A stretch of 44,537 nucleotides of DNA from contig JAFUKH010000078.1 of NCBI GenBank assembly GCA_017467845.1, positions 1 to 44,537 of the forward strand, written 5' to 3'. A program made the position numbers and the translations under genes. Under the pieces are notes generated by a model. It saw nothing but the letters and a program-made list of their open reading frames with translations. It did no database searches and was not told the origin of the DNA. Source of the DNA: Lachnospiraceae bacterium. GTDB taxonomy: Bacteria > Bacillota > Clostridia > Lachnospirales > Lachnospiraceae. Shown piece by piece: positions 1 through 44,537 of this stretch (positions within the stretch are counted from its first letter, which is position 1; each line of letters begins with the position of its first letter).

Positions 1-1593
1 AAAATGAGCATCTGTGATTTCTGGGAGAAATACCCATCCGGATATACGGTTACAGGAATGGACAGTGACTTAGTGAATTGTACCATGTGGCTTTGGTCAC
101 CCAGTGCAACGCCTATGGATTTCAGACACTATGCAGACAGAGGCTACAATCAGGTATGTTATGAAGGCTACGATTATAAAGGTGCGGAGCCGGTGGGCAT
201 TGCCTGTACCAATACCTGTGCTCTGGAATTTGGTGCAGATATGATTGCGGGAGATGAGGAGATAGAGGTATTTGCCCAGAATACCAATAATCCGCTGAGA
301 TATGTGGCAACGCCAAAGGAGTATCATAGACTAAAGGCCTTTGGATATTGGTCTCTTCCAAGCCATGAAACGGAGATGGAGAAGTGGCTGGAGGACCAGC
401 TGGAAAAGGCATTTACCTTCTATCAGCAGGAAGTAGAGCAGCGTGGCTGGTATGGAATGTTCAACTATGGCGATTTCATGCATACCTATGATGAGGAGCG
501 TCACAATTGGCGTTACGATATCGGTGGCTATGCATGGGATAATACGGAACTGGTACCTACTCTTTGGCTGTGGCTTTATTTTATGCGTACCGGTAGAGCG
601 GATGTATTCCGTTTGGCGGAAAAGCTTTCCAGACATGCTTCGGAAGTGGATGTGTATCATATGGGCAGATATAAGGGACTGGGCTCCAGACATAATGTCA
701 GACATTGGGGCTGTCCATGTAAGGAGGCCCGTATCGCCATGGCTTCCCACCACAGGTATTTCTATTATCTTACCGGTGACAGAAGACTGGAGGATATCTT
801 TGAGGAACTGAAGGATAATGAGAGGAGCTTCTTAAATAAGGATCCGTTAGGAGATTTCTATGATAAGGATAAGATGACATATCCAAGTCATGCCCGCAGT
901 GGTCCGGATTGGTCATCCCTTTGCTCTAACTGGATGACAGAGTGGGAGCGTCACTTAGATGATACCTATCGTAAGAAGATTGAAGTGGGCATACAGGATC
1001 TTAAAAATGCACCTTTAAAACTGGTGTCAGGACCTGACTTTGAGTTTGACCCGGAGAGTTGTCATTTACATTATATCGGCGAGAGAACTACAGGAGGAAC
1101 CCATTTGCAGATTTGTATGGGAGCTCCACAGGTATGGCTGGAGATGGCGGACTTACTTGAGGATGAAGAGTGGAAGCGGATGCTGGCAGATTACGGCAGG
1201 TTCTATTATCTGCCCAAGGAAGAGCAGCAGGCAGAAAGTAACGGTCTTATCGGTAATCGTGAGTTTTCTCTTCCGTTTCTTGCATCCGGCATAGCAGCTT
1301 ATGGCGCATGGTACCACAAAAGTGATGTGGAGGCTCACAGGGCATGGAGAATCCTGCTTCAGACCATGGTGAAGGAAGGTCAGAACGAGGGCTTCGCCAC
1401 TATTGAACTAGAGAATCAGGGTGGCAGAAAAGTGCTGAAAGAGATTCCATGGGTAACCACCAACTTTGTGGCGCAGTTTTGCTTAAACAGCATCATGGCA
1501 CTGGAGTTTATTCGTGACAAGATGCCGGAGACTTTGGAGGAAGCAGAAAAGCTGGTGCAGGGAATTGATGAATGGTTCTTTAGGAAATGTTAG
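1..1593 (+). CDS. Exo-rhamnogalacturonan lyase family protein (PL26/YetA-like), 5' partial
   Basis: Open from the first base of the window, so the ATG at 4 is probably internal and the N-terminal part lies outside. The visible ~530 residues match the C-terminal half of YetA/PL26-type exo-rhamnogalacturonan lyases (full proteins are near 900 aa). They are rich in aromatic and acidic residues, with blocks such as WYGMFNYGDFMHTYD and YDIGGYAWDNTE (about residues 148-185 of the fragment) and a His-rich stretch GSRHNVRHWGCPCKEAR, typical of an alpha/alpha-barrel carbohydrate-active enzyme. Family members cleave rhamnogalacturonan-I oligosaccharides by beta-elimination. The next gene, 15 bp downstream, is a PL11 rhamnogalacturonan lyase, which supports a pectin role and a shared operon. 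The family call is from pattern recognition; the exact PL number is less certain than the pectin role. Confidence 0.75.
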   Translation, partial: KMSICDFWEKYPSGYTVTGMDSDLVNCTMWLWSPSATPMDFRHYADRGYNQVCYEGYDYKGAEPVGIACTNTCALEFGADMIAGDEEIEVFAQNTNNPLRYVATPKEYHRLKAFGYWSLPSHETEMEKWLEDQLEKAFTFYQQEVEQRGWYGMFNYGDFMHTYDEERHNWRYDIGGYAWDNTELVPTLWLWLYFMRTGRADVFRLAEKLSRHASEVDVYHMGRYKGLGSRHNVRHWGCPCKEARIAMASHHRYFYYLTGDRRLEDIFEELKDNERSFLNKDPLGDFYDKDKMTYPSHARSGPDWSSLCSNWMTEWERHLDDTYRKKIEVGIQDLKNAPLKLVSGPDFEFDPESCHLHYIGERTTGGTHLQICMGAPQVWLEMADLLEDEEWKRMLADYGRFYYLPKEEQQAESNGLIGNREFSLPFLASGIAAYGAWYHKSDVEAHRAWRILLQTMVKEGQNEGFATIELENQGGRKVLKEIPWVTTNFVAQFCLNSIMALEFIRDKMPETLEEAEKLVQGIDEWFFRKC

Positions 1594-1608
1594 AAAAGGA
1601 TTGGAGCA

Positions 1609-3789
1609 ATGAATATTAATATGAGTGAAGTGCAGCTGGAGAGGCTTGGCCGTGGTCTTGTGGCAATTCCGGCCAAGAATGGTATCTTCGTTAGCTGGCG
1701 ATTGTTTGTGCAGGAAGTAGACGGCTATTGTAAGACAGGACTTACCGGTGCAGATTTTGCAGTGTATCGCAACGGAGAGCAGATTGGGATAGTGACGGAT
1801 TCTACCAACTATCTGGATACCAAAGGAACCGTGCAGGACACCTATCAGGTGGCAGCAGTGGTAAATGGAGAACCGCAGGAGAAATGTCAGCCGGCAGCAG
1901 TTTGGGAGAGGGGATATCTGGATATTCCCCTTCAGAAGCCAAAGGGCGGAGTAACGCCCGCAGGGCAGGTTTATGAATACAGTGCCAACGATATGAGCGT
2001 GGGTGATGTGGACGGAGACGGCGAGTATGAGTATATCGTAAAGTGGGATCCTTCCAATTCTCATGATGTTTCCCACAAGGGCTACACAGGTAAGTGCTAT
2101 CTGGACTGCTATAAGTTAGATGGTCAGCTTTTGTGGCGTCTGGATATGGGGGTAAATATCCGTTCCGGTGCACACTATACCCAGTTTATGGTGTATGACT
2201 TTAACGGGGACGGCAAAGCTGAAATGGCAGTAAAGACCGCACCCGGAACTAAGATGACTGTTTATAACAGTGACGGAGGTGTGAGGGAAGAGATTTATGT
2301 GACCATGCCTAAGGAGGATGTGGCAGCAGGCATAAGCCATGAAGATAATTATGTATGCTCTGCGGAGGATTATTATGATTATATAGTGAAGCTCTTTAGA
2401 AATTGGAGAGAGCATCCGGAGGTGGCAAGAGGACAGTGGCCGCAGACTTTGGAAGAATGCTTCGATATTCCTGTGAAGTATGAGTATCCGTTATGCGAGG
2501 TTGATGCAAAAGCACTGGCAGATTACTTTATGGATGAATATGCGCCTTCCAGAAGTGCCAAAAACGAACTGAGACAGTTTGAAGGCTTTATTTATGAAGG
2601 TCCGGAATACCTGACTATGTTTGCAGGAGACGGCAAGGAGCTACAAACCATTCCTTTCAAGTACGGAAGAGTGGACGATGGATTAATGTGGGGCGATTAT
2701 GCTATGGCGAGAATTGAGCCCTGCAACCGCGTGGACAGATTTTTGTCCGGTGTGGCCTATCTGGATGGAGAGAGACCGTATCTTATTATCTGCCGCGGAT
2801 ACTATACCAGAACAACTATTGTGGCATATGATTTCTTTGAGAACCGGTTTAGAGAATACTTTTCCATTGACAGTGGATTTGTACCTATGGACAATCCCTT
2901 TAAGGCTACTTACATACATGATGATGAGGGAACGGATCCGGTATATGGCATCCTTGCAGGACAGGGGAATCATAGTTTATCCACCGCAGATGTGGATGGG
3001 GACGGCTGTATGGAGATTATCTATGGGGCAGCAACCATAGACCATGACGGAAGTGTGCTGTATTCCACTCATGATTATCGCCCGGATGGCGTGTATACAA
3101 AGCTTGGGCACGGTGATGCTATGCATGTAGCCAAGATTGACCCGGACAGACCGGGACTTCAGATATTCAATGTATTTGAAGGCGGGGCGGCAGTTCCCTA
3201 TGGTTACGCACTTAGGGACGCAGGAACAGGAGAAGTAATCTTTGGAGAGTATGCAACCAAGGATTTGGGAAGATGCATGATTGGTAAAATTGATAAGGAA
3301 ACCAGGGGCTTGCAGGTGTGGGTAAATGATGTGTATGACTGCAAGGGCAATAAACTGGACGTGCCCATACTTGGTACTAATATGAGTATTCGCTGGGCAG
3401 CAGACTTAACAACACAGATTACCGACAGTCCTACTTATCTTGGCACCGTTCAAAGAGGCATTATCAATGACAATATCCATGGTATTATGTTAGAGCCGGA
3501 AGGGACAATGACTAATAACGGAACAAAGGGGAATCCGGGACTTGTAGCAGATATTTTTGGAGATTTCCGGGAGGAACTTCTTCTCCGTACGGAGGACAGC
3601 AGTGCCATCCGTATCTATATGAATACGGATATTACAGAGCATAAGCTCTTTACACTCATGCATGATTCACAGTATCGCTGTGGTGTGGCATGGCAGAATA
3701 ATTGCTACAATCAGCCGGTGTATCCAAGCTTCTACTATGGAAGTGATATGGATTTTGGAGATGTTCTGCCGGGATTAAAAGAAGAATAA
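1609..3789 (+). CDS. Rhamnogalacturonan lyase, PL11 family (YesW/YesX-like)
   Basis: 726 aa. It cleaves the rhamnogalacturonan-I backbone by beta-elimination. The sequence has the PL11 layout: an N-terminal Ig-like segment (about 1-110), then an eight-bladed propeller with repeated calcium-binding loops of the type DVDGDGEYEY, DFNGDGKAEM and DVDGDGCMEI. The conserved blocks YIVKWDPSNSHD and AVKTAPGT are present. I see no signal peptide, so the enzyme probably acts in the cytoplasm on imported oligosaccharides, as B. subtilis YesX-type enzymes are thought to do; B. subtilis YesW is secreted by contrast. The start at 1609 is served by AAAAGGA 8 bp upstream; the ATG at 1621 is an alternative. 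Cotranscription with the preceding PL26-like gene is likely, and a strong terminator follows at once. Confidence 0.9.
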   Translation: MNINMSEVQLERLGRGLVAIPAKNGIFVSWRLFVQEVDGYCKTGLTGADFAVYRNGEQIGIVTDSTNYLDTKGTVQDTYQVAAVVNGEPQEKCQPAAVWERGYLDIPLQKPKGGVTPAGQVYEYSANDMSVGDVDGDGEYEYIVKWDPSNSHDVSHKGYTGKCYLDCYKLDGQLLWRLDMGVNIRSGAHYTQFMVYDFNGDGKAEMAVKTAPGTKMTVYNSDGGVREEIYVTMPKEDVAAGISHEDNYVCSAEDYYDYIVKLFRNWREHPEVARGQWPQTLEECFDIPVKYEYPLCEVDAKALADYFMDEYAPSRSAKNELRQFEGFIYEGPEYLTMFAGDGKELQTIPFKYGRVDDGLMWGDYAMARIEPCNRVDRFLSGVAYLDGERPYLIICRGYYTRTTIVAYDFFENRFREYFSIDSGFVPMDNPFKATYIHDDEGTDPVYGILAGQGNHSLSTADVDGDGCMEIIYGAATIDHDGSVLYSTHDYRPDGVYTKLGHGDAMHVAKIDPDRPGLQIFNVFEGGAAVPYGYALRDAGTGEVIFGEYATKDLGRCMIGKIDKETRGLQVWVNDVYDCKGNKLDVPILGTNMSIRWAADLTTQITDSPTYLGTVQRGIINDNIHGIMLEPEGTMTNNGTKGNPGLVADIFGDFREELLLRTEDSSAIRIYMNTDITEHKLFTLMHDSQYRCGVAWQNNCYNQPVYPSFYYGSDMDFGDVLPGLKEE

Positions 3790-3795
3790 GAGTGC

Positions 3796-3827
3796 GAAAA
3801 GGAGCTTTTACAGCTCCTTTTCTTTTT
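3796..3827 (+). terminator. Rho-independent terminator after the PL11 gene
   Basis: A perfect 11-bp stem (3796-3806 with 3812-3822) has a 5-nt loop and is followed by five T residues. It starts 6 bp after the PL11 stop codon. Confidence 0.93.
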
Positions 3828-3840
3828 GACTGGCGTTTGG

Positions 3841-3869
3841 TTGCAATGTGAAGTGAAAACAGATATACT
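3841..3869 (+). promoter_or_regulatory. Sigma-A type promoter for the TrkA/RyR gene
   Basis: TTGCAA at 3841-3846 and TATACT at 3864-3869 are separated by 17 bp. The site lies between the terminator of the upstream operon and the start at 3918, so the gene is probably its own transcription unit. Confidence 0.75.
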
Positions 3870-3917
3870 TTTTATAGGTTATTTACCGGTCAGAAATATA
3901 ATGACAGAGGTATGGAA

Positions 3918-5798
3918 ATGAAAAAGAAAAGTTTAATTTTAATAATTATCGGAATTGTAGCGTTATTAATAGCTGTAGTGGAGAGCTGTTGGTATTACGT
4001 GCCATATATGGCGAATGAATTTTTATATGTGGAAATGATTATCCAGAATATTATCAAATTCTGTCTGCTTTCTCCGGAAATATCCATTGAGGACGCAACG
4101 AAAGTGCTTGGCGCGAACAGCTCAGCAATGCAGGTGATTGTTGCCAATGCATATGGTGTTGCTGTGCTGGCAATTCAGTTTGCCGCCATTGTTACGTTGT
4201 TCCAGATGATATTGATTGGTGTGCGTAAGTCGTTTTCTTCTCTGTTTACCAGAAAGGATGAGCATATTTTTGTATTTGGATATAACGAGAAGGTGCAGAT
4301 TCTTCTAGAGAATAAAAAGAATGAAAGTAAGAGGCGCGCAATCCATCTGGTAACAGATGCCAGTATCAGTAGAAAGCAGATGTTCTCATGGCTTGGGGAA
4401 GGAATCTTTTTGCATCGAGGAGATGTGCTTACTGCGGATGAAGAGCAGGCTGTGAAATGGGCCAAGAAGGTTGGTATCGAAAGAGCTGCCGGAATTGTTC
4501 TTTTTGAGGAAGATGCATTTAAAAATGTGAAGTGGTTTTATACCTTGAAAAAGATGCCGGCGCTACCGAAGGAAACCAAGTTCCATGTGTATAGCACCAA
4601 TAAGGACGTGGACAGTTTGTTTGTAGAGGCGGAAAAAAATGTGGAATCTCTGTCAGGTGCAGATTATTTCTTCTTTGATTTGTATGAGATGCGTGTAAGG
4701 AAACTGCTTTCTGATGATAAAACCGTCTTACACTCCTACAATAGAAGTCTTCCGGAGGGAAGCTTTCGAAAATATGATGTGCATGTGCTATTGGTGGGCT
4801 TTGGTAAGCTTGGAGAAAAATTCCTGACACAGGCCTTGAACATGGCGGTGCTTTCTCCGGACAGCAGAATTGTTTTTGATATTGTGGGAAAGAATATTGC
4901 GGAAAGTAAGCTCTATTTTGAAAGCTGTTTTAGTGAAAAATATGTGGAAAGAGATGCAGATTCTATTGCCATAAAAGGTAACGCTGCAGATGGGGAGTTG
5001 CTTCTTCGGTTTTACGAGACAGATGTCTGCGGAATAGAATACAGATGTATTGTAAATAGATTGATGAAAGAGATGCCCTTTACATATGCTGCGGTATGTA
5101 TAGAGCGTGCAGAGCTTGCCATGCGTTGTGCTTTAGAAACTAAGAGGTGTCTACTGAACGGACAGGGAGAAAAAGCTCAAAATGTGCCTGTTGCTACACG
5201 AATGGAGATTAACAGCCCGATTATTGAGGCGCTTGGGATGAGTAATGCATATTATAGCAACATTGTTCCTATTTGTTCGGAAAGAGAGGTACTGCGTCTG
5301 GACGTAATCTGCGATACGGAGCTGGAAAAGAGATGCCGTGAATTTAATCATATGTATGATTCGATTGTAGAGTCTGTGCCATGGGATAAGAATGATTATA
5401 TTGAGAAGGCCTTGAAGGCAAGGATCAAGACGGATGTGGCTGATAACTGGGATAAACTGGTCTACTACAAGAAAGAATCTAACCGTAGGTTATATGCTCA
5501 TAGAGTGGTTAGAGATTGGCTTTCGGAAGGTCATGATGTCAGGGGAGAGAGAGAATTCCTGGTGAGTATGGCCAAGACAGAGCATCGAAGATGGAATTAT
5601 TACATGGCTCTGGAAGGCTGGGCTTACATAAACGGGAAAAAGGTTGAGCAAAAGAAGCTGACACCGTATCTTTGCGATTGGGAAACCTTGGAAATGGATA
5701 ATGCGGAAGTCTGTGCTTATGATTTGCTTGCACTGCTTGTGGAGCATGGGGCAGAAGAGGATGAGTGCGCCGAAGCGGAAAAAGAAGTTTTCCCTTAA
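3918..5798 (+). CDS. Membrane-anchored TrkA/Rossmann-domain protein with C-terminal RyR-like domain
   Basis: 626 aa from ATG 3918; AGAGG lies 7 bp upstream, a better spacing than for the ATG at 3912. Two hydrophobic segments (about 5-27 and 74-100) are followed by two Rossmann-like units. The first (HIFVFGYNEKV) has lost the glycine motif. The second (HVLLVGFGKLGEKF) keeps GxGxxG, as in TrkA-N/RCK nucleotide-binding domains. The C-terminus from about residue 551 (MAKTEHRRWNYYMALEGW, later LTPYLCDWETL) has the EH-RW-x-GW pattern of bacterial ryanodine-receptor-type (RyR) repeats. I see no potassium selectivity motif (TVGYG), so it is not an obvious channel. Known: TrkA-N domains sense nucleotides, and bacterial RyR domains are suspected ligand sensors. 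Inferred: a membrane-bound nucleotide or metabolite sensor. It is monocistronic. Confidence 0.72.
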   Translation: MKKKSLILIIIGIVALLIAVVESCWYYVPYMANEFLYVEMIIQNIIKFCLLSPEISIEDATKVLGANSSAMQVIVANAYGVAVLAIQFAAIVTLFQMILIGVRKSFSSLFTRKDEHIFVFGYNEKVQILLENKKNESKRRAIHLVTDASISRKQMFSWLGEGIFLHRGDVLTADEEQAVKWAKKVGIERAAGIVLFEEDAFKNVKWFYTLKKMPALPKETKFHVYSTNKDVDSLFVEAEKNVESLSGADYFFFDLYEMRVRKLLSDDKTVLHSYNRSLPEGSFRKYDVHVLLVGFGKLGEKFLTQALNMAVLSPDSRIVFDIVGKNIAESKLYFESCFSEKYVERDADSIAIKGNAADGELLLRFYETDVCGIEYRCIVNRLMKEMPFTYAAVCIERAELAMRCALETKRCLLNGQGEKAQNVPVATRMEINSPIIEALGMSNAYYSNIVPICSEREVLRLDVICDTELEKRCREFNHMYDSIVESVPWDKNDYIEKALKARIKTDVADNWDKLVYYKKESNRRLYAHRVVRDWLSEGHDVRGEREFLVSMAKTEHRRWNYYMALEGWAYINGKKVEQKKLTPYLCDWETLEMDNAEVCAYDLLALLVEHGAEEDECAEAEKEVFP

Positions 5799-5815
5799 AA
5801 AATCAAAAAACATCG

Positions 5816-5844
5816 TTGACTTTTAGGAAAAACAGGTCTATACT
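5816..5844 (+). promoter_or_regulatory. Promoter of the rimP-nusA-infB operon
   Basis: TTGACT at 5816-5821 and TATACT at 5839-5844 with a 17-bp spacer. Transcription would start near 5851, giving a leader of about 93 nt before rimP. Confidence 0.85.
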
Positions 5845-5870
5845 TGTAGTGAACTAAATGATGATAACTA

Positions 5871-5899
5871 GAAAGAGTGGAACCGGGTTCCACTCTTTC
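5871..5899 (+). promoter_or_regulatory. Leader hairpin upstream of rimP (possible attenuator)
   Basis: A nearly uninterrupted 13-14 bp hairpin (GAAAGAGTGGAACC and its complement) starts about 20 nt after the predicted transcription start. It is followed by TTATTGC rather than a long T run, so termination would be partial at best. The operon encodes the termination factor NusA, so autoregulated read-through is plausible but is inference. Confidence 0.6.
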
Positions 5900-5943
5900 T
5901 TATTGCAAAACATGTTAATTACGGATAAGGAAAGGAAGAGGGC

Positions 5944-6408
5944 ATGTCAAAGAGAGATTCTTATGAAGTAAAGACCGAAGAACTGCTTGGACCTATCACA
6001 GAGAAGTATGGCGTAGAGATTTACGACGTAGAATATGTGAAGGAAGGCAGCGATTTTTACTTGAGAGCCTATATTGATAAGGAAGGCGGCGTGAACATCA
6101 TCGATTGCGAGAATGTAAGTCGTGCACTGTCCGATGTACTGGATGAGAAGGATTTTATCGATGATGCTTATATCTTGGAGGTAAGCAGTCCGGGGCTTGG
6201 CAGAACACTGAAGAAGGACAGACATCTTGAAAAGAGTATCGGTGAGGATGTGGAGATTAAACTCTACAAGCCGGTGGACAAGGTGAAGGAGTTTGAAGGT
6301 ACCCTTCTTTCCTTTGATGCAGAGAAGATTACCATCGATATGGATGGAGAAGAAAAGAGCTTTTTAAGAAGTGACATCGCAGTTATTAAATTAGCAATTG
6401 ATTTTTAA
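5944..6408 (+). CDS. rimP: Ribosome maturation factor RimP
   Basis: 154 aa, the usual RimP length. RimP helps assemble the 30S ribosomal subunit. The N-terminal alpha/beta domain contains YDVEYVKEGSDFYLRAYIDKEGGVNIIDCE (see about residues 27-56) and the conserved block LEVSSPGLGRTLKKDRH at about 79-95. An Sm-like C-terminal barrel follows. GGAAAGG precedes the ATG. It is the first gene of the rimP-nusA-rnpM-ylxQ-infB operon, whose order is conserved in Firmicutes, and 36 bp separate it from nusA. Confidence 0.96.
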   Translation: MSKRDSYEVKTEELLGPITEKYGVEIYDVEYVKEGSDFYLRAYIDKEGGVNIIDCENVSRALSDVLDEKDFIDDAYILEVSSPGLGRTLKKDRHLEKSIGEDVEIKLYKPVDKVKEFEGTLLSFDAEKITIDMDGEEKSFLRSDIAVIKLAIDF

Positions 6409-6444
6409 GATGCAGCGAAAGGCGCAAATGGAGGAATTGAGAGA

Positions 6445-7569
6445 ATGAACAAAGAATTAATGGAAGCATTGGACATCCTGGAAAAAGAGAAGGAGATTAG
6501 CAAAGAAACCTTATTCGAAGCAATCGAGAACTCTTTAATTACCGCATGTAAGAATCATTTCGGTAAGGCAGACAATGTAAGAGTGGAAATCAATCGTGAG
6601 ACCTGCGATTTTCTTTGCTACGCAGAGAAGGAAGTTGTAGGGACCGCAGAAGAGGTGGAAGACGATTTATTACAGATTACTCTGGAAGATGCCAAGGCTG
6701 TATCTAAGAAGGCTAAGGTTGGCGATATTTTAAATGTAGAAATCAAATCCAAGGAATTCGGACGTATCGCTACCCAGAATGCGAAGAACGTAATCTTACA
6801 GAAGATTCGTGAAGAGGAAAGAAGTGTAATCTACAATCAGTACTTTGAGAAAGAAAAGGATGTTGTTACCGGTGTAATTCAGCGTGAAATCGGTAAGAAC
6901 TATAGTGTAAACTTAGGTAAGGCGGATGCAATGCTGAATGAAGCAGAGCAGGTAAAGGGCGAGAAGTTCAAGCCCACCGAGAGAATTAAGGTATACATCT
7001 TAGAAGTAAAGAACACTCCTAAGGGACCTCGTATCAATGTAAGCCGTACTCATCCGGAGCTTGTTAAGAGATTGTTCGAGGCAGAGGTTACCGAGATTAA
7101 GGACGGTACCGTAGAAATCATGAGCATTGCCCGTGAGGCAGGAAGCAGAACCAAAATTGCGGTATGGAGTAACAATCCTAACGTAGATGCGGTTGGTGCT
7201 TGTGTAGGTTTAAACGGTGCAAGAGTTAATGCAATCGTAGAAGAGCTTCGTGGCGAGAAGATTGATATTGTTAACTGGGATGAGAACCCTGGTAACTTAA
7301 TCCAGAATGCATTATCTCCTGCAAAGATTGTTGCAGTATTTGCTGATCCGGATGAGAAGACTGCAAAGGTTGTTGTACCGGATTATCAATTATCATTAGC
7401 AATCGGTAAGGAAGGTCAGAATGCAAGACTTGCAGCAAGACTTACCGGATACAAGATTGATATTAAGTCAGAGACTCAGGCGAAGGATGCTCCGGGATTC
7501 CGTTATGAGGATTACATGGATGATGAAGACTACGCAGATGAGGATTATGAAGAAGTAGAGAATGTGTAA
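6445..7569 (+). CDS. nusA: Transcription termination/antitermination factor NusA
   Basis: 374 aa. NusA binds RNA polymerase and nascent RNA and modulates pausing, termination and antitermination. The domains are in the normal order: an N-terminal polymerase-binding domain (1-125), an S1 domain (about 130-200), then two KH domains with VGACVGLNGARVNAIVEEL and LAIGKEGQNARLAARLTG. It ends in a short acidic tail (DDEDYADEDYEE) and lacks the extra acidic repeats of E. coli NusA, as is normal for Firmicutes. GGAGG lies upstream of the start. A long hairpin separates it from ylxR. Confidence 0.97.
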   Translation: MNKELMEALDILEKEKEISKETLFEAIENSLITACKNHFGKADNVRVEINRETCDFLCYAEKEVVGTAEEVEDDLLQITLEDAKAVSKKAKVGDILNVEIKSKEFGRIATQNAKNVILQKIREEERSVIYNQYFEKEKDVVTGVIQREIGKNYSVNLGKADAMLNEAEQVKGEKFKPTERIKVYILEVKNTPKGPRINVSRTHPELVKRLFEAEVTEIKDGTVEIMSIAREAGSRTKIAVWSNNPNVDAVGACVGLNGARVNAIVEELRGEKIDIVNWDENPGNLIQNALSPAKIVAVFADPDEKTAKVVVPDYQLSLAIGKEGQNARLAARLTGYKIDIKSETQAKDAPGFRYEDYMDDEDYADEDYEEVENV

Positions 7570-7593
7570 TAGCATGAACCAAGCAGAAATGGT

Positions 7594-7634
7594 CAAAACA
7601 GACGTTGAATGCTTCCATTCATGAGACTGTTTTG
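7594..7634 (+). promoter_or_regulatory. Stem-loop between nusA and ylxR
   Basis: An outer stem (CAAAACAG 7594-7601 with 7627-7634) encloses an inner hairpin (TGAATG 7606-7611, loop CTTC, 7616-7621). A T-rich stretch TTGCTTTTT follows. This looks like a weak intra-operon terminator or an mRNA-processing element just after nusA. Confidence 0.65.
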
Positions 7635-7679
7635 TTGCTTTTTCGAGTTTGGTTTAATACAGAGATGGAGGTTTCTACA

Positions 7680-7949
7680 TTGAAGAAAATACCCTTGAGG
7701 CAGTGCATCGGCTGCGGTGAAATGAAGAGCAAAAAGGAAATGATGCGAGTGGTAAAAACTGCAGAAGGAGAGATTTGTCTGGATTTAACAGGCAAGAAAA
7801 ATGGAAGAGGCGCATATCTTTGTAGTCAGAAAGAATGTCTGGAGAAAGCCGGAAAGAATAAAGGTCTGGAGCGCTCCTTTAAGATGAGCATACCTGCTGA
7901 GGTATATGAGTCCCTCCGCAGAGAATTTGAGGAGGAATATGCGAAGTAA
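7680..7949 (+). CDS. rnpM: YlxR-family RNA-binding protein (RnpM)
   Basis: About 89 aa from a TTG start at 7680, chosen because GGAGG at 7667-7671 is 8 bp upstream and the protein then begins MKKIPLRQCIGCGEMKSKKE, the normal YlxR N-terminus. Longer in-frame starts at 7605 and 7665 run through the hairpin or the ribosome site. The family hallmarks are RxCxGC near the start and GRGAYLC at about residue 46. YlxR was renamed RnpM in B. subtilis, where it binds and modulates RNase P RNA. It sits between nusA and ylxQ as in most Firmicutes. Its 3' end overlaps ylxQ by 11 bp, suggesting translational coupling. Confidence 0.92.
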   Translation: MKKIPLRQCIGCGEMKSKKEMMRVVKTAEGEICLDLTGKKNGRGAYLCSQKECLEKAGKNKGLERSFKMSIPAEVYESLRREFEEEYAK

Positions 7950-8256
7950 GGTATTATCATTACTCGGTTTAGCTAACCGGGGACATAATTTAGTGAGCGG
8001 TGAATATCAGACGGAGAACGCTGTGAAGACAGGTGATGCAATGCTTGTTATCGTGGCGGAGGATGCGTCAGCAAACACCAAGAAGTTATTTACCGATAAA
8101 TGTTCGTTTTATGAAGTACCGGTCTATATATTCGGCACTAAGGAATCGTTAGGCCGCGCAATCGGCAAAGACTTCAGGTCTTCGTTGGCAGTATGCGATG
8201 CTGGTTTGGCGCAGGCAGTGGAAAAGGCAATTTCACAGGAAACGTCAGGCGCATAG
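7939..8256 (+). CDS. L7Ae-family ribosomal-protein-like YlxQ
   Basis: About 105 aa from ATG 7939, preceded by TGAGGAGG. The protein then starts [21 protein letters not shown], as YlxQ proteins do; the in-frame ATG at 7906 would add residues deep inside ylxR. The L7Ae/L30e fold is indicated by [15 protein letters not shown], the [16 protein letters not shown] block and [18 protein letters not shown]. Family members bind kink-turn RNA. It overlaps the end of ylxR and is followed 17 bp later by infB. Confidence 0.9.
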
Positions 8257-8273
8257 GAATGGAGGTAATAGGC

Positions 8274-11162
8274 ATGGCAAAAATTAAAGTACATGAGTTA
8301 GCAAAAGAAATAGATAAGCCAAGTAAAGAGGTTCTTACCTTTTTACAGGAAAAAGGAATTGAAGCAAAGGCAGCCCAGAGCTCTGTAGATGATGATGCAG
8401 CAGATATGGTGCGCAAAGCTTTTGGAAAAAAAGGAGAACCACAGTTGACGGAAGAAAAGAAAACCACAGCTCCTGAAGTAGTAGCACAGGAGGCAAAGAA
8501 AGAGGAGGCAGAGGCTCCTAAGAAAAAGAAAAAAATTATTTTTGTAAGTAATCCCCAGAATTCAAAGATGCCGGGTCAGAAGCCTGCACATAACGGCAAT
8601 CAGCAGGGGAATAGAAATAATCAGCAGGGTAACAGACCGGCAAATGGTTATAATAATAACAATAACCAGAAGCCTGCAGCACCTGTACGTCCTATTAAGC
8701 CACTTACTCCACCATCTCCTACACCAAGTGTACAGATGGTACCTTTTAAGCCGGAAGCAAAGCCAAAGGCACAGCCGGTAGCAGAAGCAAAGCCGGCACA
8801 AGCACCTGTAGAGCAGGCAATGCCCAAGAGTGCTGCTCCTGAGAGAACAGAGCGTCCTGAGAGAACAGAGCGTCCGGAGAGAAGCGAACGCCCGGAAAGA
8901 GGCGAACGTCAGGATCGTGGCGAGCGCAGACCGCAGGGCGGATATAACCGTGATGGTCAGAGACCACAGGGGGGATATAACCGCGACGGTCAGGGCCAGA
9001 GACAGGGCGGCTTTAATCGTGACGGTCAGAGACCACAGGGAGACAGAAACGGTATGCAGGGCAGACCGGGACAGTTTGCCGGTAATGGTGAGCGTCGTGG
9101 TAACGGCGGTCCTAACCGTGATGGTCAGAGACCATTTAATAAGGATGGCGGTCGTGAAGGCGGCAGACCGGGACAGAATGATAAGTTCAGAGGCGGTCAG
9201 CAGGGCAAGAACAGCTTTGCAGCAGAAGCACCTATGACCGGTAATGAGAAGCATCGTGAGGAAGAAAAGAGACGTATTTCTCAGGAGAAGGACAACAAGA
9301 GAAATAAGAAGGACTACATCTATGAAGAGGATGATAGTGCTTTAAAGAATAAGCCGGGACGCTTCATTAAGCCGGAGAAGAAGAAGGAAGAGGTAGTGGA
9401 AGAGACCATTAAGGTTATTGTTCTTCCGGAGACTATCACCATCAAAGAGCTGGCTGAAAAGATGAAGATGCAGCCTGCTGTAATCATTAAGAAGCTGTTC
9501 ATGGAAGGCAAGATTGTGACCATGAATCAGGAAATCTCTTACGAGGATGCAGAGAATATTGCCATGGAATATGAAATTCTCTGTGAGAAAGAGGTTAAGG
9601 TTGACGTTATTGAAGAACTGTTAAAAGAGAACGAGGAGGCAGAAGAAGATTTACAAGAAAGACCTCCTGTAGTCTGTGTAATGGGTCATGTTGACCATGG
9701 TAAGACATCCTTACTTGATGCAATTCGTAAGACCAATGTTACCGATAAGGAAGCAGGTGGTATTACCCAGCATATCGGTGCTTATACCGTTAAGATTAAT
9801 GGTAAGAAGATTACCTTCTTAGATACTCCGGGTCATGAGGCATTTACCGCAATGCGTATGCGTGGTGCAAATTCTACCGATATCGCAATTTTAGTAGTTG
9901 CGGCAGACGACGGTGTTAAGCCTCAGACAATTGAAGCAATTAACCATGCGAAGGCTGCAGGGATTGAAATCATTGTTGCAGTTAACAAGATTGATAAGCC
10001 TGCTGCAAATGTGGAGAAGGTTAAGCAGGAATTAACCGAGTATGAATTAGTTGCAGAGGATTGGGGCGGTAGTACCGTATTTGCACCGGTATCTGCAAAG
10101 TCCGGCGAAGGTATTGAGAACTTGCTTGAAATGGTTCTTCTTACTGCGGATGTATTAGAGCTTAAGGCGAATCCAAACAGAAAGGCAAGAGGTCTTGTAA
10201 TTGAAGCTGAGCTGGATAAGGGACGTGGTCCTGTAGCAACCGTACTTGTACAGAAGGGTACTCTTCATGTAGGAGATTTCATTTCTGCAGGTGCTGCACA
10301 TGGTAAGGTTCGTGCTATGATTGATGACAAGGGAAGAAGAGTGAAAGAGGCAAAGCCTTCTACTCCTGTAGAAATCTTAGGTCTTTCCGATGTTCCAAGT
10401 GCAGGTGAAGTATTCCTTGCTCATGACAGTGATAAGACTGCAAAAACTTACGCTGAGACATATACCGCTCAGAATAAGGAGAAGAAGCTGGAAGAGACCA
10501 AGTCCAAGATGTCTCTGGATGACTTATTCTCTCAGATTCAGGAAGGCAATTTAAAGGAACTGAACCTTATCGTTAAGGCAGACGTTCAGGGTAGTGTGGA
10601 GGCTGTGAAGCAGTCCTTACTCAAGCTTTCCAACGAGGAAGTTGTGGTTAAGTGTATCCACGGTGGTGTTGGTGCCATTTCTGAGTCCGATGTAACCTTA
10701 GCAAGTGCATCCAATGCAATTATTATCGGCTTTAACGTTCGTCCGGATGCTACTGCAAAGGCTACCGCAGAGCGTGAAGGCGTAGATGTAAGATTATATA
10801 GAGTTATTTATCAGGCAATCGAGGATATTGAGGCTGCTATGAAGGGTATGCTGGATCCTGTTTATGAGGAGAAGATTATCGGTCATGCAGAGGTTCGTCA
10901 GATCTTCAAGGCTTCACAGATTGGTAATATTGCCGGTTCTTATGTCATGGACGGTATCTTCCAGAGAGGCTGTAAGATTCGTATTACCAGAGAAGGTAAC
11001 CAGATTTACGAAGGTGAGCTGAAGTCTCTTAAGAGATTTAAGGATGATGTTAAGGAAGTTAAGACCGGATTTGAGTGTGGTCTTGTATTTGAAGGATTTG
11101 ACCAGATGCAGGAGCTTGATATGGTAGAAGCTTACATCATGGTTGAAGTTCCCAGAAAGTAA
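8274..11162 (+). CDS. infB: Translation initiation factor IF-2
   Basis: 962 aa from ATG 8274 (GGAGG 8261-8265), giving the IF-2 N-terminus [20 protein letters not shown]; the longer frame from 8193 overlaps ylxQ and has no ribosome site. IF-2 is the GTPase that places initiator tRNA on the ribosome. The G-domain motifs are GHVDHGKTS (about 470), DTPGHEAF and NKID, followed by domains II-IV. Residues about 90-340 are a low-complexity linker with PER-T/S/G-ER repeats and repeated (G)GYNRDGQ(RPQ) units rich in Arg, Gly, Asn and Gln. The linker makes the protein longer than B. subtilis IF-2 (about 716 aa). Confidence 0.97.
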
Positions 11163-11193
11163 AAATCGAATTATCCATATATGCCAGATAAAA

Positions 11194-11226
11194 AGAGAAT
11201 CATCCATAGACGCAAGATGATTCTCT
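11194..11226 (+). promoter_or_regulatory. Stem-loop between infB and rbfA
   Basis: A perfect 11-bp stem (AGAGAATCATC 11194-11204 with 11216-11226) has an 11-nt loop. No T run follows, so it is not a terminator; it may stabilise or process the mRNA between infB and rbfA. Confidence 0.6.
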
Positions 11227-11264
11227 GGGCAAATTTGTGCTTGTGGAAGATTTGGAGAGTTAGA

Positions 11265-11642
11265 ATGCGAAAAAACAGTATTAAGAATACCCGTGTAAAT
11301 GGGGAAGTTCAGAAAGTTCTTGCAGAAGTGATTCGCGGGGAGATTAAAGACCCGCGTATCAGTCCTCTCACCAGTGTTGTGGCTGTAGAGGTGGCTCCTG
11401 ATTTGAAGAGCTGCAAGGCATATATCAGTGTACTTGGCGGCGAAGAAGCCAGAAAAGAAACCTATCAGGGACTTAAAAGTGCGGAAGGGTTTATCAAGTC
11501 ACAGCTTGCAAAGAAAATTAATCTTCGTAATACACCCAGTATTACATTTATCATGGATCAGTCCATTGAATACGGCGTAAATATGTCTAAGAAGATTAAT
11601 GATGTGATTGCGGAGCAGGGAACTTTAGAAGACGAAGAGTAA
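11265..11642 (+). CDS. rbfA: Ribosome-binding factor A
   Basis: 125 aa from ATG 11265; the longer in-frame start at 11181 runs through the intergenic hairpin and gives an untypical N-terminus. RbfA binds the 30S subunit and promotes 16S rRNA maturation. The KH-like fold is recognisable by NGEVQKVLAEVIRGEIKDPRI, then VAVEVAPDLKSCKAYISVLG and the C-terminal IEYGVNMSKKIND. It lies between infB and nrnA as in many Firmicutes. Confidence 0.95.
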   Translation: MRKNSIKNTRVNGEVQKVLAEVIRGEIKDPRISPLTSVVAVEVAPDLKSCKAYISVLGGEEARKETYQGLKSAEGFIKSQLAKKINLRNTPSITFIMDQSIEYGVNMSKKINDVIAEQGTLEDEE

Positions 11643-11648
11643 AGAAAT

Positions 11649-11671
11649 GCCTCGCATTATGCGGGGCTTTT
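11649..11671 (+). terminator. Weak intra-operon terminator after rbfA
   Basis: An 8-bp stem with one G-U pair (11649-11656 with 11660-11667), a 3-nt loop and then TTTTCCTTT. It probably reduces rather than stops read-through into nrnA. Confidence 0.55.
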
Positions 11672-11692
11672 CCTTTGAATGGAGGAAAAGGA

Positions 11693-12652
11693 ATGAACAT
11701 ATTACAGGAATGTAGTGGTGCAAAGCGTATTGGTATCAGCGGACATATCAGACCGGATGGAGACTGTGTAGGCTCCTGCCTTGCTCTTTGCAGCTTTTTA
11801 AGAAAGCAGATGCCGGAAGCTGCGGTAACTGTCTTTTTAGAGAATCCACCGGAAACCTTTAAGAACTTGGTGGGATTTGAGGAAATTTCAAGTGACTTTA
11901 ACGTGCAGGAACCCATGGATGTGTTCTTTGCACTGGATTGTAGTGAAGACCGTCTGGGCGGGGCGCAACCCATCTATGAAAAGGCGGCGAAAAAAATTAA
12001 TATTGATCATCATATCAGTAACAAGGGGTGTGGTGATATAAGCCTGGTAGTGCCGGAGGCAAGTGCTACGGCAGAGGTTCTTTATGATCTTTTAGTACAG
12101 GGGGGTATCGATACAGAGATTGCAGAGGCTTTATATGTGGGAATTATCCATGACTGCGGTGTATTCCAGTATTCCAATACTTCTCCAAGGACCTTGGAAA
12201 TCGGGGCCAAGTTAATTCAGTTTGGCTTCAATTTTCCCAAGATTATTGAGGAGACCTTCTATCAGAAAACTTATCTTCAGACCCAGATTATGGGACGTGC
12301 ACTTATGGAGAGCATTCGTTTTATGGATGGTAGCTGTATTGTAAGCTGCGTGGATAAGAAGGAAATGGAATTCTACAATGTGACCAGCAAGGATATGGAT
12401 GGCATTGTAAATCAGCTGAGAAACATTAAGGGAGTTCACTGCGCTATCTTTATGTACCAGACGGATGTTTTGGAATATAAAGTAAGCATGCGTTCCGATG
12501 AGCTTGTGAACGTGGCGGAAGTGGCTTCTTACTTTGGAGGTGGAGGACATATGCGCGCAGCCGGCTGTACCATGAAGGGAACCTTCCATGATTGTGTAAA
12601 TAATCTTTCGTTCCATATTGAGAAGCAGATGAAGGAAAATAAGGATGTATAA
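11693..12652 (+). CDS. nrnA: DHH/DHHA1 phosphoesterase, NrnA-like oligoribonuclease/pAp phosphatase
   Basis: 319 aa from ATG 11693 (GGAGG 11681-11685). NrnA-type enzymes degrade nanoRNA and dephosphorylate 3'-phosphoadenosine 5'-phosphate; related proteins hydrolyse linear dinucleotides. Metal-binding DHH motifs are seen in order: HIRPDGDCVGS (about 15-25), LDCSED, NIDHHISN (about 101-108) and HDCGVFQYSNTSP. The DHHA1 substrate-binding motif GGGGHMRAAG is near residue 285. The gene overlaps truB by 8 bp. The usual Firmicutes order rbfA-nrnA-truB-ribF is kept. Exact substrate preference cannot be read from the sequence. Confidence 0.93.
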   Translation: MNILQECSGAKRIGISGHIRPDGDCVGSCLALCSFLRKQMPEAAVTVFLENPPETFKNLVGFEEISSDFNVQEPMDVFFALDCSEDRLGGAQPIYEKAAKKINIDHHISNKGCGDISLVVPEASATAEVLYDLLVQGGIDTEIAEALYVGIIHDCGVFQYSNTSPRTLEIGAKLIQFGFNFPKIIEETFYQKTYLQTQIMGRALMESIRFMDGSCIVSCVDKKEMEFYNVTSKDMDGIVNQLRNIKGVHCAIFMYQTDVLEYKVSMRSDELVNVAEVASYFGGGGHMRAAGCTMKGTFHDCVNNLSFHIEKQMKENKDV

Positions 12653-13538
12653 CGGTATTATTAACATTTATAAAGAAAAAGGTTTTACTTCTCATGATGT
12701 GGTAGCCAAGATGCGTGGTATCTGTAAGCAGAAGAAAATCGGACATACAGGAACCTTGGACCCGGATGCAACCGGAGTATTGCCGGTATGTCTGGGAAGC
12801 GGCACCAAGCTTTGTGATATGCTGACCGACAAGGATAAGGAATATGTGGCAGAGTTGCTTTTGGGTAAGGAAACAGATACTCAGGATGTGACAGGTCAGG
12901 TGCTGAAGGAAAGTAGTGTAAACTGTACCGAGGAAGAGGTTCGTCAGGTGATTATGAGCTTTGTAGGGGACTATATGCAGATTCCACCAATGTATTCCGC
13001 ACTTAAGGTAGACGGTAAGAAGCTTTATGAACTGGCAAGAGCCGGGAAAGAGGTAGAGCGAGCTGCAAGACCTGTGAAAATACTGGACATTGAGATTCTG
13101 GAAGTAAATCTTCCGGTGGTGAAGATGCGTGTAGAATGTTCTAAGGGTACTTATATTCGAACCTTGTGTCATGATATCGGGCAAAAATTAGGCTGTGGGG
13201 GAACCATGCAGAGTTTAAAGAGAACGAAAGTGGGGATCTTTAAGCTGGAGGATGCCATTACTTTGGCAGAGCTGGAGAAGCTTCGTGATGAGGATAGAAT
13301 CGGTGATAAGCTTTATGTGGTAGATAGTATCTTCGAAGAGTGTCCGGCTCTTCATGCTAAGGAGGACACCATCAGGCTCCTTGAAAACGGCAATTCTTTT
13401 TATCCTAACCAGATGGAAGAGAAGAAGACATACCCTTCAGGAGAATGGGTGAGGGTATACGGTAAGGAAAGATTCTTCGGAATCTACGCGTATGACAGTG
13501 AGACACGTCGGTATAAGCCGGTAAAAATGTTTTTATAA
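12645..13538 (+). CDS. truB: tRNA pseudouridine-55 synthase TruB
   Basis: 297 aa. It isomerises U55 in the T loop of tRNAs. The catalytic motif GHTGTLDPDATGVLP places the catalytic Asp at about residue 39. MQIPPMYSALKVDGKKLYELAR and CSKGTYIRTLCHDIG are further TruB signatures. The start overlaps the end of nrnA by 8 bp, suggesting coupled translation. ribF follows after 12 bp. Confidence 0.97.
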   Translation: MYNGIINIYKEKGFTSHDVVAKMRGICKQKKIGHTGTLDPDATGVLPVCLGSGTKLCDMLTDKDKEYVAELLLGKETDTQDVTGQVLKESSVNCTEEEVRQVIMSFVGDYMQIPPMYSALKVDGKKLYELARAGKEVERAARPVKILDIEILEVNLPVVKMRVECSKGTYIRTLCHDIGQKLGCGGTMQSLKRTKVGIFKLEDAITLAELEKLRDEDRIGDKLYVVDSIFEECPALHAKEDTIRLLENGNSFYPNQMEEKKTYPSGEWVRVYGKERFFGIYAYDSETRRYKPVKMFL

Positions 13539-13550
13539 TAAGGAAACCAA

Positions 13551-14471
13551 ATGATTATTATTTCAGATACTTTAGACTTTAAACTGAATAGTCGTTCGGC
13601 AGTGGCAATCGGGAAGTTTGACGGAGTTCATTTAGGGCATAGAGAACTGATGCAGACTCTGATGGAGAAAAAGGAAGAGGGGCTTATGACCTGTGTTTTT
13701 ACCTTTGACCCCTCACCGGCAGTACTCTTTGGAATGTCGGACGGAAAGGAACTGACCACGAAAGCAGAGAAGCGCAAGATTTTTGAAGAAATGGGAATTG
13801 ATGTACTGGTGGAGTTTCCCTTAAGCACAGCCTCCGCAGCTATTCCCGCGGAGGATTTTGTGAAGGATTATCTGGTGGAGAGACTGCGTGCAAAGTGGAT
13901 TGTGGCAGGGGAAGATGTTTCCTTTGGTGCCAAGGGTACCGGAAATGCAGCACTCTTAAATCAGATGGCAGAGACTTGTGATTTTTCAGTAACTACTATC
14001 TCAAAAATTGCTGTTGATGGAAGAGAAATCAGTTCTTCCTATATCAGGGAACTGGTGGAATCAGGAGAGATGGAAAAGGCGAAGAAGTTTTTGGGAACGC
14101 CTTATTCTATCAGTGGAGAAGTGTCTCACGGCAAGAAGCTGGGACGTACCATTGGTATGCCCACCATTAATGTTCTTCCGGGAGAGGATAAGCTCCTGCC
14201 GCCTAAGGGAGTATATTATTCCAGTGTGGTTTATAACGGAGTCATTTATAAAGCAATCAGTAATGTGGGATACAAGCCTACTGTTACAGATGAGAAAATA
14301 ATGGGTGTGGAATCCTTCCTTTTTGATTATGAGGGGGATTTATATGGAAAAGAAGTGACTATACTGCTTCATGCTTTTAAAAGACCGGAGATGAAATTTG
14401 ACAGCGTAGAGGCTTTAAAGGAGCAGATGCATCTGGACAAGCTGGAAGGCGCGAAGTATTTACCAAATTGA
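13551..14471 (+). CDS. ribF: Bifunctional riboflavin kinase/FAD synthetase
   Basis: 306 aa. It phosphorylates riboflavin to FMN and adenylylates FMN to FAD. The N-terminal nucleotidyltransferase domain has KFDGVHLGHREL (HxGH-type) and the ISSSYIRELVESG motif at about 163-175. The C-terminal flavokinase domain has KLGRTIGMPTINV (about 198-210) and VESFLFDYEGDLYGKEV. It is the last gene of the rimP-to-ribF run; a new promoter follows within 40 bp and no strong terminator is visible after it. Confidence 0.96.
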   Translation: MIIISDTLDFKLNSRSAVAIGKFDGVHLGHRELMQTLMEKKEEGLMTCVFTFDPSPAVLFGMSDGKELTTKAEKRKIFEEMGIDVLVEFPLSTASAAIPAEDFVKDYLVERLRAKWIVAGEDVSFGAKGTGNAALLNQMAETCDFSVTTISKIAVDGREISSSYIRELVESGEMEKAKKFLGTPYSISGEVSHGKKLGRTIGMPTINVLPGEDKLLPPKGVYYSSVVYNGVIYKAISNVGYKPTVTDEKIMGVESFLFDYEGDLYGKEVTILLHAFKRPEMKFDSVEALKEQMHLDKLEGAKYLPN

Positions 14472-14508
14472 CATATTCTATGGCATTTGTATTTTTGTTG
14501 CACTCGTC

Positions 14509-14537
14509 TTGACATATATATGTCAAATTGCTATAAT
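14509..14537 (+). promoter_or_regulatory. Consensus promoter with 18-bp palindrome, upstream of the NlpC/P60 gene
   Basis: TTGACA at 14509-14514 and TATAAT at 14532-14537 are separated by 17 bp, a perfect sigma-A consensus. The 18-bp perfect palindrome TTGACATATATATGTCAA (14509-14526) includes the whole -35 box and half the spacer, so a dimeric repressor there would block polymerase. The regulator is unknown. Confidence 0.85.
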
Positions 14538-14574
14538 CTTTTTGTAATAAATTTGTAACAAATGAGGTTAGCGA

Positions 14575-15612
14575 ATGAAACGAATTGGATTAAGACTTGT
14601 GGGGGCGGGATTATCCATAGTGTTACTCATGGATCCAATGGTGGTCAACGCATCTACCATGTCCGTACGTAATGTGCTTGGTCAGGCGGGTGTAGCCACG
14701 CTCATGGAAGAGGAATTAACAAATGAAGAATATATGGAAGTTGCCGAAGCTGCACAGGGTGCTTCCTGGGGATATACTAATTTAGGAATTGCCAATGTAT
14801 CATCCGGCAATTTAAACATCCGTACCGATTCATCCAAGAATGCGAAGTTGGTGGGTAAGTTGCCCAAGGATGCTGCTTGTGAAGTAATCGAGATTACCGA
14901 AGATGGATGGGCACATATTTCATCCGGTAACGTGGAAGGATATGTAAGTGCAGAGTATTTGCTTGTTGGACCGGAGGCAAAATTACGCGCCAACGAACTG
15001 ATAAAGACGGTAGTTAAGGCAGCTACAGACGGTCTTCGTGTGAGGGAAGAGGCTAGTGTGGACAGTTCGGTGATTACCCAGATTGCACAGGGGGAGGAAC
15101 TGGAATATATTGAGACTCTGGAAGGCTGGTACAAGATTTCTATTGATGGTCAGGAGGGATATGTTTCTTCTGAATATTCAGAAGTCGAGACCAAGCTGGA
15201 TACTGCGATTACCATGACCGAGCTTTTATACGGAGAAGGCGTATCCGATGTTCGTGTAGAATTGTGTGAATATGCAAAGCAGTTTGTGGGCAATCCTTAT
15301 GTATGGGGCGGAACAAGCCTTACAAAGGGTGCAGACTGTTCCGGATTTGTTCTTTCTGTATTTAAGAAGTTCGGTGTAAAGCTTTCACATCATTCCGGAA
15401 CTCAGGCCAAGGAAGGAACCAAAATCAGTGCATCGGAATTACAGGCAGGTGATTTGGTATTCTATGGCAACAGCAAGGGAACAATCAATCATGTGGCTAT
15501 TTATATCGGCGGTGGTCAGGTTATTCACGCCAGCAGCCCGAAAACCGGTATCAAAATCAGTCAGTACAAGTACCGTACTCCGGTGAAGTATGTACGAGTA
15601 TTACAGGACTAA
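14575..15612 (+). CDS. Secreted SH3-domain NlpC/P60 peptidoglycan endopeptidase
   Basis: 345 aa. An N-terminal signal peptide (KRIGLRLVGAGLSIVLLMDPMVVNA, cleavage about residue 26) precedes two bacterial SH3 domains (about 78-130 and 143-200, with NLNIRTDSSKNAKLVGKLP and GLRVREEASVDSSVI). A C-terminal NlpC/P60 domain (about 225-345) carries the catalytic Cys255 in ADCSGFVLSVF and His306 in NHVAIYIGGG, with His318 as the third polar residue. Enzymes of this type cut D-Glu-meso-DAP or related stem-peptide bonds in peptidoglycan. The gene stands alone between a consensus promoter and the rpsO promoter and may be regulated through the palindrome at its -35. Confidence 0.93.
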   Translation: MKRIGLRLVGAGLSIVLLMDPMVVNASTMSVRNVLGQAGVATLMEEELTNEEYMEVAEAAQGASWGYTNLGIANVSSGNLNIRTDSSKNAKLVGKLPKDAACEVIEITEDGWAHISSGNVEGYVSAEYLLVGPEAKLRANELIKTVVKAATDGLRVREEASVDSSVITQIAQGEELEYIETLEGWYKISIDGQEGYVSSEYSEVETKLDTAITMTELLYGEGVSDVRVELCEYAKQFVGNPYVWGGTSLTKGADCSGFVLSVFKKFGVKLSHHSGTQAKEGTKISASELQAGDLVFYGNSKGTINHVAIYIGGGQVIHASSPKTGIKISQYKYRTPVKYVRVLQD

Positions 15613-15641
15613 AATAAACTTAATAAAATTAAATTTTTCTA

Positions 15642-15670
15642 TTTACATTTTCTTTGGAATGTGTTATTAT
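15642..15670 (+). promoter_or_regulatory. Promoter of rpsO
   Basis: TTTACA at 15642-15647 and TATTAT at 15665-15670 are separated by 17 bp. The predicted transcript begins near 15677 and includes a structured leader. Confidence 0.75.
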
Positions 15671-15679
15671 ACCACAGTA

Positions 15680-15764
15680 TGAGTTCAGCCGATGCTCAGT
15701 CTCGGGACACTCCGACCCATGACTTAGTGTCAGGCGATAATTAAAGAAAATGGAGGATTAACAC
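15680..15764 (+). promoter_or_regulatory. Structured rpsO leader (probable S15 autoregulatory RNA)
   Basis: The ~85-nt leader can form helices CCGA/TCGG (15689-15692 with 15702-15705) and GACACT/AGTGTC (15706-15711 with 15726-15731) just before the ribosome site GGAGG. Ribosomal protein S15 is known to repress its own mRNA through leader structures in several bacterial groups, and this position fits. The fold is my hand reading. Confidence 0.6.
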
Positions 15765-16031
15765 ATGATTTCTAAAGAGAAGAAGACAGCTATTATTGAG
15801 CAGTACGGTAGATTCCCTGGAGACACCGGTTCACCAGAGGTTCAGATTGCAGTTTTATCTGCAAGAATCGCAGAGCTTACCGAGCACTTAAAGGCTAATC
15901 CTAAGGATCATCACAGCCGTCGTGGTATGTACATGATGGTTGGTCAGAGACGTGGTCTTTTAGATTACTTAAAGAGAACTGACTTAAATAAGTATCGTGA
16001 ACTTATCGAAAAGTTAGGCATCAGAAGATAA
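15765..16031 (+). CDS. rpsO: 30S ribosomal protein S15
   Basis: 88 aa, the standard S15 length. It binds 16S rRNA in the central domain of the 30S subunit. [23 protein letters not shown] and [23 protein letters not shown] are unmistakable. A good GGAGG lies 9 bp before the ATG. A terminator follows, and pnp comes next, the rpsO-pnp order found widely in bacteria. Confidence 0.99.
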
Positions 16032-16043
16032 TAGTAAATGAAG

Positions 16044-16088
16044 AAGGCGGAAGAAACCGAATATTCGGCTTCTTGCGCCTTTGTTTTA
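16044..16088 (+). terminator. Terminator after rpsO
   Basis: A long stem with two single mismatches: AAGGCG (16044-16049), AAGAA and CCGAA pair with TTCGG, TTCTT and CGCCTT ending at 16081, with a TA loop. TTGTTTT follows. Confidence 0.82.
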
Positions 16089-16105
16089 GTTGAAAACGCA
16101 ACCTT

Positions 16106-16181
16106 CGGAATGGAGCAAATTCGAGACCGCTGAAAAGCATATATGGTGTGTTTTTCAGTAGTTTCGAAAGAACACATTCCG
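16106..16181 (+). promoter_or_regulatory. Long leader stem-loop upstream of pnp
   Basis: Three nested helices close one arm: CGGAATG (16106-16112) with 16175-16181, TTCGA (16120-16124) with 16164-16168, and CTGAAAA (16130-16136) with 16152-16158. A small GCCGG-tetraloop-CCGGC hairpin (16198-16211) follows just before the ribosome site. In E. coli a comparable pnp leader duplex is the target of RNase III and PNPase autocontrol; a similar role here is inference. Confidence 0.6.
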
Positions 16182-16225
16182 TTTGGAATAAATATACGCC
16201 GGTATCCCGGCAGAATGGAGACAAT

Positions 16226-18316
16226 ATGTACAATAGTTTTACTATGGAACTTGCAGGCCGTACTCTGAGAGTTGATGTAAACAGAGTAGGTAAACAGGCA
16301 AATGGTTGTGCATTCATGCAGTATGGTGATACTACCGTACTTTGTACCGCAACCGCATCAGAGAAGCCAAGAGAAGGTATCGATTTCTTCCCTCTCAGCG
16401 TTGAGTATGAGGAGAAATTATATGCAGTAGGTAAAATCCCGGGTGGTTTCAATAAGAGAGAAGGAAAGGCAAGTGAGAATGCGATTCTTACCAGCCGTGT
16501 TATCGACAGACCGATGCGTCCTTTATTCCCGAAGGATTACAGAAATGATGTTACCTTAAATACTATGGTAATGAGTGTTGACCCGGCATGCCGTCCTGAA
16601 ATCGTTGCTATGCTTGGTGCTTCTATTGCAACCTGTATTTCAGATATTCCTTTTGATGGCCCTTGTGCTATGACCCAGGTAGGTATGATTGATGGAGAGT
16701 TCGTTATCAATCCTAGCCAGGAGCAGTGGAAGAACGGTGACTTAAATCTTACCGTAGCTTCTACCAAGGAAAAGGTTATCATGATTGAAGCAGGTGCTAA
16801 CGAGATTCCTGAAGCAAAGATGATTGAAGCAATTTATCTTGCTCATGACGTTAACCAGACTATCATCGAGTTCATCGACAAGATTGTTGCTGAAGTTGGT
16901 AAGAAGAAACATGAGTATACCAGCTGTGCTATTCCAGCAGAATTATTCGAGGAGATGAAGAAAATCGTTACTCCTGAAGAGATGGAAGAGGCAGTATTTA
17001 CTGATGAGAAGCAGGTACGTGAGGAGAATATCCGCGTAATCACTGCTAAGTTAGAAGAGGCATTTGCTGAGAACGAGGAGTGGCTTGCAATTCTTGGCGA
17101 AGCAATTTATCAGTATGAGAAGAAGACTGTTCGTAAGATGATTTTAAAGGATCACAAGCGTCCGGATGGTCGTGAGATTACCCAGATTCGTCCTCTTGCA
17201 GCAGAGGTTGATTTAATCCCTAGAGTACACGGTAGTGCAATGTTCACTCGTGGACAGACTCAGATCTGTAACGTATGTACGTTAGCTCCTTTATCTGAGC
17301 AGCAGAAAATCGATGGCTTAGATGAGAATGAAGTAAGCAAGAGATATATGCATCATTACAACTTCCCTTCCTACTCTGTAGGTGAGACTAAGCCTTCCAG
17401 AGGTCCGGGACGTCGTGAAATCGGTCATGGTGCATTAGCTGAGAGAGCATTAATTCCTGTACTTCCAAGCGAAGAGGAATTCCCATATGCAATTCGTACC
17501 GTATCTGAGACCTTCGAGTCTAACGGTTCTACCTCTATGGCTTCTACCTGTGCATCTTGTATGTCACTTATGGCTGCAGGTGTTCCGATTAAGAAGATGG
17601 TAGCCGGTATTTCCTGTGGTCTTGTTACCGGTGATGCAGATGAAGATTTCGTATTATTAACCGATATCCAGGGTCTTGAAGACTTCTTCGGAGATATGGA
17701 CTTCAAGGTAACCGGTACTACCGATGGTATTACTGCAATCCAGATGGATATTAAGATTCATGGTTTAACCAGACCTATCGTAGAGGGTGCTATTGCAAGA
17801 TGTCGTGAGGCAAGATTATTCATCATGGATAATTGTATGAAGCCTGCGATCGCTGCTCCTCGTGCAGAAGTAGGTCCTTACGCTCCTAAGATTGTATCTA
17901 TCCAGATTGATCCAGAGAAGATTGGTGAGGTAGTTGGTCAGCGTGGTAAGACCATTAATGAAATCATCGCTCGTACCGGCGTTAAGATTGACATTACTGA
18001 TGATGGTAATGTATCTGTATGCGGAACCGACAAGGATATGATGGATAAGGCAGTAGAGATGATTAAGATTATCACTACTGAGTTTGAGGAAGGCCAGATT
18101 TTCAAGGGTAAGGTTGTAAGCATTAAGGAATTCGGTGCATTCATCGAGTTTGCTCCCGGAAAAGAAGGAATGGTTCACATTTCTAAGATTGCTAAGGAAA
18201 GAATCAATCATGTAGAAGATGTTCTTACCTTAGGTGACAACGTTACTGTTGTATGTCTTGGAAAGGACAAGATGGGCAGAATCAGCTTCTCTATGAAGGA
18301 TGTAGCTCAGAACTAA
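16226..18316 (+). CDS. pnp: Polyribonucleotide nucleotidyltransferase (PNPase)
   Basis: 696 aa from ATG 16226 (GGAG 8 bp upstream, N-terminus MYNSFTMELAGRTLRVDV); the longer frame from 16148 lies in the leader hairpin. PNPase degrades RNA 3' to 5' by phosphorolysis. Two RNase PH domains are seen (first with GGFNKREGKASENAILTSR, second with ETFESNGSTSMASTCASCMSLMAAG), then KH (VVGQRGKTINEIIARTGVKIDI) and S1 (FKGKVVSIKEFGAFIEFAPGKEGMVHIS) domains. The length is normal for the family. Confidence 0.98.
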   Translation: MYNSFTMELAGRTLRVDVNRVGKQANGCAFMQYGDTTVLCTATASEKPREGIDFFPLSVEYEEKLYAVGKIPGGFNKREGKASENAILTSRVIDRPMRPLFPKDYRNDVTLNTMVMSVDPACRPEIVAMLGASIATCISDIPFDGPCAMTQVGMIDGEFVINPSQEQWKNGDLNLTVASTKEKVIMIEAGANEIPEAKMIEAIYLAHDVNQTIIEFIDKIVAEVGKKKHEYTSCAIPAELFEEMKKIVTPEEMEEAVFTDEKQVREENIRVITAKLEEAFAENEEWLAILGEAIYQYEKKTVRKMILKDHKRPDGREITQIRPLAAEVDLIPRVHGSAMFTRGQTQICNVCTLAPLSEQQKIDGLDENEVSKRYMHHYNFPSYSVGETKPSRGPGRREIGHGALAERALIPVLPSEEEFPYAIRTVSETFESNGSTSMASTCASCMSLMAAGVPIKKMVAGISCGLVTGDADEDFVLLTDIQGLEDFFGDMDFKVTGTTDGITAIQMDIKIHGLTRPIVEGAIARCREARLFIMDNCMKPAIAAPRAEVGPYAPKIVSIQIDPEKIGEVVGQRGKTINEIIARTGVKIDITDDGNVSVCGTDKDMMDKAVEMIKIITTEFEEGQIFKGKVVSIKEFGAFIEFAPGKEGMVHISKIAKERINHVEDVLTLGDNVTVVCLGKDKMGRISFSMKDVAQN

Positions 18317-18326
18317 TAGGTTATTC

Positions 18327-18360
18327 AAGGACTGTCAGTAATGGCAGTCCTTTTATTTTA
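18327..18360 (+). terminator. Terminator after pnp
   Basis: An 11-bp stem with one G-U pair (AAGGACTGTCA with TGGCAGTCCTT, 18327-18352), a GTAA loop and a TTATTTTA tail. Confidence 0.88.
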
Positions 18361-18459
18361 CTGTTTTTTTATAGTTTTTTAGAAACAGAATATTGTATTT
18401 GCTTGCGGAAGTCGGTATTCTTTATTGGAAACAATTAATAAAGCAGGATGGAGATTACT

Positions 18460-18852
18460 ATGAGAGAAAAATTTGCAAGATTTATGATGGGAAGATACGG
18501 TAACGACAGATTGAATCAGTCGCTTATGATTCTGGCATTGGTGCTGCTGGTGCTTTCCTGGTTTACCACAGATGCCTTTTATATGGTGGCACTTCTGATT
18601 ATGATTTACGCTTATTACCGGATGTTTTCCAGAGACATTTATAAAAGAACTGCTGAGAATCAGAAATATCTACAGTGGGAATATAAGATGAAAGGAAAGC
18701 TTAACAAGAAAAAGAAGGAGCTTTCACAGTTAAAGACACATCACATTTACAAGTGTCCCAACTGTAAACAGAAAATTCGTGTACCGAGAGGCAGAGGTAA
18801 AATCGCCATTTCCTGTAGAAAATGTGGAACCGAGTTTATCAAAAAGAGCTAG
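18460..18852 (+). CDS. Small membrane protein with C-terminal zinc ribbon
   Basis: 130 aa from ATG 18460, where GGATGGAG ends 6 bp upstream; the ATG at 18448 overlaps that site. Two adjacent hydrophobic segments (about 23-37 and 41-57) form a hairpin in the membrane. A basic linker (KGKLNKKKKELSQLK) leads to a zinc ribbon, YKCPNCKQKIRVP then ISCRKCGTEF (about 98-128, CxxC-x17-CxxC). I recognise no named family. It is followed 14 bp later by a DUF5685 gene and then a J-domain gene; the three probably form one operon. A redox or metal-dependent role in membrane protein handling is possible but unproven. Confidence 0.8.
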   Translation: MREKFARFMMGRYGNDRLNQSLMILALVLLVLSWFTTDAFYMVALLIMIYAYYRMFSRDIYKRTAENQKYLQWEYKMKGKLNKKKKELSQLKTHHIYKCPNCKQKIRVPRGRGKIAISCRKCGTEFIKKS

Positions 18853-18866
18853 GTATGGAGTTTTAA

Positions 18867-19718
18867 ATGTTTGGATATGTTATAGTAAACAAGGCTGAAT
18901 TAAAGTTCAAAGAATATGATGTATACCGTTCTTATTATTGCGGACTTTGTCACTGCCTAAGAGATAAATACGGCTTAAAGGGCAGTGCCACACTGAGCTA
19001 TGATATGACCTTTTTGTTGATGCTTTTGACAGCATTATATGAGCCGGAAGAGGTATGTGCAAAGTGTAATTGTGTATTACATCCTTTTGAAAAACAGCAG
19101 TACCGTACCAGCGTAATGGGAGAGTATGTGGCAGATATGAATGTGCTGCTAACCTATTTAAAGTGTCTGGACGATTGGGAGGATGATAAAAAGCTTCATC
19201 GCCTGATGTTCAGTAAGCTTCTGGAAGGCAAGACCAAAGATCGTCAGAAGCTGTATATGGACAAGGTGCGAAGGATTCAGATGCTGATGCATACCATTAG
19301 TGAAAATGAGAAAAAGAATCTGGACGATGTAGACGCCATGGCCAGCCTGTTTGGACAGGTAATGGGAGAAATCGTAGCCTGCAGAGAGGATGAATGGACC
19401 GAGGGGTTAAAGAAGCTCGGCTTTTACTTAGGGGAATTCATTTATGTGATGGATGCCTATGAGGATGTGGAAGAGGACATCAAGAAGGGAAGATACAATC
19501 CCTTGAAGAAGAAATATGACCAGCCGGATTTCGAGGAAAGCTGTAGAACGGTTCTTACCATGATGATGGCAGAATGTTGCCGGGAATTCGAAAAGCTACC
19601 GATTATTGACCATGCGGATATCTTACGAAATATCCTGTATTCCGGTGTGTGGTGTAAATATGAAGCAATACGAGAGAAAAGAATTAAAGGAATGAATGGA
19701 GAAATAAAAGATGAATGA
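18867..19718 (+). CDS. DUF5685 family protein
   Basis: 283 aa, function unknown. I recognise the DUF5685 N-terminus [18 protein letters not shown]. Two CxxCxC clusters are visible (Cys25/28/30 and Cys64/67/69), probably binding metal. Two Asp-rich motifs also stand out: DDWEDD at 102-107 and [17 protein letters not shown] at 196-212. The second resembles the DxxxDxxED-xxxGRxY-P motif of squalene/phytoene synthases, so an all-alpha isoprenoid-synthase-like fold is possible (inference). It is mostly helical with no clear membrane segment. The end overlaps the J-domain gene by 8 bp, so translation is probably coupled. Confidence 0.78.
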
Positions 19719-20424
19719 TCCTTATCAGGTGCTGGGTGTGCCTCGAAGTGCCACGGAAGAGGAGATTAAAAAGGCATATAAGGCACTCAGTAGAAAATAT
19801 CATCCGGATGCGAATGTGAATAATCCCAATAAGGATCAGGCAGAGGAGAAATTCAAGGAAATTCAGGCAGCTTATACCCAGATTATGAAGGAAAGAACCG
19901 GTGGATATAGCAGCAGTTATGGAGGAAACTCCTATGGCAGTTCCGGTTATGGACAGAGTCAGGGTGGTGGAAGCTATTATGATCCCTTCGGCTTTGGCGG
20001 CTTCGGTGGCTTTTATGGTCAGGGAGGCGGTCAGAGTACCGGATACGAGGAGGACTCCTATTTAAGGGCTGCCGGAAATTATATCCGCAACGGATATTAT
20101 AATCAGGCACGAACCGTGCTGGATAATATGGGGCTGCAGGAACGTAGTGCCAGATGGTATTATTACAGTGCCCTTGCCCATGCCGGAGTGGGGAATAAGA
20201 TTGCAGGTTTGGAGCATGCAAAGAAAGCGGCATCCATGGAGCCGAATAACTCGGAGTACTACAATCTGGTACGCCAGTTTGAAAGTGGCGGAGAATGGTA
20301 TCAGCAGAGACAGTCCATGTACGGTTATCCTGTCAGCGGCGGAAGCGATTTGTGTTGTAAGATATGTTTGGCGAACATGTTTTGCAATGTTTGCTGCGGT
20401 GGTGGCGGAATATTTTGTTGTTAA
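19711..20424 (+). CDS. J-domain protein with TPR-like region and Cys-rich tail
   Basis: 237 aa. The N-terminal J domain (2-68) has the HPD motif in YHPDANVNN, so it should stimulate an Hsp70 (DnaK) partner. A Gly/Ser/Tyr-rich linker (about 70-112) follows, then a helical TPR-like segment ([38 protein letters not shown]). The protein ends with eight cysteines in 23 residues ([15 protein letters not shown] ... FCC). It lacks the zinc-finger and client domains of true DnaJ, so it is a specialised co-chaperone. It starts inside the end of the DUF5685 gene. The Cys tail could bind metal or be lipidated or oxidised; this is inference. Confidence 0.85.
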
Positions 20425-20468
20425 AAAGGAATGCCCTTCGCATTTTGATGCGAAAGGCATTCCTTTTT
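20423..20468. terminator. Bidirectional terminator between convergent genes
   Basis: A long near-perfect stem (AAAAGGAATGCC and TTCGCA arms, TTTTGA-type loop) has A residues on its left and T residues on its right, so it works on both strands. It ends the J-domain operon and the DUF4317 gene, whose stop codon overlaps its edge. Confidence 0.9.
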
Positions 20469-21603
20469 ATTCTTCCTCAATATGATTTCTTACTGCAATT
20501 CCATTAACTTCGACACTGGAGCCTAAATCAATCACAAGGCACTTTCTACCATTTATTTCCTTTGTTTCGATTAAATCTAAGCGGTCAGGACTAACCTTGA
20601 TGACCACGTCCGGCGTCTTCACTTCAAAGCTTCTGGTGTTTACCACATTCTCCACCACCATCTGTGCGTTGCTGCCTGCGGCAGCATCGTAGAGCTTGTC
20701 AAAATTGTTCAGCTTTTCATTGGCAACACCACTATTCGCTAAGACTCCCTTTACCTCTTCCTTATCCAGGATAAGTGGTGCAGGGTCTTCCTTATGTTCC
20801 TCGATAAGCTCTGTAAGCTTTTCATGGATACTGATGACATTTTCGATGGTACAGGTCTCTTCCAAGGTTTCTTCAATGATGGTCTGGAAGCTTTCCTTCT
20901 GGTTGCCGGCCGCAAGTGGAAGCGGACAGTCCAGCATCAGAGTTACGAAGTCTTCTTTCAGATTATTGGCATCCTTGGTGTAGTAGAGAAGACTATGTAG
21001 GTCGGTGCTTCTGTCATTGAAAGCAGGGAATAAGAAGCCTGTTTCCGGTGGAGCAACTACCCAGTCACGAATGCGGTTTTGGAATGTGTTTTCCACTGCA
21101 TTGTAGGAAAGTCCCGGTTTTGACAGATTTACCGGACAGATGCTGACCATGATGTATTCATAGATTTCATCAGAGGCATCGTCCATTTCGATACCGTCAC
21201 TGGTCTTGCCCGGTACGTCATACACATCATGGATAATCAGAATCAGGTAGTTTCCTACGTACTCATAGCTTTCGATGATTTTATCATAGAATTCCTCGAG
21301 GAGTGCGTCATCTTTTAATTTACTTTCCTTTAAGCGGTACAGAAATTCCTGAGTGCCGCCTTCTTCCTCAGCCTTTAAGGGGAACTCTAAGTTAATCAGA
21401 TTCTTTCCAAGACTTCCGGACAAGGTTTTTCTCAGAATCTCAAAATACTTAAACATTTCCTCTTCAGGAAGAGCAAGAAATGCCTCCTTCAGCTCAGTCT
21501 TTTTATTCTTTTCCCCATCCACGTAACATCCGCAGATGCGGGTGATGGAGCATTTATTCTGTGTAAATAATTTTTTTATTTCAGCGATTTCGTGCTTTAC
21601 CAT
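20467..21603 (-). CDS. DUF4317 family protein
   Basis: 378 aa, cytoplasmic, function unknown. I recognise the DUF4317 family by MVKHEIAEIKKLFTQNKCSITRICGCYVDGEKNK and the middle block DWVVAPPETGFLFPAFNDRSTDLHSLLYYTKD. The family is common in Lachnospiraceae and other Clostridia. The ATG is preceded by AAAGGAAG. The gene is a single unit on the minus strand with a ~205-nt leader that contains a strong 140-nt structured element, so its expression may be controlled at the RNA level. No catalytic motif is obvious. Confidence 0.85.
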   Translation of the reverse strand: MVKHEIAEIKKLFTQNKCSITRICGCYVDGEKNKKTELKEAFLALPEEEMFKYFEILRKTLSGSLGKNLINLEFPLKAEEEGGTQEFLYRLKESKLKDDALLEEFYDKIIESYEYVGNYLILIIHDVYDVPGKTSDGIEMDDASDEIYEYIMVSICPVNLSKPGLSYNAVENTFQNRIRDWVVAPPETGFLFPAFNDRSTDLHSLLYYTKDANNLKEDFVTLMLDCPLPLAAGNQKESFQTIIEETLEETCTIENVISIHEKLTELIEEHKEDPAPLILDKEEVKGVLANSGVANEKLNNFDKLYDAAAGSNAQMVVENVVNTRSFEVKTPDVVIKVSPDRLDLIETKEINGRKCLVIDLGSSVEVNGIAVRNHIEEE

Positions 21604-21652
21604 ATGTCTGTTCTTCCTTTCGTTATTATAGCTTGTTTTGTTTCATATATGA

Positions 21653-21792
21653 GTTCTGGGAAAGTATGGTATGTTTTATGAAGGCCCTTGAAAAACGTCG
21701 GTCCTTGGCGAGGTATTTTCGAGCCTAGTACCGTTACGATTTTCACGGAACGAGAGTGTGCCTGAATAAGACATACCATACTTTCTCAGAAC
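21653..21792 (-). ncRNA. 140-nt rod-like structured RNA element upstream of the DUF4317 gene
   Basis: The outer arms pair over about 29 bp with few mismatches: GTTCTG (21653-21658) with CAGAAC (21787-21792), and a 15-bp perfect block (21660-21674 with 21771-21785). An asymmetric internal bubble follows, then a second long hairpin (GAAAA-CGT-CGG-T...A-CCG-TTACG-TTTTC, 21690-21745) with a GGC/GCC tip. A promoter on the minus strand places it in the DUF4317 leader. The layout (closing stem, bubble, terminal stem) recalls 6S RNA in outline, but I cannot match it to a known family; a small non-autonomous element is another possibility. Confidence 0.55.
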
Positions 21793-21814
21793 GGAGTAGG
21801 GTCAAAGCTATTCT

Positions 21815-21844
21815 AGTATAGCTCATTTCTCGTATTTTTTTCAA
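21815..21844 (-). promoter_or_regulatory. Minus-strand promoter for the structured leader and DUF4317 gene
   Basis: Read on the minus strand: TTGAAA (21844-21839), 18-bp spacer, TATACT (21820-21815). An inverted repeat AGCTAT/ATAGCT spans the -10 region (21807-21824). Transcription would begin near 21808. Confidence 0.65.
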
Positions 21845-21866
21845 GTTTTTTGACGATGAGAATCAG

Positions 21867-21896
21867 TTGCTGTAGGGACGTGCTCTGCACTATACT
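21867..21896 (+). promoter_or_regulatory. Probable promoter for the Spo0A-C gene
   Basis: TTGCTG (21867-21872), 18-bp spacer, TATACT (21891-21896), 37 bp before the ATG at 21933. The -35 is weak. Confidence 0.5.
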
Positions 21897-21932
21897 AAAA
21901 TATGAAAAAAGGGAATTGTTGGAGGAACATAT

Positions 21933-22457
21933 ATGGAACCACTGGTAATTAATGTGGCAGAAGATAAAGAATCAGTTTATGCGCTTCTTGATGAGTTAAT
22001 GAATGAAAAAAAGAACTTTCAGATTATGATAACCGTCCTTCAGGAAGATAAAGAGAAGAGTGTGGAAGTTACTGCCCAGGAAGCGGAGCCGGCATCCCAT
22101 GACCTGGAAAAGGATGTAACGGATATGATTCATGACTTGGGAGTGCCTGCTCATATCAAGGGGTATCAGTATCTCAGATGTGCCATCAGTAAGGCAGTAA
22201 ATGACCCAAGCATGATTGGGGCAATTACTAAGCAGCTGTATCCCGGAATTGCCAGTGAATATGGTACAACTCCCAGCAGGGTGGAACGTGCCATTCGTCA
22301 TGCCATTGAGGTGGCATGGTCCAGAGGGAAGATGGAGACCTTGGATCAGATGTTCGGCTACACGGTGAACAGTGGAAAGGGGAAACCTACCAACTCAGAA
22401 TTTATTGCACTGGTGGCAGACCGCATTCGTTTAAAATATCGGAAGAATGTTTTCTAA
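21933..22457 (+). CDS. Spo0A C-terminal-domain protein lacking a receiver domain
   Basis: 174 aa. Residues about 58-174 match the Spo0A DNA-binding effector domain: [47 protein letters not shown] and [17 protein letters not shown] are characteristic. True Spo0A is about 265 aa with an N-terminal phospho-acceptor receiver; here the first ~55 residues are short, acidic and unrelated ([21 protein letters not shown]). The protein therefore cannot be controlled by phosphorylation in the usual way and might bind 0A-box-like sites constitutively or compete with Spo0A. GGAGGAAC precedes the ATG. glgA follows after 77 bp with its own possible promoter. Confidence 0.88.
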
Positions 22458-22463
22458 AAGTGC

Positions 22464-22492
22464 TTTCAATAAACTGTCCATTGATGTATAAT
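22464..22492 (+). promoter_or_regulatory. Possible promoter for glgA
   Basis: TTTCAA (22464-22469), 17-bp spacer, TATAAT (22487-22492). The -35 is weak but the -10 is consensus. Confidence 0.5.
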
Positions 22493-22534
22493 TAAGAGGA
22501 GTTAGGTATACTTTTTATACAATGGAGGTTAGCT

Positions 22535-23980
22535 GTGAAGAAAATTTTATTTGCTGCGTCAGAGGGTGTTCCCTTTATTAAAACAGGCGGTTTGGCAGAT
22601 GTAGTTGGTTCTCTGCCAAAATGTATTGATTCTCAGTATTTTGATGTAAGAGTGATTATGCCGAAATACGCTTGCATGAAGGAGAACATGAAGGAAAAGA
22701 TGGAGTATATTACCCATTTTTACATGGACTACAATTGGCAGAATGTGTATGTAGGTGTGTTAGGTGCCAAGGTAGACGGCATTCAGTATTATTTTATTGA
22801 TAATGAGACCTATTTTTCCGGCATGAAGTGCTATAGCGATGATCCTTTGTGGGAGATTGAGCGTTATGCTTTTTTCTCCAAGGCACTTTTGTCAGCACTC
22901 AAGCTTCTGGATTTCAGACCGGATGTGATTCATTGTCATGATTGGCAGACAGGTCTTGTACCTGTATATCTGAAGGAGCGTTTCCAGGGGGATTTATTTT
23001 ACTGCGGAATTAAGTCTGTAATTACCATTCACAACCTGAAGTTCCAGGGTAAGTGGGATACTAAGACCGTACAGAGTATTACGGGTCTTTCGGAGAGCTT
23101 CTTTACCCCGGACAAGTTAGAGGCATATAAGGATGCTAACTTACTTAAGGGCGGTATCGTCTATGCAGACGCCGTTACTACTGTTAGTGATACCTATGCG
23201 GAAGAGATTAAGACCGATTTCTACGGGGAAGGCTTAAATGGTTTGCTTCAGGCCAGAAGCGGTGACCTTCGCGGTATCGTAAACGGTATTGATTATGAAG
23301 ATTTTAATCCGGAGACGGATAAGTATATTGTAAAGCAGTACAACGCTGTGAATTTCCGTAAGGAAAAGGTAAAGAATAAGAGAGCACTTCAGAAGGATTT
23401 GGGCTTAAATCAGGACGATAGAAAGATGATGATTGGTATTGTATCACGTCTTACGGATCAGAAGGGCTTTGATTTGATTGCCCATGTAATGGACGAGCTT
23501 TGTCAGGATGATGTGCAGATTGTAGTACTCGGAACCGGTGAAGAGAAGTACGAGAATATGTTCCGTCACTTTGATTGGAAGTATGGTGATAAGGTTTCTG
23601 CCAATATTTACTATTCCGAAGAGCTTTCTCACAAGATTTATGCAGCATGTGATGCATTCCTGATGCCATCTTTATTTGAGCCTTGCGGACTCAGCCAGCT
23701 TATGTCTCTACGCTATGGTACAGTGCCCATTGTTCGTGAGACCGGAGGACTTAAGGATACCGTACAGCCTTACAATGAGTATGAGAGTACCGGTACCGGC
23801 TTTAGTTTTACCAATTACAATGCTCATGAGATGCTTAGTACAATCCGCTATGCAGAGCAGATTTATTATGATAAGAAGCGTGAATGGAACAAGATTGTAG
23901 ACCGCGCAATGGCTGCGGACTTCTCGTGGAACGTTTCCGCTAAGAAATACCAGGAGATGTACGATTGGCTTATTGGCTAA
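22535..23980 (+). CDS. glgA: Glycogen synthase (ADP-glucose), GT5
   Basis: 481 aa from a GTG start with GGAGG upstream. It transfers glucose from ADP-glucose to growing alpha-1,4-glucan. The ADP-glucose-binding KTGGLADVVGSLP motif is at 16-28, DVIHCHDWQTGLVP marks the N-terminal Rossmann domain, and the C-terminal domain has GIVSRLTDQKGFDLI and PSLFEPCGLSQLMSLRYGTVPIVRETGGLKDTV. Length and order are normal for bacterial GlgA. No other glg gene is in the window, so it stands apart from a glg operon here. Confidence 0.97.
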   Translation: MKKILFAASEGVPFIKTGGLADVVGSLPKCIDSQYFDVRVIMPKYACMKENMKEKMEYITHFYMDYNWQNVYVGVLGAKVDGIQYYFIDNETYFSGMKCYSDDPLWEIERYAFFSKALLSALKLLDFRPDVIHCHDWQTGLVPVYLKERFQGDLFYCGIKSVITIHNLKFQGKWDTKTVQSITGLSESFFTPDKLEAYKDANLLKGGIVYADAVTTVSDTYAEEIKTDFYGEGLNGLLQARSGDLRGIVNGIDYEDFNPETDKYIVKQYNAVNFRKEKVKNKRALQKDLGLNQDDRKMMIGIVSRLTDQKGFDLIAHVMDELCQDDVQIVVLGTGEEKYENMFRHFDWKYGDKVSANIYYSEELSHKIYAACDAFLMPSLFEPCGLSQLMSLRYGTVPIVRETGGLKDTVQPYNEYESTGTGFSFTNYNAHEMLSTIRYAEQIYYDKKREWNKIVDRAMAADFSWNVSAKKYQEMYDWLIG

Positions 23981-24007
23981 GGTGACATCTAAAGTTAGAA
24001 GGAAGTT

Positions 24008-25654
24008 ATGTCTAATAAAAAAAATAATTTTATCCTGCAGGCCGGCATTTTTGCCGCTGCAGGATTTATTAGTAGAATTATCGGAATGATTTACACATTT
24101 CCGGTGGCTGCAATTATCGGAAGTGTAGGACTTGGATATTATTCATCGGCGTACAATTACTACAATATTATTTTGTTAATATCCTCCTACAGTATTCCTT
24201 CCGCGATTTCCAAGGTAATAGCCCAGAAGCTTTCCTTGAAGGAATATCGCAATGCTCACAAAATGTTTATATGTTCTCTGTGGTATGTATTAGGAGTAGG
24301 TGTTTTTGCCAGCTTACTCTTATTTTTTGGTGCAGGTTTATTTGTCGAGGAAACGGTCGTGCCGGTTCTTCGTGTTTTTGCGCCCACAATTTTCCTTTAT
24401 GGCATTCTAGGGGTTCTCAGAGGCTATTTTCAGGCTCATAAAAGCATGGTGCAGACCAGTGTCAGTCAGGTGCTGGAGCAGATAGCCAACTGTATTGTCA
24501 GTATCGGAGCTGCTATTGGACTGATTATGGCAACGGTAGGAACCTTATCCGTTAGCGATGACCCGGCAATGGAGCAGAAGCGTGCCGTTTATGGTGCTAT
24601 GGGTAGTGCTATGGGTACCGGTGCGGGAGTTTTGGTGGCGCTTGTATTTATGTTTGGAATTTATATATTAAATCGTCCGCTGATTCATAAGAGAATTCGC
24701 AAGGACCCCAACACCTATACGGAGTCTTATGGCGAAATTGCATTGACTATCGGCCGTGTAGTAGTACCTTTTATTTTAAGTTCTGCAGCATATAATCTCA
24801 GCAGTACGATTAATAATAAGCTTTACACGGATATTTCTATATATCAGAAGGGACTTGAGGAACAGCTTGTATATGCCAATTATGGTATTTTCAGCGGTCA
24901 GGGTATGAAGATATCCAATATCCCCATTGCGCTGTCATCTGCCATGGCGGCAGCGATTATCCCTACCATTTCAGAGCTTGTGGCACGCCGGGACATGGGT
25001 GGTGCCAGTGAGAAGATTCATCAGGCTATGCAGACCATCATGGTGTTATCCATTCCTTGTGCTGTGGGGCTGTTTGTGCTGGCGGAGCCGGTGATTATGC
25101 TTTTATTCCCCACAACGAGTAATTTGGAGTTGTCAGCTAGGGTATTGATGGCACTTTCTGCTTCAGTGATTTTTTATGCGTTGTCCACGCTGACCAACTC
25201 TATTTTGCAGGGAATCGGCAGAGTGAATACACCGATTGTAAATGCAGTGATTGCACTTATGATACAGACCGTGGTGCTGATACCTGTGCTGATGTTTACG
25301 GAGCTGGATGTGTATGGACTGGTGCTGGCAAGTACCCTTTATTCCGGCATTATGTGTCTGTTGAATCAGATATCCATCCGCAAGACGCTGGGGTATCGTC
25401 AGGAAGTGGTGAGAACCTTTATCAAGCCTCTACTGGCATCTGCAGTTATGGGCGTCTGTGCATTTTTAGTGTATAAGGGATTGTATGCGCTGAGCAGCAT
25501 TAGTGTGCTTTCGCTTCTGATTGCAATGGGGGTTGCAGTTGTTGTTTATTTTGCCTGTCTGATTTTGTTTAAGGGTATGACGGAGAGTGAGCTTCGTGCA
25601 ATACCCAAGGGCTATCTTATTGTGAGGATAGCCAAAAAATGCAGACTACTTTAG
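24008..25654 (+). CDS. MOP-superfamily flippase (YtgP/MurJ-type)
   Basis: 548 aa integral membrane protein with about 14 hydrophobic segments along its length. The N-terminus FILQAGIFAAAGFISRIIGMIYTFP and the YYSSAYNYYNIILLISSYSIPSAISK block match the polysaccharide-biosynthesis/MATE-like family that includes YtgP, a lipid II flippase in B. subtilis. It is therefore a candidate for moving lipid-linked cell-wall precursors. It follows glgA by 27 bp and precedes rqcH by 20 bp, so the three may share a transcript. A second, shorter MOP protein is encoded at 40432-41733. Confidence 0.88.
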   Translation: MSNKKNNFILQAGIFAAAGFISRIIGMIYTFPVAAIIGSVGLGYYSSAYNYYNIILLISSYSIPSAISKVIAQKLSLKEYRNAHKMFICSLWYVLGVGVFASLLLFFGAGLFVEETVVPVLRVFAPTIFLYGILGVLRGYFQAHKSMVQTSVSQVLEQIANCIVSIGAAIGLIMATVGTLSVSDDPAMEQKRAVYGAMGSAMGTGAGVLVALVFMFGIYILNRPLIHKRIRKDPNTYTESYGEIALTIGRVVVPFILSSAAYNLSSTINNKLYTDISIYQKGLEEQLVYANYGIFSGQGMKISNIPIALSSAMAAAIIPTISELVARRDMGGASEKIHQAMQTIMVLSIPCAVGLFVLAEPVIMLLFPTTSNLELSARVLMALSASVIFYALSTLTNSILQGIGRVNTPIVNAVIALMIQTVVLIPVLMFTELDVYGLVLASTLYSGIMCLLNQISIRKTLGYRQEVVRTFIKPLLASAVMGVCAFLVYKGLYALSSISVLSLLIAMGVAVVVYFACLILFKGMTESELRAIPKGYLIVRIAKKCRLL

Positions 25655-25674
25655 GATAGAACGGAGTTATATTC

Positions 25675-27420
25675 ATGGCATTTGATGGTGTGACAATCGC
25701 TGCGGTAGTGAAGGAGCTTAAGGACTACTGCATCGGTGGAAGATTATATAAAATTGCTCAGCCGGAAGCGGATGAGCTACTGTTAACGATTAAAGGAGCA
25801 CAAGGGCAGAAGAGACTTCTGATTTCAGCGGGAGCCTCTCTTCCGCTGATTTATTTTACAGAGAATAATAAGCCCAGTCCCATGACGGCACCGGGCTTTT
25901 GTATGCTTCTTCGTAAGCATCTGCAAAACGGCAGAATCGTGGATGTGAGCCAGCCGGGCCTTGAGCGTATTATTCGTATGGATATCGAGCATCTGGATGA
26001 GATGGGGGACCTTTGCAAGAAGACACTGATTATCGAGCTGATGGGAAAGCACAGTAATATTATTTTTTGCAACGAAGAAGGCATTATTTTAGATAGTATC
26101 AAGCATGTTTCCAGTCTTGTCAGCAGCGTGCGTGTGGTGCTTCCGGGCAGGGAGTATTTTGTGGCACAGACCCAGGATAAACTTGATCCGCTGACGCCCG
26201 ATAAAGATGTGTTTATGGCAGAGGTTATGACAAAGCCTCAGCCGGTATTTAAGGCTCTTTATCTAAGCTATACCGGTATCTCGCCCATCTTAGCTCAGGA
26301 GGTTTGTTTTAGGGCAGGTGTGGATGGCGAGATGTCTACGGCAGGACTTTCCGTAGAGGAGAAGGAGTGTGTTTATGAGAACTTTTCCAAGGTGATGGAG
26401 CAGGTAAAGCAGGGGACATTTGTACCGTGTATTGCTTACACAAAGGGAGACCCGGCGGAGTTTGCGGCACTTCCATTGACAATGTATCAGGGAGCAGGGG
26501 ATGAAACGAAGGACTATGAGTCTATGTCTGCCTTGCTGGAACATTACTATGCGGAGAAGAATACCATTACCCGTATCCGCCAGAAATCCTCAGATCTTCG
26601 CCGAATCGTGCAAACGGCATTGGAGCGTAATGTGAAGAAATATGATTTGCAGATGCGTCAGATGCAGGATACGGAGAAGCGGGAGAAGTATCGTATATAT
26701 GGGGAACTGATTACCGCTTACGGTTATGGCGTGGAGCCGGGATGCAAGTCTATGGAGGCACTGAATTATTATACCGGTGAGGATGTGACCATTCCTTTGG
26801 ATCCGGACCTTTCTCCTATTGATAATGCCAAAAAGTATTTTGATAAATATGCTAAGTTAAAGAGAACCTATGAAGCGTTGTCGGAGCTGACAAAGGAAGT
26901 TAAAGCAGAGATAGAGCACTTAGAATCCATCAGCAATGCGTTGGATATTGCCCTTGTGGAAGAAGATCTTGTAGAAATCAAAGAAGAGCTTATGGAGAGT
27001 GGTTATATTCGCAGAAAGGGCGGCAGCAAAAAGGCCAAGGTTACCAGTAAGCCTTTCCATTACATCAGTAGTGATGGATATCATATTTATGTGGGAAAAA
27101 ACAATTACCAGAACGAGGAGCTTACCTTTAAATTTGCTACCGGAAATGATTGGTGGTTCCATGCAAAGGGCATGCCGGGTTCACATGTTATTGTAAAGAG
27201 TGAGGGCGCCGATATGCTGCCGGATAAGACCTTTGAAGAGGCCGGACGCTTAGCTGCTTACTATTCTAAAGGAAGAGGTCAGGATAAGGTAGAAATTGAC
27301 TATATCCAGAAAAAGCATGTGAAGAAGCCAAGTGGCGGAAAACCGGGCTTTGTGGTGTACTATACCAATTATTCTTTGATGATAGATTCGGATATTTCCG
27401 GATTACAGCAGATGAACTAA
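25675..27420 (+). CDS. rqcH: Rqc2/RqcH homologue, NFACT family
   Basis: 581 aa. RqcH binds stalled 50S subunits and adds C-terminal alanine tails that target the nascent chain for degradation. The NFACT-N domain (MAFDGVTIAAVVKELKDYCIGGRLYKIAQPE) begins at residue 1. A helix-hairpin and coiled-coil region follows (about 270-440). The NFACT-R domain has YISSDGYHIYVGKNNYQNE and GNDWWFHAKGMPGSHVIVK (about 500-520). Older annotation calls this family fibronectin-binding protein. The length is typical. Confidence 0.94.
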   Translation: MAFDGVTIAAVVKELKDYCIGGRLYKIAQPEADELLLTIKGAQGQKRLLISAGASLPLIYFTENNKPSPMTAPGFCMLLRKHLQNGRIVDVSQPGLERIIRMDIEHLDEMGDLCKKTLIIELMGKHSNIIFCNEEGIILDSIKHVSSLVSSVRVVLPGREYFVAQTQDKLDPLTPDKDVFMAEVMTKPQPVFKALYLSYTGISPILAQEVCFRAGVDGEMSTAGLSVEEKECVYENFSKVMEQVKQGTFVPCIAYTKGDPAEFAALPLTMYQGAGDETKDYESMSALLEHYYAEKNTITRIRQKSSDLRRIVQTALERNVKKYDLQMRQMQDTEKREKYRIYGELITAYGYGVEPGCKSMEALNYYTGEDVTIPLDPDLSPIDNAKKYFDKYAKLKRTYEALSELTKEVKAEIEHLESISNALDIALVEEDLVEIKEELMESGYIRRKGGSKKAKVTSKPFHYISSDGYHIYVGKNNYQNEELTFKFATGNDWWFHAKGMPGSHVIVKSEGADMLPDKTFEEAGRLAAYYSKGRGQDKVEIDYIQKKHVKKPSGGKPGFVVYYTNYSLMIDSDISGLQQMN

Positions 27421-27423
27421 AAC

Positions 27424-27452
27424 TTGACGAAGAACCCGGTGTAGATTATAAT
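27424..27452 (+). promoter_or_regulatory. Promoter of the yicC-gmk-rpoZ-rimO operon
   Basis: TTGACG (27424-27429), 17-bp spacer, TATAAT (27447-27452). The leader to yicC is about 148 nt. Confidence 0.85.
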
Positions 27453-27529
27453 GTATTAGTTAACTAAGATAGCCGTTTTATGGCTTTGCATATAGGGATA
27501 GAGTGTTTAACATTACTTTTGGAGAGAAA

Positions 27530-27591
27530 AGGTTGAAAGAACCTTTCAACCTACGTATTAGTGCAGTATCACAAGTATGCTTGTGATATGC
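27530..27591 (+). promoter_or_regulatory. Tandem leader hairpins upstream of yicC
   Basis: Hairpin 1: AGGTTGAAAG (27530-27539), loop AAC, with 27543-27552. Hairpin 2: TATCACAAG (27567-27575), loop TATG, with 27580-27588, extended by GCA/TGC. The yicC ribosome site AGGAAGAGG starts at 27592, right after hairpin 2. No T run follows either, so they may control stability or translation. Confidence 0.6.
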
Positions 27592-27606
27592 AGGAAGAGG
27601 AAAAAT

Positions 27607-28485
27607 ATGATTAAAAGTATGACTGGCTTCGGTAGATGCGAAATTACCGAAAATAATCGTAAATTTACAGTGGAGATGAAATCTGTTAACCATCGTTATT
27701 TGGATGTAAATATTAAGATGCCGAAGAAGCTGAACTTTTTTGAATCAGCCATTCGTAATGAACTGAAGAACTTCATTTCCCGTGGTAAGGTGGATGTGTT
27801 CATCACTTATGAAGACTTCACTGAGAATAATACCACTATCCGCTACAATAAAGAGGTGGCTGGTGAGTATATGAAGTACTTAAGGCAGATTGCCGAGGAT
27901 TTCCAGTTGGATGATGATATCCGTGTATCGACATTGTCCCGTTATCCTGAGGTTCTCACTATGGAAGAAGTGACGCTGGATGAAGAGGAGCTTTGGAAGG
28001 GACTTCAGAAGGCCATTGTGGGTGCATCTGAGGGCTTTGTACAGACCCGTATTGTGGAAGGTGAGAACTTAAAGGAAGATTTAATCGGTAAGCTTGACCA
28101 TATGCTGGAGCTGGTAGATTTTATTTCAGAGCGTTCTCCGCAGATTATCAAGGAGTATCGTGAGAAACTGGCAGCGAAGGTGCAGGAAATGATTGGTGAT
28201 GTACAGGTGGATGAAGCAAGACTTCTGACAGAGGTTACCATCTTTGCAGACAAGTCCTGTGTGGATGAGGAACTGGTAAGACTTCGCAGCCACATTGAGA
28301 CTACTAAGAAGACTTTGGAGGCAGGCGGAAGTATCGGCAGAAAGTTGGATTTCATAGCTCAGGAGATGAATCGTGAAGCCAATACTACCTTATCTAAGTC
28401 CAATGATTTAGAGATTTCCAATTGTGCCATCGAGCTTAAGACCGAAATCGAAAAGGTGAGAGAACAGATTCAAAACATAGAATAG
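27607..28485 (+). CDS. yicC: YicC-family endoribonuclease
   Basis: 292 aa from ATG 27607; the in-frame 27577 start lies inside leader hairpin 2 and gives an untypical N-terminus. MIKSMTGFGRCEI is the classic YicC start, and VEMKSVNHRYLDVNIKMP and the C-terminal IGRKLDFIAQEMNREANTTLSKS block are family hallmarks. YicC-type proteins are endoribonucleases acting on some small RNAs and mRNAs. It heads an operon with gmk and rpoZ, the usual order, but is separated from gmk by an inserted structured repeat. Confidence 0.94.
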   Translation: MIKSMTGFGRCEITENNRKFTVEMKSVNHRYLDVNIKMPKKLNFFESAIRNELKNFISRGKVDVFITYEDFTENNTTIRYNKEVAGEYMKYLRQIAEDFQLDDDIRVSTLSRYPEVLTMEEVTLDEEELWKGLQKAIVGASEGFVQTRIVEGENLKEDLIGKLDHMLELVDFISERSPQIIKEYREKLAAKVQEMIGDVQVDEARLLTEVTIFADKSCVDEELVRLRSHIETTKKTLEAGGSIGRKLDFIAQEMNREANTTLSKSNDLEISNCAIELKTEIEKVREQIQNIE

Positions 28486-28493
28486 GAGTGTAA

Positions 28494-28635
28494 ATTCAGA
28501 GCAATGCAGATTTGAGAAAGCACAACGTGCAAGCTCGCTTGCTAAGGTGGGCTTTTACAAATCTATATGGCGAGCAGCCATATCTGAGCAAAAGGAAAGG
28601 CTCGTTAGAGCCGATTTTGCGAAGGTGCTCTGAAT
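28494..28635 (+). repeat. Structured intergenic repeat, copy 1 (forward)
   Basis: 142 bp with perfect 9-bp terminal inverted repeats (ATTCAGAGC 28494-28502, GCTCTGAAT 28627-28635). Inside lie a stem AGATTTG/CAAATCT (28508-28514, 28558-28564) holding GCAAG-CTCG-CTTGC, a hairpin ATATGGC/GCCATAT (28565-28583), and a stem GCAAAA/TTTTGC enclosing GGCTC-GTTA-GAGCC (28588-28620). It fills almost the whole yicC-gmk gap and abuts the gmk ribosome site. A diverged inverted copy is at 39162-39306. Confidence 0.85.
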
Positions 28636-28645
28636 AAAGGGATAC

Positions 28646-29281
28646 ATGAACAATAAAGGAATATTAACAGTCGTTTCAGGCTTTTCCGGTGCGGGAAAAG
28701 GTACTGTGATGAAGAAGTTGATGGAGAATTACGATAATTATGCATTATCCATCTCCATGACTACCAGAGCTCCCAGAACGGGGGAAACTCATGGGAAAGA
28801 ATATTTTTTCTCTACAAGGGAAGAGTTTGAGCAGAAAATTGAAGCAGGACAGCTTTTAGAGTATGCCTGCTACTGTGACAATTATTACGGAACTCCCAGA
28901 GAGTACGTGGAGGAGCAGCTTGCAGCAGGTAAGGATGTTATTTTAGAGATTGAGATTCAGGGTGCACTTAAGATTAAGCAGCAGTGTCCGGATTGTCTGC
29001 TTCTCTTTGTCACTCCGCCAAGTGCGAAGGAGCTGGAGAAGAGACTGGTTGGACGCGGTACAGAGACCATGGAGGTTATAAGTAAGCGTCTGTCCAGAGC
29101 AACAGAGGAATCAGAAGGCATTGAAGCCTATGATTATATAGTAATTAATGATGATTTAGAGGCTTGCGTGAAGGAGCTTCACAGCATAGTTCAGAATGCG
29201 CACAATACTGTAGAGCGCAGGGCAGAATTTATTAAAGAAATCAGAGAAGAACTGAAGCAGTTCTCGAAAGGAGCAAAATAA
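28646..29281 (+). CDS. gmk: Guanylate kinase
   Basis: 211 aa. It converts GMP to GDP with ATP. The P-loop is VSGFSGAGKGTVMKKL (about 9-24). The GMP-binding block SISMTTRAPRTGETHGKEYFFSTREEF and YGTPREYVEEQL are normal. The length is typical. The weak ribosome site AAAGGG begins one base after the right end of the structured repeat. The stop overlaps the rpoZ start (TAATG). Confidence 0.98.
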   Translation: MNNKGILTVVSGFSGAGKGTVMKKLMENYDNYALSISMTTRAPRTGETHGKEYFFSTREEFEQKIEAGQLLEYACYCDNYYGTPREYVEEQLAAGKDVILEIEIQGALKIKQQCPDCLLLFVTPPSAKELEKRLVGRGTETMEVISKRLSRATEESEGIEAYDYIVINDDLEACVKELHSIVQNAHNTVERRAEFIKEIREELKQFSKGAK

Positions 29282-29517
29282 TGTTACATCCATCTTATTC
29301 CGATTTAATGAAGGTAGTTAATAGTGAGGTAGAACCCGGCGAAGCACCTGTTGTAAACAGTCGTTATTCTATCGTTATGGCAACCGCTAAGAGAGCAAGA
29401 CAGATTATTGGTGGAGACGATCCATTGGTTGCAGGCAATATTGATAAGCCTTTATCCCTTGCTGTAGAAGAGCTTAATCAGGGTAAAATCAAGATTTTAA
29501 GCGATGAAGAAAACTAG
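29281..29517 (+). CDS. rpoZ: RNA polymerase omega subunit
   Basis: 78 aa. It stabilises RNA polymerase assembly. SRYSIVMATAKRARQIIGG is the omega signature (about 27-45), and KPLSLAVEELNQGKIKIL is the typical C-terminus. The start overlaps the gmk stop (TAATG), so translation is coupled, and gmk-rpoZ adjacency is conserved. Confidence 0.96.
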   Translation: MLHPSYSDLMKVVNSEVEPGEAPVVNSRYSIVMATAKRARQIIGGDDPLVAGNIDKPLSLAVEELNQGKIKILSDEEN

Positions 29518-29525
29518 GAAAAATT

Positions 29526-29551
29526 AGGGGTAGATTTTCTACCCCTTTTTT
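29526..29551 (+). terminator. Terminator after rpoZ
   Basis: A perfect 9-bp stem AGGGGTAGA/TCTACCCCT (29526-29534 with 29538-29546) followed by TTTTT. It separates yicC-gmk-rpoZ from rimO, though read-through is possible because no promoter is obvious in the remaining gap. Confidence 0.9.
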
Positions 29552-29579
29552 ATGATTTATATTTATGTGGAGAGATTAG

Positions 29580-30908
29580 ATGAAGATTTTGTTTGTTTCC
29601 CTTGGATGCGATAAGAATCTGGTAGATACCGAGATGATGCTTGGTAAGCTACTGGATAAAGGATATGAATTTACGGATGATGAGAATCAGGCGGATATCA
29701 TTGTAGTGAATACCTGTTGCTTTATTGGTGATGCTAAAGAGGAAAGTATTAATACACTTCTTCAGATGGCTGAATTGAAAAAGAGTGGACAGATTAAGGC
29801 CCTGGTGGCCGCGGGGTGCCTTGCACAGCGTTATAAAGAAGAAATTCAGCAGGAGATTCCGGAGGTGGATGTAATCATCGGAACCACTGCCATTGAAAGT
29901 ATTGTGGAGGCTTTGGACGAAGTATTTGAAGGAGAGCAGCATAATCATTATGAGGATTTGAATGCAAAGCCTTTAACCGGAGTAAATCGAGTGGTGACCA
30001 CCGGTGGTCATTTTGCATATTTGAAGATTGCGGAAGGATGCGACAAGCATTGTACGTATTGTATTATTCCTAAGGTACGCGGGAACTTCAGAAGTGTTCC
30101 CATGGAATCTCTGGTAGAGGAAGCAAAGCAGCTTGCGGACAAGGGTGTGAAGGAACTGATTTTAGTAGCACAGGAGACCACCTTGTACGGTAAAGATTTA
30201 TATGGTGAGAAATCACTTCATAAGCTTCTGCATGAGCTTGCAAAAATTCCGGGGATTTTCTGGATTCGCATTTTGTATTGCTATCCGGAGGAGATTACGG
30301 ACGAGCTGATTCAGACCATTAAGAATGAACCGAAGGTTGTGAAATATCTGGATATCCCTATTCAGCATGGGGCGGATTCTATTTTGAAGCGTATGGGTAG
30401 AAGAACAAATCAAAAACAACTGCGGGATATGATTGAGAAACTTCGCCAGGAGATTCCGGAGATTTGTCTTCGTACCACGTTGATTACCGGTTTCCCCGGA
30501 GAGACCCAGGAGGATCATGAGGAACTGTATAATTTCGTAGACGAGATGGAGTTTGACCGTCTTGGAGTCTTCACATACTCTCAGGAAGAGGATACTCCGG
30601 CCGCTATGATGGAGGACCAGATTCCGGAGGAAGTAAAGGAGTTTCGCCAGCAGGAGCTAATGGAGCTTCAGCAGGAGATTGCATTTGAGAAGGCGCAGGA
30701 CATGGTGGGAAGTATTCTGACCGTGATGATTGAAGGAAAGGTGGCTGAGGACGATGTATACGTGGCTAGAACCTATCGTGATGCACCGAATGTGGACGGC
30801 TATCTGTTTCTAAACACCACAGCGAATCTTATGACGGGAGACTTGGTAAAAGTACTTGTTACCGATTCTAATGAATATGATTTAGTAGGAGAAATATATC
30901 ACGATTAA
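29580..30908 (+). CDS. rimO: Ribosomal protein S12 methylthiotransferase RimO
   Basis: 442 aa. It methylthiolates an Asp of ribosomal protein S12. The UPF0004 domain starts FVSLGCDKNLVDTEMM (Cys10). The radical-SAM CxxxCxxC is Cys154/158/161 in CDKHCTYC, followed by IIPKVRGNFRS. A TRAM domain ends the protein. The SLGCDKN start and RGNFRS region favour RimO over MiaB. pgsA follows after 17 bp. Confidence 0.95.
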   Translation: MKILFVSLGCDKNLVDTEMMLGKLLDKGYEFTDDENQADIIVVNTCCFIGDAKEESINTLLQMAELKKSGQIKALVAAGCLAQRYKEEIQQEIPEVDVIIGTTAIESIVEALDEVFEGEQHNHYEDLNAKPLTGVNRVVTTGGHFAYLKIAEGCDKHCTYCIIPKVRGNFRSVPMESLVEEAKQLADKGVKELILVAQETTLYGKDLYGEKSLHKLLHELAKIPGIFWIRILYCYPEEITDELIQTIKNEPKVVKYLDIPIQHGADSILKRMGRRTNQKQLRDMIEKLRQEIPEICLRTTLITGFPGETQEDHEELYNFVDEMEFDRLGVFTYSQEEDTPAAMMEDQIPEEVKEFRQQELMELQQEIAFEKAQDMVGSILTVMIEGKVAEDDVYVARTYRDAPNVDGYLFLNTTANLMTGDLVKVLVTDSNEYDLVGEIYHD

Positions 30909-30925
30909 GAGAAAGGGTCTAAAAT

Positions 30926-31498
30926 ATGAATTTACCTAACAAATTAACTGTTTTTCGAATGGTTTTAATTGTACCGTTTATCATTTTACTTTTGGGAGGC
31001 TTTCATCAGTGGGGCTGGTTTACTGCAGTTTTCGGTGGGATTTTGGAGTATGTGGACTACATTGCACTTGTAATTTTCATCATTGCAAGTCTTACAGACT
31101 GGCTGGATGGTTACCTTGCAAGAAAGAATAATTTGGTAACTAATTTTGGAAAGTTTATGGATCCCCTTGCAGATAAGCTGCTTGTATGTGCTGCTTTAAT
31201 TGCTTTAATCGAGCTGGGACGTATTCCTTCCTGGGTAGTTATTGTGATTATCAGCAGAGAGTTTATTATCAGCGGCTTCCGCTTGGTTGCATCGGATAAC
31301 GGTGTGGTAATTGCAGCAAGCTATTGGGGTAAGTTTAAGACTACCTTCCAGATGATTATGGTATGCCTTATGATTGCCAATATTCCTGCATTAAATGCAG
31401 TTACTACAATTATCATGTGGATTGCACTGATTCTGACAGTAGTTTCCTTGCTGGATTATCTGTTAAAGAATAAGGATGTAATGAAGGACACCAAATAG
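30926..31498 (+). CDS. pgsA: CDP-diacylglycerol-glycerol-3-phosphate 3-phosphatidyltransferase
   Basis: 190 aa membrane enzyme of phosphatidylglycerol synthesis. The CDP-alcohol phosphotransferase motif is seen as DWLDGYLARKNNLVTNFGKF-MDPLADK (about 63-90), with all the conserved Asp, Gly and Arg positions. NLPNKLTVFRMVLIVPFI at the N-terminus and about five hydrophobic segments fit PgsA. It is followed 10 bp later by pncC, the common pgsA-cinA-recA neighbourhood. Confidence 0.96.
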   Translation: MNLPNKLTVFRMVLIVPFIILLLGGFHQWGWFTAVFGGILEYVDYIALVIFIIASLTDWLDGYLARKNNLVTNFGKFMDPLADKLLVCAALIALIELGRIPSWVVIVIISREFIISGFRLVASDNGVVIAASYWGKFKTTFQMIMVCLMIANIPALNAVTTIIMWIALILTVVSLLDYLLKNKDVMKDTK

Positions 31499-31508
31499 GA
31501 GGTCCAGG

Positions 31509-32000
31509 ATGGAAATGATGAAAAATGCGTTATCTCTTGAAGAGCAGGTTGCAAATTTACTAAAGGAAAAGAATCTGAAAATAACCTGTGCGGAGTCCTG
31601 CACCGGAGGTTTAATCTCAGGGAGATTGGTAAATGTATCGGGGATTTCTGATTTTTATGAGGCGGGAATCGTTACCTATGCCAATGCGGCGAAGGAGAGA
31701 TTTCTGAAGGTTCCGGGGGATATGCTTGAGAAATACGGAGCTGTAAGCAGTCAGGTGGCAGAGGCTATGGCTCGTGGTGCGATTTCGTTTGCAGGAGCGG
31801 ATGTGAGTATTGCGGTAACCGGAATTGCCGGACCGGGAGGCGGCACACCGGAAAAACCGGTGGGATTGGTATATATGGCGTGCTGCGTAAGGGATGAGGT
31901 AACTGTAAGAAAACATAATTTTACCGGTGACAGACAAAGCGTCAGGGAATGTACGGTACAGGAAGCGCTGAAGCTTGTTATTGAGTGCCTTTCTAAATAA
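31509..32000 (+). CDS. pncC: Nicotinamide-nucleotide amidohydrolase (CinA C-terminal domain type)
   Basis: 163 aa, only the amidohydrolase half of CinA. It deamidates nicotinamide mononucleotide to nicotinate mononucleotide for NAD recycling. The signatures are TCAESCTGGLISGRLVNVSG (about 26-45), GAVSSQVAEAMARGA and VTGIAGPGGGTPEKPVGLVY. The MocA-like N-terminal domain of full CinA is absent, which is common among stand-alone PncC proteins. GGAGG lies 7 bp before the ATG at 31509; the ATG at 31518 is an alternative. Confidence 0.93.
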   Translation: MEMMKNALSLEEQVANLLKEKNLKITCAESCTGGLISGRLVNVSGISDFYEAGIVTYANAAKERFLKVPGDMLEKYGAVSSQVAEAMARGAISFAGADVSIAVTGIAGPGGGTPEKPVGLVYMACCVRDEVTVRKHNFTGDRQSVRECTVQEALKLVIECLSK

Positions 32001-32273
32001 TGATTGTATTAATTAAATAGTTATGATACAATAAGAGTGTGCTGTAAAGTGCACTCTTATTTCTTTTGGGCATTCGCCCGTTATTTCACTCATCAGTCAG
32101 TTGAATATTTAAAGATGTGAGGAGGGATGCCTTTGAGAGAGTTTTTTGGGACTAAATGTCTGATATAAATATTATATCAGCAAAAAGTATAAAAGATGTT
32201 GACAAAACCGAACAAATGTTTTATCCTAGAACAAAAGAGAACATTTGTTCCTTGCGGGTGAAGGAGATTAAAT
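32001..32273 (+). promoter_or_regulatory. pncC-recA intergenic region: terminator, hairpin, promoter and two LexA boxes
   Basis: Contains a terminator (32033-32067), a perfect 8-bp hairpin CTGATATA/TATATCAG (32160-32180), the recA promoter TTGACA (32199-32204) -17- TATCCT (32222-32227), and two LexA-type SOS boxes. Box 1, CGAACAAATGTTTT (32209-32222), matches 13 of 14 positions of the Gram-positive consensus CGAACRNRYGTTYC and lies in the promoter spacer. Box 2, AGAACATTTGTTCC (32238-32251), matches 12 of 14 and lies downstream of the start site. I see no gene in this stretch. Confidence 0.85.
32033..32067 (+). terminator. Terminator after pncC
   Basis: An AAGAGTG..GCACTCTT stem (32033-32058) with a small bulge, followed by ATTTCTTTT. 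Confidence 0.75.
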
Positions 32274-33296
32274 ATGGAAAGAGATGACAAATTAAAAGCA
32301 TTGGATGCGGCGATTAGCCAGATTGAGAAGCAGTACGGTAAGGGTGCGGTTATGAAGCTGGGTGACCCGGCGAATCAGATGAATGTTGAGACCATTCCTA
32401 CCGGTTCTTTAAGCCTTGATATTGCCCTTGGTTTGGGTGGTATTCCCAAGGGACGTATTATTGAAATCTATGGACCGGAGTCCAGTGGTAAGACCACCGT
32501 TACATTACATATGATTGCAGAAGTACAGAAGCGTGGCGGCATTGCCGGATTTATTGATGCAGAGCATGCATTAGATCCTGTATATGCTAAGAATATTGGT
32601 GTAGATATTGATAATTTATATATTTCGCAGCCGGACTGTGGTGAGCAGGCGTTGGAGATTACCGAGACTATGGTTCGTTCTGGTGCTATTGATATTGTTG
32701 TAGTGGACTCCGTTGCAGCACTTGTACCTAAGGCTGAAATCGATGGTGATATGGGAGATGCTCATGTTGGTCTTCAGGCAAGACTTATGTCACAGGCTCT
32801 TCGTAAGCTGACTGCAGTTATTAGCAAGTCTAACTGTACAGTAATCTTTATCAACCAGCTTCGTGAGAAGGTAGGTATTATGTTTGGTAATCCGGAGACT
32901 ACTACCGGTGGTAGAGCGCTGAAGTTCTATTCTTCCGTACGTCTGGATGTAAGACGTATTGAATCATTAAAGCAGGGTGGTGAAGTTATCGGTAACCGTA
33001 CCCGTGTAAAGGTTGTAAAGAATAAGATTGCACCTCCATTCAAAGAGGCAGAATTTGATATTATGTTTGGTAAGGGAATTTCCGCAGTAGGAGATTTAGT
33101 TGATATTGCTGCAAATCTTGATGTAATTGTGAAGTCCGGTGCCTGGTATGCATATCAAGGAACTAAGATTGGACAGGGTAGAGAGAATGCAAAGCAGTAC
33201 CTGTTAGAGCATCCGGAGGTGGCTGCCGAAGTAGAGAATAAGATTCGTGAGCATTACGGATTAGGTGGCATGGTGGAAGTGCCCGGTGAAGAGTGA
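32274..33296 (+). CDS. recA: Recombinase RecA
   Basis: 340 aa. RecA coats single-stranded DNA, drives strand exchange and triggers LexA cleavage. Walker [10 protein letters not shown] is at about 66-74; [39 protein letters not shown] (read in part) contains Walker B and the signature loops; [21 protein letters not shown] is the L2 region. Two LexA boxes in front indicate SOS control. It overlaps recX by 4 bp. Confidence 0.99.
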
Positions 33297-33913
33297 TGAT
33301 AGTTACAGAGCTTGTAGAAGTAACAAAAAAACGCAGTAAAGTTTATATTGATCATGAATTCGCCTTTGTTTTGTACAAAGGCGAATTGCGTACATATGGT
33401 ATTTTTGTTGGGAAAGAAATAAAGGAAGAGTGCTATGCTGAGATTATGGATGAAGTGCTTCCCAAAAGGGCAAAGCTTCGTGCCATGAATCTTCTGATGC
33501 AGCGTAGCTATACCCAGACGCAGCTGACATCAAAACTGAAGGACGGATTTTACCCGGAGGAAGTTGTGGAAGAGGCTATTGAATATGTAAAGTCCTTTCA
33601 TTACATTGATGATGTGCAGTATGCAGTGGATTATCTTACATACCATGAAGGTAATAAATCCCTTAAGAAGATGGAGCAGGACCTTATGGGAAAGGGAATA
33701 GGGCGAGAGATTTTCGACAAAGCAGTCTCTATCTGGGAAGAATTGGGCGGTAAATGTAACGAGCAGGAGATGATTAAATCGCTGCTGGTTAAGAAAAAAT
33801 ATCATGAGGATATGGATTTTAAAGAAAAGCAGAAAATCATTGTTTTTCTGCTCCGAAAAGGCTTTTCTATGGATGTGATAAATAAGTCGATGAAAAATGA
33901 TGCTTTTATATAG
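33293..33913 (+). CDS. recX: Regulatory protein RecX
   Basis: 206 aa. RecX modulates RecA filaments. The three-helix repeats are visible in the C-terminal two thirds: [45 protein letters not shown] and [20 protein letters not shown]. The overlap with the recA stop codon (ATGATG) implies translational coupling and shared SOS control. Confidence 0.93.
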
Positions 33914-33933
33914 ACAATTTGCACTACTTTTTC

Positions 33934-33962
33934 TTGACATAACAGCTGTTTCAGTATAAAAT
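33934..33962 (+). promoter_or_regulatory. Promoter of rny
   Basis: TTGACA (33934-33939) with TAAAAT (33957-33962) at 17 bp, or TATAAA (33955-33960) at 15 bp. A perfect 10-bp palindrome AACAGCTGTT (33941-33950) lies in the spacer. Confidence 0.7.
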
Positions 33963-33984
33963 TTAACTGTTGTAAATTGCTTGT

Positions 33985-34027
33985 TAGAATGTTTATCATT
34001 CTATATTAGATATTTGTACAATGATAA
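33985..34027 (+). promoter_or_regulatory. Two mutually exclusive leader stems before rny
   Basis: Stem A: TAGAATG (33985-33991) with CATTCTA (33997-34003). Stem B: TTATCATT (33993-34000) with AATGATAA (34020-34027). They share bases, so only one can form. Stem B would end 8 nt before the AGGAGG ribosome site. Confidence 0.45.
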
Positions 34028-34051
34028 TTTAATAAGGAGGTCTCCTGTAAG

Positions 34052-35599
34052 ATGGGCTATTATGTAATTACTGCCTTGATTGCAGCTGTGATTTCTATTG
34101 TGGCGACTTACTTTGTAACTGTTGCGTATATGAAGAAGTCATCTGCTACTACCATTGGTAACGCAGAAGAGAAAGCAAGAGAAATCATTGATGAGGCTCT
34201 TAAGACTGCCGAAACGAAAAAACGTGAAGCTTTACTTGAAGTAAAGGAAGAGTCCATTCGTACTAAGAACGAGTTGGACAAGGAAGTGAAAGAACGTAGA
34301 GCAGAAGCTCAGCGTTATGAGCGTAGAGTTCAGCAGAAAGAAGAGAACGTCGATAAGAAAGCAGATGCGATTGAGAAGAAAGAAGCTAGTTTAGCAGCGA
34401 AAGAAGAATCTTTGAACAAAATGAAAGAAGAGGTTTCTAAGCTAAACGAACAAAGAGTACAGGAACTGGAAAGAATTTCCGGATTAACCTCTGAACAAGC
34501 AAAAGACTACTTATTGAAAATTGTTGAAGACGAAGTGAAACATGAAACGGCTGTCATGATTAAAGAGTATGAGAGTCGTGCGAAGGAAGAAGCAGACAAA
34601 AAGGCTAAGGAGTATGTAGTATCTTCTATTCAGAGATGTGCAGCAGATCACGTTTCTGAAACTACTATTTCCGTTGTGCAGCTTCCTAACGATGAGATGA
34701 AGGGAAGAATCATTGGTCGTGAAGGTCGAAACATTCGTACCTTGGAAACCATGACAGGTGTAGATTTAATTATCGATGATACACCGGAAGCAGTAATCCT
34801 TTCAGGATTTGATCCAATCCGTCGTGAAGTTGCAAGAATTGCGCTGGAAAAGCTGATTGTAGATGGTCGTATCCATCCTGCAAGAATTGAAGAGATGGTT
34901 GAGAAAGCGCAGAAAGAAGTTGAAGTAATGATTAAAGAAGAGGGTGAAGCAGCAACTCTCGAGGTTGGTGTACATGGTATTCACCCTGAACTTGTAAGAT
35001 TACTTGGTAAGATGAAGTTCAGAACCAGCTATGGACAGAACGCATTAAAGCACTCCATTGAAGTGGCTCAGTTATCCGGCTTACTTGCCGCTGAGTTAGG
35101 ATTGGATGTCAGATTGGCGAAGCGTGCCGGTTTATTACATGATATCGGTAAATCCGTTGACCATGAGATGGAAGGTTCACATATCCAGCTTGGTGTAGAG
35201 CTTTGTAGAAAATACAAGGAAAATGCTACTGTAGTTAATGCAGTAGAATCACATCATGGTGACGTGGAACCTACTTCCCTGATTGCATGTATTGTACAAG
35301 CTGCTGATACAATTTCTGCTGCAAGACCGGGAGCTAGAAGGGAAACATTAGAAACCTATACTAGCAGACTTAAAAAATTAGAAGAAATAACAAACAATTT
35401 CAAAGGTGTAGACAAATCTTTTGCTATTCAGGCAGGTCGTGAAGTTCGAGTAATGGTATTACCGGAGCAGGTATCCGATGCAGATATGGTTCTGCTTGCT
35501 CGTGATATTTCTAAGCAGATTGAAGCTGAGTTAGAATATCCGGGTCAGATTAAGGTAAATGTAATCCGTGAATCCCGCGTAACTGATTATGCGAAATAA
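34052..35599 (+). CDS. rny: Ribonuclease Y
   Basis: 515 aa. RNase Y is the membrane-bound endoribonuclease that starts mRNA decay in many Firmicutes. It has an N-terminal transmembrane helix (about 4-26), a long Lys/Glu coiled coil (about 35-190), a KH domain ([24 protein letters not shown], about 212-235) and an HD domain with [17 protein letters not shown] and [13 protein letters not shown] (about 365-410). The length is normal. It has its own promoter and a strong terminator, so it is a single-gene unit. Confidence 0.97.
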
Positions 35600-35639
35600 T
35601 ACCGTGAACAGTTCGACATTGTATTTATGAGAAATGATG

Positions 35640-35672
35640 AAATCGAGTAGGTTTTTCCTACTCGATTTTTTT
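35640..35672 (+). terminator. Terminator after rny
   Basis: A perfect 12-bp stem AAATCGAGTAGG/CCTACTCGATTT (35640-35651 with 35657-35668) with a T5 loop and a T tail. Confidence 0.94.
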
Positions 35673-35682
35673 ATATTTACTA

Positions 35683-35711
35683 TTGCGCAAGAGATAAACT
35701 TATAGTATTAT
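35683..35711 (+). promoter_or_regulatory. Promoter of the aminotransferase-nudF-spoIIM run
   Basis: TTGCGC (35683-35688), 17-bp spacer, TATTAT (35706-35711). Confidence 0.6.
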
Positions 35712-35765
35712 ATTGGAAATGTATGATTGTATACAATTATCCCAGAGAAAGGCTTGGTTAGTAAT

Positions 35766-37049
35766 ATGAAAGCATATCAGGAATTAACAAGAGAAGAACT
35801 TTTAGCATTGAAGGAACAATTAGATGCAGCATATGTAGATGCAAAAGGGAAAGGATTAAAGTTAGACATGTCCAGAGGTAAGCCGGGAATTTCACAGCTT
35901 ACTCTTTCTATGCCTATGTTAGATGTCATCAATAGTCAGTCTGACATGAAGACCGTTCTTGGCAATGATACACGTAATTATGGTGACTTAGATGGTATCG
36001 GCGAGTGCAGAAGACTCCTTGCTAACATGATGGGTGTGGAAAAGGATAATGTTGTCATTTGCGGTAATTCCAGCTTGAATATTATGTATGATACAGTTTC
36101 ACGCTCTATGACAAAGGGTGTGAATGGCTCTACTCCTTGGAGTAAGCTTGATAAAGTGAAGTTTTTATGTCCTGTTCCGGGATATGACAGACACTTTAAG
36201 ATTACGGAGTATTTCGGAATTGAGATGATAAATATTCCTCTTTTAGAGGATGGCCCGGATATGGATATGGTAGAGCAGTATGTAAACAACGATTCTGCTG
36301 TAAAGGGTATCTGGTGTGTACCTAAGTACTCTAATCCTACCGGTATTTCTTATTCCGATGAGGTAGTAAGACGCTTTGCTAATTTAAAGCCGGCGGCTGA
36401 GGATTTCCGCATTTATTGGGATAATGCATATTGCATTCATCATTTATATGATGATAAGCAGGATGAGATTTTGAATATCTTGGAAGAGTGTGAGAAAGCG
36501 GGCAATCCTAATATGGTTTATATTTTCTCATCTACCTCTAAGGTTAGTTTCCCGGGCTCCGGTGTATCTGCAATCGCTTCTTCTTTGGAAAATATCGACT
36601 TTATTGAAAGCCAGATGACGGTGCAGACCATCGGTCACGATAAGATTAATCAGCTTCGTCACGCAAGATATTTTAAGAATATCGACGGTATGAAGGAGCA
36701 TATGAGAAAGCATGCAGACTTAATGAGACCAAAGTTTGAGGCTGTTTTAGATGTTCTTGAAAAAGAGCTTGGTGGTTTAGGTATTGGTTCCTGGACAAAA
36801 CCATACGGCGGATATTTCATTTCCTTCGATGCAATGGATGGCTGTGCAAAGGCGATCGTTGCAAAGTGTAAGGAAGCAGGCGTGGTTCTTACCGGTGCAG
36901 GTGCAACCTTCCCTTATGGTAAGGATCCTAAGGACAGTAATATTCGTATTGCACCTTCTTTCCCTACTCCGGAGGAGATGGCAATGGCAACAGACCTTTT
37001 TGTGCTTTGTGTAAAGCTTGTAAGTGTTGAAAAACTTTTAGAGGCTTAA
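35766..37049 (+). CDS. PLP-dependent aminotransferase, aspartate aminotransferase subgroup (formerly MocR-like family)
   Basis: 427 aa from ATG 35766 (MKAYQELTREELLALKEQL); the in-frame TTG at 35727 adds a poor N-terminus. The fold-type I signatures are NYGDLDGIGECRRLLANMMGV, VPKYSNPTGISYSDE (PLP-ring Asn) and SSTSKVSFPGSG, with Lys259 as the Schiff-base lysine. The overall pattern matches the divergent aspartate aminotransferase family (Pfam Aminotran_MocR/Asp_aminotransf) that lacks a MocR DNA-binding domain. It probably interconverts aspartate/oxaloacetate and glutamate/2-oxoglutarate, though substrate choice is not certain from sequence. nudF follows after 3 bp. Confidence 0.88.
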   Translation: MKAYQELTREELLALKEQLDAAYVDAKGKGLKLDMSRGKPGISQLTLSMPMLDVINSQSDMKTVLGNDTRNYGDLDGIGECRRLLANMMGVEKDNVVICGNSSLNIMYDTVSRSMTKGVNGSTPWSKLDKVKFLCPVPGYDRHFKITEYFGIEMINIPLLEDGPDMDMVEQYVNNDSAVKGIWCVPKYSNPTGISYSDEVVRRFANLKPAAEDFRIYWDNAYCIHHLYDDKQDEILNILEECEKAGNPNMVYIFSSTSKVSFPGSGVSAIASSLENIDFIESQMTVQTIGHDKINQLRHARYFKNIDGMKEHMRKHADLMRPKFEAVLDVLEKELGGLGIGSWTKPYGGYFISFDAMDGCAKAIVAKCKEAGVVLTGAGATFPYGKDPKDSNIRIAPSFPTPEEMAMATDLFVLCVKLVSVEKLLEA

Positions 37050-37052
37050 GAG

Positions 37053-37589
37053 ATGGAAGATTTAATAAGATTAAAAAGAGAATCTGTTTATCAGGGACAT
37101 TTATTTGAATATTTTCATGATACAATGAAGTTTCCTAATGGTAATACTGCGGTTTGGGATCATATTGAGCATAAGGGAGCTGCTGCGGTGGTTCCGGTGC
37201 AGGCTGATGGCACCATTCTGATGGTGAGACAGTATCGTAATTCGGTGGGAAGAGAGACTTTGGAGATTCCGGCAGGCGGTTTGGAGTCCAAGGATGAGCC
37301 CACGCTGGATGCGGCACTTCGAGAATTGGAAGAGGAGACCGGGTACAAGGCAGGCAAATCAGAATATCTTATTTCTACCTTGGCTGCACCTGCGTATTGT
37401 AGTGAAAAGGTGGATATTTATGTGGCTATGGATTTGATTCCTTCCAGGCAGCATTTGGATGAGAATGAATTCGTAGAGCTGGAAAGCTATACGGTGGATG
37501 AACTTTGTGAGATGATATTTGCCGGAGAAATCTGCGATTCTAAGACCGTTGCGGCGATCATGGCTTATGCAAGAAAGTTTCATGTATAA
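37053..37589 (+). CDS. nudF: ADP-ribose pyrophosphatase, Nudix family
   Basis: 178 aa. It hydrolyses ADP-ribose to AMP and ribose 5-phosphate. The Nudix box is complete: GGLESKDEPTLDAALRELEE then ETGY (about 71-95, GX5EX7REUXEEXGU). The N-terminal strand region and LAAPAYCSEKVDIYVAMDL fit the ADPRase group. It starts 3 bp after the aminotransferase stop. In B. subtilis the homologous gene also lies near spoIIM and xerD, so the neighbourhood is conserved. Confidence 0.92.
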   Translation: MEDLIRLKRESVYQGHLFEYFHDTMKFPNGNTAVWDHIEHKGAAAVVPVQADGTILMVRQYRNSVGRETLEIPAGGLESKDEPTLDAALRELEEETGYKAGKSEYLISTLAAPAYCSEKVDIYVAMDLIPSRQHLDENEFVELESYTVDELCEMIFAGEICDSKTVAAIMAYARKFHV

Positions 37590-37644
37590 AGTGTGCCGGT
37601 GACTTCATATATTGTTGTAAATCCTTCTTCAGGTGGCAATGTAT

Positions 37645-38190
37645 ATGGCACAGATGAGTAAAAGTAATGGAGAAAGGGGATACCTTTCTCCTTTTTTGTG
37701 GATATTTTTATTTGTGGGAATTGTACTTTCTGCCCTTGTAGGCGACTTAGGTGAGAGCCTGCTCCAAAGTGGGGGAATCGCAGGCATTACCACCGGAGTT
37801 TTCAACAAAAAGGGCTTTTTTCTGCATGTGTTGTTTTCAAGGCTTACCTATATGACTGCAGTGATTTTACTTTCTACAACTTCACTGCGCAGGCTCTTTT
37901 TAATACTGCAGCCGGCACTATTATCCTTGGGGATGGGAGTTTGGATGGGGGCGGCAATCGGTGAATTCGGGATAAAAGGTATTCTATTGGTGCTTGCAGG
38001 ATTATTTCCGCATATGCTGTTATATATTTTTATATTACGTTTTTTGATTATCGTATTGTGGGATAGAACTCATTATGATAAGCAGTTTTTCATTGCAATT
38101 TTTGTGTTGTTTTTCATGGCAATTATTGGTTGCTTATTAGAAAGTTATGTAAATCCATTGATTGTTGCGAAAATATTAAAAATATTTTAA
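37645..38190 (+). CDS. spoIIM: Stage II sporulation protein M-like membrane protein
   Basis: About 181 aa from ATG 37645, 8 bp after AGGTGG; starts at GTG 37633, ATG 37639 or ATG 37654 are possible. SpoIIM is part of the SpoIIDMP engulfment complex. The protein has about five hydrophobic segments, a short charged N-terminus and the block GGIAGITTGVFNKKGFFLHVLFSRLTYM. The position between nudF and xerD matches B. subtilis gene order, which strengthens the call. The sequence is rather divergent, so the context matters. Confidence 0.8.
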   Translation: MAQMSKSNGERGYLSPFLWIFLFVGIVLSALVGDLGESLLQSGGIAGITTGVFNKKGFFLHVLFSRLTYMTAVILLSTTSLRRLFLILQPALLSLGMGVWMGAAIGEFGIKGILLVLAGLFPHMLLYIFILRFLIIVLWDRTHYDKQFFIAIFVLFFMAIIGCLLESYVNPLIVAKILKIF

Positions 38191-38197
38191 AATTACA

Positions 38198-38226
38198 TTG
38201 CTTTTGGTCAAGGAAAAAAGTATAAT
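38198..38226 (+). promoter_or_regulatory. Promoter of xerD
   Basis: TTGCTT (38198-38203), 17-bp spacer, TATAAT (38221-38226), 48 bp before the xerD start. Confidence 0.65.
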
Positions 38227-38273
38227 ATGCATTACCGCTAACAAAATAATGTCGCAGAAGAGAAGGGCAGAGT

Positions 38274-39146
38274 ATGGAACAGGTAGTTGACTCCTTTATA
38301 GAATATTTAACAAACATAAAAAAAACATCGGAAAACACTACCATGTCATATCGCAGGGATTTATATAAATGGGCGGCTTATATGGCGCAACTGGGAATCC
38401 ATGCACCGGAGTCTGTCACGGAAGAACAGCTGAAGGATTATGTGGCATTTTTGGAGGCACAGCAATTTAAAGCAACAACTATTTCCAGAAGTATTGCTTC
38501 TTTAAAAGCATTTTATCACTATCTATTCAAAGAGCATCTGGTAAATGATGACATTACGGAGAATATTCGTGCTCCCAAGATTGAGAAAAAAATCCCGGAG
38601 ATTATTTCCGTAGAGGAAACCATACGTCTTTTAGAGCAACCTTCCGGTGATTCTCCCAAGGAGCTTAGAGACAGAGCGATGTTGGAGCTTTTGTATGCCA
38701 CCGGAATCAGGGTGTCAGAGTTGGTTTCGCTGAGCCTGAATGATGTGGATATGAAGGCAGGAGTACTGAATTGTAAAGAACGTTCTATTCCGTTTGGAAA
38801 TAAAGCAAAAAGGGCACTTACTAAGTATATTCAGAATGGAAGAGCGGCGATGCTTGAGGATTATGAGTCAGACGTGCTGTTTGTGAACTGCTCCGGAAGC
38901 AGTATGAGCAGACAGGGCTTTTGGAAGCTGATTAAGGGGTATGCCAGAAAGGCAGGAATTGATGCGGAGATTACACCTCATACTCTTCGCCATAGCTTTG
39001 CTGCTCATTTGGTAGAGAATGGGGCAGATTTACGCAGCGTTCAGGAGATGATGGGACATTCGGATATTGCTACCACCCAGATTTATGCCAATATGAAAGG
39101 CAATCATTTAAGGGAAGTATATAAAAAGGCTCACCCGAGAGGGTAA
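38274..39146 (+). CDS. xerD: Site-specific tyrosine recombinase XerD
   Basis: 290 aa. With XerC it resolves chromosome dimers at dif. The N-terminal SAM-like domain (1-100) and catalytic domain are intact: Arg146 in TGIRVSEL, His236 and Arg239 in HTLRHSF, His262 in MMGHSDI and nucleophile Tyr271 in TTQIYA. The length is normal for XerC/D. The location next to spoIIM and nudF favours XerD rather than a phage integrase. The stop codon lies inside the terminator stem. Confidence 0.93.
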   Translation: MEQVVDSFIEYLTNIKKTSENTTMSYRRDLYKWAAYMAQLGIHAPESVTEEQLKDYVAFLEAQQFKATTISRSIASLKAFYHYLFKEHLVNDDITENIRAPKIEKKIPEIISVEETIRLLEQPSGDSPKELRDRAMLELLYATGIRVSELVSLSLNDVDMKAGVLNCKERSIPFGNKAKRALTKYIQNGRAAMLEDYESDVLFVNCSGSSMSRQGFWKLIKGYARKAGIDAEITPHTLRHSFAAHLVENGADLRSVQEMMGHSDIATTQIYANMKGNHLREVYKKAHPRG

Positions 39147-39155
39147 GCCTTTTTT
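39124..39155 (+). terminator. Terminator overlapping the xerD stop codon
   Basis: AAGGCT and ACCC pair with GGGT and AGCCTT around a GAGA loop, then TTTTT. The TAA stop (39144-39146) is in the right arm. Confidence 0.88.
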
Positions 39156-39161
39156 ATAACC

Positions 39162-39306
39162 CTTCAGAGCCCCCTATTCGCAAAATCGTGGCGTCGCCAC
39201 TTCCCTTTTGCTCACAAGTGCTTACGTGCTATATGAATTTATGAACACAGCCCTCTACAAGCGAGCTTGCTCAGTCTGTGTTTCATAAATTCGCATGGCT
39301 CTGAAT
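39162..39306 (-). repeat. Structured intergenic repeat, copy 2 (inverted)
   Basis: 145 bp. Read on the minus strand it aligns end to end with the copy at 28494-28635. Shared parts are ATTCAGAGC/GCTCTGAA(G) ends, CAAGCTCGCTTG, GAGCAAAAGG-AAG and CGATTTTGCGAA. Helices keep pairing with different bases: GAATTTATGA/TCATAAATTC (39235-39244 with 39283-39292), ACACAG/CTGTGT (39245-39250 with 39276-39281), GTGGC-GTC-GCCAC (39188-39200, + strand). It fills the gap between convergent xerD and the DAHP synthase gene. Confidence 0.85.
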
Positions 39307-39314
39307 AGTTTCCT

Positions 39315-40343
39315 TTATTTATAATCAGCTAAATCATATAATAGTTTTTCTGTATCGTTCCAGCCAAGGCATGGATCGGTGATGGATTTACCATAGATAC
39401 CGCCGCCTACTTTTTGGCAACCTTCTTCAATATAGCTTTCAATCATTACACCCTTTACAAGGTTGTGAATATCATTGCTGAGCTTTCTACTGTGCATTAC
39501 TTCTTTAACAATACGAATCTGCTGTTCAAATTGCTTATTGGAGTTGGAGTGGTTCGCATCAATTACACAGGCAGGATTTACAAGATTCATCTCGCCGTAC
39601 ATCTGGATGAGGCGATTCAAATCCTCGTAATGATAGTTTGGAATATTCTGTCCGTGCTTATTGTTGGCACCGCGAAGTACGGTATGTGCAAGAGGGTTAC
39701 CGGTAGTATTTACCTCATATCCGCGATAAATGAAGGAATGTGCATGCTGGGCAGCGTAAACAGAGTTCAGCATTACAGAGAAATCGCCACTGGTAGGATT
39801 TTTCATTCCGGCAGGAACATCAAAACCGCTTACGGTAAGGCGGTGCTGCTGATCTTCAACGGAACGTGCACCGATTGCTACATAGGAGAGAATATCGGAA
39901 ACATATCCCCAGTTTTCCGGATAAAGCATTTCATCTGCTGCGGTAAGACCGGATTCGCTCATAGCACGAATGTGCATTTTTCTCATTGCCAGAAGACCAG
40001 CAAGGAAGTCAGGCTTTTTCTCAGGATCCGGTTGATGAACCATTCCCTTGTAGCCCTCACCTGTTGTACGGGGCTTATTGGTATAAATACGAGGAACGAT
40101 GATTAATTTATCCTTTACCTTTTCATTTACCTTTGCAAGACGGTTAATATAATCGCATACGGAATCTTCGTTGTCTGCAGAGCAAGGTCCGATGACAACC
40201 AGAAACTTATTGCTTTCTCCGGTAAATACTTTACGAATTTCCTCATCTCTTTCTTTTTTTAACGCTACCAGATTCTCAGGAAGGGCATATTCCTTTCGGA
40301 TTTCTTCCGGAGTAGGTAGTTTTTGTACAAATTCAAAACTCAT
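39315..40343 (-). CDS. 3-deoxy-7-phosphoheptulonate synthase (DAHP synthase, AroG/F type)
   Basis: 342 aa. It condenses phosphoenolpyruvate and erythrose 4-phosphate, the first step of aromatic amino-acid synthesis. GPCSADNEDSVCDYINRL, RIYTNKPRTTGEGYKGMVHQP, GARSVEDQQHR and the metal-binding IDANHSNSNKQFEQQ and DPCLGWNDTE are class I-alpha (AroF/G/H) signatures. The length matches the family (about 350 aa). AAGGATGG precedes the ATG. It is a single gene; no leader peptide or trp-type attenuator is seen upstream. Confidence 0.96.
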   Translation of the reverse strand: MSFEFVQKLPTPEEIRKEYALPENLVALKKERDEEIRKVFTGESNKFLVVIGPCSADNEDSVCDYINRLAKVNEKVKDKLIIVPRIYTNKPRTTGEGYKGMVHQPDPEKKPDFLAGLLAMRKMHIRAMSESGLTAADEMLYPENWGYVSDILSYVAIGARSVEDQQHRLTVSGFDVPAGMKNPTSGDFSVMLNSVYAAQHAHSFIYRGYEVNTTGNPLAHTVLRGANNKHGQNIPNYHYEDLNRLIQMYGEMNLVNPACVIDANHSNSNKQFEQQIRIVKEVMHSRKLSNDIHNLVKGVMIESYIEEGCQKVGGGIYGKSITDPCLGWNDTEKLLYDLADYK

Positions 40344-40431
40344 TTTTATCCATCCTTATCTATATGTTACTTCACTCACAAAATAATAATCATCCCTTAC
40401 AGTAGCACAAAGCAAAAGAAATGGCAAGTCT

Positions 40432-41733
40432 TTATAAATAGGAACGGAGGGAATGGTAGTAAAGTAAAAATTGAAGCAACTGCGTAAAAAGCAGAATATA
40501 GAGGTAGGCCTGAATTCCGAAAAGCGGTATGGTCAGATGGATTAAAAAAAGACGGAATATCAGGCTGCTTACATTGATGCAAAAAAGCAGTGGTGTTTTC
40601 CCAAGTCCCTGTAAAATGCCGGAGAGTGTAGAGTTTAGGTATAGAAAGGGACTGATAAAGGAGGCTATGCGGATGTAGGTACCTGCAAGCTCATTATCGT
40701 AGATTTTGCTGCCGATATATGGACCGCAGGTAAAAAAGAACAGGATACTGAGAATTCCCAGCAGCACACAAAAGGATATATTTTTCTGAATCGCATTTTG
40801 GATTTTTTCCTTTTCTCCCCGGGCATGGTACTCTGATACGGAGGGGAGCAACAGTACGGAGATGGAGCCTGTAATGGTGGTTGGGAAGAATAAAAGGGGC
40901 ATAACCATACCGGTGAAAATGCCGTAGAGACTTAGGGCCTCAGAGCGTGTGTAGCCAAATCTTTCCAGGGTAGTTGGGATTGCTACAGTTTCCATACTCT
41001 GCAAAATATTGATAATAATGCGGTTAGAAAGTAGAGGGAAAAGCATGTTTAAAAAAGTAGTGTATGTAATGTCAGAATGGGAACTGATGATATTAACACG
41101 GGTTCGGACGCTGTCTGCAAAATGAAATAGGAGTGCAACAATCAGGGAGGCAAATTCACCGAATACCATTCCCAGTACCATGATTACCAGGGGCGGAGTG
41201 ATTCCCTTTTCGGTTAAGAAATCTACAAGAAGGAATACGGAGCCGATTCGAACAAGCTGTTCCATAATCTGGCATATACAGGGGGGAAAGGTCCTTTTCT
41301 TTCCGTAGCAGTAGCCCTTGATGCAACAGTTCAGCGCAGAGGGTAGAATGGACAGAGAGAATGCCTGAAGTAGTGGTTTACACCGGGGCTCTGACAGCCA
41401 AAGATTAGAAATTTGTTCCGCAAAGCTATATAGCAAAACAGAGGTAATCAGGGCAATGGGCAGGCATAGGCTTAGTGCAAGGCGGAAGGGTTGTTTACCA
41501 TTTCCTTTTTGCTCGGCTACAAATTTGGAGATGCAGGTTTGGAAGCAGGCTCCCGTTAAAGAAAAGGTAAGTCCTACAACAGGCATAATCAGGCTGTGAA
41601 TGCCCATTCCTTCCGCATCAAATACTCTGGATAGATAAATTCGATAGAAGAACCCCATAAAACGACAAATGAGGCCGGCACCTGTAAGTAGGATGGTACC
41701 GAAAATAAGTGGATGCTTTTGCACAGAACGCAT
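40432..41733 (-). CDS. MOP-superfamily flippase, SpoVB-like
   Basis: 433 aa multi-pass membrane protein, with roughly 12 hydrophobic segments. The start LIFGTILLTGAGLICRFMGFFYRIYLSRVFDAEGMG and SLTGACFQTCISKFVAEQKG match the stage V sporulation protein B / polysaccharide biosynthesis branch. SpoVB is required for spore cortex formation, presumably by flipping lipid-linked precursors. B. subtilis SpoVB is 518 aa, so this protein is about 80 residues shorter and appears to lack the last helices, yet the end is clean with no frameshift sign. AGGAGG is 6 bp before the ATG. It is divergent from mnmA. Confidence 0.78.
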   Translation of the reverse strand: MRSVQKHPLIFGTILLTGAGLICRFMGFFYRIYLSRVFDAEGMGIHSLIMPVVGLTFSLTGACFQTCISKFVAEQKGNGKQPFRLALSLCLPIALITSVLLYSFAEQISNLWLSEPRCKPLLQAFSLSILPSALNCCIKGYCYGKKRTFPPCICQIMEQLVRIGSVFLLVDFLTEKGITPPLVIMVLGMVFGEFASLIVALLFHFADSVRTRVNIISSHSDITYTTFLNMLFPLLSNRIIINILQSMETVAIPTTLERFGYTRSEALSLYGIFTGMVMPLLFFPTTITGSISVLLLPSVSEYHARGEKEKIQNAIQKNISFCVLLGILSILFFFTCGPYIGSKIYDNELAGTYIRIASFISPFLYLNSTLSGILQGLGKTPLLFCINVSSLIFRLFLIHLTIPLFGIQAYLYILLFTQLLQFLLYYHSLRSYL

Positions 41734-41866
41734 AGAAAGCCTCCTTATGGAAAGTTATTTTATGTTATGCTTTTCAGAGGATAATTAGAATTTCTTGATA
41801 GTGGTAAAAGGATATAATTTGTGCTAGACTAAAATTCAGGAACTGAGAAATTGATTGGAGATTTTT

Positions 41867-42937
41867 ATGAATAAAAAAGTAGTAGTGGGCTTATCCGGAG
41901 GGGTGGACTCTTCCGTGGCAGCCTATCTGTTAAAAAAGGAAGGCTATGTGGTCATTGGTGTGACCATGGATACCTGTCAGGAGTTGCCCGGGGAAGATGG
42001 CTGGAAAGCCGGGAGCCAGGCGGCAATTGCGGATGCAAAGCGAGTAGCGGAACATTTGGGGATTCCTCATTATGTGGCAGATTTCAAAGCAGAGTTTAAG
42101 TGTCATGTGATGGACTATTTTGTAGAGGAGTATCTGAGGGGACGGACCCCTAATCCATGCGTGGTATGTAATCGTTATGTAAAATGGGAGGCGCTGCTTG
42201 ACTGGGCAAAGGAGATGGGGGCAGACTATATTGCAACCGGTCATTACGCTCGGATTGATAAGTTGGAAAACGGCCGATATGCCATCCGAAATTCTGTTAC
42301 TGCTATGAAGGACCAGACCTATGCCCTTTATAATCTGACGCAGGAGCAGCTTAGCTTTACCATGATGCCGGTGGGAGCATATACTAAGGATGAGATTCGT
42401 AGTATTGCTTCAGAAGCAGGAATTCCGGTGGCAGAGAAGTCTGACAGTCAGGATATCTGCTTTATTCCGGATGATGATTATGTTGGCTTTTTAAACCGCA
42501 GAGTGCCTGAAAGGATGCCGGGAGAAGGCAACTTTATCGACAAAGAAGGGAAAGTGCTGGGAAAGCACAAAGGAGTAACCAATTACACCATCGGTCAGCG
42601 AAAAGGGCTGGGAATTGCCATGGGGCATCCGGTGTTCGTAACGGAGCTTCGTCCGGAGACCAATGAAGTGGTTATTGGGGAGAATGAGGATGTGTTTACG
42701 GATGAGGTAATTTGTGACAGGGTGAACTTTATGTCTATTGTGGATTTGACGGAGCCCAGAAGAGTTCTGGCGAAAATCCGCTATAATCACAAGGGGGATT
42801 ATTGTACCATTGAGAAAATGGAAGATGGTAGGGTAAAATGCAGCTTTGAAGTACCTGTGCGTGCATCCTCGCCGGGACAGGCAGTGGTATTTTATGATGG
42901 TGAATATGTGCTGGGCGGTGGAACTATCGTTAAATAA
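41867..42937 (+). CDS. mnmA: tRNA-specific 2-thiouridylase MnmA
   Basis: 356 aa from ATG 41867 (TTGGAG 41855-41860); the in-frame TTG at 41855 is that ribosome site. It thiolates the wobble uridine of tRNAs for Lys, Glu and Gln. The P-loop is VVGLSGGVDSSVAAYLL (about 5-21). Catalytic cysteines are in NPCVVCNRYVKW (about 100) and SDSQDICFIPDDDY. TIGQRKGLGIAMGHPVFV starts the C-terminal barrel. An IscS-type cysteine desulfurase partner is not in the window. Confidence 0.97.
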   Translation: MNKKVVVGLSGGVDSSVAAYLLKKEGYVVIGVTMDTCQELPGEDGWKAGSQAAIADAKRVAEHLGIPHYVADFKAEFKCHVMDYFVEEYLRGRTPNPCVVCNRYVKWEALLDWAKEMGADYIATGHYARIDKLENGRYAIRNSVTAMKDQTYALYNLTQEQLSFTMMPVGAYTKDEIRSIASEAGIPVAEKSDSQDICFIPDDDYVGFLNRRVPERMPGEGNFIDKEGKVLGKHKGVTNYTIGQRKGLGIAMGHPVFVTELRPETNEVVIGENEDVFTDEVICDRVNFMSIVDLTEPRRVLAKIRYNHKGDYCTIEKMEDGRVKCSFEVPVRASSPGQAVVFYDGEYVLGGGTIVK

Positions 42938-42971
42938 AAAACTCGTGTAGCGGTTGCTACACGAGTTTTTT
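42936..42971. terminator. Bidirectional terminator between mnmA and the HisJ-type gene
   Basis: A perfect 16-bp stem (42936-42951 with 42956-42971) with a GGTT loop, A-rich left and T-rich right. The mnmA stop codon (TAA, 42935-42937) overlaps its left foot, and the stop codon of the minus-strand gene (42957-42959) lies in its right arm. Confidence 0.95.
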
Positions 42972-43778
42972 GAATTCCGGAAGCCTATTTTCAAAAATAG
43001 TATAATACTTAAATCCGCATTCCTTTAAAAGTGCTTCGGCACGGTCAAAGCCGTAAGCAATATTCTCGGTATCGTGGGCATCGGAACCGATGGTGATAAT
43101 TTCGCCTCCAAGCTCCTTGTAACGCTTTACGATATCGGTACAAGGATGAAGGTCTTTCAGTCCTTTTTTGATTCCGCCGGTATTGATTTCGATACCTTTG
43201 CCCTCTTCAATAAGGAGTTTTAAGATAACATCCAGAAGGTCTTGATACTTTGCGTAGGTGTAATTCTCATCTTTATTTGGACCGTAACGAACCACATAGT
43301 CCAAGTGACCGTATACATCGAAATTTTTGAATTTCTTAATGTTATCAATAATGGATTGGAAGTATTCGCTGTAAGCTTCTTCTTCGCTGCGTCCTTCATA
43401 GAAGGCAGGATAGTAAGGGTCTTTGCCGTTACAGATATGAGAGGATGCAATAACAAAGTCGAAATCATAATTTTTAATCAGAACCGCATGTCTGCGCATC
43501 AACTGGGGCTGCATGCCAAGCTCCAGACCGAAGAGAATTCGGATTTTGTCCTTGTATTTTTCACGAAAACTGATTAAATCGTAAAGATAAGAATCGATGT
43601 TACATTCAAACTTGCCTGCAGGGTCCAAATCCGTAATCGGGAAATCAAAATCATTGTGTTCGGTAAAACACATGGTATGAAGTCCTTTAGAGATACCTGT
43701 CAGAATCATTTGCTCCATAGGTGTATCACTGTCCCCGGAATGGGAAGAGTGTAAATGACAATCAGATAAAATGGCCAT
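42957..43778 (-). CDS. PHP-domain histidinol-phosphatase (HisJ family)
   Basis: 273 aa. HisJ-type enzymes dephosphorylate L-histidinol phosphate in histidine synthesis. The PHP metal ligands are seen in DCHLHSSHSGD (about 5-15), CFTEHNDF, GLELGMQ, ASSHICNG and IGSDAHDTENIAYGFD. The length fits. No other his gene lies nearby, so the role could also be a more general PHP phosphoesterase. GGAGG precedes the ATG. Confidence 0.88.
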   Translation of the reverse strand: MAILSDCHLHSSHSGDSDTPMEQMILTGISKGLHTMCFTEHNDFDFPITDLDPAGKFECNIDSYLYDLISFREKYKDKIRILFGLELGMQPQLMRRHAVLIKNYDFDFVIASSHICNGKDPYYPAFYEGRSEEEAYSEYFQSIIDNIKKFKNFDVYGHLDYVVRYGPNKDENYTYAKYQDLLDVILKLLIEEGKGIEINTGGIKKGLKDLHPCTDIVKRYKELGGEIITIGSDAHDTENIAYGFDRAEALLKECGFKYYTIFENRLPEFKKLV

Positions 43779-43808
43779 ATAAGAAACCTCCGTTTTCTAT
43801 TTGCTCTT

Positions 43809-43838
43809 AGTATATAGGTTAGAACAGTTTTTTTGCAA
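43809..43838 (-). promoter_or_regulatory. Promoter of the HisJ-type gene (minus strand)
   Basis: Minus strand TTGCAA (43838-43833), 18-bp spacer, TATACT (43814-43809). Confidence 0.65.
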
Positions 43839-43939
43839 TGCGCTAGATGATTTTTTCATAAAAAATATACTTTTTCATACCGATTTCTAAACAAAGTGTA
43901 AAAAATGGTTATAATTTGAAATTATTTTTGATTTACATC

Positions 43940-44015
43940 TTGAATTCTTAAGGGAGATTGGGTAAAATGTTAGTGCTGACAAAATTTTGACAATCTGGTG
44001 CGAATGCCGGATACA
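43940..44015 (+). promoter_or_regulatory. Candidate promoters of gap
   Basis: Two candidates: TTGAAT (43940-43945) -17- TAAAAT (43963-43968), and TTGACA (43987-43992) -17- GATACA (44010-44015). The rest of the 281-bp gap is AT-rich with no gene that I can see. Confidence 0.5.
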
Positions 44016-44059
44016 AAGGTCAAAATAATATAAAAAACATATTTTAGGAGGAAACTAAA

Positions 44060-44537
44060 ATGGCAGTAAAAGTAGCAATTAATGGTTTTGGCCGTATTGG
44101 TCGTCTTGCATTCAGACAGATGTTCGATGCAGAAGGATATGAAGTAGTAGCAATCAACGATTTAACAAGTCCTGAGATGCTTGCTCATTTATTAAAGTAT
44201 GATACAGCACAGGGTAAATACAAATATGCTGATACCGTAGAGTACGGTGAGGATTCTATCACTGTTAACGGAAAGAAGATTACCATCTATGCTAAGGCTA
44301 ACGCAGCTGAGCTTCCTTGGGGAGAATTAGACGTAGATGTAGTATTAGAGTGTACCGGTTTCTACACCTCTAAGGCTAAGGCTGAAGCACACATCACCGC
44401 TGGTGCTAAGAAAGTTGTTATCTCTGCTCCCGCAGGTAACGATCTTCCTACCATCGTATACAATGTTAACCACACAACCTTGAAGCCTGAAGATACCGTT
44501 ATCTCCGCAGCTTCTTGTACCACCAACTGCTTAGCTC
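44060..44537 (+). CDS. gap: Glyceraldehyde-3-phosphate dehydrogenase, 3' partial
   Basis: The first 159 codons are visible; the gene runs off the window. It oxidises glyceraldehyde 3-phosphate to 1,3-bisphosphoglycerate with NAD+ in glycolysis. The NAD-binding start [20 protein letters not shown] and the active-site motif [11 protein letters not shown] with catalytic Cys153 are present. AGGAGG lies 8 bp before the ATG. Codon use (many TTA, GGT, ACC, AAG) resembles infB, pnp and recA, suggesting high expression. Confidence 0.98.

Follow-up and report, generated by a model that had tools for sequence, protein, structure and literature searches.

Two related blocks of DNA occur in the window, by which we mean the whole 44,537-nucleotide stretch of Lachnospiraceae DNA analyzed here, and one of them lies in the gap between yicC and gmk. 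The initial annotation proposed that they are copies of a structured repeat rather than a decaying insertion. What kind of element is this, is its structure maintained as RNA or as DNA, and why does a copy sit between two genes? Both blocks are present, they can be aligned over their whole length in a pairwise alignment, and the motifs quoted for them are there. The two helix swaps that had been described (GGCTC-GTTA-GAGCC versus GTGGC..GCCAC, and AGATTTG/CAAATCT versus a 10-bp pair) are correct. R1, a covariance model built from 20 copies (alignment A2), was used to place the repeats relative to the neighboring genes.

27577..28485, + strand: yicC-like endoribonuclease gene (PF03755/PF08340), upstream of copy 1
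28494..28636, + strand: repeat copy 1, in the yicC-gmk gap and co-directional with both genes (R1, 141.2 bits)
28646..29281, + strand: gmk, guanylate kinase gene (PF00625), downstream of copy 1
39161..39306, - strand: repeat copy 2 (R1, 123.3 bits)

The bounds given earlier (28494-28635 and 39162-39306) held except at one end of each copy, where the model adds a base. Copy 2 starts 8 nt past the stop codon of a DAHP synthase gene, with which it is co-directional, and occupies the convergent gap between that gene and one for a XerD-like recombinase. The outer ends of copy 1 are eroded, the GTAACT hexamer being absent. As the initial annotation proposed, this copy may influence the expression of gmk. 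Inspection of the flanks revealed no target duplication at either copy in the window. A promoter scan at copy 1 gave one site against 0.9 expected, which is not above chance, and its antisense strand carries one terminator-like site (0.2 expected). In most of 30 relatives' loci a further gene, which we take from its sequence to be remA-like (DUF370), sits between yicC and gmk. It is absent there in the window (28486-28645), and a short motif search of the rest of the window found no RemA.

The repeat belongs to a large family. The 3.0-Mb assembly from which the window comes (G000) gave 42 blastn matches at E ≤ 10 and 72 R1 matches at E ≤ 0.1. Of the latter, 59 score at least 40 bits; among the weaker ones, some are antisense echoes of copies already counted. 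Nineteen of 31 genomes sampled from the genus have matches, with numbers ranging from 0 to about 60 each (61 in G000, 54 in a relative, G006). A broader model, R2, found matches in 106 of 250 sampled Lachnospiraceae genomes, representing 105 of 249 genera, and in 13 of 291 genomes of a class-wide sample (8 from the same family and 5 outside it); about 11 to 12 candidates were scored per genome in these two scans, so the count for any one genome is an "at least" value. The covariance-model search suggested with the initial annotation has thus recovered many copies, both in the source genome and in relatives. A pattern scan of named genomes yielded at least 98 stretches. Among the 80 matches listed, nearly all are from Lachnospiraceae by title or genus (the titles include Roseburia, Pseudobutyrivibrio, Kineothrix and other genera that we presume to belong to this family), and two are titled only "bacterium". 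One strong match (L421, G407:C33:1412-1553, 145.8 bits) is in a genome of another family and reflects either transfer or contamination. The only phage match was partial, with 42 query bases at 88%, and lay in a record of 4 kb. A plasmid search found no match to the repeat, and the viral contigs scanned had none to the arm-3 pattern.

The predicted fold of the roughly 143-base element has an outer stem that encloses three arms. In copy 1 its parts are as follows.

28494..28503, + strand: 5' strand of the outer stem, ATTCAGAGCA; predicted partner 28626-28635; corresponds to the terminal inverted repeat
28508..28564, + strand: arm 1, a long stem with internal loops and a CAAGCTCGCTTG tip; 20 of 25 significant pairs
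28565..28583, + strand: arm 2, a short hairpin, ATATGGCGAGCAGCCATAT; no significant pair
28584..28624, + strand: arm 3, CTGAGCAAAAGGAAAG-hairpin-CGATTTTGCGAA; 5 of 25 significant pairs

Both copies fold far better than shuffled sequences (z = -6.2 for copy 1 and -6.9 for copy 2), and none of 200 shuffles was as good. Both strands fold, the + strand more stably than the - strand. The outer stem is formed by the pair TTCAGAGC/GCTCTGAA, and arm 1 ends in the tip CAAGCT.GCTTG. Arm 3 is framed by TGAGCAAAAGG...CGATTTTGCGAA; its lower stem is near-invariant and its tip covaries. By inspection, this arm contains a tandem G-A opposition, which is replaced by T-A/C-G in copies with TTCGC. Six copies (L195, L198, L205, L318, L319 and L322) have an extra hairpin in or before arm 3, for example AACAACAAGT..ACTTGTTGTT.

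Covariation was assessed in two ways. In the 20 aligned copies, 92.6% of cells are paired versus 84.7% after column shuffling, and double changes occur in 30 of 53 pairs versus 14.1; none of 500 column shuffles reached either observed value. When the structure was slid by 1–3 columns, only 9–12 pairs retained double changes. The second test, which resembles R-scape, re-sets the substitutions of an inferred tree on random columns. It was applied to 77 of 85 rows, with copies from two genomes, as were the G-U comparisons described below. Against this tree-aware null, 25 of 53 pairs are significant at E < 0.05, 20 of them being in arm 1 and the other 5 in arm 3. No significant pair was found among the 77 rows in arm 2 or in the outer stem, where pairing is retained without significant covariation. 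When all columns at least 4 apart were compared, 18 pairs were significant and all 18 fall within the fold. The paired fraction is 91.5% over all 77 rows versus 48.0% in the null, and 91.8% in the 51 end-eroded copies versus 42.5% in the null on the same tree; these contrasts are flattered by a null that does not preserve the rate of each column and so pairs poorly. For this reason we place more weight on the pair tests and the 20-copy shuffles. The shape of the RNA is kept by selection even where the letters differ, and the claim that structure is under selection has survived the enlargement of the alignment, in which covariation stays significant. The many copies and covarying stems by which a structured mobile repeat was to be recognized were both found.

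G-U and A-C oppositions were used to ask which strand is selected. Over all rows there are 144 G-U and 68 A-C, a ratio of 2.12 (null 1.27, maximum 1.90); with arm 2 excluded, the raw counts are 132 and 35. The ratio rises to 2.60 in eroded copies (null 1.07, maximum 1.92), and is 1.61 in the 26 intact-ended rows, a value that the null also covers (maximum 1.72). No such strand bias is expected of a hairpin under selection as DNA, and the fold is therefore likely selected as RNA of the + strand.

Many copies reach out beyond the fold to GTAACTATTCAGAGCC...GGCTCTGAATAGTTAC ends. Ends and flanks were viewed for 50 of the 72 matches in G000; the G006 sets used for ends, neighbors and orientation comprise 39 of 54 repeat matches and 39 of 62 matches to the Rfam family RF01699, namely those listed. 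(One further repeat locus set holds 50 G000 and 32 G006 loci.) Both outer hexamers, GTAACT and AGTTAC, are present at 5 or more of 6 positions in 30 of 89 copies, the two in the window not being among them. In these 30, the flanks agree at length 8 with a score of 0.571 versus 0.381 when shuffled (0 of 2000 shuffles as high); the 8-bp duplication is perfect in 6 and matches at 7 or more of 8 positions in 11. No duplication was detected in the same copies at other lengths from 4 to 12, and length 3 showed a small excess that 11 of 2000 shuffles reached. The 59 copies without intact ends have, as a group, no duplication. The earlier remark that no clear target duplication is seen thus stands for the two copies in the window but fails for the family. 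IS200/IS605-type elements insert without target duplication, and the 8-bp duplication in the family does not fit a hairpin element of that type. REP sequences are short palindromes tied to RAYT transposases; the size and ends of the repeat point instead to IS66.

The pattern formed by the ends has 17 occurrences in G000 and 68 in G006, versus 1 and 0 for the reversed pattern. G006 contains two 1,817-bp elements that have GTAACTATTCAG at their ends and are flanked by perfect 8-bp duplications. Each encodes a 485-residue IS66-family transposase (PF03050, E = 1.2e-42), and the two proteins are 100% identical. Homologues are present in 5 of 31 genomes of the genus (G006, 100%; G003, 63%; G024, 41%; G017 and G026, 27%), and the G003 element has similar ends. 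Neither a PF03050 match nor a homologue of the transposase was found in G000, which is 86% complete, and the IS was therefore taken from a relative. The initial statement that there is no transposase consequently holds for the window's own assembly and not for its relatives, where an IS66 element shares the ends of the repeat. The repeat resembles MITEs of the single-ORF IS66 subgroup (which we take to be the one named ISBst12) in that its GTAA ends and 8-bp duplication also occur in the IS66 element. It differs from that element in carrying the covarying three-arm RNA; neither 1,817-bp copy matches the repeat model at E ≤ 1. Judged by its GTAACTATTCAG ends and 8-bp duplications, the repeat would be a MITE of IS66 type built around an RNA core. 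The common ends and duplication length suggest that the IS66 transposase moves it. Several short elements (L274–L279, 41–113 bp) also have GTAACTATTCAG ends, with no clear duplication by eye; L274 and L275 retain portions of the RNA core, and the rest consist of hardly anything but the ends. A copy from another genus (L406) has a longer and different palindromic end (CAATTTTAGTGTCAATTAAGAGCC and its inverse), perhaps a third kind.

The interior of the repeat resembles a known Rfam family. Clostridiales-1 RNA (RF01699) appears among the orphan RNA motifs in the relevant passages of Weinberg et al. (2010; PMC2864571). Rfam types this RNA of unknown function as "Gene; sRNA", and its gathering cut-off is 48 bits. 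Copy 1 scores 23.1 bits, below the cut-off, and copy 2 (L028) gave no match at E ≤ 1. Eleven of 20 repeat loci from the source genome match over the full model at 23–37 bits, none of the 20 reaching the cut-off; 2 of 15 further loci from other genomes pass it (L409, 53.7 bits; L064, 49.1 bits). Clostridiales-1 copies proper coexist with the repeat, with four over the cut-off in G000 and 62 matches in G006. In the reverse direction, R2 run over 42 Clostridiales-1 loci gave 23 weak matches at E ≤ 1. At known Clostridiales-1 places these do not exceed about 39 bits and fall mostly on copies with variable stems (see below); two are at other positions in the loci, the best of all the matches (48 bits) among them, and most TGATGCC copies were missed. 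The two RNAs have in common an outer stem with arms, the GCTTGC tip of arm 1 and an arm with an internal loop, and differ in their ends, in arm 2 and in duplication length (8 bp for the repeat, 5 bp for Clostridiales-1). On inspection, arms 2 and 3 of the two look shifted against each other in the Rfam alignment. From these matches, the RNA core of the repeat is probably a diverged relative of Clostridiales-1. The original account is to this extent amended: the element is not only a selected RNA but also derives from a DNA transposon, and its likeness is to a family already in Rfam. The literature searched, partly in the form of passages, contained nothing linking Clostridiales-1 to mobility.

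The 39 Clostridiales-1 copies examined in G006 fall into two classes, 20 with TGATGCC-like ends and 19 with variable outer stems. The former have a 5-bp duplication (0.764 versus 0.550, 0 of 2000 shuffles), as judged from the 11 of 20 copies with a recognizable right end. The variable outer stems share only 39% identity, but 6.2 of their 7 positions are paired, versus 3.5 in the null (0 of 5000 as high). In this class (loci L332–L370), 12 of 14 copies begin between -9 and +2 nt from a co-directional upstream stop codon, which lies in or beside the outer stem; 6 of 8 TGATGCC-type copies lie within -3 to +6 of one. The first bases of Clostridiales-1 elements contain stop triplets, so the element may partly supply the stop itself. 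Co-directional and opposite copies number 12 and 1 for the variable-stem class, versus 6 and 9 for the TGATGCC type. Because of the RF01699 matches, the end classes in G006 and the variable stems, this looks like one RNA plan that occurs both with transposon ends, of two kinds, and in a form lacking them. At one locus (L351, G006:C1:1879004-1879472), three Clostridiales-1 matches are arranged head-to-tail (starting at 1879004, 1879162 and 1879317).

Orientation was also counted within the repeat family, among copies between two same-strand genes (21 of the 30 with intact ends and 34 of the 59 with eroded ends). Intact-ended copies divide evenly (11 co-directional, 10 opposite), whereas eroded copies are mostly co-directional (27 versus 7, binomial p = 0.0008). 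The comparison of the two groups is suggestive only within the family (Fisher p = 0.07) and gives p = 0.0008 when pooled with the Clostridiales-1 classes. In all these counts genes were called simply as longest ORFs, and eroded ends are no more than a proxy for age. The pattern suggests that sense copies are kept as parts of mRNAs. There is weak support for retention in place, with yicC as the exception: an R2 match lies just past the yicC stop codon in 5 of 30 genus loci, the window's own included, in diverged forms. That survey covered 30 of 58 loci and gave a clear reading at all but a few (G007, G002, G048 and G056); its automatic gap lengths include remA. G000 and G006 copies have one gene gap in common, which is about chance by a rough estimate, and orthologous gaps were dropped as evidence of retention. 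In one gene gap (G000:C9:39930, G006:C1:3578268), one genome has the repeat and the other a Clostridiales-1 copy.

We consider it probable that the repeat is a non-autonomous MITE with IS66-type ends and a three-arm RNA interior, itself probably related to Clostridiales-1, that is moved in trans and whose sense copies are kept in mRNA. The IS66 transposase would act on the ends and insertion would go in either orientation. Sense copies between or behind genes would then be kept preferentially, the folded RNA being useful in the mRNA or at least harmless. Copy 1 would be an old copy of this sort, eroded at the ends but with an intact RNA. By analogy with the bcr repeats of Bacillus cereus, our best guess is that the RNA acts after transcription, as a spacer or as a protector of 3' ends, and would buffer upstream from downstream cistrons. 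The passages available from PMC3446304 describe bcr1–bcr3 and bcr10/bcr18 as intergenic repeats, the first three MITE-like, that often lie in UTRs or between cistrons, with 40–51% of copies in mRNA; they report a correlation of bcr3 with mRNA half-life and a conserved RNA structure for bcr10/bcr18. The bcr repeats are from another host group; the repeat described here joins MITE ends to tree-tested covariation in a single element.

The rival most in need of weighing also accepts an RNA. The fold could be selected solely to make a transcribed copy harmless, by masking stray start, decay or termination signals, with no benefit to the host, and antisense copies in operons would be lost through harm to expression. 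This is a serious rival with a substantial, if minority, claim: the orientation bias is confined to eroded copies, copy numbers are patchy between genomes, and the antisense strand of copy 1 carries the terminator-like site noted above. An architecture apparently common to two element classes whose ends differ, and variable-stem Clostridiales-1 copies that begin at stop codons, suggest more than harmlessness. The Rfam typing of Clostridiales-1 and the near-invariant lower stem of arm 3 would suit a dispersed family of trans-acting small RNA genes, each copy encoding one and mobility being accidental; we regard this as unlikely, in that the promoter scan at copy 1 did not rise above chance and eroded copies in operon gaps follow the orientation of the genes.

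Stems that serve DNA, as a hairpin or cruciform for transposition or replication, would make compensatory change a matter of palindrome maintenance. A mobile element with inverted-repeat ends that folds on both strands fits this, as does the lack of a clear G-U excess in intact-ended copies taken alone. We nevertheless disfavor the DNA-hairpin reading, and think it quite improbable, given the overall excess of G-U over A-C and a fold that survives erosion of the ends, where the G-U bias is strongest. The greater stability of the + strand fold and the IS copies that give no match to the repeat model also stand against it. An ordinary decaying MITE that folds by chance would have the common ends and duplications typical of MITEs, but covariation and paired fraction exceed their nulls by so much that we give this almost no credence.

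A wider form of the favored mRNA reading is possible, and we advance it tentatively. One RNA module may have acquired at least two unrelated transposon ends (IS66, 8-bp duplication; TGATGCC...CATCA, 5-bp duplication) and may seed Lachnospiraceae genomes with a ready-made mRNA element. Sense copies at gene ends would persist, shed their transposon ends and turn into fixed parts of operons, the outer stem being remade to include the upstream stop codon. Tying likely kin of Clostridiales-1 to transposon ends, a candidate transposase and sense orientation at gene ends gives a testable account of how this RNA is dispersed and of its sites of action. Confirmation would mean that a transposon distributes a functional RNA part and so alters operons throughout one of the major families of gut bacteria. 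At one locus (L424, 1378-1767), a T-box leader match below threshold (77.8 bits against a cut-off of 93) extends across the site of a repeat copy, as though the leader contained the repeat.
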